Part shown: positions 1-64,000 of the stretch, one piece after another
Position numbering within the stretch: position 1 is the stretch's first letter
Layout of the letters: the number at the start of each line of letters is the position of its first letter
From: Polynucleobacter parvulilacunae
GTDB lineage: Bacteria; Pseudomonadota; Gammaproteobacteria; Burkholderiales; Burkholderiaceae
Length of the DNA stretch: 64,000 nt
Reading direction: 5' to 3'
Assembly: GCF_018881715.1 (NCBI RefSeq)
Contig: NZ_JACVPW010000013.1
Span: forward strand, 248,001-312,000
Notes under the pieces: model-generated
What the model saw: the letters and a program-made list of their open reading frames with translations, nothing else
Databases searched by the model: none
What the model was told of the DNA's origin: nothing
Position numbers and translations under genes: made by a program

Positions 1-1
1 C

Positions 2-283
2 GACCCCCAGTTTAAGGATATGGATAGTCGTATTTTGCTCCGCGCTGCCTTGCAAAAAGTCCAGGCAGCAGGCTTTCAGATTGGCAACGTCGATGCCACG
101 ATTATTTGCCAGAAGCCAAAATTGGCCGATTTTTTGCCTGAAATGGTCCGTAATATTGCTGCTGATTTGGCTGTTACCCCTAGCCATGTCAATCTCAAGG
201 CTAAGACCAATGAATCCCTGGGCCATTTAGGCAGAGGCGAGGGTGTTGCCGTCCATGCGGTCGCTTTGCTCTATAAGGCCTAA
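2..283 (+). CDS. ispF: 2-C-methyl-D-erythritol 2,4-cyclodiphosphate synthase, C-terminal part
   Basis: This is the 3' part of ispF; the frame is open to the left edge and the gene starts outside the window. The visible protein begins DPQFKDMDSRILLR, matching the region in IspF enzymes after the metal-binding N-terminal half, and contains the family block KPKLADFLPEMVRNIA followed by the C-terminal KAKTNESLGHLGRGEG signature. IspF converts CDP-ME 2-phosphate to the cyclic diphosphate MEcPP in the non-mevalonate isoprenoid pathway. The first ATG in the ORF track (position 20) is internal, not the real start. ispD would be expected upstream. Family assignment is secure. Confidence 0.95.
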   Translation, partial: DPQFKDMDSRILLRAALQKVQAAGFQIGNVDATIICQKPKLADFLPEMVRNIAADLAVTPSHVNLKAKTNESLGHLGRGEGVAVHAVALLYKA

Positions 284-361
284 AAGATCCTCTAAAACCC
301 TAGGCATTGTAGAATTACGGTCTTTAGAGTGAAGTCTAAGCTTGGCAGTTTGCGGATATTC

Positions 362-448
362 GCGAGGATGGCGAAATTGGTAGACGCACCAGGTTTAGGT
401 CCTGACGCCAGAAATGGTGTGGGGGTTCGAGTCCCCCTCCTCGCACCA
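362..448 (+). tRNA. tRNA-Leu (anticodon UAG)
   Basis: An 87-nt cloverleaf with acceptor arms gcgagga/tcctcgc, a D arm containing the class II spacing, the anticodon loop tttaggt (UAG), a long variable arm, the T loop ttcgagt and an encoded CCA end. It sits alone between ispF and tig. The long variable arm and UAG anticodon identify a leucine isoacceptor. Confidence 0.96.
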
Positions 449-505
449 CAAGATTGCTACTTGGCTTGGACTTCACATTTCCAGATCTTCAATTAAGAGA
501 CGAGA

Positions 506-1843
506 ATGGCTGTGCAGATAGAAAATTTAGGTTCACTAGACCGCAAAATGACTTTGGAATTCGCTCGTGCCGATTTGGCAAAAGCGCGTGAAGCCCGTTT
601 GGCTAAAGTTGGTAAGACCATGAAAATGGCTGGCTTTCGCCCTGGCAAAGTTCCAAAAAATCTCGTTGAAAAACAACATGGCATGCAAGTGGATTTTGAA
701 CTCCAGTTTGATAAAGCTGCTGAAATGTTTTATGAGCTAGCCCAAAAAGAGGGCGTTGCATTAGCCGGTCAACCACGTCTTGAGCCAAAGAGTGAAATTG
801 ATGCTGACAAAATTGTCTTCGATGCCTTCTTTGAAGTATTGCCAGAAGTGAAGATTGGTGACTTTAGTAAAGCTGAAGTAACGAAATACACAACTGATAT
901 TGGCGAAGCTGAAATTGATCGCGCCTTAGATGTATTGCGTAAACAGCAAGTTCATTACCACCCACGTGGTGAAGCTGGCGCCCATGGCGACGGCGGTTCT
1001 AGTACTGCAGCACAAAATGGCGACCAAGTTGTTATTGACTTCGTTGGCAAGATTGATGGCATTGAGTTTGCTGGCGGCAAAGCCGAAAACTTTGAATATG
1101 TATTGGGTGAAGGCCGTATGCTTCCTGAATTTGAGGCGGCAACTTTGGGTCTCAAAGCGGGCGAAAGCAAATCATTCCCATTGAGCTTCCCAGCCGATTA
1201 CCATGGCAAAGATGTAGCAGGTAAAACGGCTGAGTTCACTATTACTGTGAAGTCAGTTAATTGGCCGCACCTCCCAGCTGTTGATGATGCATTTGCATTA
1301 TCTTTGGGTGTTGCTGAAGGTGGCGTTGCCAAAATGCGCGCTGAAGTAAAAGAAAATTTAGATCGCGAAGTAAAGCGTCGCATTACTTCTTTGTTAAAAA
1401 ATGAAGTAATGGATAAGCTCAACAGCTTGTGCGAACTCGATGTGCCTAAATCTTTGGTGGCTTCCGAGCAAGAGCGTTTGGTTGAAGGTGCTCGCCAAGA
1501 CTTAATGCAGCGTGGTGTGCCAAATGCAAAAGATGCTCCAATTCCTGCTGAGATTTTTACTGAGCAGGCTACTAAACGTGTTCGCCTTGGTTTGATCCTC
1601 AGCGAATTAGTGAAGAAGCAAAACTTGGCTGCTACTGCAGATCAAATTAAAGCTGAAATCGATGAGCAGGCCGCTACTTACGAAGATCCAAAAGAAGTGG
1701 TTCGTTGGTTCTATAGCAATCCTAGCCGTTTAAAAGACATCGAGAACCTTGTGCTTGAAGATAATGTCATTAAGTTCTTCACAACACAAGCTAAAGTAAG
1801 CGACAAAGCGGTAAGCTTTGAAGAGCTCAGCAAGCTAAACTAA
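506..1843 (+). CDS. tig: Trigger factor, ribosome-associated chaperone and PPIase
   Basis: Trigger factor docks at the ribosome exit tunnel and shields nascent chains. The ribosome-binding loop GFRPGKVP is at residues 43-50, the FKBP-type prolyl isomerase domain spans roughly residues 165-250 ([16 protein letters not shown] at its start), and the rest forms the helical C-terminal chaperone arms. The length of 445 aa is normal. The start is supported by a purine-rich stretch (aagagacgaga) just upstream of the ATG. It is followed after 34 bp by clpP and then clpX, the conserved order seen in many proteobacteria, so co-transcription with the protease genes is likely. Confidence 0.97.
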
Positions 1844-1877
1844 GTCAGTCACTCATCTACCCACAAGAGGTTTCAAT

Positions 1878-2507
1878 ATGATCCACAATCATTCTCAGTC
1901 TGAAAATCTAGAACCAAAAGGCTTAGGTTTGGTTCCAATGGTGATTGAAACCTCTGGTAGGGGTGAGCGTGCTTACGATATCTACTCCAGGTTGCTGCGT
2001 GAGCGCGTAGTCTTCCTAGTTGGTGAAGTGAATGACCAAACTGCTAATTTAGTCATTGCACAGCTGCTCTTCCTGGAAAGTGAAAACCCAGATAAAGAAA
2101 TTTCTCTGTATATCAACTCCCCTGGTGGTTCAGTTTCAGCTGGCTTAGCTATTTACGACACAATGCAATTTATCAAGCCACATGTAAGTACCTTATGCAT
2201 GGGTATGGCTGCAAGTATGGGTGCATTTTTGTTGTGTGCCGGTGAGAAAGGGAAGCGTTATGCTTTGCCAAATTCACGCGTCATGATTCACCAGCCATTG
2301 GGCGGTGCGCGTGGCCAAGCTTCCGATATCGAGATTCAAGCGCGCGAGATTTTGTACTTGCGTGAGCGCCTCAACAAAATCTTGTCTGATCGCACAGGTC
2401 AAACGATTGAAACAATTGCTAAAGATACTGACCGCGACAACTTTATGTCCGCAGAGCAGGCGCAAGAGTATGGCTTGATCGACAAAGTCATCGACAAGCG
2501 TCCTTAA
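1878..2507 (+). CDS. clpP: ATP-dependent Clp protease proteolytic subunit
   Basis: ClpP forms the double-heptameric serine protease chamber fed by ClpX. The catalytic serine lies in MAASMGAF (about Ser113) and the catalytic histidine in MIHQPLGG (about His138); the SPGGSVSAG oxyanion segment precedes them. At 209 aa including a short N-terminal propeptide-like stretch it matches the family. It lies between tig and clpX with gaps of 34 and 20 bp, which fits one operon. An agagg ribosome binding site precedes the ATG. Confidence 0.97.
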
Positions 2508-2527
2508 TACACTATTAGATTACTTCC

Positions 2528-3889
2528 TTGAGTGATTCCAACACCACTAATTCAGCAGACAAAGTTCTGCATTGCTCTTTCTGCGGTAAAAGTCAGAATG
2601 AGGTTAAGAAACTCATTGCGGGCCCATCTGTTTTTATTTGCGATGAGTGCATTGATCTTTGCACCGACATAATTCAAGAAGAAATTGCCAAGCTTCCCAA
2701 GGAAGAGGGCGATGATTCACTGCCAACACCCCATCAAATACGTGAGAACTTAGATCAGTATGTCATTGGTCAAGATCATGCCAAGAAGACTCTAGCGGTT
2801 GCTGTTTATAACCACTACAAGCGCTTACAGTATTTACCTAAGCCTAAAAAAGAGAAGCTAGATAAAGATGGCAAGCCGGTTGAGGGTTCTGAGAAGAAAG
2901 AATCTAAGGTGCCGGCTAAGGCCATGGTTGATGGCGTCGAGCTAGCTAAGAGCAACATACTACTGATTGGACCAACAGGTTCAGGCAAAACATTATTGGC
3001 GCAAACATTAGCGCGTATGTTGGATGTGCCATTTGTTATGGCCGATGCAACTACACTAACTGAAGCAGGTTATGTTGGTGAAGACGTTGAAAACATCATC
3101 CAAAAACTATTACAGGCTTGTGACTACAACGTAGAAAAAGCACAACGCGGAATTGTTTATATTGACGAGATCGATAAGATCTCACGCAAGTCAGATAATC
3201 CATCGATTACTCGTGACGTTTCTGGTGAAGGTGTTCAACAGGCCTTGTTAAAGCTGGTTGAGGGTACGATGGCTTCGGTACCGCCTCAAGGTGGTCGTAA
3301 GCATCCTAATCAAGATTTCTTGCAAGTTGATACAACCAATATTTTGTTTATTTGTGGTGGCGCATTTGATGGTCTTGAGAAAGTCATTCAGCAACGTACC
3401 GCTAAAACAGGTATTGGTTTCAATGCCACTGTTCCTGGCAAGGATGATCGTGGCGTAAGCGATCTCCTGATTGAAGTAGAACCTGAGGATTTAATTAAGT
3501 TTGGTTTGATTCCAGAGTTAATCGGCCGATTACCTGTAGTTGCCACTTTGGCCCAATTGGATGAAGAGGCCTTAATTCAGATTCTGACTGAGCCTAAAAA
3601 TGCGTTGGTAAAGCAATATCAAGCGCTCTTGACTATGGAAGGCTCCGAGCTGGAAGTACGTCGTGAAGCGCTCTCTGCTATCGCTAAAAAGGCCATTGCT
3701 CGCAAAACTGGTGCTCGCGGCCTTAGATCTATTCTTGAGGGCTCATTGATGGATGTGATGTATGACCTGCCATCCCTGAAGAATGTCCAAAAAGTCGTTA
3801 TCGATGAAAGCAGTATCGCTGATGGCGGAAAACCACTTTTGGTCTACAAGCAGGATGCCGAACAGGCTGATTTGAGCAAAAAAGCCTAA
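2528..3889 (+). CDS. clpX: ATP-dependent Clp protease ATP-binding subunit ClpX
   Basis: This AAA+ unfoldase recognises substrates and threads them into ClpP. The zinc-binding domain uses Cys16, Cys19, Cys38 and Cys41. The Walker A motif GPTGSGKT is at about 148-155, the pore loop GYVGEDVE follows, and the ClpP-docking IGF loop is visible in KTGIGFNAT. Translation appears to begin at a TTG codon, since no ATG or GTG precedes MSDSNTT in frame. The protein is 453 aa, longer than the usual 420-430, because of a Lys-rich insertion (residues about 101-134) directly before the Walker A strand. A terminator follows the gene. Confidence 0.97.
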
Positions 3890-3913
3890 ATTCTTAGGGT
3901 TTTCGCTATTTTT

Positions 3914-3936
3914 GGGGCATTTTTGCCCCTTTTTTG
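3914..3936 (+). terminator. Rho-independent terminator after clpX
   Basis: A ggggca/tgcccc stem with a four-T loop is followed by seven Ts. It lies 24 bp after the clpX stop codon and ends the tig-clpP-clpX unit before the separate lon promoter. Confidence 0.88.
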
Positions 3937-3947
3937 TCTTTTTACCC

Positions 3948-3976
3948 CTTGTTTTTCTCTAAAGCCTACCCATATA
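3948..3976 (+). promoter_or_regulatory. Candidate sigma32 (heat-shock) promoter of lon
   Basis: The sequence reads CTTGTTT, 13 nt spacer, ACCCATATA. The E. coli sigma32 consensus is CTTGAAA, 11-16 nt, CCCCATNT, so this is a good match at both boxes and in spacing. It lies just after the clpX terminator and about 100 bp before the lon ATG. lon is a known sigma32 target in enterobacteria. The assignment is by eye and not experimentally supported here. Confidence 0.55.
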
Positions 3977-4077
3977 GGTAGTATGCTACTCAAGAATAAT
4001 GTCTGTATTTAGTGGCTAATAATTTGATTGCACTATTAAAGACTTTTGAGGATTGATTACTTTGGAGGATTTGCCCC

Positions 4078-6510
4078 ATGCCTGGCCACTTATTACTACC
4101 CTCTGAACCGATTCAACTACCTTTACTCCCATTAAGAGACGTAGTTGTGTTTCCTCATATGGTGATTCCACTATTCGTGGGTCGCCCCAAATCGATAAAA
4201 GCCCTCGAGGCTGCCATGGAAACTGGCAAAAATGTCCTATTGGTTGCTCAAAAGACAGCTGCTAAGGATGAACCTGTTATTGAAGATTTGTATGAGGTGG
4301 GCTGTATTGCCAATATATTGCAGATGCTCAAGTTGCCAGATGGCACTGTAAAGGTGCTTGTTGAGGGTGTTCAGCGCGCTGAAGTGAGTCAAATTGAAGA
4401 TAGCCTTGGTTACTTTAATTGTGAAGCAACCCCAACCGCTATTAACGCAATTGATGCTCATGAAACTGAGGCATTGCGTCGCGCAATCATGGCGCAGTTT
4501 GATCAATACGTAAAACTCAATAAAAAAGTGCCGCAAGAGATTCTCTCTTCATTGGGCGGCATTGATGATCCAAGTCGATTGGCTGACACCATCTGCGCGC
4601 ACTTGCCTGTAAAGCTTGAGCAAAAACAACGCTTACTGGAAATGACGGATGTTGTGCAGCGTTTAGAAAGCTTGCTTGCTGATCTTGAAAGTGAGATTGA
4701 TATTCTGCAAGTAGAGAAGCGCATTCGTGGACGCGTGAAACGTCAGATGGAAAAGAGTCAACGCGAGTACTACTTGAATGAGCAAGTCAAAGCAATTCAG
4801 AAAGAATTGGGTGAGGGTGAGGAGGGTGCCGATCTTGAGGAGCTCGAGAAGCGTATCAAGGCTGCACGCATGCCTAAGGAAGCATTGAAGAAGGCAGAAT
4901 CAGAGCTCAAGAAGCTCAAGTTGATGTCGCCGATGTCGGCTGAAGCCACTGTCATCCGCAACTTTATTGATACGCTTGTGAATCTTCCTTGGAAGAAAAA
5001 GACCAAGATCAATAATGACCTCACTAATGCTGAAAAAGTATTAGATGAAGATCACTATGGCCTTGATAAGGTCAAAGAGCGTATTTTGGAGTACCTCGCT
5101 GTACAGCAACGTGTTGATCGCGTGAAAGCGCCAATCCTTTGTTTGGTTGGCCCTCCCGGTGTTGGTAAGACATCGCTAGGTCAATCTATTGCGCGCGCTA
5201 CGAATAGAAAATTTGTGCGTATGGCTTTAGGTGGCGTTCGTGATGAATCTGAGATTCGTGGTCACCGTCGTACTTATATTGGCTCTATGCCTGGCAAAAT
5301 TTTAACTAGCCTGACTAAGGTTGGTGTGCGCAATCCATTATTCCTATTGGATGAAGTGGATAAGATGGGTATGGATTTCCGCGGCGATCCTGCAAGTGCA
5401 TTGCTTGAGGTTTTAGATCCAGAACAAAACCATACCTTCCAAGACCATTATGTAGAGGTTGATTTTGATCTCTCCGATGTAATGTTTGTTGCTACCTCAA
5501 ATTCTTTGAATATCCCAGGCCCGTTATTGGATCGACTTGAGATCATTCGTTTGGCTGGCTATACAGAGGATGAAAAAACTAGTATTGCTGTGAATTATTT
5601 GATTCCAAAGCAAGTCAAAAACAACGGCTTGAAAAAAGACGAACTCAAGATTGAAGATAGCGCTGTACGCAACATGATTCGTTACTACACCCGCGAGGCA
5701 GGTGTCCGTTCTTTAGAGCGCGAAATCAGCAAGATCTGCCGCAAAGTGGTGAAGCTGTTGCTCTTAAAGAAAGAGGCTGCGCCTGTAGTTGTTAATGCAG
5801 ACAACTTAGAGAAATTCCTCTCGGTGCGTATGTATGACTTTGGTTTGGCTGGTAAAGAAAATCAAGTGGGTCAAGTTACTGGCCTCGCGTGGACTGAAGT
5901 GGGCGGTGATTTGCTCACTATTGAAGCTGCTGTCATGCCTGGAAAAGGCGTCATCACTCGTACCGGCTCCATCGGAGATGTGATGAAAGAATCTGTTGAA
6001 GCGGCCCGTACCGTAGTTCGTTCAAGAGCAAGGCGTCTTGGTATTACGGATGAGGCTTTTGAGAAGAAGGATATTCATATTCACTTCCCCGATGGCGCAA
6101 CCCCAAAGGATGGTCCATCCGCAGGAATTGCGATCACAACTGCTTTGGTTTCTGTGTTTACGGGCATTCCAATTCGCTCAGACGTTGCGATGACTGGTGA
6201 AATCACTTTACGTGGCGAGGTATTGCCGATTGGTGGTTTAAAGGAAAAGCTCCTGGCGGCACATCGTGGTGGTATTAAGCTGGCTTTAATTCCGGAAGAA
6301 AACGTGAAGGATCTTATTGATATCCCAGATAACGTCAAAAATGCGATTGAGATTATTCCGGTACGCTGGATTGATAAGGTTCTTGAATTGGCACTAGAGC
6401 GTATGCCTGAAGCCTTGCCGGACCCTACGCCGGAAGAGCTTGCTAAAAAGGCTGCTGAAGCTAGTAAGGTAAGTGAAAAGGGTGCCTCAGCAGACGTTCT
6501 TAAGCACTGA
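4078..6510 (+). CDS. lon: ATP-dependent serine protease Lon
   Basis: Lon degrades misfolded and regulatory proteins in the cytoplasm. The N-terminal LON substrate-binding domain begins with LPLLPLRDVVVFPHMVIPL. The AAA+ module carries Walker A GPPGVGKTSLG, and the Ser-Lys protease domain holds PKDGPSAG with the catalytic serine at about 681 and the partner lysine in GGLKEKLLAAHRGG. At 810 aa it is of normal size; the C-terminal tail is Ala/Lys-rich. It stands as its own transcription unit with a heat-shock-like promoter upstream and a large hairpin downstream. In enterobacteria hupB follows lon, but here a tRNA-Val gene does. Confidence 0.98.
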   Translation: MPGHLLLPSEPIQLPLLPLRDVVVFPHMVIPLFVGRPKSIKALEAAMETGKNVLLVAQKTAAKDEPVIEDLYEVGCIANILQMLKLPDGTVKVLVEGVQRAEVSQIEDSLGYFNCEATPTAINAIDAHETEALRRAIMAQFDQYVKLNKKVPQEILSSLGGIDDPSRLADTICAHLPVKLEQKQRLLEMTDVVQRLESLLADLESEIDILQVEKRIRGRVKRQMEKSQREYYLNEQVKAIQKELGEGEEGADLEELEKRIKAARMPKEALKKAESELKKLKLMSPMSAEATVIRNFIDTLVNLPWKKKTKINNDLTNAEKVLDEDHYGLDKVKERILEYLAVQQRVDRVKAPILCLVGPPGVGKTSLGQSIARATNRKFVRMALGGVRDESEIRGHRRTYIGSMPGKILTSLTKVGVRNPLFLLDEVDKMGMDFRGDPASALLEVLDPEQNHTFQDHYVEVDFDLSDVMFVATSNSLNIPGPLLDRLEIIRLAGYTEDEKTSIAVNYLIPKQVKNNGLKKDELKIEDSAVRNMIRYYTREAGVRSLEREISKICRKVVKLLLLKKEAAPVVVNADNLEKFLSVRMYDFGLAGKENQVGQVTGLAWTEVGGDLLTIEAAVMPGKGVITRTGSIGDVMKESVEAARTVVRSRARRLGITDEAFEKKDIHIHFPDGATPKDGPSAGIAITTALVSVFTGIPIRSDVAMTGEITLRGEVLPIGGLKEKLLAAHRGGIKLALIPEENVKDLIDIPDNVKNAIEIIPVRWIDKVLELALERMPEALPDPTPEELAKKAAEASKVSEKGASADVLKH

Positions 6511-6515
6511 AAATA

Positions 6516-6575
6516 GGGTGATTTTTCGCTAAATTCTCCTCTGTCAATGAGGTCGGTTTAGCGGAAAATCCACCC
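6516..6575 (+). other. Long imperfect hairpin downstream of lon
   Basis: The arms gggtgatttttcgctaaa and tttagcggaaaatccaccc pair over 18 bp with one bulged C and one G-U pair. The 23-nt interior contains a second small stem cctc/gagg with a 7-nt loop. The structure begins 6 nt after the lon stop codon and ends 41 nt before tRNA-Val. There is no T-run after it, so it is not a textbook intrinsic terminator. A transcript-end stabiliser or RNase processing site is possible; the function is unknown. Confidence 0.6.
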
Positions 6576-6616
6576 AAATTCCACGCTTAGGTTACAATCT
6601 TAGCTGTAATAATTTG

Positions 6617-6692
6617 GGGCGCTTAGCTCAGTTGGTAGAGCGTCTGCCTTACACGCAGAATGTCGGGAGTTCGAGCCTCTCAGCGCCCACCA
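6617..6692 (+). tRNA. tRNA-Val (anticodon UAC)
   Basis: A 76-nt cloverleaf with acceptor gggcgct/agcgccc, D arm gctcagttggtagagc, anticodon loop reading TAC, T loop ttcgagc and encoded CCA. A TACAAT hexamer about 18 bp upstream could serve as a -10 element, but no good -35 accompanies it. Confidence 0.96.
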
Positions 6693-6799
6693 AACTATTG
6701 CATATGATTCTTTCTAAGCCTACTCAGGCATTTCAATACCCCCAAGCTACACCCCTAGTACACTCGTGGTATTGATCCTTTTTACTAGCGAACTTTTAC

Positions 6800-8263
6800 A
6801 TGTTTGATACTGTCCGTAAACACCAACGCATTTTGCAGTTTGTTTTAATGCTTTTAATTGTTCCGTCTTTTGCATTCTTCGGAATCTCAAGCTATTCCAG
6901 TTTCTTGGATAAAGAGACAGATCTTGTCAAAATCAATGGCAAACCTATTACAGCGCAAGAAGTCGACTCTGCCGCTAAGCGTCAAGCAGAGCGTGTCGGT
7001 GGTAATGCGCAGATAGCGCAAAGTCTCCAATTTAGACAAGCAATACTGAATGAGTTATTGCAGCAACGCATCCTCGGTTTTGCTGTTAGTGACTTACGTT
7101 TGCAAGTTGGCAAAGAAGCGCTAGTGAAGAGCCTGCAAAATATTCCGCAAATTCGTGCTTTATATAAGCAAGACGGAAGTTTTGATGACACACGTTTTAA
7201 ACAACTTTTGGCTAGCAATGGCTTAAACGAAGAACAGTTTTACGCAAGCCAAGCTTTTGATCTCAAAATCAGTCAGCTTGTTAACTCAGTAGCCCGTACA
7301 GAAATCGGCAGCCCAAAATTATCTGAAATCGTTTCAACCCTTTATGAGACTGAGCGCCAAGTTCAGGCTTTATCGTTTGATGCGAAAGATTACTTGTCTA
7401 AGGTCAATCCATCCCAAGAAGACCTCCAGGCTTTCTATAACGCCAACGCTAAGCTCTTTGAGAGTCCAGAGTACGTTGATGTTGAGTACATTGTTCTCAA
7501 GGCTGATCCAAAAGAAGATTCAAAGGTGTTTAGTGAAAAAGCCGACCAATTTGCAAATATGACTTATGACCAGTCGGATAGTCTTAAGCCGGCTGCTGAT
7601 AAATTAAAACTTAGCGTGCAGACTCAAAAAGGTGTTACTCGCTCTGGTGCAACCGGCGTTACAAAAGATCACCCATTAGCCAATCCGAAGGTGGTTCAAT
7701 CTTTGTTTGGTGATGAAGCCGTTAAGAACAAGCGCAATATTGAAGCCGTACAAACATCTCCGGGTGTTTTTGTTTCTGCTCGAGTGGTGACTTTTCACCC
7801 AGCGCAAATTCTGCCTTATAAAGATGTTGCCTCAGAGGTTAAACGTCAGGTAAGTCAACGTATGGCTGAAAAGCTAGCTGTGTCTGCCGCTGCTGATCGT
7901 TTTGCTGCTTTGGAAAAAGATCCCAAAATCGCAGTAGGATTTGCTAGCCCAATTTGGGTGTCTCGTAACAAGCCAGGAAACTTAGTGGGTGGGGCGCTTG
8001 ATGATGTGATGTCGGTTAATCCAGATAAATTCCCTGCGGTTGTTTCAGTTCAAAACCCAGGAGTCGGCATGATTTTGTATCGCGTTGATCAGGTACGTCA
8101 GCCTAGCGGTGTTGATGCCAAGGTGCATAAAGCACAAGCTCAGCAAATCCAAGCCTTAGCGGCCCAGTCTGAATTTGCGGGCTTTATGGCTTACTGGCGT
8201 GATGTCGCTGGAGTTAAAGTCATCAACCCCCTTAAGCCACCATCATCTGGCTCCGGTAGTTAA
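6800..8263 (+). CDS. ppiD: PpiD-like inner-membrane periplasmic chaperone lacking the parvulin domain
   Basis: The N-terminus MFDTVRKHQRILQFVLMLLIVPSFAFFG gives a short cytoplasmic tail and one membrane anchor (residues about 13-33), followed by a SurA-type N-terminal chaperone domain (KINGKPITAQEVDSAAKRQ). This is the PpiD architecture, which assists outer-membrane and periplasmic protein folding at the Sec translocon. The protein is 487 aa whereas PpiD is usually over 600. The roughly 100-residue parvulin domain expected after EYIVLKAD is absent: the chain passes directly into the segment SLKPAADKLKL that normally follows it. The lon-to-ppiD neighbourhood is conserved in proteobacteria. Naming is by family similarity; PPIase activity should not be assumed. 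Confidence 0.85.
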   Translation: MFDTVRKHQRILQFVLMLLIVPSFAFFGISSYSSFLDKETDLVKINGKPITAQEVDSAAKRQAERVGGNAQIAQSLQFRQAILNELLQQRILGFAVSDLRLQVGKEALVKSLQNIPQIRALYKQDGSFDDTRFKQLLASNGLNEEQFYASQAFDLKISQLVNSVARTEIGSPKLSEIVSTLYETERQVQALSFDAKDYLSKVNPSQEDLQAFYNANAKLFESPEYVDVEYIVLKADPKEDSKVFSEKADQFANMTYDQSDSLKPAADKLKLSVQTQKGVTRSGATGVTKDHPLANPKVVQSLFGDEAVKNKRNIEAVQTSPGVFVSARVVTFHPAQILPYKDVASEVKRQVSQRMAEKLAVSAAADRFAALEKDPKIAVGFASPIWVSRNKPGNLVGGALDDVMSVNPDKFPAVVSVQNPGVGMILYRVDQVRQPSGVDAKVHKAQAQQIQALAAQSEFAGFMAYWRDVAGVKVINPLKPPSSGSGS

Positions 8264-8269
8264 CTAGAG

Positions 8270-8941
8270 TTATTTGTTCTTAAGTAGTGTTTGATATGGG
8301 GCCATTGCGCCCCATACGTTTCTAAAGAGAATGCTTTGTGCCTTCTCATTTGGATGCATACGATCTGCTTGAAATAAGTTGATATCAGCAGCTACACCCT
8401 TTAGAAAGAATGGAAGTAGTTCAACTTGCTCTTGACGAGCAAGTTTTGGATATAGCTCTTGAAATTGCCTGGTGTATTCCTGCCCATAATTGGGTGGAAT
8501 TTGCATGCCAAATAATAGAACCTTTGCCCCTGAGACTTTGCTCAACTGAATCATCTTGCGCAAATTTTTATCTGACTCTTGAATTGATAGTCCACGTAGA
8601 GCATCGTTTGCACCGAGTTCCAAAAGAACAATTCCGGGCTTTTTTTGCTCTAAGAGCTTTGGTAATCTAGCCAAGCCACCGGAACTTGTTTCCCCGCTAA
8701 TGCTGGCATTAAAGACAGTCCAAGGGCTTGATTCTTTTTGGAGTTGGCCCTCAAGCATCCTTACCCAGCCGGTACCACGTGCCAATCCATATTCTGCAGA
8801 GAGGCTATCACCCATAACCAAAATAACAGGATTGGCCTGGGCTCGTGTGCCAAATGGAATAAGCAGGCAAAATAGCGTCAATGCCATTGATATGGTTATC
8901 GATTTTTTACCTAAGCCGTTCAACCAGTGCAATTGAATCAT
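8270..8941 (-). CDS. tesA: SGNH-family arylesterase / lysophospholipase (TesA-like)
   Basis: A secreted esterase of the TesA type acting on acyl esters and thioesters in the periplasm. Block I is GDSLSAEYG with the nucleophilic serine at about residue 46, block II contains SGETSSGG, block III is GANDALRG, and block V is DRMHPNEKA with the Asp-His pair. The N-terminus MIQLHWLNGLGKKS followed by a hydrophobic run ending TRAQA looks like a cleavable signal peptide; the first Met is preferred because it supplies the basic region. It is convergent with ppiD (6 bp gap) and divergent from ybbA, as in E. coli tesA/ybbA. Confidence 0.9.
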   Translation of the reverse strand: MIQLHWLNGLGKKSITISMALTLFCLLIPFGTRAQANPVILVMGDSLSAEYGLARGTGWVRMLEGQLQKESSPWTVFNASISGETSSGGLARLPKLLEQKKPGIVLLELGANDALRGLSIQESDKNLRKMIQLSKVSGAKVLLFGMQIPPNYGQEYTRQFQELYPKLARQEQVELLPFFLKGVAADINLFQADRMHPNEKAQSILFRNVWGAMAPYQTLLKNK

Positions 8942-8943
8942 CT

Positions 8944-9618
8944 ATGAGTATTCCGGAAAAAGTCCTCAGTGCGATACATCTAGGTAAACAAGTTTTATCT
9001 AGCGATGGATCATTAACTATTTTGCACGACATTAGCTTTGATGTCTGTGAGGGTGAGAGCGTTGCTATTACCGGAGCATCTGGATCTGGAAAAAGCACTT
9101 TACTTGGACTTTTGGCCGGACTCGATGCACCTACCAGTGGGCACGTTGAATTGGCCTCCCAAAATCTGAATCTATTGGATGAGGATGGTCGAGCCAAATT
9201 GCGGGGTCAAAAAGTGGGTTTTGTATTTCAATCTTTTCAGCTGCTTGCCCATCTCACTGCGCTAGAAAATGTCATGCTTCCAGCGGAACTCAATGGCCTA
9301 ACAATGGCCAAAGATAATGCCCTGGCTTGCCTTGAGCAAGTAGGCCTGAGTGAACGAGCCAATCATTTCCCCAAAACCTTGTCTGGCGGGGAGCAACAAA
9401 GAGTGGCTTTGGCCAGGGCCTTCATCATGAAGCCGGCCGTACTATTTGCGGATGAACCCACTGGCAGCCTTGACGAAGCAAGCGGAAACCGGGTTATTGA
9501 GCTCCTTTTTGAGCTAAATCGGGCCAATCATTCGACCCTGGTTTTGGTAACCCATGACCAAGCCTTGGCAGATCGATGTCAGCGGCAATTACACCTTCAG
9601 GGCGGGAGATTGCTGTAG
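8944..9618 (+). CDS. ybbA: ABC transporter ATP-binding protein, YbbA/LolD type
   Basis: This ATPase of the lipoprotein/macrolide-export class carries Walker A GASGSGKST, the ABC signature LSGGEQQR and Walker B VLFADEPTG, followed by the switch histidine in LVTHD. The ORF track begins at 8881, but the ATG at 8944 (MSIPEKVLS) is preferred because the earlier codons lie antisense inside tesA. In E. coli ybbA is followed by the large permease gene ybbP. Here purL follows after 21 bp and no permease is present in the window. Only 2 bp separate it from the tesA start, so its promoter must lie within tesA. Confidence 0.88.
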   Translation: MSIPEKVLSAIHLGKQVLSSDGSLTILHDISFDVCEGESVAITGASGSGKSTLLGLLAGLDAPTSGHVELASQNLNLLDEDGRAKLRGQKVGFVFQSFQLLAHLTALENVMLPAELNGLTMAKDNALACLEQVGLSERANHFPKTLSGGEQQRVALARAFIMKPAVLFADEPTGSLDEASGNRVIELLFELNRANHSTLVLVTHDQALADRCQRQLHLQGGRLL

Positions 9619-9639
9619 GCAAAACCTTATAATCTAGGG

Positions 9640-12600
9640 ATGTCTTTTTTCCACTTTTTGCCCGGCGCTGATGCGCTTTCCCCCTTCCGCCAACAGCGTC
9701 TTTTAGCTACTTTGGCTGCCCAAGGGGTTGATCTTGAGTCTATTGAGGCTCAATACCTTCATTTGATTTGGTCCGAAAAAGAGCTTAGCTCTCAAAATCA
9801 AGAAATTTTGGCCAGTCTTTTAACTTATGGCCAAGCTTTCAGCTCCAAAATAAATCCAGGTAAATCTTGGTTTGGAAAAGACAAAACAGAAGGTCAGGGC
9901 GCTATTGTTATTCCTCGGTTGGGAACGGTTTCGCCATGGGCAAGTAAAGCAACTGATATTGCCCGTCAATGTGGCCTAGATATTTTACGACTTGAGCGCG
10001 GTGTTCAATTTGCTTGGAAGAGTAAAAGGGCGCTTACTACAGAACAAAGGCAATTGGTTATCGCAGCAGTACATGATCGAATGACTGAGGCAGTGATTGA
10101 ATCAATCGATGCTGCAAATGCTTTATATCAAACATTAGATGATAGGCCGTTGGCGCGTATCCCGGTGATGACGCAAGGCAGAGCAGCGCTGGACAAGGCT
10201 AATCAAGAATTGGGCCTAGCTTTATCCGATGATGAAGTGGCTTATCTCGCAGAAAACTTTACACGCTTACAGCGCAATCCATCAGACGTAGAGCTGATTA
10301 TGTTTGCCCAGGCTAATAGTGAACATTGCCGCCACAAGATTTTTAATTCAAGCTGGACTATTGATGGTGACGATCAAGAGCGTTCTTTGTTCGCCATGAT
10401 TCGCAACACCCACCAATTGCAGCCAGCAGGTACGATTGTTGCTTACTCTGATAATTCTGCGGTAATGGTTGGATGGGAGGCGGAAACTTGGGCGCCTCAG
10501 GGTAATAATCATCGCTACGAAAAAGATACCCGTCTAGTTCATACTTTAATGAAGGTAGAAACGCATAACCATCCAACTGCGATTGCTCCATTTCCTGGCG
10601 CATCTACAGGCGCTGGCGGCGAGATACGCGATGAAGGTGCAACTGGCGTTGGCGGTCGCCCTAAAGCGGGTCTCACGGGCTTCTCTGTTTCCAATCTCAA
10701 TATTCCAGGAACCGATCTTCCTTGGGAGGCTGAGAAATACGGCAAGCCTGAACGCATAGCTACACCTTTGCAGATTATGATTGATGGCCCGCTGGGCGGC
10801 GCCGCTTTCAATAATGAATTTGGTCGCCCGATCTTGGGCGGATATTTCCGAGTTTTTGAGCAAACCTTAGATGGTACGCGCCGTGGTTATCACAAGCCGA
10901 TCATGATTGCCGGTGGTATTGGTAGTATCGATTCGATACACACCGAGAAAAAGGCAATCCAAGCAGGCCACCTATTGATTCAACTTGGCGGCCCTGGCAT
11001 GCGTATTGGTATGGGTGGCGCTACTGGTAGCTCTGTTGCTACTGGAACAAATACCGCCGACCTTGATTTTGATTCTGTTCAGCGTGGTAATCCAGAAATG
11101 GAACGACGCGCGCAAGAAGTGATTAATGCTTGCCGCGCACTAGGCGAAAACAATCCAATTGTTTCTATTCATGATGTCGGAGCAGGTGGTTTATCCAATG
11201 CATTTCCTGAGCTAGCGGATGGCGCAGGCCTAGGCGCTGCCTTTAAACTTCGCAGCGTGCCACTTGAAGAGAGTGGAATGAGTCCTGCAGAGATTTGGTG
11301 CAATGAATCTCAAGAACGCTATGTGTTGGCAATCGACAAAAAAGATTTGGATCTTTTTAAGTCCTTCTGTGAGCGTGAACGTTGTCCCTATGCTGTCGTG
11401 GGTGAAGCAACTGCAGAGCGTCAACTGCAATTGAGTGACTCCAAGCAAGCCACAAATACTGACGCAGCCCTGCCAATTGACATGCCTATGGAAGTATTGC
11501 TAGGTAAGCCTCCGAAGATGCATCGCAATGTCACCAGAGTGGCTCAAGAATTTAAAGAGCTTGATGTGACTGATGCTGATCTTGCGCAATCCATTGCTTG
11601 GGTATTGCAACAACCAACTGTGGCAAGCAAATCATTCCTGATTACGATTGGCGATAGAACTGTTGGAGGGCTCAATGCCCGCGATCAGTTTGTTGGCCCA
11701 TGGCAGGTGCCTGTAGCAGACTGTGCCGTTACGATGATGGATTACAAGGGTTATCGCGGTGAAGCGATGTCTATGGGTGAAAGAACCCCCTTGGCTGTAA
11801 TCGATGCGCCTGCGGCTGCACGTATGGCGGTAGGTGAGGCCATTACCAATCTATTGGCTGCAGATATTTTGAGTTTGGAGGCTGTAAAGCTTTCTGCAAA
11901 CTGGATGGCGGCCTGTGGCGCCCCAGGTGAAGATGCGAAGTTGTATGACTCTGTAAAAGCGATCGGCATGGAGTTATGTCCAGCACTTGGAATATCAATT
12001 CCGGTTGGAAAAGATTCATTGTCGATGTCTACTGCATGGCAAGATGGTTCTGAGGCCAAGAAAGTAGTCGCGCCAGTTTCTTTAATTATTTCTGCTTTTG
12101 CAGTCGTACAAGATGCTCGAAAAACACTGACGCCTTTGCTTCGGTTGAAAGATAAAAATGGATCACCACAAGAGACTGAGTTGATTTTGATTGACTTAGG
12201 TCGTGGCAAGAACCGCATGGCTGGCAGTATCTTGGCTCAAGTGCTCGACCAATCAGGCAAAGAAGCGCCGGACGTCGATCATCCCGAAGATCTCAAGGCT
12301 CTCGCCGCTGCAATTATTCAGTTGCGTAAAGAAAATAAACTGTTGGCATATCATGACCGTTCTGATGGCGGCTTGTTAGCCTGTATAGCAGAAATGGCTT
12401 TTGCCTCTCATTGTGGCATCTCTCTGAATGTAGACATGATTGCTATGGATGCCGGCCAGGAGCCAGATTACGGCGATGCCAAGAATTGGGCACAACAGAT
12501 CTCCGGTCGACGCCATGAGCAAACTATGCGTGCACTCTTCAATGAAGAGCTTGGTGCCGTTGTCCAAGTTCGCAAAGAAGAACGCGATGCAGTATTTGCT

Positions 12601-13677
12601 GTATTAAGAAAACTGGGTCTAAGTGCTTACAGCCATGTGATTGGCAAACCAAACACTAATGGCCGCATTGAAATATGGCGTGATGCCAAAAATATCTTCG
12701 CTGAGCCACGTGAAGTACTACAGAAGATGTGGGCCAATACAAGTTATCAAATTGCTCGTCTGCGCGACAATCCAGCTTGTGCTGATAGCGAATTCGGACT
12801 ATTGGATAACGTATCTGATCCAGGTATGAGCCCTAAGCTCACCTTTGATGCCTCTGAAGATATTGCAGCTCCGTATATTTCAAAAAATGTACGGCCAAAA
12901 GTCGCCATTCTTCGTGAGCAGGGCGTTAACTCCCATGTGGAAATGGCTTATTCCGTGAATTGGGCAGGCTTTGATAGTTATGACGTGCATATGTCTGATT
13001 TACTCAGTGGCAAAGCCAAGTTAGAAGACTTTAGAGGTTTAATTGCTTGCGGCGGGTTTAGTTATGGTGACGTATTGGGTGCTGGAGAAGGCTGGGCCAA
13101 AACCATTTTGTTTAATCAACAATTGCGTGACCAGTTCTCTACATTCTTTAATCGTCAAGACAGTTTTGCATTGGGCGTCTGCAATGGTTGCCAAATGATG
13201 AGCAACCTCTCTGGGATTATTCCGGGCGCAGAGGCTTGGCCTAAATTTACGCGCAATCAATCAGAGCAATATGAAGCTCGCTTAGTAATGGCTGAAGTGA
13301 TGGCTTCGCCATCAATATTCACCCAAGGTATGGAAGGCAGTCAGATTCCGATTGCAATAGCGCACGGTGAAGGATTTGCCAACTTTAGCCAACAAGGTAA
13401 TTTAGAGCAGATTCAAAAGCAGGGCTTGGCAGCGTTCCGCTTTGTGGATCACCAAGGTAATCCTACCGAAACTTACCCGCTGAATCCTAATGGTTCTCCT
13501 GGTGGTTTAACTGGTGTTACCACACCGGATGGTCGCTTCATGGTGATGATGCCGCATCCAGAGCGCGTATTTAGAGCGGCGCAGATGAGTTGGTGCCCTC
13601 CTGAATGGCTTGATACCCCTGATGGTGCCAGCCCATGGTTGCGTCTGTTCCGTAACGCTCGCCGTTGGGCCAATTAA
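9640..13677 (+). CDS. purL: Phosphoribosylformylglycinamidine synthase (FGAM synthetase)
   Basis: The large single-chain PurL converts FGAR, ATP and glutamine to FGAM in purine synthesis. The order is an N-terminal PurS-like domain, tandem AIR-synthase-type ATP-grasp-like modules ([21 protein letters not shown] in the first, VGKDSLSMS in the second) and a C-terminal class I glutamine amidotransferase with its nucleophile in [10 protein letters not shown] (about Cys1181) and the catalytic His in MPHPERV. The length of 1345 aa fits the gamma/betaproteobacterial large form, and no frameshift is visible. It follows ybbA after 21 bp. Confidence 0.98.
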
Positions 13678-13693
13678 GTTGTCTGAGTCACTG

Positions 13694-14452
13694 ATGATGG
13701 AGCCTGTTACTTTTTCCGAAAGCGGAGGGGTTCGCTATCTACATTTCGGAACTGAATTAATTCAGGGCGCTATGCGCATCCGCGATCCCGATGAGATTTA
13801 CCTCGAGTACAACCAACAAATGATGGCATGGTTGCTTTTTCTTGAGACAAAACCGGGAATGAAAGTCGCGCAACTGGGCTTAGGAACTGGGGCACTAACT
13901 AAGTTTCAGCATCGTTATTGCCCAGCTGTTAAAACTACAGTCGTTGAGTTAAATCCTGCGGTGATTGTGTCTGCTAGATCGATGTTTTTTACGCCTGACG
14001 ACGATCGCAAGCTTGAAACCTTGCAAACAGATGCAAAGCTATTTGTTCACAATAATAAGTATCGCGAACAATTTGATGCGGTCCAGGTTGATTTGTATGA
14101 TGCGATTTGTGATGGCCCTGCAGCGAGCTCTTTAGATTTCTATAAGGGTTGTCACAGCATTCTCAAAGGCCCAGGTGTAATGACTGTTAACCTCTTTTCA
14201 AGACACAAGAGCTTTGACTTGAATCTGAAGAATATTTGTGAAGCATTTGATAATAGGGTGCTCTTATTTCCTGAGTCCCATGATTGCAATGTTGTGGCCA
14301 TTGCTTTTAAGGGTCCTAAGCTTGAGGTCGAATGGAAAGATGTATCTAAGCGTGCAAAGCTCATACTAGAGAAGACTGGTTTACCAACCAATAAATGGGT
14401 TTCCGGCATCAGTCGTGAGAACGCTCGGCAAGAGAATAAGCTTTCAATCTAA
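13694..14452 (+). CDS. Spermidine-synthase-like aminopropyl/methyltransferase fold protein
   Basis: A Rossmann-fold protein of the spermidine synthase family: a short N-terminal beta region (VRYLHFGTELIQGAMRIRDPDE), then the cofactor motif LGLGTGALTKF and the strand VVELNPAV. The canonical SpeE motif GGGDGG is replaced by GLGTGA, and the usual DxxDP segment reads VDLYDAICDGPA, so true putrescine aminopropyl transfer is doubtful. The ORF track starts at 13610 inside purL. The likely start is ATG 13694 or the adjacent ATG 13697, with a TTG at 13679 as an alternative. It ends at a bidirectional terminator. The actual substrate is unknown. Confidence 0.75.
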   Translation: MMEPVTFSESGGVRYLHFGTELIQGAMRIRDPDEIYLEYNQQMMAWLLFLETKPGMKVAQLGLGTGALTKFQHRYCPAVKTTVVELNPAVIVSARSMFFTPDDDRKLETLQTDAKLFVHNNKYREQFDAVQVDLYDAICDGPAASSLDFYKGCHSILKGPGVMTVNLFSRHKSFDLNLKNICEAFDNRVLLFPESHDCNVVAIAFKGPKLEVEWKDVSKRAKLILEKTGLPTNKWVSGISRENARQENKLSI

Positions 14453-14475
14453 GTTAATTTCAAGTTTAGATAAAG

Positions 14476-14504
14476 AAAAAGGCGATCAAATGATCGCCTT
14501 TTTT
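14476..14504. terminator. Bidirectional intrinsic terminator between the SpeE-like gene and acnB
   Basis: aaaaaggcgatc-aaat-gatcgcctttttt forms a perfect 7-bp GC-containing stem with a tetraloop, flanked by A-tracts and T-tracts. It therefore terminates in both directions between two convergent genes. Confidence 0.9.
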
Positions 14505-14544
14505 AATTCCTCAATCCATCGCAGGACTGAGGGTTCGCAGTCAA

Positions 14545-17130
14545 TTAAATCGTTACAGTATCTGCAACATCACTAAATGACTTGAGCTTATCAAAACTCA
14601 TGTATTTATAAACATCACCAGCTTTAGCATCAAGTGCCTTCACTTGCTCTAAGTACTCCGCAGGTGTAGGTAGGCGACCCAAGAGCGCGGCTACAGAGGC
14701 CAATTCAGCGGAAGCCAAGTAAACGCGAGTATCAATACCTAAACGGTTAGGGAAGTTACGGGTAGAGGTTGAAACAGCTGTGGAACCTTTGCGGATCTGA
14801 GCTTGGTTGCCCATGCAAAGTGAGCAGCCTGGACTTTCCATGCGCGCACCAGCTGCGCCCAACATGCCGTAGTAACCTTCTTCCATCAAAACCATAGCAT
14901 CCATCTTGGTTGGAGGGGCTACCCACAAACGTGTCGGCATATCCTTCTTGCCTTGTAGTACTTGACCAGCTGCGCGGAAGTGACCGATATTGGTCATGCA
15001 TGATCCAATAAATACTTCATCAATCTTGTCGCCAGCAACTTCAGACAATACTTTCACATCATCTGGGTCATTAGGGCATGCAAGGATTGGTTCTTTGATT
15101 TCATCGATGTTGATTTCGATAATTTCAGCGTAGTCGGCGTTGTCATCTGCTTTGAGTAATTGTGGGTTTGCAATCCAAGCTTCCATGGCTTTAATACGAC
15201 GACCAAGGGTGCGCTTATCTTCATAACCATTAGCAATCATCCACTTCATCAGTGTGATATTAGATTGCATATACTCAATGATTGGCTCTTTATTGAGGTG
15301 AACTGTACAGCCGCCAGCAGAGCGTTCTGCAGAAGCATCAGACAATTCAAAAGCTTGCTCAACTTTAAGATCAGGCAGACCTTCGATTTCTAGAATACGG
15401 CCAGAGAAAATATTCTTCTTGCCTTGTTTCTCAACAGTTAATAAGCCTTTCTTAATTGCATACAAAGGAATTGCATTTACCAAGTCACGCAAAGTGATGC
15501 CAGGTTGCATTTTGCCTTTGAAGCGAACCAAGACAGACTCAGGCATATCCAATGGCATTACGCCAGTAGCTGCGGCGAAAGCAACTAAGCCTGAACCCGC
15601 TGGAAATGAAATTCCAATTGGGAAGCGGGTGTGACTATCGCCACCAGTACCGCAGGTATCCGGGAGGAGTAAACGGTTCAACCAGCTATGGATCACGCCA
15701 TCGCCTGGGCGCAATGCAACACCACCGCGATTAGTCATGAACGGTGGCAACTCATGTTGAGTGCGAATATCTACAGGTTTTGGATATGCTGAGGTGTGGC
15801 AGAAAGACTGCATCACGAGATCAGATGAGAAGCCAAGGCAAGCTAAGTCTTTCAATTCATCACGGGTCATAGGACCAGTGGTGTCTTGTGACCCGACGGT
15901 AGTCATATGCGGCTCGCAGTAAGTGCCAGGACGCACGCCTTGGCCTTCTGGAAGACCGCATGCGCGACCAACCATTTTTTGTGCCAAGCTAAAGCCCTTT
16001 TTGTTATCCACTGGATTTACTGGCAAGCGGAATTCTGTAGATGCTGGTAAACCAAGAGCTGTGCGAGCTTTAGCAGTCAAGCCGCGACCAATGATCAAAG
16101 GAATGCGACCACCAGCACGAACTTCATCCAAAATAACAGGCGACTTTAATGAGAAGCTAGTAATTTCAGCACCATTTTTAAATACTTTACCTTCGTATGG
16201 ACGTAGCTCAATCTCATCACCCATATTCATTTGGGAAACATCCAATTCGATTGGCAACGCGCCTGAATCTTCCATTGTGTTGAAGAAGATTGGGGCAATA
16301 TTGGTGCCCAAGCACACGCCACCAAAACGCTTGTTAGGTACGAAAGGAATATCTTGACCTGTCCACCAGAGAACGGAGTTCGTAGCAGATTTGCGTGAAG
16401 AGCCTGTACCAACTACGTCACCAACGTAAGCAATTTGATTACCTTTTTTCTGGAGAGCAGCGATTTGCTTCATTGGGCCACGAACGCCAGTCTCATCAGG
16501 CTCAATGCCTGGACGTGGGTTCTTGAGCATGATCGTCGCATGCAATGGAATATCTGGACGACTCCATGCATCTGGAGCAGGGGAGAGGTCATCAGTATTG
16601 GTTTCGCCTGTTACCTTGAAGACTGTAAGCTTCATGCTTTCTGGAACGGCAGGACGGCTAGTAAACCACTCGGCATTCGCCCAACTTTGCATTACTGCTT
16701 TGGCATTTGCATTGCCTTTTTCGGCCAACTCTTGAACGTCGTTGAAGTAATCAAACATCAAGAGTGTTTTCTTAAGTGCTTCAGCTGCTGCTGCACCGCA
16801 CTCGGCGTCAGCCAATAACTCAACCAATGGCTTGATGTTGTAACCACCGAGCATTGTTCCCAATAGTTCCGTAGCACGAACGCGAGAGATTAATGGTGAT
16901 TTATCCGTGCCTTTTGCGATGGCATCTAAAAACTCAGCTTTTACTTTAGCGGCCTCATCAACACCTGCAGGTACGCGGTTTGTAATTAACTCTACGAGCT
17001 CAGCTTCTTTGCCGGCTGGTGGGCTTTTTAACAATTTAACCAATTCAGCAGTTTGATCCTTGGTCAATGGGAGGGCGGGGATGCCAAGGGCTGCGCGTTC
17101 GGCAACTTGAGCGTTATAGGCTTCTAACAT
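14545..17130 (-). CDS. acnB: Bifunctional aconitate hydratase 2 / 2-methylisocitrate dehydratase
   Basis: AcnB isomerises citrate to isocitrate in the TCA cycle. The N-terminal HEAT-like domain (residues 1-160) and the swivel domain with [12 protein letters not shown] are followed by the three catalytic domains. The [4Fe-4S] ligands are visible as Cys in [10 protein letters not shown] and the pair in [12 protein letters not shown]. At 861 aa it is full length. AcnB rather than AcnA is shown by the domain order, with the swivel domain in the N-terminal part. The gene is monocistronic, closed by the bidirectional terminator. Confidence 0.97.
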
Positions 17131-17326
17131 TGTGTTTCCTATGAGGTAAAAGTGGTCAATAGAAAGGCCAAAAGGGAATTTTCTCCCGATTCCCTAAATT
17201 ATAGATGTTTATTTAAGTCTTATATAAGACTTTAAAGCTCAAATTTGACTCAAAAATTGGCAATTTATTGAAATATTAGGGTTTTTACGAAGATTTTTAA
17301 GGAATAGGGCTCAATAGCTTGGCAAA

Positions 17327-17515
17327 TTAAAGGACTTGCTCGTCCTTCATTGCCCATACTAGCGCAACTACCCAGCCTATAAGGGACCAACCCAGAAAGA
17401 GATTGAGGGCAAAAATAGCCCCTGAATTAGCCCTTTTCTTATTAAAAGCGATTGCGAAAGGTAAGAAATAAAAGAGGGAAAGTAGGGTAATAAGTACGGT
17501 GAATAAAAGGCGCAT
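17327..17515 (-). CDS. Small membrane protein of the superinfection-immunity (Imm_superinfect) family
   Basis: A 62-aa protein with two hydrophobic segments: LLFTVLITLLSLFYFLPFAIAF near the N-terminus and NLFLGWSLIGWVVALVWAM near the C-terminus, separated by a short basic turn (NKKRANSG). The motif NLFLGWxLIGWVxALVWA is characteristic of the family named after phage T4 Imm, which blocks DNA injection by related phages; chromosomal members are common and mostly uncharacterised. No phage genes surround it; acnB and pyrG flank it, divergent from pyrG. A host role in the inner membrane is as likely as an antiphage one. Confidence 0.75.
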   Translation of the reverse strand: MRLLFTVLITLLSLFYFLPFAIAFNKKRANSGAIFALNLFLGWSLIGWVVALVWAMKDEQVL

Positions 17516-17595
17516 ATAGGGTCAAAAGGTATGTTCAGTGGATATCCTTGTCATATTACTGAATTTGAAATTTCTAGCTCTAAGCCCTCTATCGT

Positions 17596-17601
17596 TATAA
17601 T
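17596..17601 (+). promoter_or_regulatory. Candidate -10 element of the pyrG promoter
   Basis: A perfect TATAAT lies 25 bp before the pyrG ATG, in the short divergent gap with the 62-aa membrane gene. No convincing -35 hexamer is seen at 16-18 bp, so the call rests on the -10 alone. Confidence 0.35.
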
Positions 17602-17623
17602 TACTTTTTCCAACAGAGCTTAA

Positions 17624-19288
<1,665 letters not shown>

Positions 19289-19297
19289 AGGAAGAAT

Positions 19298-20161
19298 ATG
19301 AGCGCATTTAAGCTATGTGGTTTCGATGTTGGTTTAGATCAGCGCTTCTTTTTGATTGCGGGTCCTTGTGTTATTGAGTCTGAGCAATCTGCAATTGATA
19401 TTGCGGGCCAGCTAAAAGAAATTACTGCTGCATTAAACATTCCGTTCATTTATAAGTCTTCATTTGATAAAGCGAACCGCTCCTCTGGTTCTTCTTTCCG
19501 TGGCTTAGGCATGGAGAAGGGGCTAGAGATTTTGGCTAAAGTCAAAAAGCAAGTGAATGTTCCTGTGTTGACTGATGTTCATGACATCAGCGAAATTTCC
19601 GCTGTTGCTAGCGTTGTTGATGTACTGCAGACGCCAGCATTTTTATGTAGGCAAACCGATTTCATTCGTGCTTGCGCTCAAAGCGGCAAACCGGTGAACT
19701 TTAAAAAAGGCCAATTTCTGTCGCCGCATGAAATGCTGAACGTCATTGAAAAAGCACGTGTAGCAGCCTCAGAAATAAATCTTCCTGACCAATTTATGGT
19801 GTGTGAGCGCGGCGCTTCTTTTGGCTACAACAATCTTGTGTCCGATATGAGAAGCTTGGCAATTTTGCGTGAATCTAAAGCACCAGTGGTTTTTGATGCC
19901 ACCCATTCAGTACAGTTACCGGGCGGTCAGGGCAACTCTAGTGGTGGTCAGCGTGAATTTGTACCCGTTTTAGCGCGAGCTGCTGTGGCTGTTGGTATTA
20001 GCGGTCTTTTTATGGAAACCCATCCGGACCCAGCAAAAGCCTTATCTGACGGCCCTAATGCGGTGCCGCTGGATCGCATGAAAGAGTTGCTCGAGTCATT
20101 GGCAGCTATTGATAACGTTGTTAAATCAACTGGATCATTTTTAGAAGATAGTTTTAAGTAA
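19298..20161 (+). CDS. kdsA: 3-deoxy-8-phosphooctulonate synthase (KDO-8-phosphate synthase)
   Basis: KdsA condenses PEP with arabinose 5-phosphate to KDO-8-P for the lipid A core, which marks a Gram-negative cell. Family motifs include [24 protein letters not shown], the PEP-site segment [13 protein letters not shown] and [12 protein letters not shown]. At 287 aa it is complete. A ggaag ribosome binding site lies in the 9-bp gap after pyrG. The next gene, eno, makes PEP, the substrate used here. Confidence 0.97.
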
Positions 20162-20176
20162 CTTTAAGTAAATTAG

Positions 20177-21499
<1,323 letters not shown>

Positions 21500-21531
21500 T
21501 TTTTAGTTAACACTTAGTTATTAAATAGCGT

Positions 21532-21837
21532 ATGCGGATAGTCATCTACTCTATGCTGGTATTGCTAATCGCAATCCAGTACCCACTTTGGCTGGGTAAG
21601 GGTGGATGGCTTAAGGTTTATGAGATGGAGCGACAAGTCGAGCTGCAAGAGGCTAAAAATAGTCTCTTGGCTCTGCGTAATGCCAAGTTATCAGGCGATG
21701 TTAAAGACTTAAAAGACGGCACTCGCGCAATTGAAGAACGTGCACGTGTTGAGCACGGCTTAATTAAAGAGGGTGAATTCTTTGTTCAGATCTTGCCGGC
21801 AGATAAAGCCAGCGACTCTCAGGCTACTAAACAGTAA
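21532..21837 (+). CDS. ftsB: Cell-division protein FtsB (DivIC-like septum initiator)
   Basis: A bitopic 101-aa protein with one N-terminal membrane segment ([20 protein letters not shown]) and a periplasmic coiled coil ([31 protein letters not shown]), then the conserved [17 protein letters not shown] stretch. FtsB forms the FtsQBL complex that activates septal peptidoglycan synthesis. Its place directly after eno is conserved. It is convergent with hslO with a 14-bp gap. Confidence 0.93.
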
Positions 21838-21851
21838 TCAATAGCCGTTAC

Positions 21852-22817
21852 TTAGTGACCGCTAGATGGTGGTCTTGTTGCATCACTTAATAAATCGGTT
21901 TTAAACACCTGCAGGCAATCAACGGCGTCAAAGCGATATGGTTTTGCACAGAAATCACACACCGTCTCAACAGCACCTTGCTCCGCAAGAATGCTTTCCA
22001 CCTCTTCTTCACCCAGCATCCGTAATATATCCGCAACCTTAGTGCGCGAACACCGACAGGCAAAACGAATAGGACGAGCAGGGAAGCTGCGCACGCCATT
22101 TTCTGTTGACTCCTCTAAAAAGAGGCGTCTTAATATTGTTTCTGGGGGAAGGGTGAGCAATTCTTCATTGGTAATGGTTTCGCCCAAAGTTTGAATACGT
22201 GACCAGCCTTCAGCTGCAATCTGTGGGTCAAGATGAGCGTGACCGCCAGAATTGGGTAGGCGCTGTAGCAATAAGCCACCAACATGAGTGTCGCTGGATG
22301 CTAGCCAAATTCTCGTATCTAACTGTTCAGAGTTTTGCATATACAAAGCGATAGCTTCTGCAGCGCTTGTAACAGGCTTAATTACGGCCCCTTGGTGGTC
22401 TTGAAGGGCAACGATGCCTTGGTAGGGTGCTTGCCCAGGCTCTCGGTCGGCGGGATCTAGAGTGATGACTAGTCTTCCACTGCTGCTGACGTCCAACAAG
22501 TCAGCTAGGGTTGCATCATCAGCTATCTCGGAGGGCTCTACCGATAGTTTCACGGTCGCGCGCATTGATAAATCTGATTTACATTCGACTACTAAGAGTT
22601 GGATAGGGCCTTTGCTTTGCGCCTGAATAATGAGAGTGCCGTCAAATTTGAGGCTGGCGCTTAAGAGGGTGGCCGCACCTACGAAGTCACCTAGAATCCG
22701 ACGTACTGCAGGGGGGTCATTACGACGCTCCAAGACAGCCTGCCAGGCACTGCCAATCGACACAATTTCACCCCTAACTGGGGCACCATCACACATAAAG
22801 ACTAGTAATTCATTCAT
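21852..22817 (-). CDS. hslO: Redox-regulated chaperone Hsp33
   Basis: Hsp33 is an ATP-independent holdase activated by oxidation and unfolding. The N-terminal core starts LLVFMCDGAPVRGEIVSIG. The C-terminal redox switch has the zinc cysteines as FACRCSRTK and VCDFCAKPYRF, the CxC and CxxC pair of the family. At 321 aa it is slightly longer than E. coli Hsp33. It stands alone on the minus strand between ftsB and gltX. Confidence 0.95.
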   Translation of the reverse strand: MNELLVFMCDGAPVRGEIVSIGSAWQAVLERRNDPPAVRRILGDFVGAATLLSASLKFDGTLIIQAQSKGPIQLLVVECKSDLSMRATVKLSVEPSEIADDATLADLLDVSSSGRLVITLDPADREPGQAPYQGIVALQDHQGAVIKPVTSAAEAIALYMQNSEQLDTRIWLASSDTHVGGLLLQRLPNSGGHAHLDPQIAAEGWSRIQTLGETITNEELLTLPPETILRRLFLEESTENGVRSFPARPIRFACRCSRTKVADILRMLGEEEVESILAEQGAVETVCDFCAKPYRFDAVDCLQVFKTDLLSDATRPPSSGH

Positions 22818-22882
22818 AGTCCAAAGTATCCATGTTTTTTAGGAATTAGTCATAAGATTCCCGACCTGAGATAATGTAGTTT

Positions 22883-24286
22883 ATGCATATTCGTACACGT
22901 TTCGCCCCTAGTCCCACGGGCTTTATTCATCTGGGAAATCTTCGCAGCGCCCTCTATCCATGGGCATTTGCGCGACACAATAAAGGCGATTTCATTCTTC
23001 GTATTGAAGATACCGATCTTGAACGCTCTACTCAGGAGGCGGTTGACGTCATCATCGAAGGAATGTCCTGGTTAGGGCTTGATCTCGATGAGGGTCCTAT
23101 CTATCAAATGCAGCGCATTGATCGATATCGTGAAGTAGTAAAGCAAATGCTAGATGTCGGTTTGGCCTATCCCTGCTATATGAGCGAGGAAGACCTCAAT
23201 CAGTTGCGTGATCAACAAATGGCCAATAAAGAAAAGCCTCGCTACAACGGTTTATGGAGACCGGAGCCGGGCAAAACATTGCCGCCAGTGCCGGAGGGGG
23301 TGAATCCAGTGATTCGCTTTAAAAACCCAATCGGTGGCTCAGTAATATGGAATGATGCCGTCAAAGGTCAAATTGAAATTAGCAATAATGAGCTAGATGA
23401 TTTGGTGATTGCCCGCCCAGATGGCACCCCTACATATAACTTTTGTGTAGTCATCGACGATATGGATATGAACATTACCCATGTCATTCGGGGTGATGAT
23501 CACGTCAATAACACTCCACGACAGATCAACATCATGAAAGCCTTGGGTGGAACGCCCCCCGTTTACGCCCATTTACCAACGGTTTTGAATGATGCCGGCG
23601 AAAAAATGAGTAAGCGTAATGGCGCTATGAGTGTGCGCGATTATCAAAAGGCAGGGTATCTGCCTGAAGCCATCCTCAATTACCTGGCTCGCCTAGGCTG
23701 GTCTCATGGTGATGCCGAAGTCTTTACCAAAGAGCAATTTGTAGATTGGTTCGATTTAGAAAGTTTAGGTCGCTCACCAGCACAACATAATCCTGAAAAA
23801 TTGCTATGGCTAAATCATCAATATATTCAGAATGCTGATCCTGCCGTATTGGCGCAAGCAACAAAACCATTTGCACATCAACTAGGAATTGATACTGATA
23901 CTGAAACTGGACCAGATTTTGTTCAGGTCGTTGGCCTATTAAAAGATCGAGCCAATACTTTGATTGAAATTGCCGAGGGTGCAAAGTTGTTTTATCTACC
24001 AGCACCTGATTTAATGCCCGAGCAAAAGAAGGAAAATATTTCTGAGGCCATTATTCCAGCGCTAAAAGACTTAATTGATGCCATTGCTGTGGCTGAGCCA
24101 ACGAAAGAGGCTTATGCCGCCGCTTTTAAGCAAGTTTTAGCAAAACACCAGATCAAAATGCCGGCTTTGGCTATGCCCGTCAGATATGCTTTATTTGCCA
24201 CAACACAGACTCCAGCCATTGATTCTGTGTTGGTTGTTTTAGGCAAAGATGAGGTCGTGAAGCGGCTCTCCAAGGTAATCCTGTAA
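22883..24286 (+). CDS. gltX: Glutamate--tRNA ligase
   Basis: A class I aminoacyl-tRNA synthetase with the HIGH-type signature [20 protein letters not shown] (HLGN variant) at the N-terminus and the KMSKR loop as [13 protein letters not shown]. At 467 aa, with a helical C-terminal anticodon-binding part, it is full length. A GATAAT hexamer just upstream may be part of its promoter. A tRNA-Glu gene lies about 190 bp downstream in the tRNA cluster, which is a suggestive but probably incidental neighbour. Confidence 0.97.
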
Positions 24287-24291
24287 GGAAT

Positions 24292-24321
24292 TTGCGCACC
24301 CGCACAAAAATAGGATAAAAT
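24292..24321 (+). promoter_or_regulatory. Candidate sigma70 promoter of the tRNA Ala-Glu-Asp cluster
   Basis: TTGCGC, 18-nt spacer, TAAAAT. The predicted transcript start would be about 35 nt before tRNA-Ala. The -10 is good and the -35 is moderate (3 of 6). Confidence 0.4.
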
Positions 24322-24364
24322 CTTGGATTGTTTTGAGTGTCTTGTAGTTTTATCGCGGGATTTC

Positions 24365-24440
<76 letters not shown>

Positions 24441-24472
24441 AGCATTTAAAATAGACGTATGTTGTATTCCAG

Positions 24473-24548
24473 GTCCCCATCGTCTAGAGGCCTAGGACAT
24501 CACCCTTTCACGGTGAGTACGGGGGTTCGAATCCCCCTGGGGACGCCA
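24473..24548 (+). tRNA. tRNA-Glu (anticodon UUC)
   Basis: A 76-nt cloverleaf with acceptor gtcccca/tggggac, anticodon loop ctttcac (UUC), T loop ttcgaat and encoded CCA after a discriminator G. It is the middle gene of the cluster. Confidence 0.96.
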
Positions 24549-24601
24549 GATTCTTCTGGTTGCAGTAAAGATGTATGATGTTGTGTTACGCGATGTATTT
24601 T

Positions 24602-24678
24602 GGAGCGGTAGTTCAGTTGGTTAGAATATCGGCCTGTCACGCCGAGGGTCGCGGGTTCGAGTCCCGTCCGTTCCGCCA
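24602..24678 (+). tRNA. tRNA-Asp (anticodon GUC)
   Basis: A 77-nt cloverleaf with acceptor ggagcgg/ccgttcc, anticodon loop ctgtcac (GUC), T loop ttcgagt and encoded CCA. It is the last gene of the cluster, 12 nt before the terminator stem. Confidence 0.96.
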
Positions 24679-24690
24679 AGACAATTAAAA

Positions 24691-24717
24691 AGCCCCCTTA
24701 ATAGGGGGCTTTTTTTT
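24691..24717 (+). terminator. Rho-independent terminator of the tRNA cluster
   Basis: agccccct-taat-agggggct is a perfect 8-bp stem followed by seven Ts. A preceding A-tract means it can also terminate the minus-strand hydrolase gene that converges on it. Confidence 0.92.
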
Positions 24718-24743
24718 ATTCCTCTATTCTTTAATTTCTGTAT

Positions 24744-25598
24744 TTACTCGTAACCAACTCTTAATTTCAGAACTTTGCGGTTATCAGATGTTGCTGGGTC
24801 TGCCGCGTGTCTTTCAACAGCGCTTGTCTGAGAGATAAAGTTCAACACTTCATTAAGAACAATTTCACGCTCATTATCAATTGTCACAATATGGTAGCTG
24901 TTGCCCAGCCAAATAACGCGACGGACTTCTGACTTGCAGTGATCCAATATCTCATTTGCTGACCATACAGAGCAGGTATCATCTTCAACCGACTGGATAA
25001 TCAGCAATCTAGTGGTTAAATTAAATAAACTATTTTTAACTTTAGACATTAAGCCTTTGGCTTCATGCAAGTGGCGGGCGGAAATTGATTCAGCCCCCAC
25101 CTCAGATACCTTGAAGGTCTTAAACTTTTCACTAATGCGTCGGCGTAAATCGATATTCTTAACGCCGAATGGTTCGCGTTCTGAATATTCCCAATTGCGC
25201 GCGCCAAAGAAATAAAAAAAGTCGAGAATAGGGCGATAAAAGGGTACTGACCAGCCGTCGTATTTCAGTACGGGTGACATCAAACAAAGGGAGGAGATAT
25301 CCGTTCTTTGGCAGCAAACAAGGGTTGCCAATGTAGCACCCATGCTAATACCTGCAAGATTAATAACGGAATACACCTCCTTCTGTTCATCTATCAGATT
25401 ATGAAGCTGTATAACCCAATCCTCAAATTTGCTTGCAGGCGCTCCATAGATAAATCCATGGATTTCAGGTATCAATACGTCATGACCAGCGGCCTCTAAA
25501 AATCGGGGTAGCTGCCCGAGCTCTAAGCCACTCCCATTTAGACCGGGAATGATGATGGTGAGATCATGCTTGGGGTTGAGGATAGCTAGCTCAGACAT
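24744..25598 (-). CDS. Alpha/beta hydrolase (carboxylesterase-like)
   Basis: A 284-aa cytoplasmic alpha/beta hydrolase with no signal peptide. The oxyanion segment is LTIIIPGLNGSG, and the nucleophile elbow is LAGISMGATLAT (Ser at about 85). Acid and histidine candidates are in SVEDDTCS and NSYHIVTIDNE, the latter typical of monoacylglycerol lipase/carboxylesterase-type enzymes. The ending AADPATSDNRKVLKLRVGYE is an extra tail. The substrate cannot be told from sequence. It is divergent from the DUF4118 gene and convergent with the tRNA cluster. Confidence 0.75.
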   Translation of the reverse strand: MSELAILNPKHDLTIIIPGLNGSGLELGQLPRFLEAAGHDVLIPEIHGFIYGAPASKFEDWVIQLHNLIDEQKEVYSVINLAGISMGATLATLVCCQRTDISSLCLMSPVLKYDGWSVPFYRPILDFFYFFGARNWEYSEREPFGVKNIDLRRRISEKFKTFKVSEVGAESISARHLHEAKGLMSKVKNSLFNLTTRLLIIQSVEDDTCSVWSANEILDHCKSEVRRVIWLGNSYHIVTIDNEREIVLNEVLNFISQTSAVERHAADPATSDNRKVLKLRVGYE

Positions 25599-25654
25599 CG
25601 AATTTTGGCTTATTTAAAAAGATGAGTTAGGATACACCGAAATAGATAAAAATC

Positions 25655-26125
25655 ATGAGACATAATTTAAATGCTAAAAGTTGGTGCTCCAACAAAAGTC
25701 ACGGCTACTTAGTTGCGGTATTTGGGGTGCTGATAGCCTTCTCTTTGCGCTACGTTCTACACCCATTTCTCGGTAGCTCACTACCGCTATTCTTCTTTCA
25801 GATAAACACCATAGTAATTGCATATTACTTCGGCATCTTCCCGGCCCTTTTAACGCTTGCCTTGAGCGCACCATTATTGATATTTTTCTTCTTGGAACCT
25901 TTTGGTGCTCTATCGGTGGTTGACCAGAGGGATATCACTACTTTATTTGTTTATCTGTCTTATACATTGCTGACCGGTATATTGGTAGAGCTCTTGAGGC
26001 GCGAACAATATAACGCCAAAATGGCGTATTTGGTAAGTGAGACCAGATTAAAGTTGATGGTTGAAGGTGACCAGAAAATGCGCAGTATTATGCGCAAGAC
26101 TTTGACAAAAACACCTGTCGAATGA
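25655..26125 (+). CDS. DUF4118-type membrane protein (KdpD-like membrane module without kinase)
   Basis: A 156-aa protein with several closely packed hydrophobic helices (YLVAVFGVLIAFSLRYVLH, LFFFQINTIVIAYYFGIFPALLTLALSAPLLIFFFL, TTLFVYLSYTLLTGILVELL) resembling the four-helix membrane domain of KdpD and related sensor kinases (DUF4118). After the last helix there is a short amphipathic region (YLVSETRLKLMVEGDQKMRSIM) like the linker that normally leads into a PAS or histidine kinase domain, and then the protein ends. No kinase or response regulator is nearby. It may be a stand-alone sensor or a remnant. Confidence 0.7.
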   Translation: MRHNLNAKSWCSNKSHGYLVAVFGVLIAFSLRYVLHPFLGSSLPLFFFQINTIVIAYYFGIFPALLTLALSAPLLIFFFLEPFGALSVVDQRDITTLFVYLSYTLLTGILVELLRREQYNAKMAYLVSETRLKLMVEGDQKMRSIMRKTLTKTPVE

Positions 26126-26155
26126 AGTTTGCGTTAGCCTGGTTAGGGCAGAAGA

Positions 26156-26190
26156 CCTGACCCTCGTCTTGGCAAAGGTCAGGGTAATTT
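26156..26190. terminator. Possible terminator hairpin between convergent genes
   Basis: cctgacc and ggtcagg form a 7-bp stem around a 14-nt loop, followed on the plus strand by gtaatttt. The T-run is short, so this is a weak call. It sits between the ends of the DUF4118 gene and the minus-strand periplasmic protein. Confidence 0.35.
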
Positions 26191-26196
26191 TAAGAA

Positions 26197-26802
26197 TTAC
26201 TTTTTAGGTGTGGTAATTGATGCGGCCATTGCATCAAAGTAAATAACTTTTACCTGCTCGCCTACATTGATATCAGCCAGAAGGGCAGGGTTCTTCACGG
26301 TCACAGTAGTGATCTTTCCGCTTGGTCCCTTTACTGAAACTAACTTCTTCTCGCGATTGACTTCGACAATGTCAGCAACGATAGTTGTTTTATTGGTGAT
26401 TCTTTCTGACGGCTTTTCATCAGCCTTAGATTTGGTTACGGTATTTGTTTCAACCTTAGTGCGAACGCCATCACTCTTAGTCTTAATTAACTCAATTGCT
26501 ACTGCTAACTCATAATTCACATTAACGCGATCACCTTTTTTGATTTGCGCAAAATTGGTAATTTCTGGTCCTGCAACGAATTTAGATTCACCTTCTTTAT
26601 TTTTAAAGGTAATTGTGCGTGTCTTTTTATCGATTTTTACAACTTCGCCCTCATATAGTTGATAGCGGTTATCAGTAACGGCAGCATCAATCACTACAGG
26701 CTTGGCTGAGTCTGCCGCAGGAGTGGGCTGGGCATTAACAGCTGCAGTGCCAGCAAAAAGGGCTACAAGAGCCAGGGCAATTGGCGCATATTTCATATTC
26801 AT
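26197..26802 (-). CDS. Periplasmic protein with two OB-like repeats, function unknown
   Basis: A 201-aa protein with a clear signal peptide (MNMKYAPIALALVALFAGTAAVNAQP). The mature part contains two similar units: YEGEVVKIDKKTRTITFKNKEG followed by FAQIKKGDRVNVNYELAVAI, and VADIVEVNREKKLVSVKGPSG followed by LADINVGEQVKVIYFDAMAA. Each has the same plan of a beta strand pair, an I(N/K)xGxxVxVxY strand and an Ala-rich end, which suggests duplication. A Lys/Thr-rich linker with many charged residues joins them. I do not recognise a named function. A metal- or ligand-binding envelope protein is a guess. Confidence 0.8.
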   Translation of the reverse strand: MNMKYAPIALALVALFAGTAAVNAQPTPAADSAKPVVIDAAVTDNRYQLYEGEVVKIDKKTRTITFKNKEGESKFVAGPEITNFAQIKKGDRVNVNYELAVAIELIKTKSDGVRTKVETNTVTKSKADEKPSERITNKTTIVADIVEVNREKKLVSVKGPSGKITTVTVKNPALLADINVGEQVKVIYFDAMAASITTPKK

Positions 26803-26852
26803 TATTTTCCTTATATGTAAAAGCTACTACCTTGAATCTTAGCCTACTTTAA

Positions 26853-26882
26853 TTGAGAAATTGACCTATTAAGGCCTATATT
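26853..26882 (+). promoter_or_regulatory. Candidate sigma70 promoter of hyi
   Basis: TTGAGA, 18-nt spacer, TATATT, about 80 bp before the hyi ATG. A small hairpin (ttcagc-ggcgaa-gctgaa, 26881-26898) overlaps the predicted transcript start. Confidence 0.4.
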
Positions 26883-26964
26883 CAGCGGCGAAGCTGAAAT
26901 AGATATCTTTTGTTAAGATCTTGCATCCCATTGATTTACCTGATTTTATCTACAAGGATTTGAC

Positions 26965-27744
26965 ATGCCACAGTTCGCAGCTAATCTCACTATGTTGTTT
27001 AATGAGTCGCCATTTATGGATCGATTCGAAAAAGCGGCCAAATCAGGATTTCAGGCAGTAGAGTTTCTCTTTCCGTATGGGTTTTCAGCACAAGAAATTA
27101 AGCAAAAATTAGAGCAAAACAAACTCCAATTGGTTCTTCATAATTTGCCAGCCGGCGATTGGGATGCGGGGGAGCGTGGCATAGCTTGTTTGCCAGATCG
27201 CGTTGCTGAATTTCAGGCGGGTGTTGTTAAGGCAATTGAGTATGGTAAGGAGCTTGGTGTTAAGCAAATAAATTGTTTAGCTGGAAAAGCCCCTCTTGGC
27301 GTAAATTCAGAGGAGTTGCGAAAAACATTCGTCTCCAACCTTATCTTCGCTGCTGCCGAACTCAAAAAAGTGAATATCAGACTGCTCATTGAGCCAATCA
27401 ATACTTTTGATATACCTAGATTTTATTTATCCACAACTAAGCAGGCAGTCGAAATTCTCAATGAGGTTAGTTCGGATAATTTGTACATTCAGTACGACAT
27501 CTATCATGCGCAACGTATGGAAGGCGAGCTCTGTAAAACTCTAGAGGCTAATCTTTCAAAAATTGCCCACATCCAATTGGCTGATAATCCTGGTCGTAAT
27601 GAGCCCGGCACTGGAGAGATTAATTACGCGCATCTATTTAAATTCATCGATAGTATTGGCTATAGGGGTTGGATTGGATGTGAATACAAGCCAGCATCAA
27701 ATACTGAAGTCGGATTAGGTTGGATTAAAGCCCTCAACAAATAA
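26965..27744 (+). CDS. hyi: Hydroxypyruvate isomerase
   Basis: A xylose-isomerase-like TIM barrel that interconverts hydroxypyruvate and tartronate semialdehyde. The N-terminus FAANLTMLFNESPFMDRFEKAAKSGFQAVEFLFPY is diagnostic for Hyi. Metal and catalytic residues appear in LIEPINTFDIP, YIQYDIYHAQRMEG, IQLADNPGRNEPGTGEINY and IGCEYKP. At 259 aa it is full length. It is followed after 46 bp by the tartronate semialdehyde reductase gene, which fits glyoxylate-to-glycerate assimilation. Glyoxylate carboligase is not in the window. Confidence 0.93.
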   Translation: MPQFAANLTMLFNESPFMDRFEKAAKSGFQAVEFLFPYGFSAQEIKQKLEQNKLQLVLHNLPAGDWDAGERGIACLPDRVAEFQAGVVKAIEYGKELGVKQINCLAGKAPLGVNSEELRKTFVSNLIFAAAELKKVNIRLLIEPINTFDIPRFYLSTTKQAVEILNEVSSDNLYIQYDIYHAQRMEGELCKTLEANLSKIAHIQLADNPGRNEPGTGEINYAHLFKFIDSIGYRGWIGCEYKPASNTEVGLGWIKALNK

Positions 27745-27790
27745 TAAAAGCAGTTAATTACTAAAAAATAAAAATCGAAATGGAGACAAA

Positions 27791-28690
27791 ATGTGCAATC
27801 AATTAAAAATAGGATTTATTGGACTTGGAATTATGGGTGGACCTATGGCAGGACATCTAGTGAATGCTGGACATCAAGTATTCATTAACACTCGTAGCAA
27901 GTTTCCAGAAGCTCTCGCATCATCCTCAGCCGTCCAATGCACATCTCCGCAAGAAGTTGCAAGCAAGGCTGACATCATCTTTACGATGGTTCCAGACACT
28001 CCGGATGTGGAAAAAGTCTTATTTGGGGAAAAAGGTATTGCTTCAGGCCTTTCAAAAGGAAAGATCGTAGTCGATATGAGCTCAATCTCTCCCATAGCTA
28101 CCAAGGAGTTTGCCAAGAAAATCAATGCGCTTGGTTGTGACTATCTGGATGCGCCCGTATCTGGTGGTGAGCTTGGTGCAAAAAATGCAACGCTATCTAT
28201 CATGGTTGGCGGTGAAGATGCTGTCTTTGAGAAAGTGAAGCCTGTATTTGAGTTGATGGGTAAAAACATTAATCTCGTGGGCGGAAATGGCGATGGTCAG
28301 ACTGCTAAAGTAGCCAACCAAATTATTGTTGCCTTAAACATTGAAGCTGTTGCTGAAGCGCTATTATTTGCGGCAAAAGCTGGAGCTGATCCAGCAAAAG
28401 TGCGCCAGGCATTGATGGGTGGATTTGCAAGTTCTAAGATATTAGAAGTGCATGGTGAAAGAATGGTGAAGCGAACTTTTGATCCCGGCTTCAGAATTGA
28501 GTTGCACCAAAAGGATTTAAATCTCGCCCTTTCTAGCGCAAGAGCTCTTGGCGTCTCATTGCCCAATACTGCTACAGCACAGGAGTTATTTAATTCCTGC
28601 TCAGCACATGGGGGCAAAGCCTGGGATCACTCTGCCATGGTTCGTGCACTTGAAAAATTAGCTAACTTTGAAATTGGTCAAAAGGCCTAA
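27791..28690 (+). CDS. glxR: 2-hydroxy-3-oxopropionate (tartronate semialdehyde) reductase
   Basis: A beta-hydroxyacid dehydrogenase reducing tartronate semialdehyde to glycerate. The NAD(P)-binding start is IGFIGLGIMGGPMAGHLVNAG. The substrate segment is DAPVSGGELGAKNATLSIMVGG, and the catalytic Lys is in GDGQTAKVANQIIVA. It is 299 aa, as expected. Together with hyi upstream it forms the glycerate branch. garR and glxR are hard to tell apart; the hyi context favours glxR. Confidence 0.92.
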   Translation: MCNQLKIGFIGLGIMGGPMAGHLVNAGHQVFINTRSKFPEALASSSAVQCTSPQEVASKADIIFTMVPDTPDVEKVLFGEKGIASGLSKGKIVVDMSSISPIATKEFAKKINALGCDYLDAPVSGGELGAKNATLSIMVGGEDAVFEKVKPVFELMGKNINLVGGNGDGQTAKVANQIIVALNIEAVAEALLFAAKAGADPAKVRQALMGGFASSKILEVHGERMVKRTFDPGFRIELHQKDLNLALSSARALGVSLPNTATAQELFNSCSAHGGKAWDHSAMVRALEKLANFEIGQKA

Positions 28691-28699
28691 GCCAGATCT

Positions 28700-29287
28700 A
28701 TGTCTTCAACTTTATTGGTATATCTACATGGCTTTCGCTCTTCGCCACGCTCAAGCAAGGCCGTATTGACTGGTGATGCTATCAAGAAACTTTCTACTTC
28801 AGAGCATTCGATTGAATGGTATTGCCCGCAGCTTGTAGCCTCTCCAAAAGCAAGCATGGATATGGTTATTGAGAAAATTAATTCATCAAAGCATGAGCGT
28901 CTGATAGTTATGGGATCTTCATTGGGTGGTTACTACGCAAATTATTTAGCCGAAAAATATGGTTGCAAAGCCGTAGCGCTCAATCCCGCAGTAAGAGCAC
29001 CTAAGGAGCTTGCGGCACATGTTGGGATGTTGACCTCATACGATACAGATGAGCCCTATGATTTTCGTCCAGAATATATTGATGAGCTGAGGGATCTTCA
29101 GGTTGAAAGAATCAGCAACCCCTCACGCTATTTTTTGATGGCTGCAAAAGGTGATGAGCTTTTGGACTGGCAGGAAATGGTTGATTTTTACAGTGGTGCC
29201 GAACAGTTGGTGCTTGAAGGCAGCGATCATGGGATTTCTGAATATCCAGAGCACTTACCCAAGGTTTTGAGGTTTATCTCCCAGTAG
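28700..29287 (+). CDS. yqiA: YqiA-like esterase (UPF0227 family)
   Basis: A small 195-aa alpha/beta hydrolase. It begins LLVYLHGFRSSPRSSKA, the nucleophile is Ser at about 74 in VMGSSLGGYYA, and the acid and base are in AAKGDELLDWQEM and LEGSDHGISEYPEHL. This plan matches the YqiA family of esterases, whose physiological substrates are poorly known. Only 9 bp separate it from glxR, so it is likely co-transcribed with hyi-glxR. A link to glyoxylate metabolism is not evident. Confidence 0.82.
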   Translation: MSSTLLVYLHGFRSSPRSSKAVLTGDAIKKLSTSEHSIEWYCPQLVASPKASMDMVIEKINSSKHERLIVMGSSLGGYYANYLAEKYGCKAVALNPAVRAPKELAAHVGMLTSYDTDEPYDFRPEYIDELRDLQVERISNPSRYFLMAAKGDELLDWQEMVDFYSGAEQLVLEGSDHGISEYPEHLPKVLRFISQ

Positions 29288-29366
29288 CAGATTGATTGCA
29301 CTAACTTCTTCTGTAAGATGATCTAAACGGCATCCGCTGAGTTGCACTGTCTAGAGAGGAGGGTTT

Positions 29367-29936
29367 GTGCTGAGCATCTTGAAATTAGACGCAGGTGGAA
29401 TTCCCCAGGGCTGGGTTAATGCAGAAGAAGCCACCAAGCAATATGCTGATAAGAGCGTATTGTGGACTCTAGGTGATCCGATTTTTCAAATGCGTGGCGG
29501 CATTTCACGCGCAACTGGTAAGCAATCCCTTATTGAGCTGCATTCGATTATTGCGGTAAAGGGTAGCGCAAAGATAAATCTCTTTGATGTGGCACCTGTC
29601 ATCACTAAACATAAACTCTTTAAACGGGATCGAGGCTTATGCGCTTATTGTGGCGATGCTATTCATGAAAACCAAGCCGAGGCTGAGCACATCATCCCTA
29701 ATAGTCGTGGTGGCAAATATAGCTGGATGAATTTAGTTATCTCTTGCAGACCATGCAATCAGCGTAAGGGCAATCGAACACCAGAGCAGGCTGGAATGAC
29801 ATTGCTCTTTACTCCATATTTGCCGAGCCTCTATGAGGATATGATTCTGAAGGGTCGTAACATCTTGGCTGATCAGATGGACTTTCTTGCGGCTAATTTA
29901 CCAAAAAACAGTCGCCTTTTAGAGAGCTTGCTCTGA
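29367..29936 (+). CDS. HNH endonuclease domain protein
   Basis: A 189-aa protein with a central zinc HNH domain: CAYCGDAIHE, AEAEHIIPNSRGG and LVISCRPCNQRKGNRTPEQAG supply the two CxxC pairs and the H/N/H residues. Translation starts at GTG behind a clear gaggaggg ribosome binding site. The N-terminal third (ILKLDAGGIPQGWVNAEEATKQYA) is shared with HNH proteins of Burkholderiales that are not mobile. No methylase, toxin or phage gene is nearby, so restriction or homing is unlikely. A DNA repair role is a speculation. Confidence 0.85.
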   Translation: MLSILKLDAGGIPQGWVNAEEATKQYADKSVLWTLGDPIFQMRGGISRATGKQSLIELHSIIAVKGSAKINLFDVAPVITKHKLFKRDRGLCAYCGDAIHENQAEAEHIIPNSRGGKYSWMNLVISCRPCNQRKGNRTPEQAGMTLLFTPYLPSLYEDMILKGRNILADQMDFLAANLPKNSRLLESLL

Positions 29937-30022
29937 ACCACAAAATAGGGTGGCGCAATTTTTTTCAAACACCCAAGACCAATTCTCTTCGAATCCTTTT
30001 TGCCGCCTTACTGCTTTCAGTA

Positions 30023-30937
30023 GTGGGCCACCTTGCCTTATTTTTTGGATTGCCCTTTATCTCTTTTTCCGAGACGCCACCAATTGCCGAAGATTTAATT
30101 ATTAGGACCGAATTAAAGGCCGAGCCTCCTAAGAAAATTCAGATGGCGAAAGCAGCAAAAAGGACGCCGAAGAAAACAACATCAAATAATCTCAGTAATG
30201 ACCTGAAGTCTAATACCGAAGGAGAGCAGGGTGGATCTCATAACCAATCGGGCGTAGCTTTTAAATTGCCTCAATCGGGTGTTATTTACTACGACTCCTA
30301 TGTAGATGGTCAGAAGTATCAAACTGGCGAAATAGATTGGATTGTTGAAGGTAATAACTATCGTCTATACATCAACATCCCTTATGCAATCGTTGGACCG
30401 TTTGTTTTTGAATCCCGCGGTACCGTAGATGCCTATGGAATAGCTCCTAGTATTTATTGGACGCAACGCGGAACAAAACCGCCACGATATTCACGTTTTG
30501 ATAGAAATGATAAAGGGGAAGGGCAGATGTTTTTTTCTGAGAAGCCTGAATTCACGCCTACCTTGTTACCAGGTACTCAAGATCGATTCAGTCTATTGTT
30601 TCAGCTGGCTTCTTTGCTGAACGGCGATAGCAAGATAGATGAAGCAGGTTCCATACGGGCGATCCCTGTAGTTGACTACAACACCCTAGAAATGTGGAAC
30701 TTTAAAAGTTATGGTGAGGCTACATCGGAAGATGTTCCGAGCCTTGGAAAGTCTGTGAACCGGCATTACGCCCTAATGCAGCGCGAGAACGACCCCTATA
30801 AGCGTCAGGTGGATATTTGGCTTTCAAGGGACCTTGAATGGCTGCCGGGCCGCATTAGGTCCCTAGAGTCTAATGGCAGGGTGCTTGAGCTTGTTTTTAA
30901 GCAAAAGAACCCCGTTCCAGCTGAAACGAGGCCTTAA
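30023..30937 (+). CDS. DUF3108 domain envelope protein
   Basis: A protein of about 304 aa, possibly longer at the N-terminus. A hydrophobic segment (LALFFGLPFISF) is followed by a Lys/Thr/Pro-rich linker (KAAKRTPKKTTSNN) and then the DUF3108 beta-rich domain, which includes YDSYVDGQKYQTGEIDW, SRFDRNDKGEGQMFFSE and IWLSRDLEWLPGRIR. The domain is common in betaproteobacteria and is of unknown function. The GTG start used here has no ribosome binding site and cuts the membrane segment; the frame is open upstream to a CTG that overlaps the HNH stop codon. Confidence 0.8.
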   Translation: MGHLALFFGLPFISFSETPPIAEDLIIRTELKAEPPKKIQMAKAAKRTPKKTTSNNLSNDLKSNTEGEQGGSHNQSGVAFKLPQSGVIYYDSYVDGQKYQTGEIDWIVEGNNYRLYINIPYAIVGPFVFESRGTVDAYGIAPSIYWTQRGTKPPRYSRFDRNDKGEGQMFFSEKPEFTPTLLPGTQDRFSLLFQLASLLNGDSKIDEAGSIRAIPVVDYNTLEMWNFKSYGEATSEDVPSLGKSVNRHYALMQRENDPYKRQVDIWLSRDLEWLPGRIRSLESNGRVLELVFKQKNPVPAETRP

Positions 30938-30939
30938 TC

Positions 30940-31497
30940 CTAAAAGCCGGATCCTGATTTAGGGTTTTGGCTTGGTCGATTTAGTAAGGCGCCCATCATT
31001 GAGTACAACGCTGCGCCTGACATGGATACGGCAAAAATCCCCGAAAAAGAGATGATGATTGGCAAGATTCTCCAGTGCTCTGACAGCGTGTAATCTCCGT
31101 AGCCAACAGTTGTATACATCTCGCCAGCAAAGTAAAAGGTCTGTGGATTGGTTGCAAAAACCTTAAGGGCCACGCAAATGTAAGCCCAGGCAATGATCTC
31201 AATAAAGTGGCTGCCGATAATCAACAGTATGGCTATGAAATAAGACAGGAAATTTGCACCATAGATACGCTTATTTTCGAGCTTGTGATCTATCCAATGA
31301 AAGGTGCCTGCAATCATCAAAACCGCCATGCCATGAAAAGTAAGCATAAGACAGGCAAGAATTAAAACTATCCATATTTGGCTATTACCCATGTCGGTAT
31401 TGATCTCTGAAAACAGGGTATGAAAGCTAGGTAAGTCCAGGTTTTGAAAGAACTCAACAACAGGTAGCTTGCCATCATGAATAAAGTTCAAAGCCAT
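30940..31497 (-). CDS. Two-pore-helix-type potassium channel protein (Ion_trans_2)
   Basis: A 185-aa membrane protein. The selectivity filter is TTVGYGDYTL within FYFAGEMYTTVGYGDYTLSE, flanked by hydrophobic helices IWIVLILACLMLTFHGMAVLM, FLSYFIAILLIIGSHFIEIIAWAYICV and ILPIIISFSGIFAVSMSGAALYSMM. It has no RCK/TrkA regulatory domain. This fits a small bacterial K+-selective channel. It is convergent with the DUF3108 gene with a 2-bp gap; its upstream region on the minus strand contains a TATAAT that may be a -10. Confidence 0.85.
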   Translation of the reverse strand: MALNFIHDGKLPVVEFFQNLDLPSFHTLFSEINTDMGNSQIWIVLILACLMLTFHGMAVLMIAGTFHWIDHKLENKRIYGANFLSYFIAILLIIGSHFIEIIAWAYICVALKVFATNPQTFYFAGEMYTTVGYGDYTLSEHWRILPIIISFSGIFAVSMSGAALYSMMGALLNRPSQNPKSGSGF

Positions 31498-31566
31498 AGG
31501 TTCCTATCCAGTGGATTACAAAGATATCTTATTTGACATAATAATGATTATACGCAGTAAGGCATA

Positions 31567-32274
31567 TCATGATTTAGGCGGTACAACACTCTTTGGATAT
31601 ACGTATGGTTTCTTATAAACCTTTAACCAGCGTGAATTTAAGCCCTCAACAATCCAAGGCTTGTCATAAATGACTGCGATATCAATAGCAGTTAATCCGT
31701 TGGTATTTCGTATCTGTAAATCAGCCCCTTTATCCAATAGAAGCTTAATTAGCTGCTCATTTCCAGATTGAACGGCCATCATTAATGGGGTTGTATTTCC
31801 GGGGCTCATTGAGTCTACGATTGCACCGTTTGCGAGTAGAAATTCTGCAACCTCTAGATGCCCTCTAGAGCTCGCGTAATGCAACGGTGTCCAGCCGATA
31901 TGATCCATTTGAGCTTTTTTGTTCTGAACTAAAGCTTTGACCAATGGCAAATTACCCTCAATTGAAGCAATCATGAGCGGCGTCTCACCATATTTGTTGG
32001 AAATATCTACATCTGTCGCCTTATTGCTCAACAGGAATGTAATGACGTCATTGGACTTATCCTTAATGGCCAAATTAAGCATAAGCTCGCCCTTTGGGTC
32101 CAAGGTATTTGGATTAACGCCTTCAGAAACTAGCTTTTTGACTGTGGACACATCATTAAATTTTGCTGCTTTTGCAAAATCAGTAATCTGCTCATCAGTT
32201 TGAGCCAAAGCAATATTATTTAGGGCAAAAACTACAGCTATAAGACTACTAATTTTATTAATTCGTTTTATCAT
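31567..32274 (-). CDS. Secreted ankyrin-repeat protein
   Basis: A 235-aa protein with a signal peptide (SLIAVVFALNNIALAQT) and about five ankyrin repeats, for example GETPLMIASIEGNLPLVKALVQN, GWTPLHYASSRGHLEVAEFLLANGA and NTTPLMMAVQSGNEQLIKLLLDKGA. It is probably a periplasmic protein-protein adaptor. The ATG overlaps the tatD stop codon (ATGA), so it is translationally coupled to tatD and is the last gene of the mltG-tmk-holB-tatD unit. The binding partner is unknown. Confidence 0.9.
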   Translation of the reverse strand: MIKRINKISSLIAVVFALNNIALAQTDEQITDFAKAAKFNDVSTVKKLVSEGVNPNTLDPKGELMLNLAIKDKSNDVITFLLSNKATDVDISNKYGETPLMIASIEGNLPLVKALVQNKKAQMDHIGWTPLHYASSRGHLEVAEFLLANGAIVDSMSPGNTTPLMMAVQSGNEQLIKLLLDKGADLQIRNTNGLTAIDIAVIYDKPWIVEGLNSRWLKVYKKPYVYPKSVVPPKS

Positions 32275-33062
32275 GAATACTTTCTATCTATATGAAAACA
32301 TTCATAAAAATTATTAGAAGTTTGCTTTGCTAGGATCTCCACTGGTATTTCTCTGAGATTAGCAATAAATTCACCAACTTTTGATACCCAAGCGGGCTCG
32401 TTAGTCTTGCCGCGATAGGGAATCGGCGCTAAATATGGCGAATCTGTTTCAATCATCATGCGATCTAAGGGCACTTGCTTGCAGGTTTCCTGAAGCTCCT
32501 TAGCACTCTTGAAGGTAACAATACCTGAAAAAGAGATGAAAAATCCCATTTCCATGGCAGCCTTTGCCACTTCATATGACTCAGTAAAGCAGTGCATCAC
32601 ACCACCTATTTGATGGGCGCCCTCCTCTTTGAGGATTCTGATGGTGTCATCGGAGGCCGACCGTGTGTGAATAATGAGGGGTTTCTTTGAGGCAATAGAG
32701 GCTCTGATATGGGTTCTAAAGCGCTCACGTTGCCATTCCATAGACTCATAGCTGCGATCGCCCAATCGGAAGTAATCAAGACCCGTTTCCCCAATTGCAA
32801 CGATTTTGGGTTCCCTTAGCGCGGTTTCGACCAAGAATTCAAATGTTGGCTCAGGTGTATCTTCATAGTCCGGATGCACTCCAACAGAGGCAAAAAGATT
32901 TGCATGATCTTGCGCTAATTTCAATACATTGGGAAAGTCAGGCAAATCCACTGATACGCACAAAGCGTGACTAACTTTGGACAACTCCATATTCCCCAAT
33001 ACTTCAGGCAGGCGAGCTTGGAATTCAGGGAAATCGAGATGGCAATGGGAGTCTATGAACAT
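32271..33062 (-). CDS. tatD: TatD-family metal-dependent deoxyribonuclease
   Basis: A TIM-barrel hydrolase with the family metal ligands in FIDSHCHLDFPEF, AIGETGLDYFR, IIHTRSASDDTI, MHCFTESYEVA and IETDSPYLAPIPYRGK. At 263 aa it fits the YcfH subgroup, which in E. coli also lies next to holB. TatD enzymes act as 3'-5' exonucleases or D-aminoacyl-type hydrolases; the exact substrate is uncertain. A 31-bp gap follows holB. Confidence 0.93.
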   Translation of the reverse strand: MFIDSHCHLDFPEFQARLPEVLGNMELSKVSHALCVSVDLPDFPNVLKLAQDHANLFASVGVHPDYEDTPEPTFEFLVETALREPKIVAIGETGLDYFRLGDRSYESMEWQRERFRTHIRASIASKKPLIIHTRSASDDTIRILKEEGAHQIGGVMHCFTESYEVAKAAMEMGFFISFSGIVTFKSAKELQETCKQVPLDRMMIETDSPYLAPIPYRGKTNEPAWVSKVGEFIANLREIPVEILAKQTSNNFYECFHIDRKYS

Positions 33063-33093
33063 GACTCGTTATTTTAGACTGCTTGAGCTATTT

Positions 33094-34215
33094 TTAAGAC
33101 CCAAAAATCTGCTGATACTGAGAAAGCAATGCCTCCAGCTGAATTCGGTTGGCTAAAGGATGGTTTTCATGGCGACGGGCCTGAACCAGCGACTTCCAGA
33201 ACTGAAGCAATTTTTGTAGGTTTGCCATTTTTGCCAAGCCTTGGAGAGTAGCTAGGTGTTTTGGGTAATAACGCGGTTCGCCTCCTTGGGCTACCGACTG
33301 TAAATCAGAAACCCAGCGCTGCATGCTGGCCAACAAATGAGCGAATTGCGCTTTATGGGTTTTCTCTGCCGTATCGAGCCAATTGATTTTGACGCCTTGC
33401 GCCATGGATTGCAGAAGATAACGGGAGGCTTGAATTGAAATTGTTAGCTCATCCTTGTCGTCTTTATTGTGCCTGGCGATCAAAGAGTCGAGAACCGAAA
33501 ATGGTGCCCCGCCCTGTTCATCGTAGACGGTCTCTACATCCATATCGCTAATCTTGAGGCCACTCACACCACTTAACTGGCTTTTAAGCCACGCTAAGCC
33601 TTGGGTTCGATCTGGACGAGGTGCAGTTAACAAACGACAGCGCGATCGAATAGTTGGCAAAACTCGATCCACCCTGTCTGCCAGCAAAATAAAGATCGTA
33701 TTTGCTGGCGGCTCTTCTAGTGATTTTAATAAGGTATTTGCAGAGTCTGAGCGCAGCATCTCTAGGGGATAAATTAAGATGACCCGATTGCCGCCACGAT
33801 GTGAACCAATAGAAAGATTTTCTATTGCGTGACGAGTTTCATCAATCGAGATATTTTTCTTTTCCTTTTTCTCGCTTGGTTCACTTTCATCATCACGCGC
33901 GGCCTTGCCTCTTTTAGGTGAATCATCACCCTCATAATCCGCATGCGGCAATAACTTGCGATGGGTTTCTGGTACAAGTGAGATAAAGTCGGGATGATTT
34001 CCGGTGTCAAACCAATGACAGGCCTCACATTCGTTGCAGGGCTTAGTTTGGGTGCTTGAGCTCTCGCAAAGGAGCGCTTTAGCAAGCTCAATGGAGAATG
34101 CAAACTTTCCAATACCAGACTGACCATGCAACAAAATAGCATTCGGAAATTTAGCAAAATCCAAGCTATCCCATAAAGGATTAAGCCATGGCGCTATCTG
34201 CATTATCTGCATCAC
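33094..34215 (-). CDS. holB: DNA polymerase III delta-prime subunit
   Basis: The clamp-loader subunit delta-prime. The N-terminus has an intact P-loop-like GQSGIGKFAFSIELA and a zinc motif CNECEACHWFDTGNHPDF. The conserved EEPPANTIFILLADRVDRVLPTIRSRC block includes the SRC motif of the family. It is 373 aa; a charged insert (DYEGDDSPKRGKAARDDESE and onward) between the zinc site and the ATPase core accounts for extra length. It begins directly after the tmk stop codon. tmk-holB-tatD is a widely conserved order. Confidence 0.93.
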   Translation of the reverse strand: MMQIMQIAPWLNPLWDSLDFAKFPNAILLHGQSGIGKFAFSIELAKALLCESSSTQTKPCNECEACHWFDTGNHPDFISLVPETHRKLLPHADYEGDDSPKRGKAARDDESEPSEKKEKKNISIDETRHAIENLSIGSHRGGNRVILIYPLEMLRSDSANTLLKSLEEPPANTIFILLADRVDRVLPTIRSRCRLLTAPRPDRTQGLAWLKSQLSGVSGLKISDMDVETVYDEQGGAPFSVLDSLIARHNKDDKDELTISIQASRYLLQSMAQGVKINWLDTAEKTHKAQFAHLLASMQRWVSDLQSVAQGGEPRYYPKHLATLQGLAKMANLQKLLQFWKSLVQARRHENHPLANRIQLEALLSQYQQIFGS

Positions 34216-34860
34216 TTAAAGTGCAACCTGAATCAATCTCAAACCATCCCAAATAGCCTCAGGAGTTTTGGTTGCATCCACCAAATGAAAGCGTTTTGGG
34301 TCAGCTTTAGCTCGACGTAAATATTCTTGACGCACTCTTTCAAAAAAGTCTAAATCCATTTTTTCAAACTTATCTGGCGCGCGAACCTTTGAACGACGGG
34401 CCTCTGCAATCTCACCAGGCAAATCAAACAAAATTGTGAGGTTTGGTTGCAAGAGTGTGCCGTCAGAGCGACCCTGAACCCAGCGCTCTAAATCATTTAA
34501 CTTTTCTAAACTCAAGCCACGACCACCGCCTTGATAGGCAAAGCTAGCATCTGTAAAGCGATCGGAGATAACAATCTTCCCTGCAGATAAAGCAGGTTCA
34601 ATTACTTGGGCAATATGTTCGCGTCGTGCAGCAAACATTAACAACGCCTCTGTTTCCAAATTCATCGGTGCATCTAAGAGGAGATTACGCAGTTGTTCGC
34701 CAAGAGCTGTGCCACCCGGCTCTCTCGTCATGACCACTTCTTTATTTGGGTAGCGTTCTTGCATAAGATTTCGAAAGGCATCCACATGCGTACTTTTGCC
34801 TGCTCCATCTATGCCTTCGAAGTTAATAAAAAAACCGGATTGTGCTGATGTCATATTCAA
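34216..34860 (-). CDS. tmk: Thymidylate kinase
   Basis: Tmk phosphorylates dTMP to dTDP. The P-loop is [16 protein letters not shown], the DR(Y/F)-type motif is [19 protein letters not shown], and [14 protein letters not shown] is the thymidylate-binding segment. At 214 aa it is normal. The gene is contiguous with holB (no gap) and 6 bp after mltG, so they share an operon. Confidence 0.97.
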
Positions 34861-34866
34861 GAAAAT

Positions 34867-35940
34867 TTAGTTGGCGCTGTTTTTAGGTGCTATCTTGCGT
34901 TGATATCGATCTACTGCACTCTCATGCTCCTTCAAGCTTTGAGAGAAGTGGCTACTACCATCCCCTTTGGCTACAAAGAATAAAGCATTGCTTTTGGAAG
35001 GATGGGATGCGGCCAAAATAGACTCTTTACTCGGCATTGCAATTGGGGTTGGAGGCAGGCCTTTATGTAAATACGTATTGTAGGAGGTGTCTTTACGCAA
35101 ATCTGCTTTCCGTAAATTCCCATCAAATTTAGGCCCTATTCCATAGATCACAGCAGGATCAGTTTGGAGTAGCATATCCTTATTGAGGCGGTTAACAAAT
35201 ACCGCTGACACCATATCTCGATCACTTGATCGACCGGTCTCTTTTTCAATGATTGAGGCCAATATCAATAGTTCATAAGGTGTCTTTAGGGGAAGATTGG
35301 CCTCCTTTTGATCCCAGCTCTGGGTGAGCTGCCTTTGCATTCCTTGTGCAGCTCTGCGATAAATATTTAAGTCAGGTTCATCGGGATCAAATATATAAGT
35401 GTCGGGTAGAAAAATTCCTTCATCGCTGGGATAGCTTAAATTGAGACTCTGCAATAACTCTTTATTGGTCATGCCCTTGGTCTGATGAATCAGGGCTGGG
35501 TGTGAATCAACAATGCTTCTCAGTTGCCAAATAGTCATTCCTGGAATAATTGCAATACTTTCCCTAATGCGGTCACCGCGTGCAATCTGCAGCAAAATCT
35601 TCCCTAAACTTCCTCCGCTTGGAAGTAAATAAGTTCCCGGCTTTAGTTTTGAGCTAACAAATAAGCTTCTAGCCCCTACTTGCAGCACAAAAGGATTGAT
35701 AGATAAACCTTGGTCACGCAATTGGTTGGCAATACTGGATAAGCTTGATTGAGGGCTAATCTTTGCTTTATAGGTGGGGGCATTCTCAAGATTGGAGACG
35801 CTGGGAACTACAGGCAACAAGAAGATGGCGCCATAAAGCAAGCCCAAAATGATTGCCAAAAGACTTAGCCAATACTTTACCCCTCGACCTTTAGACTTTT
35901 TCTTGATAAATAGTGACCTGCTCTGAATTTTTCTGCTCAT
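34867..35940 (-). CDS. mltG: Endolytic murein transglycosylase MltG
   Basis: A membrane-anchored lytic transglycosylase that cuts nascent glycan strands. After a basic N-terminus (SRKIQSRSLFIKKKSKGRG) comes one membrane helix (LSLLAIILGLLYGAIFLLPVV), a LysM-like region, and the YceG catalytic domain with the catalytic Glu in ILASIIEKETGRSSDRD and the conserved DPAVIYGIG and YNTYLHKGLPPTPIAMPS blocks. It is 357 aa and complete. It heads the mltG-tmk-holB-tatD operon and is divergent from ygfZ with a 20-bp gap, so promoter elements overlap coding sequence. Confidence 0.95.
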   Translation of the reverse strand: MSRKIQSRSLFIKKKSKGRGVKYWLSLLAIILGLLYGAIFLLPVVPSVSNLENAPTYKAKISPQSSLSSIANQLRDQGLSINPFVLQVGARSLFVSSKLKPGTYLLPSGGSLGKILLQIARGDRIRESIAIIPGMTIWQLRSIVDSHPALIHQTKGMTNKELLQSLNLSYPSDEGIFLPDTYIFDPDEPDLNIYRRAAQGMQRQLTQSWDQKEANLPLKTPYELLILASIIEKETGRSSDRDMVSAVFVNRLNKDMLLQTDPAVIYGIGPKFDGNLRKADLRKDTSYNTYLHKGLPPTPIAMPSKESILAASHPSKSNALFFVAKGDGSSHFSQSLKEHESAVDRYQRKIAPKNSAN

Positions 35941-35960
35941 CAGGCTATGATAAAAGGGTC

Positions 35961-36968
35961 ATGACAAATACTTCGCAAATTCAGCAAAACTGGGTCAATA
36001 ACCCCTCCTCCATCCCCTGCAATTTGCCGCAGTGGGGCTTAATCCTGGTGGAGGGATCAGATGCTGCTAGCTTTTTGCAAAATCAGTTAACGAATTCTGT
36101 CCTGGGCCTGAAGCGTATATTGCCGGGGCAATTTGCTCAGGGGCTTTCATCTACCCGCTTGATTGGCTATTGCAGCCCAAAGGGCAGACTACTAGCAAGC
36201 GCATGGGTGGGTTTATTTCTATCAAGTGAGGATGCAGAAGATCGATTTGCTTTATTTATCTCCAAAGATATTGCTGCCAGTACAGCTAAACGTTTATCGA
36301 TGTTTGTACTGCGTTCGAAAGTAAAAGTTACCGATGTTTCTAATGAATGGATTGTTACTGGTTTATATAACTCAGACCAACAAATTGCAGATCTTAAGAT
36401 AGAGAATGACTGCATTGCTTTGCGCTTGCCCGATGTGTTGGTTGGTGATAGATCCGTTGCTAGGGTGTTAGTAGCACATCCTGAACAAGAGTCTCTCAAT
36501 ATACAAAACACGAATGAAACGCTTAAGTCATGGAATGCGCTTGAGGTCTTGAGCGCTATTCCACGAATTGTTCAGGCCACGCAAGAGCAGTTTGTGCCGC
36601 AAATGATTAACTTTGAATCCGTTGCTGGCGTCGACTTTAAAAAGGGTTGCTACCCAGGTCAGGAAATCGTCGCGCGCAGCCAATACCGCGGGGTTATTAA
36701 AAGACGCTTACAACTTGCTCACTTAAGCGGCGCTGCCTTTAACGAAGGTCAGGCTTTGCCTGGTACAGAGCTTTTTCATTCAAATGATCCGACTCAACCG
36801 GCTGGAATGGTAGTTTTATCCGCCCCCAGTCAAAGTGATTCGCAACGGATTGATCTCCAAATTGAGTGCAAGCTGGAGGCCCTAGAAAGTGGCAATATTC
36901 ATCTTGGTAGCGCTGATGGACCTGTGTTAAAAATAGATTTGTTACCCTACCCTTTGATTGAAATTTAA
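35961..36968 (+). CDS. ygfZ: YgfZ-type tRNA-modifying / Fe-S maintenance protein
   Basis: A folate-binding GcvT-like protein that supports certain Fe-S enzymes such as MiaB. The family signature KGCYPGQEIVAR lies in the C-terminal part, and DAASFLQNQLTNSV near the N-terminus is the usual first conserved block. The start is set at ATG 35961 (MTNTSQIQQNW); the longer ORF from 35913 overlaps mltG and has no family sequence. About 335 aa. The NRDE-family gene follows 8 bp downstream. Confidence 0.92.
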   Translation: MTNTSQIQQNWVNNPSSIPCNLPQWGLILVEGSDAASFLQNQLTNSVLGLKRILPGQFAQGLSSTRLIGYCSPKGRLLASAWVGLFLSSEDAEDRFALFISKDIAASTAKRLSMFVLRSKVKVTDVSNEWIVTGLYNSDQQIADLKIENDCIALRLPDVLVGDRSVARVLVAHPEQESLNIQNTNETLKSWNALEVLSAIPRIVQATQEQFVPQMINFESVAGVDFKKGCYPGQEIVARSQYRGVIKRRLQLAHLSGAAFNEGQALPGTELFHSNDPTQPAGMVVLSAPSQSDSQRIDLQIECKLEALESGNIHLGSADGPVLKIDLLPYPLIEI

Positions 36969-36976
36969 TCGCTTTT

Positions 36977-37834
36977 ATGTGCCTTATTCTGTTCGCTTGG
37001 AATTCTCATCCAGACTACTCGCTAGTAGTGGCGGCGAACCGTGATGAATTTTACGAACGCGACACTGACGGCGTTACATGGTGGCAAGAGCACCCACATG
37101 TCTTGGCGGGTAGAGATCGAGCCGATGTATTGGGAAGTCCAGGTACATGGCTTGGATTCACAAAGACTGGAAAATTTGCTGCCTTAACCAATGTGCGTGC
37201 GCCAAGCGAAAAAAATCCGGACTCAAGAACGCGCGGCGAACTTTCTCTAATGTATCTCACAGGTAAAGATCGCCCAACAGAATTTATTCAAGACAACGCA
37301 AAACGCTTTCAGCAATATAACGGCTTTAACCTCTTAATGGCTGATCTAAGCAATCCTGAGAACGCAGAAATGCATTGGGTGAGTAATCGAATGATGATGG
37401 GTCAAAGTATTCGACCGCGCAAAGTTTTTCCGCAGCAGGCTCTAGAGCCAGGCGTGTATGGGCTTTCTAATGCCATGCTCGACACCCCATGGCCTAAGGT
37501 AAATCATCGGGTGGCAGCATTTGCCCAAGCATTAGCAATGGATCAGGGTCAACTCAAGAATGCCGACCAATATTTAAAGCTATTGGCTGATACCCATCAT
37601 GCTAGCGATCATGAGCTTCCAAATACTGGTGTAAGTAAGGAGTGGGAAAAAGCGCTCTCCCCTGCTTTCATCAAAACGTCTTCCTATGGAACACGCTCTA
37701 GTACCGTTCTTAGAGTACGTAAAGATGGCCAGTTTGAGTTAGTGGAGCGACGCTTTGATGCATCCGGAACCGTAGGCCATGATGTTGTTACTGGCGCACT
37801 TAGCTCTGCTTCAGACTCTAATTTATCGGTTTAG
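36977..37834 (+). CDS. NRDE-motif protein (TANGO2 homologue)
   Basis: A 285-aa Ntn-like protein with the diagnostic start CLILFAWNSHPDYSLVVAANRDEFYER, containing the NRDE motif, and the downstream WLGFTKTGKFAALTNVRAP block. Eukaryotic TANGO2 proteins share this sequence and have been connected to lipid and haem handling; bacterial functions are not settled. The second residue is Cys, as in Ntn-type hydrolases, so autocatalytic processing is conceivable. It is probably co-transcribed with ygfZ. Confidence 0.88.
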   Translation: MCLILFAWNSHPDYSLVVAANRDEFYERDTDGVTWWQEHPHVLAGRDRADVLGSPGTWLGFTKTGKFAALTNVRAPSEKNPDSRTRGELSLMYLTGKDRPTEFIQDNAKRFQQYNGFNLLMADLSNPENAEMHWVSNRMMMGQSIRPRKVFPQQALEPGVYGLSNAMLDTPWPKVNHRVAAFAQALAMDQGQLKNADQYLKLLADTHHASDHELPNTGVSKEWEKALSPAFIKTSSYGTRSSTVLRVRKDGQFELVERRFDASGTVGHDVVTGALSSASDSNLSV

Positions 37835-37836
37835 CT

Positions 37837-38319
37837 CTATTTAGAACGACCATCGTTGTTCACAACAATCTCACCATCGGCATTACGAGCAGCCAAGCGC
37901 TTGAGGTATTTGAAAGTGCCAGTAGCCATGCAACAGACCTCACCTTGATCGTTATATAGCTTGGCTTCACAAAAAGCCATAGTTGCAGTTCTGCGAACCG
38001 TATCCGCTTTAACTCTGAGAACACCAGTAGCAGCCTGCATGAAATTATTTTTCATTTCTATGGTGACAACACTGCGATCACCGGGATCGCCGGAACGAGC
38101 AGCCACTGCCATAGCCACATCCATGAGCGTCAATAAGACGCCGCCATGAGCCACTTCCCAAGTATTGTTATGTTCGGGCTTGAGAGCGAGCAAAATCTCG
38201 CCCTTTCCCATTTCAGCGCTTAAGCAGCGAACCCCTAAAAGCTTCAAAAAGGGAACATTTAATTCTTCGCCTAAATTGGCAAGCTGGGTCTGCGGATTAA
38301 TTTGGACTTGTTTGTTCAT
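37837..38319 (-). CDS. PaaI-type hotdog-fold thioesterase
   Basis: A 160-aa acyl-CoA thioesterase-like protein. The hotdog core is visible in NNTWEVAHGGVLLTLMDVAMAVAAR, with HGG and the acidic D as catalytic candidates, and the second half has TIEMKNNFMQAATGVLRVKADTVRRT. The family hydrolyses short- to medium-chain acyl-CoA. The specific substrate is unknown. It is convergent with the NRDE gene (2-bp gap) and divergent from selO. Confidence 0.88.
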   Translation of the reverse strand: MNKQVQINPQTQLANLGEELNVPFLKLLGVRCLSAEMGKGEILLALKPEHNNTWEVAHGGVLLTLMDVAMAVAARSGDPGDRSVVTIEMKNNFMQAATGVLRVKADTVRRTATMAFCEAKLYNDQGEVCCMATGTFKYLKRLAARNADGEIVVNNDGRSK

Positions 38320-38374
38320 AGGTTAATTTTAGAGTCATGTACGTATTTTGGGAAATCCTCCTAGAATAGTCACC

Positions 38375-39841
38375 ATGGCCTTTACTTTAAGCGGCGATGA
38401 TGTTTGCCAAGCAACATTACCTTCACCCATACCAAATCCCTATTGGGTTGCTTTTTCGCCCCTATCCGCAAAATTAGCAGGCATTCCCCTTGATGACAAG
38501 AATCTCCCGGTAGATAAAGATTGGCTGGAGGTTTTGTCGGGAAATCAGCTTAATACAAGTAGCTACCAGTTCCCTAATCCGATTTCAACAGTCTATAGCG
38601 GTCATCAATTTGGTGTTTGGGCAGGACAGCTCGGTGATGGTCGCGCAATCTTGCTTGGAGATATTGGCGACCAAGAATTGCAACTTAAGGGTGCCGGCAA
38701 GACTCGTTTTTCACGTATGGGTGATGGACGTGCCGTACTCCGCTCCTCTATTCGAGAATTCCTATGCAGTGAAGCAATGCATGCTTTAGGCATTCCCACA
38801 ACACGGGCGTTATCGATTGTTGGTTCAGACTTACCAGTACGAAGAGAGGCTATGGAGACTGCAGCCATATGCGCTCGGCTGGCGCCCAGCTTTATTCGTG
38901 TTGGACACTTCGAACATTATTCAGCAACTCAAAATCATGCAAGATTAAAAGAGCTAGCTGATTTTCTCATTAGCAATCATTACCCAGACGCCCTTCAGTC
39001 TGAATCCCCATATTTGGAGTTATTTAAGTCTATCTGCACGCGCAACGCAAAGTTAGTGGCGCAGTGGCAGGCAGTTGGCTTTTGTCATGGTGTTTTGAAT
39101 AGCGACAATATCAGCGTACTCGGCCTTACGATAGACTATGGGCCCTTTGGATTTCTAGATCAATTTCAGATTGATCATATCTGCAACCATAGCGATCAAG
39201 GTGGTCGCTATGCGTATCATCGCCAACCTCAAATCATGCATTGGAATATGGCCTGCTTAGCCAGCGCGATGATGCCACTGTTAGAACTGCAGCACGGCGA
39301 AAAAGAGGCGCAAGAGAGATTGCGTACAGCCCTTGAAGATTTCCCAGTGGTTTATGCACAAACTTGGCAAGCGTTATTTCGTAAGAAATTAGGTTTCATA
39401 ACTTCACAAGATGGGGATATTGCATTGATTGAGCGCTTATTGCAGGCAATGCATGATTCGAGAGTTGATTTCACATGCTTCTTTCGTAATCTTGGCGCAA
39501 TCAAGGCTAATTCACCGATTGCGCAAATAGCCTTGCGAAATGATTTTGTTGATCGAGAGTTGATCGATCATTGGTTTGACGATTATCTTGCTCGCTTACT
39601 GAGTGAGTCCAGTAATGATATGGATCGTCAAAAAGCAATGAATCAAGTAAATCCAAAATATGTACTGCGCAATCATCTGGCGCAGCAAGCCATTGAGCAA
39701 GCCCAGAAAAAAGACTTTTCAGAGGTCTCTAAATTGCTAAATATCTTAAGTAGGCCTTTTGATGAACAGCCTAACTACGAATCTTATGCATTAGCACCGC
39801 CACCTAATCTAGATACTGTTGAGGTAAGCTGTTCATCATAA
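38375..39841 (+). CDS. selO: SelO protein adenylyltransferase (YdiU family)
   Basis: A pseudokinase that AMPylates proteins in the oxidative stress response. The family blocks are clear: YSGHQFGVWAGQLGDGRAILLG, LQLKGAGKTRFSRMGDGRAVLRSSIREFL, FCHGVLNSDNISVLGLTIDYGPFGFLD and ICNHSDQGGRYAYHRQP. The start is placed at ATG 38375 (MAFTLSGDD), giving 488 aa; the ORF track's TTG at 38348 is less likely. The next gene is msrB, another oxidative-damage enzyme, 35 bp downstream. E. coli SelO ends in a Cys-Ser-Ser-type region; here the end is SCSS. Confidence 0.95.
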   Translation: MAFTLSGDDVCQATLPSPIPNPYWVAFSPLSAKLAGIPLDDKNLPVDKDWLEVLSGNQLNTSSYQFPNPISTVYSGHQFGVWAGQLGDGRAILLGDIGDQELQLKGAGKTRFSRMGDGRAVLRSSIREFLCSEAMHALGIPTTRALSIVGSDLPVRREAMETAAICARLAPSFIRVGHFEHYSATQNHARLKELADFLISNHYPDALQSESPYLELFKSICTRNAKLVAQWQAVGFCHGVLNSDNISVLGLTIDYGPFGFLDQFQIDHICNHSDQGGRYAYHRQPQIMHWNMACLASAMMPLLELQHGEKEAQERLRTALEDFPVVYAQTWQALFRKKLGFITSQDGDIALIERLLQAMHDSRVDFTCFFRNLGAIKANSPIAQIALRNDFVDRELIDHWFDDYLARLLSESSNDMDRQKAMNQVNPKYVLRNHLAQQAIEQAQKKDFSEVSKLLNILSRPFDEQPNYESYALAPPPNLDTVEVSCSS

Positions 39842-39876
39842 GTTTCTAGCTAGTAAACTAATTTCTCATAATAAAC

Positions 39877-40290
39877 ATGAAAAAAACAGATCAAGAATAC
39901 AAGCAATCTTTAAGCGATATTGAATATCGTGTTACTCGTGAAGCTGCTACTGAGCGTCCTTTTACCGGCAAATATTGGGATCATTGGGATAAGGGGCGCT
40001 ACAAATGCATTTGCTGTGACACGCCCCTCTTTTTATCCGAGACGAAGTTTGACGCTGGATGCGGGTGGCCAAGCTATAACGCGCCTGAAGTTGAATCATC
40101 CATCACGGAAATTAGAGATAGCTCTCACGGAATGATTCGAACGGAGGTGCGCTGCGCTCATTGCGACGCCCATTTGGGGCATGTATTTGAAGATGGTCCC
40201 ATGCCAACTGGATTGCGGTACTGCATTAACTCTGCGTCACTGAGTTTTGAGCCCGGCATCAATGCCATCCCTGCAAAAACTGAGGAATAA
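39877..40290 (+). CDS. msrB: Peptide methionine-R-sulfoxide reductase MsrB
   Basis: MsrB repairs methionine-R-sulfoxide using a cysteine. The zinc cysteines are in CICCDTPLF and [10 protein letters not shown], and the catalytic Cys is in [12 protein letters not shown]. The full family length is about 137 aa. The selO-msrB pairing suggests a shared oxidative-stress role. It is followed by yciB (24-bp gap) and a bolA-like gene. Confidence 0.97.
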
Positions 40291-40313
40291 GCAATTAGCT
40301 GGATAATCCCTTT

Positions 40314-40862
40314 ATGAAATTTTTATTCGACCTATTCCCAATCATCCTCTTCTTTATTGCCTTTAAATTTGGTGATATTTACACCGCGACTATTGTTGCG
40401 ATGGTTGCCACTATTGGACAAATTCTGTGGGTGTATTACCGCCACCGGAAAATAGACGCCATGCAATGGATCAGTTTAGTAATGATTCTAGTGTTTGGCA
40501 GTCTCACCATCTTTTTGCACGACAAAACATTCATCCAACTAAAACCTACTGCACTATATTGGCTCTTTTCAGGCGCCCTATTTATTAGTGCCCAGTTTTT
40601 TCAAAAAAACTGGATTCAAGTATTGATGGGCAAGCAGGTAACCCTCAAAGCCAAAAATGCTCACTCGGTTTGGCATAGTTTGAACATGGCATGGGCTCTT
40701 TTCTTTTTCTTCATGGGCGCACTTAATCTTTATATCGCTTTTGAATACTCTGAGGAAACCTGGGTTAACTTCAAATTATTTGGTAGTACAGGATTGCTGC
40801 TGGTGTTTGTCATTGCTCAGGGAATTTGGCTTTCAAAGCACATGGAGCATCCAAGCGAATGA
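40314..40862 (+). CDS. yciB: Septation protein A / YciB inner-membrane protein
   Basis: A 182-aa polytopic membrane protein starting MKFLFDLFPIILFFIAFKFGDIYTATI, the hallmark of YciB/IspZ. Several helices follow, with the conserved KPTALYWLFSGALF and LNMAWALFFFFMGALNLYIAF segments. It affects envelope integrity and septation in other bacteria. Its stop codon overlaps the start of the next gene (ATGA), so the two are translationally coupled. Confidence 0.93.
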   Translation: MKFLFDLFPIILFFIAFKFGDIYTATIVAMVATIGQILWVYYRHRKIDAMQWISLVMILVFGSLTIFLHDKTFIQLKPTALYWLFSGALFISAQFFQKNWIQVLMGKQVTLKAKNAHSVWHSLNMAWALFFFFMGALNLYIAFEYSEETWVNFKLFGSTGLLLVFVIAQGIWLSKHMEHPSE

Positions 40863-41143
40863 ATATCAATCAACAGAGAATGCTCGCATTTGATGTAGAT
40901 CTTCGTAAAGCATTTGAAGTCCAGTCCTTAAAGATTGATGATGAAAGCCATCTACATGCCGGTCATGCTGGTGCAGCTTCTGGCGGCGGGCATTTTCGTC
41001 TAGAGATAGTTGCACCGGAGTTTAAGGGTTTAAACCTAGTAGCCCGCCATAGGGCTGTATATGGAGCCTTAAACCGCCATATACCCAAGGAGATTCATGC
41101 TCTTACTATTGTCGCTCTAGCCCCAGATGAAGTGGCAGGCTAA
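40859..41143 (+). CDS. BolA-family protein
   Basis: A 94-aa BolA/IbaG-like protein. The family core DESHLHAGHAGAASGGGHFRLEIVAPEF and the RHRAVYGALNRHIPKEIHALTIVALAP end are clear. The His and glycine-rich loop could ligate a [2Fe-2S] cluster with a monothiol glutaredoxin. The start at 40859 overlaps the yciB stop; the ORF track's 40826 start lies inside yciB. The role may be in iron homeostasis or cell morphology. Confidence 0.93.
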   Translation: MNINQQRMLAFDVDLRKAFEVQSLKIDDESHLHAGHAGAASGGGHFRLEIVAPEFKGLNLVARHRAVYGALNRHIPKEIHALTIVALAPDEVAG

Positions 41144-41191
41144 GGCTACCCTTAAAATAACCCTACCCTATTATTTAACAACCTAATTACC

Positions 41192-41986
41192 ATGCTTAAT
41201 ACACGTCAAATTTTCTCCTTCAGCCTTCTCGGTGCTGCACTTCTCTCAGCAAATGTGATGGCTCAAAACGCTGTCATCGTTAACGGCAAGTCCATTCCAA
41301 AAGCCCAGTTAGATAAGTTGGTACAACGTTCTGGACAACCTGATAACCCACAGGTACGTGATCAAGCCCGCGAAATGCTAGTTACACGTGAATTGGTTTT
41401 GCAAGAAGCTGACAAGCGTGGTGTGATTCAAAAAGAAATGGTTCGCGAACAATTAGAGCAAGCGCGTATGGGTGTTTTGATTGGTGCCGTATTTGAAGAC
41501 TACGTAGAAAAAGAAGGTGTTGCTGAAGCGGATCTCAAGGCTGCTTATGATTCTGTAAAAGCGCAATATACCGGCAAGGAATATCACGTCGAGCACATCT
41601 TGGTTGAGAAAGAATCTGATGCTAAAGCCATTACTGCTCAATTAAAAGCTGGCGCAAACTTTGAAGAAATTGCTAAAGCTAAATCATTAGATCCTGGTTC
41701 AGCTAAAAATGGCGGCGATCTTGGCTGGGTTAGCGATAAAGCCTTGGTTCCAGAGTTCTCCAAAGCCATGGTTCAACTGAAGAATGGTCAAATCACTGAT
41801 AAGCCAGTGAAGTCACAATTTGGCTGGCACATTATTAAGGTGATTGATTCTCGGGACGTTAAAGCCCCGAGCATGGAAGAGTTGAAGGATCAATTAAAGC
41901 AAATGATCGTTGCTGATAAGAATTGGCAAAAGGCAAAGTTTTCAGAGATGATGCAAAAACTCCGCGCTAAGGCAAAGATTCAATAA
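41192..41986 (+). CDS. Secreted parvulin-type peptidylprolyl isomerase
   Basis: A 264-aa periplasmic parvulin: signal peptide ending SANVMAQNAVIV, an N-terminal helical chaperone region like PrsA/SurA (VNGKSIPKAQLDKLVQRSGQ), and one PpiC domain with EYHVEHILVEKESDAKAI, SLDPGSAKNGGDLGWV and FGWHIIKVIDSR, the canonical parvulin residues. It is followed by a conserved tail (PSMEELKDQLKQMI). It may cover the isomerase function that the PpiD-like protein in this window lacks. It lies 48 bp after the bolA-like gene. Confidence 0.93.
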   Translation: MLNTRQIFSFSLLGAALLSANVMAQNAVIVNGKSIPKAQLDKLVQRSGQPDNPQVRDQAREMLVTRELVLQEADKRGVIQKEMVREQLEQARMGVLIGAVFEDYVEKEGVAEADLKAAYDSVKAQYTGKEYHVEHILVEKESDAKAITAQLKAGANFEEIAKAKSLDPGSAKNGGDLGWVSDKALVPEFSKAMVQLKNGQITDKPVKSQFGWHIIKVIDSRDVKAPSMEELKDQLKQMIVADKNWQKAKFSEMMQKLRAKAKIQ

Positions 41987-42001
41987 AACACATTATTCGT
42001 T

Positions 42002-43159
42002 TTATCTGGCGGGATAGCGTCGCGGTCTGAGTTTCTGGATTGCCATGCCCGCCAGTCCACATGCAAATGCGGACATCACAAAAACATCTCTAGGCTGAGA
42101 AGCTTCCCATATCCAGCCAGCACATAGTCCACCAAGCGTTCCTCCAAGACCATAAGAGATCGTGGCCATGAGAGCCTGCCCCCTAGCTTGTACGGGACCT
42201 GTAAACCAACGTTGCAATAGTTTGGTGGCGGCACTATGATGCGCGGCAAAAGTACCGGCATGCATTAATTGCGCCACTATCAGTACAGATGTGAATGGCA
42301 AAAAGGCGATCAAAATAAATCGAATAACACCAACACCAAATGCAGCTTGCAGAATTACCTCGGCATCAACCCTGCTCAAGATTTTGCTCTGAAAATAGAA
42401 GAAAACCACTTCAGCAAATACTCCCAAAGCCCAAAATAGACCGATCTGAAATTTATCGTATCCCAGGTCGGCAAGATAGAGAGAATAAAAAACATACAAA
42501 GAGGCGTGTGCAAAAATCATGAAGAAGCCTGATACCAGGAACCACCTAACATCAGGGTTAAAGAGCACCACCATCAGTTCGCCCTTCACCATTTTGCGCC
42601 GCTCCATCCTCGGTTCATGCAAGCAAAAGGTAATTAAGGCCAAGCCAAGTAAAACGATTGTTCCCACGATTGGATATAACTCAATAGTCCTGCGTTGGAA
42701 TAACTCCCCCGCTGCCAATACCATGGCAATAAAGCCAATAGAGCCCCATAGGCGCAAACGACCATAGCGCTTATCAAAGGAATTGTCTTTATATAAAGCA
42801 TGAATAGTGGCGGATTCGCCAAGTGGCATCAGGCTGCTAAGGATGGTGTGTAAAACAAACATCCAAATAAAAAATCCAATGTAACTATGTAAAAAATAGA
42901 TACATAAGAAAACAATTGCGGCGAGGCAGGCGCAGAATCGAATGATGCTAATGCGATTAGAAAGATAGTCTGATAACCAGCCCCAAGAGAACGGACCAAC
43001 AATGCGGGTAATCTGTAGCATGGACATTAATGCAGCGATTTCTATAACGCTAAATCCGCGCTCTAAAAAAAAGAGACTGGCATACGGAGACACCAATCCA
43101 ACATAAGCGAAATATAAAAAGAAAAAGGACCCGAAGGCCCAGCGAAGCGAAGGCGTCAT
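42002..43159 (-). CDS. Major facilitator superfamily transporter (HcaT/YcaD-like)
   Basis: A 385-aa twelve-helix carrier of the MFS_1-like family. The first half has a proton-antiporter-like region, GPFSWGWLSDYLSNRISIIR, between helices 2 and 3; the second half repeats the pattern in GLFWALGVFAEVVFFYFQS. A related branch includes the phenylpropionate permease HcaT, but the substrate here is unknown. It lies 12 bp after aroC on the same strand and is convergent with the parvulin gene. Confidence 0.88.
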   Translation of the reverse strand: MTPSLRWAFGSFFFLYFAYVGLVSPYASLFFLERGFSVIEIAALMSMLQITRIVGPFSWGWLSDYLSNRISIIRFCACLAAIVFLCIYFLHSYIGFFIWMFVLHTILSSLMPLGESATIHALYKDNSFDKRYGRLRLWGSIGFIAMVLAAGELFQRRTIELYPIVGTIVLLGLALITFCLHEPRMERRKMVKGELMVVLFNPDVRWFLVSGFFMIFAHASLYVFYSLYLADLGYDKFQIGLFWALGVFAEVVFFYFQSKILSRVDAEVILQAAFGVGVIRFILIAFLPFTSVLIVAQLMHAGTFAAHHSAATKLLQRWFTGPVQARGQALMATISYGLGGTLGGLCAGWIWEASQPRDVFVMSAFACGLAGMAIQKLRPRRYPAR

Positions 43160-43171
43160 CTAATAAACCAA

Positions 43172-44284
43172 TTAATCGCGATATGCGCCTGGTTGTAAAG
43201 CCGGAATGGATGAAGCCCCTGAAACATCAGCGCATTGAGCACGGTGACGCAAGGCATGATCCATTAAAACCAATGCCAACATTGCTTCTGCAATCGGAGT
43301 GGCCCGAATGCCAACACAAGGGTCGTGCCGACCTTTAGTTTGAACAGTAATCGGCTTGCCATTCAAATCAATAGACTGCTTGGGGCTCATAATGCTCGAG
43401 GTTGGTTTGATGGCAATCGAAACACGTAAGTCTTGGCCGCTGCTAATGCCGCCCAGAGTACCGCCAGAGTTATTACTTGCAAAACCGTCGGGATGGAGCT
43501 CATCACCATGCTCGCTACCACGTTGAGCTACGGATTTAAAGCCAGCGCCAATTTCAACGCCCTTGACAGCATTAATACCCATCATGGCATGTGCAATATC
43601 GGCATCTAACTTATCAAATAAAGGCTCTCCCAAGCCAGTAGGAACATTGCGAGCTCTAACTTCGATGCGCGCACCGCAAGAGTCCCCTGCTTTGCGCAAT
43701 TCGTCCATATAGCTTTCTAATTGCGGAATGATCTCGGCATTTGCGGCAAAGAATGGATTATTTTCAATTTGAGCAGCATCCTGAAATGGAATTTCAAGAT
43801 CGCCCAATTGACTCATGTAGCCATAAAATTCAGTGCCATATTTTTCATGTAACCATTTTTTTGCAATCGCTGCTGCAGCTACAACGGGAGCAGTTAAACG
43901 TGCAGACGATCTTCCACCACCGCGCGGATCGCGAATGCCATATTTATTTTGGTATGCATAGTCAGCATGACCAGGTCGGAAGGTCTGCAGTATGTCGCCA
44001 TAGTCTTGGCTACGCTGATCGGTATTGCGAATTAATAAGGCAATAGGTGTACCGGTAGTTTTACCTTCAAACACCCCGGAGAGGATCTCAACCTTGTCTT
44101 CTTCTTTACGCTGGGTAACATGACGTGATGTACCAGGTTTGCGGCGATCTAAGTCAAGCTGGATATCCGCCTCAGACAGCTCCATGCCCGGTGGGCAGCC
44201 ATCGACAACAGCCCCTATTGCGGGACCGTGGGATTCACCAAAGGTGGTAACAGTAAAAAGGAGGCCTAAAGTATTTCCTGACAT
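43172..44284 (-). CDS. aroC: Chorismate synthase
   Basis: The last enzyme of the shikimate pathway, making chorismate from EPSP with FMN. The family signatures are [45 protein letters not shown] and the segment containing GIGAGF-like [21 protein letters not shown]. At 370 aa it is complete. The family start [17 protein letters not shown] is present at the N-terminus. It lies upstream of the MFS gene in the same direction. Confidence 0.97.
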
Positions 44285-44326
44285 ACCAACATTATGTCAT
44301 TGGTCAGAAAATGAGGCTAGGAGATA

Positions 44327-44782
44327 CTAAGAAGGTGCTTTTTCAGTATCTTCCGGCCAATCACGAATATAGGCCTTAAGCATCGTGTTTTCAAAGTCCT
44401 GGGCTTCAACTACGGATTTTGCTACGTCATAGAAGGAAATAACCCCCATCAGCATTTTTTGGTCCACTACCGGTAAATAACGGGCGTGGTCTACCAACAT
44501 CATGCGACGGACTTCGTCGATCTCAGTTTCCATATTGCATGTCAAGGGCTTTTGATTCATTACAGAGCTCACTTGAAGGCCTTCAAGCTTGCCATGATGT
44601 TTAGCTAAGGCAGCAATAACTTCGCGGAAAGTCAGAATACCAACCAGCTTGTCGTATTCCATCACAACCAAAGAACCAATATCGTGCTCACTCATTACTA
44701 GCACCGCTGTTTGAAGTGCAGTATCAGGAGCCACTGTAAAAAGGGTGCTTCCTTTGACGCGTAATATGTCACGAACTTTCAT
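44327..44782 (-). CDS. Protein with two CBS domains
   Basis: A 151-aa soluble protein made only of two CBS domains: VRDILRVKGSTLFTVAPDTALQTAVLVMSEHDIGSLVV and the second with VSSVMNQKPLTCNMETEIDEVRRMMLVDHARYLPVVD. CBS pairs bind adenosine nucleotides and act as energy sensors. No attached enzyme domain is present. It is 42 bp upstream of aroC on the same strand; a regulatory partner is not obvious. Confidence 0.92.
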   Translation of the reverse strand: MKVRDILRVKGSTLFTVAPDTALQTAVLVMSEHDIGSLVVMEYDKLVGILTFREVIAALAKHHGKLEGLQVSSVMNQKPLTCNMETEIDEVRRMMLVDHARYLPVVDQKMLMGVISFYDVAKSVVEAQDFENTMLKAYIRDWPEDTEKAPS

Positions 44783-44861
44783 TTGGTCTCCGTAAAACGA
44801 TGCATTTATAACCCCAATATAGACTTAAGAACTCTTTGAATCAAGGGCTTAAACCCAAGAT

Positions 44862-45710
44862 TTAGTAACGAATAACCCTAATGAAGCCACTTCGGATATC
44901 GGGTAAATTGGCTACCAAGACCGCCCCAGTCAAGGTAATCCACCAGGTTAAATAGATCCAGGTAAGGCCCAAAGGAAAGATGGCAAATGCTCCATATACG
45001 GTTTTATAAAAGGCCGTATTACTCAAGAAAATAGCAAACCCAAATTTCATTAATTCAAAGGCAAGCGCTGCCACCAATGCTCCAGTGAATGCATCACGCC
45101 ACAATATCTTCGCGTATGGGAGGATTTTGTAGACCACGGCATACACCAAAATTGCAAGGCAAATCGGGGCAATTGTTGCAACTAATTTGAATCCAATTGA
45201 AACCGCACTAATCCACCCTTCTGATGCACTGAATAAAACACCGCTTAAGTAAATCCCGATACCTAGCAATATGGGCCCCAAGATTGTTGCGGCACTATAT
45301 ATGACAATTTTTTTATACAGCGGTCTGCTTAAGGTGACTTTAAAGATTTGATTAAAGGCGCCCTCAATTACTGCCAACGTCATGATCGTCGTAATGATCA
45401 AACCCGCCAAGCCTGCAAAGGTTAGTCCTCTGGCTTGGGATGAAAATTGATCTAGATAGATAAATACCTGCTGATTGATACCACCAGGCATATAGGTCTC
45501 AAGCAACCAAGATTTAAAAGCATTCTTAATTTGAATGACGCTGGGAAGATAGCCAATTAGGATAGTGGCTATAGTCACCATTGGAACCATGGATAAAGTG
45601 GTTGTAAAGGCTAAGCTAGCAGCGATTTGCTTCAAATTTTGGCCGCGATTGCGCTCCCAGATCTCTTTAGCCAGAGAGAGCCATAATTGGGGGTTGCGAA
45701 TAAGGCGCAT
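44862..45710 (-). CDS. YihY/UPF0761 inner-membrane protein (formerly RNase BN-like)
   Basis: A 282-aa membrane protein with about six helices. The conserved start SLAFTTTLSMVPMVTIATILIGYLP, the ITTIMTLAVIEGAFNQIF block and the C-terminal YGAFAIFPLGLTWIYLTWWITLTGAVLVA are typical of the YihY/BrkB family. The name RNase BN for this family is historical and wrong. Function is not established; envelope transport has been proposed. Divergent from wrbA with a 16-bp gap. Confidence 0.9.
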   Translation of the reverse strand: MRLIRNPQLWLSLAKEIWERNRGQNLKQIAASLAFTTTLSMVPMVTIATILIGYLPSVIQIKNAFKSWLLETYMPGGINQQVFIYLDQFSSQARGLTFAGLAGLIITTIMTLAVIEGAFNQIFKVTLSRPLYKKIVIYSAATILGPILLGIGIYLSGVLFSASEGWISAVSIGFKLVATIAPICLAILVYAVVYKILPYAKILWRDAFTGALVAALAFELMKFGFAIFLSNTAFYKTVYGAFAIFPLGLTWIYLTWWITLTGAVLVANLPDIRSGFIRVIRY

Positions 45711-45723
45711 CGCCGTATCATAA

Positions 45724-46341
<618 letters not shown>

Positions 46342-46358
46342 GCTGTCTCATATTCATC

Positions 46359-46742
46359 ATGATGAAAAAGTTCCTAGAAAAAAATCCTTACCAACTAATT
46401 GCTACCGCAGCCTTCATCGATCTATTTATTCTTTGCGTCTCTTGGGAATGGTTTATCTCACCCCTTCGGCCTGGTGGCTCATGGTTAATCTTGAAGGGTC
46501 TTCCTCTCTTGTTTGCTATACCTGGGATATGGAAAGGCAAGGTTTACACCATGCAGTGGGCATCCATGCTGATATTGCTTTATGTCACCGAAGGCCTCGT
46601 ACGCATTTTGGAAACAGGCACTAACTTTTGGCTTGCAGTTTTTGAGACGATTCTTTCTACGGTAGGTTTTGTTTGCCTGTTAATGTATTTGAAACCGATC
46701 AAGAAGGAAGCTAAGGCCCTTAAGAAGATGTCAGTAAAGTAA
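46359..46742 (+). CDS. DUF2069 inner-membrane protein
   Basis: A 127-aa membrane protein with four hydrophobic helices. The conserved segment WFISPLRPGGSWLILKGLPLLFAIPGIWKGKVYTMQWASMLILLY is the DUF2069 signature, and the end is basic (KEAKALKKMSVK). Function is unknown. It lies between wrbA (17 bp) and an FAD dehydrogenase (2-bp gap), which suggests one operon. Confidence 0.88.
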   Translation: MMKKFLEKNPYQLIATAAFIDLFILCVSWEWFISPLRPGGSWLILKGLPLLFAIPGIWKGKVYTMQWASMLILLYVTEGLVRILETGTNFWLAVFETILSTVGFVCLLMYLKPIKKEAKALKKMSVK

Positions 46743-46744
46743 GT

Positions 46745-48160
46745 ATGCAGAACTTCATTAATAACCTGTCTGCAGTGTTAGAGAAAAAATATATTCTTAC
46801 CGCAGATGAGGATAAAGCACCCTTCTTGACCGATTGGCGAAAACGGTACACCGGAAAAGCACTTGCAGTGCTTCTGCCTGCTACCAGTGCTGAAGTTGCT
46901 GATATTGTGAAGTTGTGCTCTCAGCATCGGGTGGCGTTAGTTCCCCAAGGTGGTCATACTGGCTTCTGCGGGGGAGCTACTCCTGATACCAGCGGCAAGC
47001 AAATCATTCTCAATCTCAAGCGCATGAATCAGGTCCGAGAGATTGATATTGCCAATCAAACTATTACGCTTGAGGCTGGCTGCATCTTGCAGACCGTTCA
47101 AGAAAAAGCGGCGGAACAAGGATTTCTATTTCCGCTAAGTCTAGGTGCTGAAGGTAGCTGCATGATTGGTGGCAACTTAGCTACTAATGCAGGCGGCACG
47201 AATGTACTGCGCTACGGTAATGCGCGCGATCTCTGTTTGGGCCTAGAAGTAGTTACAGCCAAAGGCGAGATTTGGAATGGTATTAAAGGATTGCGCAAGG
47301 ATAATACGGGCTACGATTTGAGAGATTTGTTTGTAGGATCCGAGGGGACTTTAGGCATCATCACCTTGGCAGTAATGAAGTTGTATCCACTTCCCATTTC
47401 TCAATGGACTACTTTGGTTGCCTGCGCAACAGTTGCAGACTCCATTGCACTTCTCAATCTGTTTCAAAAACGGGCAACGTCTTTATTGACTGGTTTTGAA
47501 ATGATGACGCAAGAATCTTTGGATTTAAATGAAAAACACTTCCCTCAAATGGCAAATCCATTGCAAGGAAAACCTCCATTTACCGTACTCATTGAGTTGT
47601 CAGATCATGAGAGCGAAGACCACGTAAGACAACTCCTGGAAACTATTTTGGAAGAAGCTTTTGAATCCAAGTTGATTGGTGATGCGGTAATTGCTAGCAA
47701 TTTAAGTCAAGCAAATGCGTTTTGGCATATGCGTGAGCACATCACTTTGGCCCAAGCCGAGGAAGGTGCAAACTTAAAACACGACATCACCATCCCCCTT
47801 TCATCCCTGGATAGCTTTATCCAAGAAACGGATGCTTTGATGAGGGCTAACTATCCAGGCGTCAGAATCATCAATTTTGGACATTTGGGGGACGGAAACC
47901 TGCACTACAACATTGCCCCACCCTTAGATGCTGACCCCAAATCATTTAATGAGGCCAATGAAAAGCCGATACATGAGCTTGTTTATGCCCAGGTTGAGCG
48001 TTGTAATGGCTCAATTTCGGCTGAACATGGGGTAGGACAGCTCAAATTGGACAACCTAAGGGCTCATAAGGGCGAAGTAGCCCACGAGCTCATGATGACC
48101 TTAAAAAGGGCCTTAGACCCCCAAAATATCCTTAATCCCCACAAAGTCGTCTCGATTTAA
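46745..48160 (+). CDS. FAD-binding D-2-hydroxyacid dehydrogenase (GlcD/DLD type)
   Basis: A VAO-type flavoprotein oxidising D-2-hydroxy acids such as D-lactate or D-2-hydroxyglutarate. The FAD pyrophosphate loop is VPQGGHTGFCGGATPD, the second FAD segment is LGAEGSCMIGGNLATNAGG with GSEGTLGIIT, and the C-terminal domain carries the metal/substrate residues INFGHLGDGNLHYN and SISAEHGVGQLK. It is 471 aa. The substrate cannot be assigned from sequence alone. It is the last gene of the wrbA-DUF2069 unit, and no strong terminator separates it from the next promoter. Confidence 0.9.
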   Translation: MQNFINNLSAVLEKKYILTADEDKAPFLTDWRKRYTGKALAVLLPATSAEVADIVKLCSQHRVALVPQGGHTGFCGGATPDTSGKQIILNLKRMNQVREIDIANQTITLEAGCILQTVQEKAAEQGFLFPLSLGAEGSCMIGGNLATNAGGTNVLRYGNARDLCLGLEVVTAKGEIWNGIKGLRKDNTGYDLRDLFVGSEGTLGIITLAVMKLYPLPISQWTTLVACATVADSIALLNLFQKRATSLLTGFEMMTQESLDLNEKHFPQMANPLQGKPPFTVLIELSDHESEDHVRQLLETILEEAFESKLIGDAVIASNLSQANAFWHMREHITLAQAEEGANLKHDITIPLSSLDSFIQETDALMRANYPGVRIINFGHLGDGNLHYNIAPPLDADPKSFNEANEKPIHELVYAQVERCNGSISAEHGVGQLKLDNLRAHKGEVAHELMMTLKRALDPQNILNPHKVVSI

Positions 48161-48187
48161 AAAAATTAAGGGTTTTTTAATAAATAT

Positions 48188-48218
48188 TTTGTAATTTGTG
48201 TCATCTCGACCCCATTTA
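48188..48218 (+). promoter_or_regulatory. Candidate sigma32 (heat-shock) promoter of the 61-aa orphan gene
   Basis: The sequence is TTTGTAA, 15-nt spacer, CCCCATTTA. The -10 box is a perfect match to the sigma32 consensus CCCCATNTA, and the -35 agrees with CTTGAAA at five of seven positions. The predicted transcript start falls about 25 nt before the start codon. The call is by eye. Confidence 0.55.
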
Positions 48219-48249
48219 CAGGCGTTGTATGGTCATGGAGGTGACAAAT

Positions 48250-48435
48250 ATGTCAACAAGACTCAAACGTTGGGCCCGTGCAATTCAAGAGATCGACTTG
48301 TCCAAAAGGACGCCTGAGGTCGCGATTGGCTACTTAGATAGCAAATATCGTGACATTGCTTGGCGCTATATCCGCATTCTTGGCTTTGAGCGCACTATCA
48401 GCTTCATGGCTAGCAATAATTTTCACCCAGAGTGA
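48250..48435 (+). CDS. Small orphan protein, 61 aa, unknown function
   Basis: The ORF track begins at 48196, but the ATG at 48250 (MSTRLKRWARAIQEID) is preferred because it sits 7 nt after a strong ggaggtga ribosome binding site and because the predicted promoter overlaps the earlier codons. The protein is basic at the N-terminus and has a conserved-looking core (RTPEVAIGYLDSKYRDIAWRYIRILGFERT) rich in aromatic and hydrophobic residues, predicted mostly helical; it has no signal peptide. It does not match a family I know. Its own terminator follows directly, so it is a one-gene transcription unit. The codon use resembles its neighbours. Confidence 0.75.
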   Translation: MSTRLKRWARAIQEIDLSKRTPEVAIGYLDSKYRDIAWRYIRILGFERTISFMASNNFHPE

Positions 48436-48442
48436 TAGTTAA

Positions 48443-48476
48443 AACCCTAAATAATTGATTTATTTAGGGTTTTTTT
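48443..48476 (+). terminator. Rho-independent terminator of the 61-aa orphan gene
   Basis: aaccctaaataa-ttgat-ttatttagggtt is a perfect 12-bp stem followed by a T-run of about six. It starts 7 nt after the stop codon of the small gene and can also help end the converging hydrolase gene. Confidence 0.88.
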
Positions 48477-48495
48477 CTAAGCCGCCTCTTTGCTT

Positions 48496-49389
48496 TTAGC
48501 CAAAGAATTTCTTGGCCTCTGCCAGCAGTAGTTCAGGGACCTCTTCGGGAATATAGTGCCCACTAGGAACGGCCATTCCTGAGACATCAAGGGCGACCTC
48601 TTTCCAGTCCTCAATTGGTTTAAAGCACTTATTTACTAGGCCATGCTCTCCCCATAGGACCTTTATGGGCATTTTCAGCCGCTTACCGGCAACACGATCC
48701 GCGCGATCGTGCATAAGATCAATAGTGGCCGCAGCACGATAGTCTTCACACATTGCATGCATGCTTTCAGAATTGCTAGCACCAGCTAAATATTCCGCCC
48801 ACCGTTCTGGAGTAAATATTCCGGTGCCAGCATGTCTACCCATATGATTTTTTAACCAATACTCTGGGTTGGCGCCAATCATTGTTTCTGGAACTGGCTC
48901 TGGCTGAATCAGGAAGAACCAATGCAAATATCCCTTGGCGAACTCCATTGTGGTGTTGTCATACATCTTTAGGGTTGGTGAAATATCCAAGACCATTAAA
49001 CGCAACACACCTTCAGGAAAGTCCATTGCTAAGCGATGAGAGACTCTTCCGCCCCTATCGTGACCAAGCAAGAAGAATTGATCAAACCCCAAACTCTTCA
49101 TCAACGCATGCTGATCTGCTGCCATGGATCTTTTTGAATATGAAGAGTGATCTGCTTTTCCATGCGGCTTTGAGGAGGCGCCATATCCTCGCAAATCCGC
49201 AGCAACAACCGTAAATTGTTTTGCTAACTCCGGAGCCACCATGCTCCAGATTGCTTTAGTTTGTGGAAACCCATGGAGCAAAAGTAAAGGAGGACCATTA
49301 CCGCCGATCAGGTAGGAGATCTCGATGGATCCATCTTCAGAGTCAGTGGTAAATTTTTTGGCTTCAAAGCCAGGGAAAGAAACAGACAT
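48496..49389 (-). CDS. Haloacetate (fluoroacetate) dehalogenase-like alpha/beta hydrolase
   Basis: A 297-aa hydrolase. The nucleophile is Asp at about 111 in LGHDRGGRVSHRLAMDFPE, accompanied by Arg112 and Arg115, which bind the carboxylate in fluoroacetate dehalogenase. The His156-Trp157 pair in YLHWFFLIQPEPVPETM is the halide pocket of that family, and EDYRAAATIDLMHDRAD and SGHYIPEEVPE (catalytic His) complete the pattern. It also has the HGFPQTKAIW oxyanion block. This is a closer match to fluoroacetate dehalogenases than to epoxide hydrolases. The natural substrate in this organism is unknown. Confidence 0.82.
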   Translation of the reverse strand: MSVSFPGFEAKKFTTDSEDGSIEISYLIGGNGPPLLLLHGFPQTKAIWSMVAPELAKQFTVVAADLRGYGASSKPHGKADHSSYSKRSMAADQHALMKSLGFDQFFLLGHDRGGRVSHRLAMDFPEGVLRLMVLDISPTLKMYDNTTMEFAKGYLHWFFLIQPEPVPETMIGANPEYWLKNHMGRHAGTGIFTPERWAEYLAGASNSESMHAMCEDYRAAATIDLMHDRADRVAGKRLKMPIKVLWGEHGLVNKCFKPIEDWKEVALDVSGMAVPSGHYIPEEVPELLLAEAKKFFG

Positions 49390-49439
49390 CTTGCGCCTAA
49401 TAAGAAAGAGCCTCCTAAGAGGCCCTTGATATTTAAATA

Positions 49440-49703
49440 CTAACGATTCGCCATCGCCTGAATTTCAGCGACAGTCACATAGCCTTTATTTTCTGAATCA
49501 ATATAACTAAAGTTGCTATAGATGCGAGGCATGCATCCATTGGCCTCTTCTTTCGTTAATTTACCATCACGATTGATATCGCATTTAGCAAAACGCTCAG
49601 TAATTTCTTTATCACGTGAGGCATCATCTGCATGAGCGACAAGCGGTACGAGCATCAGTGAATTTAAGCCAGAAAAGATAATTAACTTAGAAAGTAATTT
49701 CAT
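49440..49703 (-). CDS. Secreted EF-hand protein
   Basis: An 87-aa protein with a signal peptide (IIFSGLNSLMLVPLVAHAD). The mature part has one clear EF-hand loop, DINRDGKLTKEE (calcium ligands D/N/D/K/E), and a second weaker one, DSENKGYVTVAE. It may be a calcium-binding periplasmic protein. It is 9 bp downstream of the DUF3313 lipoprotein gene on the same strand, so they are probably co-transcribed. Confidence 0.85.
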   Translation of the reverse strand: MKLLSKLIIFSGLNSLMLVPLVAHADDASRDKEITERFAKCDINRDGKLTKEEANGCMPRIYSNFSYIDSENKGYVTVAEIQAMANR

Positions 49704-49712
49704 GAGGGCTTC

Positions 49713-50396
49713 TTATTTGCCTGTTGGCGTTGGATTTGCAGACGTCTCTAATGCAGAGCGAACCACTTTCTTAGCCATTGCAACAAATGAGTCTGCTGAT
49801 CCAGCATTGGTTCTAAAAGATTCGCCTTGAACAGTAATTAAACCCTCGCCTAACAATTGTTTGGATTGGCTGTCCGTAATCTTGCTCTCAACCAAAAGTG
49901 CTGGGGTTTTGGAATTTACACCACCTGCATAAGCAGCTGCATTCATAGCCAAACCAATTGGAGTGAAATTCCAAGGCTGCAAACTATCTGTTGAGCTCTC
50001 AGCGCCAGTGATGCCGACTGAAATACGTGCAACGCCTGGTCCTGGTTTAGTAACAATTCTAATATTTCCACGGGCATTTACTGCTTCAACCATGGACGCC
50101 TGTAACGCGGCCTTTGCTTTATTAATCACATCAAGACTGACATCTTTAGTGGCATTTTGGTTTAGATAAATTGGGTCAAGAATCACTGCTGTATAGGAAC
50201 CCGGATTTATACCTGAAATTCGGTATCTCCAAACGCGTGTGTCCTTGTCATTTGTTGCCATCGGCACCAAAAGATTGTAGTCAGGCAAGAAACCTGATCT
50301 AGGCATTGATTCAGTAGCTAATTTAGGAGCATTGCTACATGCCGCCAAAGTGATTGCTGTAGCAAAAGAAGCCAACAATACGTTTATTTTTTTCAT
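49713..50396 (-). CDS. DUF3313 lipoprotein
   Basis: A 227-aa lipoprotein with lipobox LAAC after a hydrophobic stretch (VLLASFATAITLAAC). The DUF3313 region includes RSGFLPDYNLLVPM, YTAVILDPIYL and ISVGITGAESSTDSLQPWNFTPIG, with a Gly/Ala-rich end. It is predicted to sit in the outer membrane facing the periplasm. Function is unknown. It lies in a run of three small exported proteins. Confidence 0.85.
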   Translation of the reverse strand: MKKINVLLASFATAITLAACSNAPKLATESMPRSGFLPDYNLLVPMATNDKDTRVWRYRISGINPGSYTAVILDPIYLNQNATKDVSLDVINKAKAALQASMVEAVNARGNIRIVTKPGPGVARISVGITGAESSTDSLQPWNFTPIGLAMNAAAYAGGVNSKTPALLVESKITDSQSKQLLGEGLITVQGESFRTNAGSADSFVAMAKKVVRSALETSANPTPTGK

Positions 50397-50467
50397 AGCT
50401 ATTCCAAGGGTTTGGTTGAATTACTAAAGGGTAGTAATTACGTTAAGAGCATCATAACGATAACTAG

Positions 50468-50857
50468 CTAATCCGGTGCAGGACAAGGCAATGTTCCACC
50501 CGTTTTTTTGTGTATCTGCGGCTTGCAATTTACTGGTGTTGATACAGTTTTTGCCGAACTTGCTGCTGAAGTAGTTGAAACGCTCGATGAGCCTTGGGCT
50601 GAGGATGATGAACCTGGCGGGGTCAATGAAGTTGGGCTATTAGCTGCGGTTGATGCCTTTACTGGAGCCAAGCCAGCATCCCTATAAAACGCTTTATCAG
50701 AGCCAGGACATGGCATCAGTACACCTGTTTTTGGGTTCACAACATCTTTGCATTGCGGATTAGCTTCAAGACGGGCTTCTAGCTTTGCAACAGAACAGGC
50801 AGTTAATAAAGATGCATAGGCGAGAATTAAATGAAGTCTTGCTAAGTAGATTTTCAT
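50468..50857 (-). CDS. Putative lipoprotein with duplicated Cys motif
   Basis: A 129-aa protein with a lipobox LTAC near residue 21 (AYASLLTACSVAK). After it there are two similar units: CKDVVNPKTGVLMPCPGSD and CKPQIHKKTGGTLPCPAPD, each with a leading Cys, a KTG and a PCP motif, joined by a Ser/Pro/Thr-rich linker (STAANSPTSLTPPGSSSSAQ). The paired cysteines could form disulfides. I do not recognise the family. It is upstream of the DUF3313 gene on the same strand with a 71-bp gap. Confidence 0.7.
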   Translation of the reverse strand: MKIYLARLHLILAYASLLTACSVAKLEARLEANPQCKDVVNPKTGVLMPCPGSDKAFYRDAGLAPVKASTAANSPTSLTPPGSSSSAQGSSSVSTTSAASSAKTVSTPVNCKPQIHKKTGGTLPCPAPD

Positions 50858-50933
50858 AGCTGCATTCTAAGTTAGAACGTGCGGTAGGAATCAATGCAAT
50901 GCCTTCTGCTGGGGCACACTGGGGTGGGGGGGT

Positions 50934-51010
<77 letters not shown>

Positions 51011-51048
51011 TGTGTACTGGGACTGAAATACGTAAAACTAAGAGAAAG

Positions 51049-51125
51049 TGGTCGGAGTACAAGGATTCGAACCTTGGACCCCCTGCTCCCAAAGCAGGTG
51101 CGCTACCAGGCTGCGCTACACTCCG
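51049..51125 (-). tRNA. tRNA-Pro (anticodon UGG)
   Basis: On the minus strand a 77-nt cloverleaf: cggagtg/tactccg acceptor, D arm gcgcagcctggtagcgc, anticodon stem cctgc/gcagg with loop tttggga (UGG), T loop ttcgaat and encoded CCA. It is 38 nt upstream of tRNA-Arg and probably co-transcribed with it. Confidence 0.95.
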
Positions 51126-51185
51126 ACGGAATCGATATTCTACACCGATAGCGCCATTGGAGGCAAATCCTGTAAGATTTGTCCC

Positions 51186-51554
51186 ATGGTTGCCTATTTT
51201 TCAAGCAAATTAACAAAGCATATACATGCCGCATTTACTGTGGCATTGCTTGTTGTTTGCTTACTTGGCACCCATTGGATTGGCCTATCCCATAGCATTT
51301 CACATGGTGCCTCCCAAAGCCAAACACTAGAGAGCAAGGCGGCAAGTCATATAGATAAAAGTTTTAGCCATAGCTCTGACGTCTGTCACTTATTTGACGC
51401 TCTATCATTGGCTGGGTTTATACCAAATAGCGCTGCCAACCTTACCTCTTCGTTTTCAGGCTCTCTGACCCTAAACGTATTTGTTAATTCATTTACACCT
51501 AAATTAGAGGTCACCTCTTACCAGTCTCGCGCTCCTCCCACTTTCATCCTCTAA
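51186..51554 (+). CDS. DUF2946-like small exported protein before the TonB receptor
   Basis: The ORF track starts at 51048 inside tRNA-Pro; the ATG at 51186 (MVAYFSSKLTKHIHAAF) is preferred. The 122-aa protein has one hydrophobic segment (TVALLVVCLLGTHWIGLSHSI), a His/Ser-rich stretch, and the motif HSSDVCHLFDALSLAG, then ends RAPPTFIL. This resembles the DUF2946-type proteins that precede metal TonB receptor genes in betaproteobacteria. The His and Cys residues suggest metal binding. It is 60 bp upstream of the receptor gene, so probably the same operon. Confidence 0.65.
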   Translation: MVAYFSSKLTKHIHAAFTVALLVVCLLGTHWIGLSHSISHGASQSQTLESKAASHIDKSFSHSSDVCHLFDALSLAGFIPNSAANLTSSFSGSLTLNVFVNSFTPKLEVTSYQSRAPPTFIL

Positions 51555-51614
51555 AACAATTGCGCTGCTTGCGCACTCTCGTTTTAATTAATCGCCATAC
51601 CTTGGCCTATTTGG

Positions 51615-53708
51615 ATGAATATGAATTTCTGCGGCAAACTTTTTACACGTCATTTTTTATTGGCATTAGCTATATTGCTGCCAATCAATCATGCATGGTC
51701 ACAAAGCAATACGGAATCACTGCCTCAGCTAGATGTCACTGGCATCCGTGAGGGTCAAGGCCTTTTAGCACCTAATAAAGTATTAGCCGGGGATGAACTG
51801 CAAAACAAACTTTCCGGAACGCTTGGCGCCACTCTTGCAAATGAATTAGGTGTTTCTGCAACAGGTTATGGCGCAGGTTCCTCAAGACCTGTTATTCGAG
51901 GCCTAGAAGGTTCACGCGTTCAGATTCTGCAAAATGGATTATCTGCCGGGGATGTATCAAGCATTTCTGCCGATCACGCAGTTGCTAGCCCAATGCAAAA
52001 TACCCATCAGATCGAGATTTTGCGTGGCGCCTCTGCCCTCCTATATGGCTCTGGATCCAGCGGTGGCTTAGTAAACGTTGTGAATGATCGCATTGTGACA
52101 ACAATGCCTGATACGGTATCCGGCGCAGTCAATACAAGTTACGAGACAGTTAATCAGGGCAAGACTGCCAATATCGAGCTTGATGCACCTGCGGGTCCAC
52201 TAGCACTGCATTTTGATACGGCAATTAGCAATTCAAATAACTATCGCATTCCAGGCTTTGCCGAACAAGGTGGACCAAATGCAAACTGGGCTATCAATCC
52301 CGGTGAGCCGGTGAACGTTCCCTACAGCGGCAAACTGCCCTTCTCTTTTAGCAATCAAAATAGCTTGGGATTAGGTGCAAGCTATGTACGTTCAGATGGA
52401 TATACGGGCATCTCGTTAGAGCGCATGAATCATAACTATGGAATACCAACTGCTGAGGGTGGCTTTATTCAGCAGTCACAAAATCGTTATGACATTGCCC
52501 ATCAGTCAAATGATCCATTTGCTGGTTTCAGTTCGGTAAAAATAAGCGCAGCCAATACAAATTACCAGCACACCGAATTTACCAATAATGGCGTGGCTTC
52601 AACCCAGTGGAATAACACTGCCAATGAAGCAAGATTAGAGTTGGCTCATAAAGAGTTACTGGGCTCAAAAGGAATTGTAGGGGCGCAACTTATTGGCTCC
52701 ACTCTAAATGCTACGGATTTATCGACCAATAGCTATGCGATTGTTCCGCAAACTAAATCGAATTCAAGCGCCCTTTTCTTGGTTGAAGAAGGTCAATATG
52801 GCCCATTAAAAACAAGTCTGGGCGCTCGATATAACTATGCGACCCAAAACCCCAACTCTGCGACCCAGTTCCCCAGCGCATCAAGCCAGGACTTTGTTCC
52901 AACAAGCTACGGGGCCCCTACGCTAAAGAGTCGCCAATTTAATTTAATGTCCTATTCTGCTGGCGGCCTGGTTGAAGTTACCAAGGGCTATGGCATAGGC
53001 CTTGCTTACACCGCTTCACAACGGGCGCCATCAGCCCAAGAGCTCTACTCATATGGTCCTCATGATTCAACCGCGACATTTGATATTGGAAACTCAAACC
53101 TCGGCATTGAAACCTCTCATAATCTAGAGCTCAGTTTTCAGAAGACGCTGGGTTTGATCCGTAGTAAGGCGAGCATTTATAAAAACCAATTCAGCAACTT
53201 CATTTATGGCTTCTACACAGGTGCATATAGCCAGGCTAATCAAAATTTTTCAGTTGTTCAAGCTTCTCAAGCCAATGCCTCCATTCAAGGTGCAGAGGCA
53301 GAGCTTACTTACAACTGGAATGAAACTGGGGTTGGCGGGCGTTTATTTGGTGATGTTTCGCAAGGAACCTTTGCGTCAGGAGGCTATCTCCCATTGCAGC
53401 CAGCACCTCGCCTAGGAACAGAATTGGCTTATCAGCGAAATGGCTGGTTAACTAGTGCTAGCTACATCTACAGTTATCAACAAAATAAATTAGCAAACTG
53501 GGAGATCGGACCAACCCCTAGCTACAACCTAGTCAACGCAAATCTATCCTATACAGAACGTATTGGTAAGGTCAATTGGACCGGCTATCTTATATTGAAG
53601 AATCTGTTGAATGAAGAGATACGCTACGCTACCTCACCAATGGCGGTAAGGTTATATGCACCGCAACCAGGAAGGAGCTTAATGGTTGGTGTGCGAGCTG
53701 CTTTTTAG
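51615..53708 (+). CDS. TonB-dependent outer-membrane receptor, ZnuD-like
   Basis: A 697-aa TonB receptor with signal peptide (LLALAILLPINHAWSQS), a TonB-box-like start (LPQLDVTGI), a plug domain with SSRPVIRGLEGSRVQILQNG and ISADHAVASPMQNTHQIEILRGASALLYGSG, and a barrel ending in the aromatic strand SLMVGVRAAF. The SADHAVA and ILRGASALLYGS blocks are typical of ZnuD zinc receptors. Substrate is inferred, not shown; zinc is likely, other metals possible. No Zur box was seen upstream. Confidence 0.88.
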   Translation: MNMNFCGKLFTRHFLLALAILLPINHAWSQSNTESLPQLDVTGIREGQGLLAPNKVLAGDELQNKLSGTLGATLANELGVSATGYGAGSSRPVIRGLEGSRVQILQNGLSAGDVSSISADHAVASPMQNTHQIEILRGASALLYGSGSSGGLVNVVNDRIVTTMPDTVSGAVNTSYETVNQGKTANIELDAPAGPLALHFDTAISNSNNYRIPGFAEQGGPNANWAINPGEPVNVPYSGKLPFSFSNQNSLGLGASYVRSDGYTGISLERMNHNYGIPTAEGGFIQQSQNRYDIAHQSNDPFAGFSSVKISAANTNYQHTEFTNNGVASTQWNNTANEARLELAHKELLGSKGIVGAQLIGSTLNATDLSTNSYAIVPQTKSNSSALFLVEEGQYGPLKTSLGARYNYATQNPNSATQFPSASSQDFVPTSYGAPTLKSRQFNLMSYSAGGLVEVTKGYGIGLAYTASQRAPSAQELYSYGPHDSTATFDIGNSNLGIETSHNLELSFQKTLGLIRSKASIYKNQFSNFIYGFYTGAYSQANQNFSVVQASQANASIQGAEAELTYNWNETGVGGRLFGDVSQGTFASGGYLPLQPAPRLGTELAYQRNGWLTSASYIYSYQQNKLANWEIGPTPSYNLVNANLSYTERIGKVNWTGYLILKNLLNEEIRYATSPMAVRLYAPQPGRSLMVGVRAAF

Positions 53709-53714
53709 AGCTAC

Positions 53715-55058
53715 TTAGGCGGTTGGAACTAAATCTGCAATGCTCTTAGCTGCATTCATTGCTACATCAGCGTCTTGAGTTTCAACCATAACACGCAACA
53801 AAGGCTCGGTGCCCGAAGCGCGTATTAGTACACGCCCAATATTTGCTAGATCTGTCTCGACTTTACTTATCTGGGTTGCTAGAGTTTTATCAGACCTCCA
53901 GTCATAGCCGGGTTTGAATTTCACATTCAATAGAACCTGAGGAAAAACTTTGACAGAATTCAATAGCTGAGCAAGACTCTTTTTGTTTTGGCTCATGGCC
54001 GCGAGAACTTGCAGTGCAGCTATCGTTCCATCGCCCGTAGAGTGTTGGTCGAGACAAAGTAGATGGCCCGAACCTTCTCCGCCGATAATCCAACCATTTT
54101 GTTTTAATAACTCCAGCACGTAACGATCACCAACATTGGCTCGCTCAAACCCAATCCCAAGCTCTCTGATCGCATTTTCAACTGCAAGATTTGTCATTAA
54201 AGTGCCAATTACACCACCAAGCTTTTGCCCTCTTTCTAAGCGGTCTTTAGCTAAGACGTAGAGTAATTCATCACCATTAAATAAGCGACCAGATGCATCA
54301 ACCATTTGCAGGCGGTCAGCATCACCGTCTAAAGCAATGCCCAGATCCGCTTTTTCTTCTTTGACTTTGGCAATTAAGGCGGCCGGTGCAGTAGCACCAC
54401 AACCATCGTTAATATTACGGCCATCAGGGCTAACGCCAATCGAAACAACCTCAGCGCCTAACTCATGAAAAACATGAGGGGCCGTGTGGTACGCGGCGCC
54501 ATTGGCGCAATCAACAACCAGCTTTAATCCTTTTAGATTTAACTCGCCTGGAAAGGTTGATTTGCAAAATTCAATATAACGTCCAGCGGCATCATCCAAT
54601 CGAAAAGCCTTTCCAAGCTCTCTCGAATTCACGCACCCCATCGGCTTTTCTAATTCTGCTTCAATGGCAAGCTCAAAGTCATCGGATAATTTATCCCCCT
54701 TTGCGGAGAAAAACTTAATACCGTTATCTTGATAAGGGTTATGCGATGCAGAGATCACCAAGCCAGCAGATAGGCGCAAGGCTTTGGTAAGGTAAGCAAC
54801 ACCTGGGGTTGGAATCGGACCACAAAGCATGACATCAACACCAGCCGCGGCAAATCCAGCCTCCAATGATGCCTCTAATAAATAACCTGAGACTCGTGTA
54901 TCTTTTCCAATCAGAATCTTGCATCGTTCGCCAGGTTTGGCATCACGAACCAATACTTTTCCAGCGGCATAGCCTAAGCGAGTCATAAATTCAGGGACGA
55001 TCGGGAACTTCCCCACCTCACCTCGAATGCCATCGGTACCAAAGTATTGTTTTTTCAT
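53715..55058 (-). CDS. glmM: Phosphoglucosamine mutase
   Basis: GlmM converts glucosamine 6-phosphate to the 1-phosphate for cell-wall and LPS precursors. The start [16 protein letters not shown] is the family start; the ORF track's 55088 start overlaps folP and is less likely. The catalytic serine lies in [12 protein letters not shown] (about Ser105), the metal loop is [11 protein letters not shown], and sugar binding is in GEGSGHLLC. At about 447 aa it is full length. It is the last gene of the rlmE-ftsH-folP-glmM cluster, an order shared with E. coli. Confidence 0.96.
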
Positions 55059-55087
55059 AGATATCATTATAAAACTTAGATGTGTCA

Positions 55088-55954
55088 CTAAGTGTTTACA
55101 GCCTCCCAGAGCTTTAGGGCATCGACAGTCTCAATCACATCATGCACCCGCACTATCTTTGCGCCTCGATCTGCTGCCATCACTGCCGCAGCAATACTGG
55201 CCGCTACGCGCTCATTTGTATCTTTACCAGTAACCTTACCCAGCATAGATTTACGAGAGATTCCCGCTAAGACCGGCAAACCCAGACTTGAAAAATCAGC
55301 AAAGTTCGCTAGCATCTTGAGGTTATGTTCTAAAGATTTACCAAATCCAAAGCCGGGATCTATAGCAATTCGATTGCCATCAATTCCTTTGGAAATCAAT
55401 AGCTCAGTACGATCTTTTAGAAATTGCTTAACTTCAGCAATCACATCCTGATACTCAGGATTAAATTGCATCGTAATCGGGTCTCGCTGCATATGCATGA
55501 GTACCACGCCACAATTCTTACCTTCCAATACGGCATCAATTGAACCCTCTTGTCTAAGTGCCCAAATATCATTGACGCAATCTACTCCAGCACTTAACGC
55601 TTGACGCATAGTTTCGGATTTATACGTATCGATTGATAGCGGGATGCCACAATCTTTAAGTGCCTCTATTACCGGTAGTACCCTATCCAGCTCTTCCTGC
55701 TGGCCAACTGGCTCTGCACCAGGCCTGGTTGATTCACCGCCAATATCAATGAGGTCTACGCCATTGGCAATCATGCTCTCTGCATGAGCAACGGCATCAT
55801 TTGGAGTTCTGAATATGCCACCATCAGAAAAGGAGTCTGGTGTTGCATTCAGAATGCCCATCACGATTGGGCGTTTGCGTTTAGCCAAGTCAAAAAGAAA
55901 ACGCCCACAACGCCAAGTTGTGGGCATATCCGTATAACTTTGATTAGGTATCAA
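55088..55954 (-). CDS. folP: Dihydropteroate synthase
   Basis: FolP makes dihydropteroate from p-aminobenzoate, the sulfonamide target. Motifs: [46 protein letters not shown] and [11 protein letters not shown]. At 288 aa it is normal; the exact start among the first codons ([14 protein letters not shown]) is uncertain. It lies 20 bp after ftsH and 29 bp before the glmM start. Confidence 0.96.
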
Positions 55955-55974
55955 AGCGAAGCCATCTACCGCAA

Positions 55975-57852
55975 TTATGCAGTCGCAGGAGCGCTACCAG
56001 TTGCTGGACCAGGCGTACCGGCAGAATTACCAAACTGGGTTGCCGGCGGTGGTTTAGGCGCTCTTGGTGGGCGACCTTCCATGATGTCAGTAATCTGTTC
56101 TGCATCAATGGTTTCCCATTCAAGCAAAGCAGCAACCATAGCCTCAACCTTATCGCGATTTTGCTCAAGGATTGATCGAGCCAAAGCGTATTGACTATCC
56201 ACCAGCGCACGAATTTCTGCGTCTACTTTTTGCTGAGTTAACTCAGAAACGGTTTTAGTACTGTTACGGCCAAAAATACTTTCTGACTCAGTATCAACAT
56301 AAACCATCGTGCCCAAGCTATCACTCATACCGTAGCGAGTCACCATATCACGGGCCATTTTAGTAGCACGCTCAAAATCATTAGATGCACCAGTACTCAT
56401 AGAGTGCAAGAAAACCTCTTCTGCAGCACGGCCACCAAACAAAATTGCCAGCTCTTCCATCATGCGATCTTTATATAAGTTCACGCGATCAAACTCTGGT
56501 AACTGCCAAGTTACGCCTAAAGCCATGCCACGCGGCATGATAGTTACCTTATGTACTGGATCAGCCTTAGGAAGCACTTTAGCAACAACAGCGTGACCAG
56601 ATTCGTGATACGCAGTGTTACGACGCTCTTCTTCACGCATTACAGCAGACTTGCGCTCTGGACCCATATAGATCTTGTCTTTAGCGTCTTCAAAGTCTTT
56701 CATGTCTACTGAGCGCTTATTACGACGAGCAGCAAACAATGCAGCTTCATTGACTAAGTTTGCTAAATCGGCACCAGAAAATCCTGGGGTGCCACGAGCC
56801 AACACGGCAGCGTTCACATCAGGATCAATAGGAACCTTGCGCATATGCACTTGTAAAATCTGCTCACGACCACGGATATCAGGCAAGCCAACATGAACCT
56901 GACGATCGAAGCGACCTGGACGCAATAACGCTTTATCTAAAACATCTGAACGGTTGGTTGCAGCAACAACGATTACACCGCTATTGCTTTCAAAACCATC
57001 CATCTCAACCAACATTTGATTGAGGGTTTGTTCGCGTTCATCATTGCCACCACCCATACCAGCACCACGATGACGTCCAACAGCATCGATCTCATCAATA
57101 AAGATGATGCAAGGTGAATTTTTCTTTGCGTTCTCAAACATATCGCGTACACGAGAAGCGCCAACACCAACAAACATCTCTACGAAGTCAGAACCAGATA
57201 TAGAAAAGAAAGGTACTTTAGCTTCGCCCGCAATCGCACGCGCCAGCAAGGTCTTACCGGTACCAGGAGGACCTACAAGCAATACACCATGTGGGATGCG
57301 ACCACCGAGCTTTTGAAACTTTTGAGGATCTTTTAAGAAATCAACAATCTCAAAGACCTCTTCCTTAGCTTCATCACATCCAGCAACATCTGCGAACGTA
57401 ACTGTATTGCTGTTCTCGTCAATAAGACGAGCCTTAGATTTTCCAAAGGAGAATGCTCCGCCCTTACCGCCACCCTGCATTTGGCGCATCATGAAAAACC
57501 AAAAACCAATAATTAATAATGTAGGCCCAAGGTAGTACAAAGCTGAAACAAGCATATTGGGCTCATCATCAGCTTTACCGGTAACTTGAACGCCGTATTT
57601 CATAAGATCGCCAACCATCCAGATATCGCCTGGAGAGATGATGGAATATTTATTGCCATCCGCAGGAGTTACTTGCAATGTGCGGCCTTGCACATCAACA
57701 CGCTTTACTTTGCCGGACTTGGCATCGTCCATAAATTGAGAATAGGTAACTTGTGTTTGGTCCTTGGGCTTATCAAACTGTTTAAAAACAGTAAAAAGCA
57801 CCAAGCCCACAATGAGCCATACACCGATTTTTTGGAACATATTGCTGTTCAA
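55975..57852 (-). CDS. ftsH: ATP-dependent zinc metalloprotease FtsH
   Basis: The membrane-bound AAA+ protease that degrades membrane proteins and short-lived regulators such as LpxC and sigma32. Two membrane helices flank a periplasmic domain ([13 protein letters not shown] and [17 protein letters not shown]). Walker A is [10 protein letters not shown], Walker B is [11 protein letters not shown], the SRH is [21 protein letters not shown], and the zinc site is [13 protein letters not shown]. It is 625 aa with a Pro-rich tail. The upstream gap (145 bp) contains a CTTGAAA on the minus strand but no matching heat-shock -10. Confidence 0.98.
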
Positions 57853-57997
57853 AATGAGTCCTTTTCTGGATTGATCCAGGAGTTAAAGCGAAACGCTTCC
57901 TAAGTATTTGATTCTACTACCAGCCTTTTTCAAGGGCTAACGGCATATTTATTTAATAAAACCCTAAAAGTTGAGGGTTATTTGGCTTATTTAAGGA

Positions 57998-58672
57998 CTA
58001 TTTAGGTGGTTTTAGGTTTCTGCCTAATAAGAAGATCTCGGAAGACTTAGCTCTGGATGCTTTTGGTTTACGGGAAGCAACGGTTTTGAAGACCTTTTTA
58101 AAGGATTCCACGATTTGACTATAGCCACTGCCGTTAAAACACTTGATCAAAAGCGCACCCTCAGGCCTGAGATGTGCAGTAGCAAAGTCTAGGGCTATCT
58201 CTGCCAGGAAAGCCATTCTGGCAGCATCAGCGACACCTACACCAGATAGGTTTGGCGCCATGTCCGATAACACTAGGTCAACCTTACCTTCTGCCTCTTT
58301 GGGGAGCATGGCCTCAAGGGCAGCAAGACCCTCGTCTTCGCGGAAGTCTCCTTGAATAAAGCTCACGTCGGCAATATCTTCCATTGGCAGAATATCAATC
58401 GCAATAATCTGACCATCTGGCTTACCGGACTCAATCTTAGGATTGCTTTTACCTAGTTCGGTTAAGCGGTTGCGGGCGTACTGAGACCAGCTCCCTGGGG
58501 CGCTACCCAAGTCAACAATAGTCATGCCTGCTTTGATGAGGTGATCTTGCTCGTCTATTTCGCTGAGCTTGTAAACCGCCCTAGCGCGATAACCCTCTTT
58601 CTGAGCCATCTTCACATAGGGATCGTTTAAATGATCCTGCAACCAACTTTTATTAAATTTATTCTTTGCCAC
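57998..58672 (-). CDS. rlmE: 23S rRNA 2'-O-ribose U2552 methyltransferase
   Basis: RlmE (FtsJ/RrmJ) methylates U2552 late in 50S assembly. SAM binding is [18 protein letters not shown], and the K-D-K-E residues fall in [40 protein letters not shown] and [14 protein letters not shown]. At 224 aa it is complete. It is the first gene of the minus-strand cluster with ftsH, and is divergent from yhbY, the order found in E. coli. Confidence 0.96.
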
Positions 58673-58729
58673 AACTTACCCACTTTCGACCTCCATTTTC
58701 CTGGTTTCCGCCATCTAAAGCAAAAGGAA

Positions 58730-58748
58730 TTAAGGAAAATATCCTTAA
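58730..58748. repeat. Perfect inverted repeat in the rlmE/yhbY divergent gap
   Basis: TTAAGGA-aaata-TCCTTAA is a 7-bp perfect palindrome with a 5-nt spacer in the middle of the 126-bp divergent promoter region. It could be an operator or a small transcript hairpin; nothing more can be said. Confidence 0.5.
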
Positions 58749-58798
58749 ATTTGGGCTATTAAGCAGAAATAGACAGTGAATGCTCTATCATCAATGCC

Positions 58799-59425
58799 AT
58801 GACTGCACTCATTCTTACCCCTGCACAACGCAAATCCCTCAAGGCCGATGCTCATGACTTAAGTCCTGTAGTAATGGTTGGTGGCGATGGACTCACACCT
58901 GCTGTAATCAAGGAAGCAAAATTAGCGATTAAGCATCATGGCCTAATTAAGATTCGCGTATTTGGAGATGATCGCGACGCTCGCATAGGTATTTACGAAG
59001 AACTATGCGATAAATTGGACGCAGCCCCTGTTCAGCATATCGGCAAATTACTAGTGCTTTGGAAGCCAAAAGATGCTGTTGATGAAGCATTCAGCAATCT
59101 CGGGCGCTCTAGCAAACAGACTAAAAAGTCTTTGCAAGCGCCGCGCACTAAGCGTCAACCTAATCGCACTGCTACCAAAACTGGAGTACGTACAAGCACC
59201 TCCGAAAGATCTGATCGTCGCTCTGCTTCGAATACTTCACCATTCGAAAGAGCTGCTGCCGCGAAATCAGCTACACCTAAGAAGCGTGTTCTGCGCTCAG
59301 AGGCTGCCGAATCTAAGATTGGTTGGTCGTCCCCTGGCTATAGAAAAGCGATAGCTGCTCCTGCGCCAATCAAGAAACGAAAGGTGCGAATGAGTAGCAC
59401 CAAAAAGAAATCACTGGGCTCTTAA
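58799..59425 (+). CDS. yhbY: YhbY-type RNA-binding protein with a long basic tail
   Basis: Residues 1-97 are the CRS1/YhbY RNA-binding domain (LTPAQRKSLKADAHDLSPVVMVGGDGLTPAVIKEAK and LIKIRVFGDDRDAR). YhbY binds pre-50S particles. E. coli YhbY stops near residue 97, but here a roughly 110-residue Lys/Arg/Ser/Thr-rich tail follows (SKQTKKSLQAPRTKRQPN, SERSDRRSASNTSPFERA, KKRKVRMSSTKKKSLGS). The tail looks disordered and may add RNA affinity. The rRNA methylase rlmE lies divergent on the other side. Confidence 0.93.
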   Translation: MTALILTPAQRKSLKADAHDLSPVVMVGGDGLTPAVIKEAKLAIKHHGLIKIRVFGDDRDARIGIYEELCDKLDAAPVQHIGKLLVLWKPKDAVDEAFSNLGRSSKQTKKSLQAPRTKRQPNRTATKTGVRTSTSERSDRRSASNTSPFERAAAAKSATPKKRVLRSEAAESKIGWSSPGYRKAIAAPAPIKKRKVRMSSTKKKSLGS

Positions 59426-59452
59426 AAAAACTCTGTGATTAAAAGTAAAGAA

Positions 59453-59474
59453 GCGCCGCTAGTCGGCGTTTTTT
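59453..59474 (+). terminator. Rho-independent terminator after yhbY
   Basis: cgccg-ctagt-cggcg, extended by A-T and G-T pairs, followed by a run of six Ts. It lies 28 bp after the yhbY stop and overlaps the last codons of the minus-strand DUF4149 gene. Confidence 0.82.
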
Positions 59475-59932
59475 GTTGCCCGCCATACGAGCACCAATCC
59501 AAATGCTGCTTGAGTCATAAATAGGATGCTAGAAGCGCCATGGAGTCTATTGAATAGAGCAGCATTTGTAGATTCACGGACGGATAAACCCAGATACAAA
59601 GCTTGATCTCTCAGTGAATTCATCCAGGGTATAAGGATGAATGCGGCCCCTAGAGTGCAGGTCAGCATACCAAGTAATATCCAACGAATGAAGCGATATC
59701 GATTTAAATTTTGGCGCACCAAATAGTTAGCCATCAACATAAGAATGGTGGAGATTAATACCCCTAAATAGGCCGTTACTTTGAAAAGGTTGGCGGCAAC
59801 CATGCCTGCAACTTGCCTATCTCCCAAACTGGAAAACAGAATAGGGACAACCAAAAAACCAATAGTGAGAAAACTGCCGACCCAGAGTCCTGAAATCAGG
59901 CTAAAAACTCTCTGGGCTCGGATGTGATGCAT
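59459..59932 (-). CDS. DUF4149 membrane protein
   Basis: A 157-aa protein with four hydrophobic helices, FSLISGLWVGSFLTIGFLVVPILF, ATLGVLIST-like AYLGVLISTILMLMANYLV, WILLGMLTCTLGAAFILIPW and GASSILFMTQAAFGLVLVW, matching the DUF4149 plan. Function is unknown. The start codon overlaps the greA stop (TAATG), so translation is coupled to greA. Confidence 0.85.
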   Translation of the reverse strand: MHHIRAQRVFSLISGLWVGSFLTIGFLVVPILFSSLGDRQVAGMVAANLFKVTAYLGVLISTILMLMANYLVRQNLNRYRFIRWILLGMLTCTLGAAFILIPWMNSLRDQALYLGLSVRESTNAALFNRLHGASSILFMTQAAFGLVLVWRATKNAD

Positions 59933-60408
59933 TAGACGTAACGAACAGCCAGAATTTCAACCTCGCGATTGCCACCAGGCGCCTGAACAGCCACAACATC
60001 ACCCTCTTCTTTGCTGATTAGTGCGCGTGCAATTGGTGAGCTAATAGATATTTTATTAAAAGCGATATCCGCCTCATCGTCACCAACGATTTGATAAGTG
60101 AACTTAGTGCCATCTTCCAAGTCCTCCAAGTCAACTGTAGCTCCGAAAACAACGCGACCAGTGACATCTAGTGAGGCTGGATCAATAATTTGAGCTGCTG
60201 AAAGCTTGCCTTCTAGCTCTTGAATACGGCCTTCAATAAAACCCTGTTTTTCTTTGGCGGCGTCGTATTCCGCGTTCTCAGACAAGTCACCTTGAGCGCG
60301 AGCTTCAGAAATAGCGTTAATGACTGAAGGACGCTCTACATGTTTAAGGCGGTGCAATTCTTCTTTGAGAAGTTCTGCGCCGCGCTTGGTAATCGGAATT
60401 GTGCTCAT
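59932..60408 (-). CDS. greA: Transcription elongation factor GreA
   Basis: GreA reactivates backtracked RNA polymerase by stimulating transcript cleavage. The N-terminal coiled coil carries the acidic tip [20 protein letters not shown], with the usual D-L-S-E-N-A-E-Y block. The C-terminal domain binds polymerase. It is 158 aa. It follows carB by 58 bp on the minus strand; carA-carB-greA is a common order in betaproteobacteria. Confidence 0.97.
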
Positions 60409-60466
60409 GCTACTAACCTAACTTAAATTCTTGCGCAAAATTACGCGTATAAAAGTTGATTTTAGA

Positions 60467-63400
60467 TTAAATAAGCGACCGATGTAAGTTTTGCAAGGAA
60501 TAGACCTCAAGTGACTCTAGCTTGCCATTTTGCGAGGCCAGCAAGCCGTCCATAACCGCACGAGCTGCACTAATGGTTGTGTAATACGTCACACCATTGG
60601 CCTGTGCACTAGTACGAATCGATCTAGAGTCAGCAATCGCTGTCCGGGTTTCATCCACTGTAGTGAACACAAGCGAAATTTCCCCATTCTTGATGAAATC
60701 CACAATATGAGGACGGCCATCTTTAACCTTATTCACAACCTTAACAGGCAGACCGGCCGCTTCAATCGCTGCGGCTGTGCCTTTGGTTGCAACCATTGGG
60801 AAGCCAAGTTGATGTAATAACTTAGCAACTTCAATAGCCTTTGGTTTATCGCTATCTTTAACGGTAAGAAGAACGGTACCGCTCTTAGGCAACTTAATGC
60901 CAGCGCCTAATTGAGACTTAAACAATGCCTCACCGAATGTCTTGCCTACACCCATGACTTCACCCGTAGATCGCATTTCAGGTCCAAGAATTGGATCGAT
61001 GCCAGGGAATTTATTGAATGGGAATACCGCTTCTTTAACCGAGAAGTAAGGAGGCTTGACCTCAGTTTTGATACCCTGCTGACCTAAAGTTTGACCAACC
61101 ATACAGCGGGCAGCGATCTTCGCAAGTTGCAAGCCAGTTGCTTTAGACACAAATGGCACAGTGCGTGAAGCGCGTGGGTTTACTTCTAGTACGTAAATTA
61201 CATCCTTACCATCTACATTCTGGATAGCAAATTGCACATTCATCAAGCCAACTACATTAAGGCCTTTAGCCATTGCTGCTGTCTGACGTTTAATTTCTTC
61301 AACAGTAGCATCAGATAGGGAGTATGGAGGCAATGAACAGGCCGAGTCACCAGAGTGAACACCGGCTTGCTCGATATGTTCCATGACGCCACCAATAAAG
61401 ACAGTCTCACCGTCGCTAATGCAATCCACATCACACTCAATGGCATCGTTTAAGAAGCGGTCTAGCAATACCGGGGAATCATGAGAAACCTTAACTGCCT
61501 CACGCATATAGCGTTCGAGGTCACGGCCATCATGAACAATCTCCATGGCGCGGCCACCTAAAACATAGGATGGACGTACCACTAATGGGTAGCCGATTTC
61601 TTCTGCAAGCTTAAGAGCCTCATCTTCAGCACGGGCTGTGCGGTTAGGCGGCTGACGTAAGCCAAGATCCTGAAGCAACTTTTGGAAGCGCTCACGGTCT
61701 TCTGCAGCATCAATCATGTCAGGTGAAGTTCCGATGATAGGAACACCATTGCGCTCAAGATCTAAGGCCAATTTCAATGGAGTCTGTCCGCCGTACTGAA
61801 CGATCACACCCTTTGGTTTTTCCTTTGCAACAATTTCGAGTACATCCTCAAGTGTGAGCGGCTCAAAGTACAAGCGATCAGAGGTATCGTAGTCAGTAGA
61901 AACAGTTTCAGGGTTGCAGTTAACCATGATGGTTTCGTAACCATCTTCACGCATCGCTAACGCAGCATGTACACAGCAGTAATCAAACTCAATACCTTGA
62001 CCAATACGATTTGGGCCTCCGCCCAAAACCATAATCTTCTCTTTATTAGTCGGCTGAGATTCACACTCGCCATGTTCAGCTTCATAAGTTGAATAGAGAT
62101 AGGCGGTATTCGTGGAGAACTCTGCGGCACAGGTATCTACGCGCTTGTAGACTGGTACTACTTTTAGGCGGTGACGAGCAGCACGAACCGAAGCAGCATC
62201 CACTTTAAGCAACTTCGCCAAGCGACGATCTGAGAAACCTTTTTGCTTTACAAAGCGTAACTCTGGCGCTGTAAGACTATCAATCTTACGCTGCTTGAGC
62301 TCAGTCTCAATGGTGATCAACTCTTCAATTTGCTCTAAGAACCAAGGATCAACTTTAGTTTCAGAATAAATTTCATCAAGGCCCATGCCCATGCGGAATG
62401 CATCAGCTAAATACCAAATGCGATCTGGGCCCGGTTCATTAATCTCATTGATGATGTCATCCAAATCTGTGGAAACTTCGTCTAGACCATCAACACCAAC
62501 CTCAAGACCACGCAGCGCCTTCTGGAAGGATTCTTGGAAAGTGCGGCCAATTGCCATCACTTCTCCAACTGACTTCATCTGAGTTGTTAAGCGGGAATCC
62601 GCTTGCGGGAACTTCTCAAATGCAAAGCGAGGAATTTTGGTAACGACATAATCGATTGAAGGCTCAAATGATGCAGGAGTAGCTCCACCGGTAATGTCGT
62701 TCTTTAGCTCATCTAAGGTGTAGCCAACAGCTAATTTAGCGGCAATCTTTGCAATCGGGAAACCGGTCGCTTTAGAAGCCAAAGCAGATGAACGCGAAAC
62801 GCGTGGATTCATTTCAATCACGATCATGCGGCCATCAACCGGGTTGATCGAGAATTGAACGTTTGAGCCGCCAGTATCAACACCGATTTCTCTTAGAACA
62901 GCAATCGATGCGTTACGCATGATTTGATATTCTTTATCCGTAAGTGTCTGTGCTGGAGCAACTGTGATGGAGTCGCCGGTATGCACACCCATTGGATCCA
63001 AGTTTTCAATCGAGCAAACGATGATGCAGTTGTCACTGCGATCACGTACCACTTCCATCTCGAATTCTTTCCAGCCCAAGAGAGACTCTTCAATTAAGAG
63101 TTCACGTGTCGGAGATAAATCAAGTCCGCGCTTGCAAATCTCTTCAAACTCTTCACGGTTATAAGCAATACCGCCACCTGATCCACCCATGGTAAATGAA
63201 GGACGAATGACCACAGGAAAACCAGAGCTGCCAGTTTCTTGCTGTATACGCTGCTGCACTTCGTGCGCTTCATCCATCGAATGCGCAATACCAGACTTAG
63301 CTGAGCCAAGACCAATTTTAGTCATGGCCTCTTTAAATTTCTGACGATCTTCCGCTTTATCAATTGCTTCTGGTGAAGCGCCAATTAATTCGCAACCGTA

Positions 63401-63730
63401 CTTTTCCAACACACCATGACGATGTAAATCCAGCGCGCAATTAAGCGCTGTCTGACCGCCCATTGTTGGAAGGATTGCATCTGGTTTTTCAGTTGCAATG
63501 ATGCGTTCAACTACTTCCCATGTAATAGGCTCGATGTAAGTCACATCAGCCATCTCTGGGTCAGTCATGATGGTTGCAGGATTGCTGTTCACCAAAATAA
63601 CTTTGTAGCCTTCGTCACGCAAAGCCTTACATGCTTGCGCTCCTGAATAGTCAAACTCACAGGCCTGGCCAATCACAATTGGGCCGGCACCAATAATCAG
63701 AATGCTCTTAATGTCGCTACGCTTAGGCAT
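60467..63730 (-). CDS. carB: Carbamoyl-phosphate synthase large subunit
   Basis: CarB makes carbamoyl phosphate for pyrimidine and arginine synthesis. Two homologous ATP-grasp halves each begin with an [21 protein letters not shown]- or [19 protein letters not shown]-type segment, and the MGS allosteric domain closes the C-terminus. It is 1087 aa, normal length, with no frameshift seen. The start codon overlaps the carA stop (TAATG), a translationally coupled carAB operon. Confidence 0.98.
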
Positions 63731-64000
63731 TATTTGCCCTCCTTCTTGCTGGCAGCATTCATGAGCTCCACAAAACGATCAAATAAATAGGCAATGTCAT
63801 GAGGACCAGGTGAGGCCTCGGGATGCCCTTGGAAACAGAGTGCCGGCTTATCCTTCCAAGCCAAACCTTGCAAAGATCCATCGAATAAAGAAACATGAGT
63901 TACACGAATATTGTCCGGCAGAGTATTTGCATCAACAGCAAAACCATGATTCTGTGAAGTGATCGCTACGCGTCCGGTATCCAAATCTTTTACAGGATGG
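63730..64000 (-). CDS. carA: Carbamoyl-phosphate synthase small subunit, C-terminal part
   Basis: The 3' end of carA; the gene continues past the right edge of the window. The visible frame reads [23 protein letters not shown], the conserved CarA glutaminase-domain segment with the catalytic His (NHGF), and later the active-site region [24 protein letters not shown]. The ORF track begins at an internal TTG (63984). It provides ammonia to CarB; the overlap with carB is 1 nt. Confidence 0.96.

Follow-up and report, generated by a model that had tools for sequence, protein, structure and literature searches.

A 61-codon gene of Polynucleobacter and its putative ECF-type promoter

The window, a 64 kb stretch of Polynucleobacter parvulilacunae DNA, contains a 61-codon gene (48250..48435, forward strand, ATG start; protein MSTRLKRWARAIQEIDLSKRTPEVAIGYLDSKYRDIAWRYIRILGFERTISFMASNNFHPE). 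Judging from comparison with its orthologues, this is probably a monocistronic gene for an apparently Polynucleobacter-restricted protein, with a promoter of the kind read by extracytoplasmic function (ECF) sigma factors. An earlier reading of the window from its letters alone (the sequence-only reading) had instead proposed a sigma32 heat-shock promoter.

The gene, its distribution and its neighbourhood

The ORF is, virtually without doubt, a real gene. The 2.07 Mb genome holds a single copy of it. A match to the 61-aa protein was found in 133 of 186 Polynucleobacter genomes, of which 125 possess close orthologues (84-100% identical) and 8 further ones possess divergent homologues (~31-36% identical) at another locus; the gene is thus not peculiar to one strain. 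Among 32 distinct coding sequences the mean dN/dS is ~0.009, far from 1 (mean pS 0.50, mean pN 0.007), and almost all differences among the close orthologues fall in third codon positions. These values indicate that the ORF codes for protein and that purifying selection on it is very strong. The start codon at 48250 is supported by 1-nt leader indels in some relatives, which rule out in-frame upstream starts. The strong Shine-Dalgarno sequence (GGAGGTGA, 48237..48244, + strand) is conserved in most orthologues.

Downstream, a symmetrical intrinsic terminator with a 14-bp stem and a T-run (48441..48476, + strand; hairpin 48441-48473) lies between the convergent genes. The hairpin reaches -15.5 kcal/mol (z = -4.6). 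Of 99 distinct orthologues, 80 have a hairpin with T's after it, and compensatory changes (CCCTAAATA/TATTTAGGG, CCCCAGAT/ATCTGGGG) have kept the stem paired. Rfam gave only a sub-threshold match over it (NsiR1, 25.3 vs 39 bits). The sequence-only reading had described an independent 61-codon gene with its own signals, and the ORF, the ribosome-binding site and the terminator are all where it placed them; the terminator stem, which it had given as 12 bp, is 14 bp long.

The upstream neighbour is a gene for an FAD-linked oxidase (46745-48160; PF01565/PF02913) and the convergent neighbour encodes an alpha/beta hydrolase (48496-49389; PF00561). This neighbourhood is kept in most relatives, where the small gene is often found immediately 3' of the FAD-linked oxidase gene. 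Some clades have no such oxidase there, and the small gene then comes after a 127-aa ORF. The divergent homologues lie close to genes resembling those for a periplasmic substrate-binding protein and a sulfurtransferase. In many relatives the small gene is followed by genes for a lysine-rich KKAPAKK-repeat small protein and a PPK2-like kinase, both absent at the corresponding place in the window. In one genome (G037) a deletion took the promoter, the Shine-Dalgarno sequence and the start codon, fusing the FAD-oxidase gene out of frame to the small gene; both look like pseudogenes.

Searches outside the genus agree with a restricted distribution. A single-sequence search of 399 genomes of the family returned only matches of E > 0.02, and a profile search of 399 genomes of the order gave no convincing match. 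Matches in the genome collection came from Polynucleobacter or from MAG contigs labelled Burkholderiaceae or beta proteobacterium, with no convincing homologue outside. One partial match (E = 0.002) was obtained in phages, and no convincing homologue of the protein was found in phages, plasmids or viral contigs.

The conserved upstream block and its candidate sigma factor

When the upstream regions were aligned without any preset motif, the conserved features were a T-run with an A/T-rich tract, TTC-N-TGTCATCTC and GCGTTGTAT. In the window, the UP-element-like A/T-rich tract (48172..48197, + strand, including AAATATTTT at 48182-48190) lies upstream of a -35-like box, TGTCATC (48199..48205, + strand). 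Across 65 distinct upstream blocks its A/T character is conserved and its exact letters vary. The -10-like box GCGTT (48222..48226, + strand), of which CGTT (48223-48226) starts 18 nt past TGTCAT, is invariant in an alignment of 43 sequences. Five of these are from divergent homologues, and there is not a single gap between the two boxes in the whole alignment, though the intervening bases drift. The divergent homologues exhibit TGTTAAC as their -35 box, a related promoter core being kept despite the different locus.

TGTCAT-N18-CGTT is intact, with constant spacing and a drifting spacer sequence, in 122 of the 125 close orthologues; of the 124 that retain this region, 123 have TGTCAT itself intact. 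A strict pattern in which TGTCATC and GCGTT could be 16 to 18 nt apart was matched in 102 genomes, the distance being 16 nt in all the matches listed, and one-by-one inspection of the remaining 23 close orthologues recovered TGTCAT-N18-CGTT in 20. The three exceptions are G031 (GCGTT changed to ACACT), G036 (TGTCAT changed to TGTTAT) and G037, with its promoter and start deleted.

Because it consists of two short boxes a constant distance apart, the sequence between them being free to vary, the block reads as a sigma-factor promoter. It also has the general traits of ECF promoters, namely two conserved boxes, a constant spacing of 16-17 nt and a CGT-type -10. We are confident, short of certainty, that the conserved block, rather than the sigma32 site, is the promoter. 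From the promoter geometry, transcription is predicted to start at ~48233-48237.

The genome has few sigma factors; Pfam searches recognised three, one ECF and two others that size and score identify as RpoD and RpoH. Other weak Sigma70_r4_2 matches look like ordinary HTH regulators. The ECF gene (189 aa; G000:C13:359693-360259), whose best NCBIfam family is NF006550/PRK09047, is in divergent orientation to an acetolactate synthase-like gene and has two small ORFs downstream. We found nothing in the literature on a Polynucleobacter ECF regulon or on the NF006550/PRK09047 ECF family.

The family is present in 141 of 144 good Polynucleobacter genomes. In six genomes (G031-G036), which look like decaying symbionts, frameshifts or stops break the gene. 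Point mutations in the -35 or -10 box occur in two of the six and in no other orthologue (one-sided p ~0.002, uncorrected for kinship), and several of the six exhibit lesions or radical changes in the small ORF. The joint lesions would fit a link between the ECF and the small gene, in a suggestive way only; a fair alternative is that the promoter lesions of these genomes may reflect general decay. In G035 the ECF gene is badly broken, and both the promoter and the small ORF are intact.

The ECF counts as a candidate partner by being the only one recognised in the genome, by its presence in 141 of 144 good genomes and by the paired lesions in two of the six. Counting against it are the intact promoter and ORF of G035, the occurrence of the ECF in genomes lacking the small gene, the ECF operon and the apparent want of further targets. 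The upstream region of the ECF operon is without the motif, giving no sign of ECF autoregulation, and the inspected extra matches to TGTCAT-N17/18-GCGTT lie inside coding sequence or have no plausible target, so that no second conserved target was seen. Sigma-factor scores diverge between the clades with and without the small gene, which phylogeny explains as easily as function. For the proposal that the PRK09047-type ECF reads the small-gene promoter, we would set the chances for and against as even.

Two of these observations, namely the only ECF being widespread in genomes without the small gene and G035 keeping its promoter without an intact ECF, also favour a different mechanism, in which TGTCATCTC and/or GCGTT would serve as an activator site and transcription would depend on sigma70 or another factor. 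Many orthologues, besides, read TTGTCA here, which is similar to the -35 box of sigma70 promoters. However, the orthologues have no TATAAT-like hexamer 16-18 nt past TGTCAT; what is invariant there is a GCGTT core like ECF -10 boxes, and a consensus scan gave no sigma70 site here, so that we regard this mechanism as unlikely.

Within the ECF reading, the closest described architecture is that of ECF41-dependent promoters, TGTCACA-n16-CGTC (PMC3426412). Both -35 boxes begin with TGTCA, the -10 boxes are CGTT and CGTC with ~16-17 nt in between, and both systems apparently have one target transcript per genome. In contrast to ECF41 promoters, the -35 box here continues with TC rather than CA (TGTCATC, not TGTCACA), and the 189-aa ECF of the genome has NF006550/PRK09047 as its best NCBIfam family. 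The target is a 61-aa ORF for an orphan small protein, not of the COE type and not a carboxymuconolactone decarboxylase, oxidoreductase or epimerase. The likeness is one of architecture and does not turn the gene into a target of ECF41.

RNA-switch and heat-shock readings of the same region

The -35 region also invites an RNA-level explanation, namely a thermometer or riboregulator on a transcript that begins further upstream, with UGUCAUCUC base-paired to the Shine-Dalgarno segment GAGGUGACA. Indeed TGTCATCTC (48199-48207) is complementary, with one G-U pair, to GAGGTGACA (48239-48247), the nine-pair complementarity is paired in 92.8% of cells against 39-63% for slid registers, and the predicted MFE structure is the hairpin that pairs the Shine-Dalgarno sequence. 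Yet its MFE z-score is only -1.1, no Rfam family was found, and the 9 pairs exhibit zero compensatory (two-sided) changes in 43 sequences, with a covariation score below the shuffled mean, unlike a covarying stem that sequesters the Shine-Dalgarno sequence. TGTCATC is unchanged alongside Shine-Dalgarno variants such as AGGAGACA or GGAGGTAGTA, and a hairpin loop needs no fixed distance to GCGTT. The covariation and variant results are evidence against a switch rather than proof. We consider such a switch quite improbable, and the complementarity is perhaps a coincidence.

The sigma32 promoter TTTGTAA-N15-CCCCATTTA fares worst, and it is very improbable that it drives the gene. Its letters are present in the window's strain, with a good match to the -10 consensus (CCCCATTTA, 48210..48218, + strand) and 5 of 7 matches at -35 (TTTGTAA, 48188..48194, + strand, 15 nt before CCCCATTTA), and promoters of this type do exist in the genome. 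But neither box is conserved in orthologues, in which TGTCAT-N18-CGTT is conserved instead. Among 112 distinct orthologous upstream blocks, CCCCAT is correctly placed in the window's sequence only, one other block having it displaced, and whole clades have other letters in place of TTTGTAA, which belongs to the A/T-rich tract. CCCCATTTA lies within the variable spacer and its presence was judged coincidental; such a string is expected about once per window (1 observed, 0.71 expected, and at least one in 47 of 100 shuffles). The evident sigma32 sites of the genome, those of dnaK (CTTGAAATCCCTTTTTTAGACCCCATTT) and grpE (CTTGAAATTGAATGAATTGACCCCATAT), genes named from their encoded proteins, exhibit the full CTTGAAA-N14-CCCCAT form, and differ from the proposed site in both spacing and -35 box. 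Nor was a conserved CTTGAAA-N13-17-CCCCATNT found upstream of the orthologues, as would be expected of a sigma32 regulon member. The case illustrates how misleading an exact match to CCCCATTTA in a single strain can be before orthologues have been aligned. Elsewhere in the genome, a sigma32-like site (CTTGTAA-N14-CCCCATAT, G000:C2:171713) precedes a gene for a lysine/alanine-rich (histone H1-like) protein by 113 nt.

The encoded protein and the proposed role

The 61-aa protein is basic (pI ~10, net charge ~+3.6), and its invariant family residues are M1, R4, L5, W8, A9, A25, L29, D30, R39, Y40, R42, G45, F52, M53, A54, S55, F58 and E61. The sequence-only reading recognised no family in it, in keeping with the absence of any family or sequence match in Pfam, NCBIfam, PHROGs, PADLOC or PDB. 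An AlphaFold2 model built from 31 sequences exhibits a compact four-helix fold (helices 2-14, 22-27, 31-44 and 46-54; pLDDT 86.5, pTM 0.72), for which Foldseek returned no structural match below E = 1.

NepR is a small protein of the regulatory/anti-sigma type, ~60 aa long. In size, helical content and a possible link to an ECF regulon our protein resembles NepR-like proteins, whereas it differs from them in the above lack of Pfam/NCBIfam and Foldseek matches, and its gene is not adjacent to the ECF gene. Its charge and the conserved R, W and Y residues prompt a tentative guess that it binds nucleic acid, RNA polymerase or the ribosome; as a small basic helical protein with invariant R4/W8, R39/Y40/R42/G45 and FMAS it might, in more general terms, bind nucleic acid or some component of the transcription or translation machinery.

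On the best reading of these data, an ECF holoenzyme would transcribe the gene alone, and the product would be a small stress protein, orphan and restricted to the genus. In response to some stress, RNA polymerase with an ECF sigma factor, most likely the NF006550/PRK09047 ECF, would recognise the -35 box TGTCATC and the -10 box CGTT, 17 nt apart, with the A/T-rich tract upstream, and would produce an mRNA of ~240 nt with a very short leader. A more far-reaching and quite unlikely extension is that the protein, of a new four-helix family, is the dedicated and near-exclusive output of the only Polynucleobacter ECF and acts on RNA polymerase, the ribosome or nucleic acid, either as a stress response of one gene or as a feedback regulator.

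As far as these comparisons can be taken, the heat-shock reading should yield to that of an ECF-type promoter, and the gene deserves experimental study. Polynucleobacter is widespread and abundant in fresh waters, and a single-gene unit whose dN/dS is close to 0.01 and whose ECF-type promoter hardly varies offers a good handle on the role of the lone ECF.
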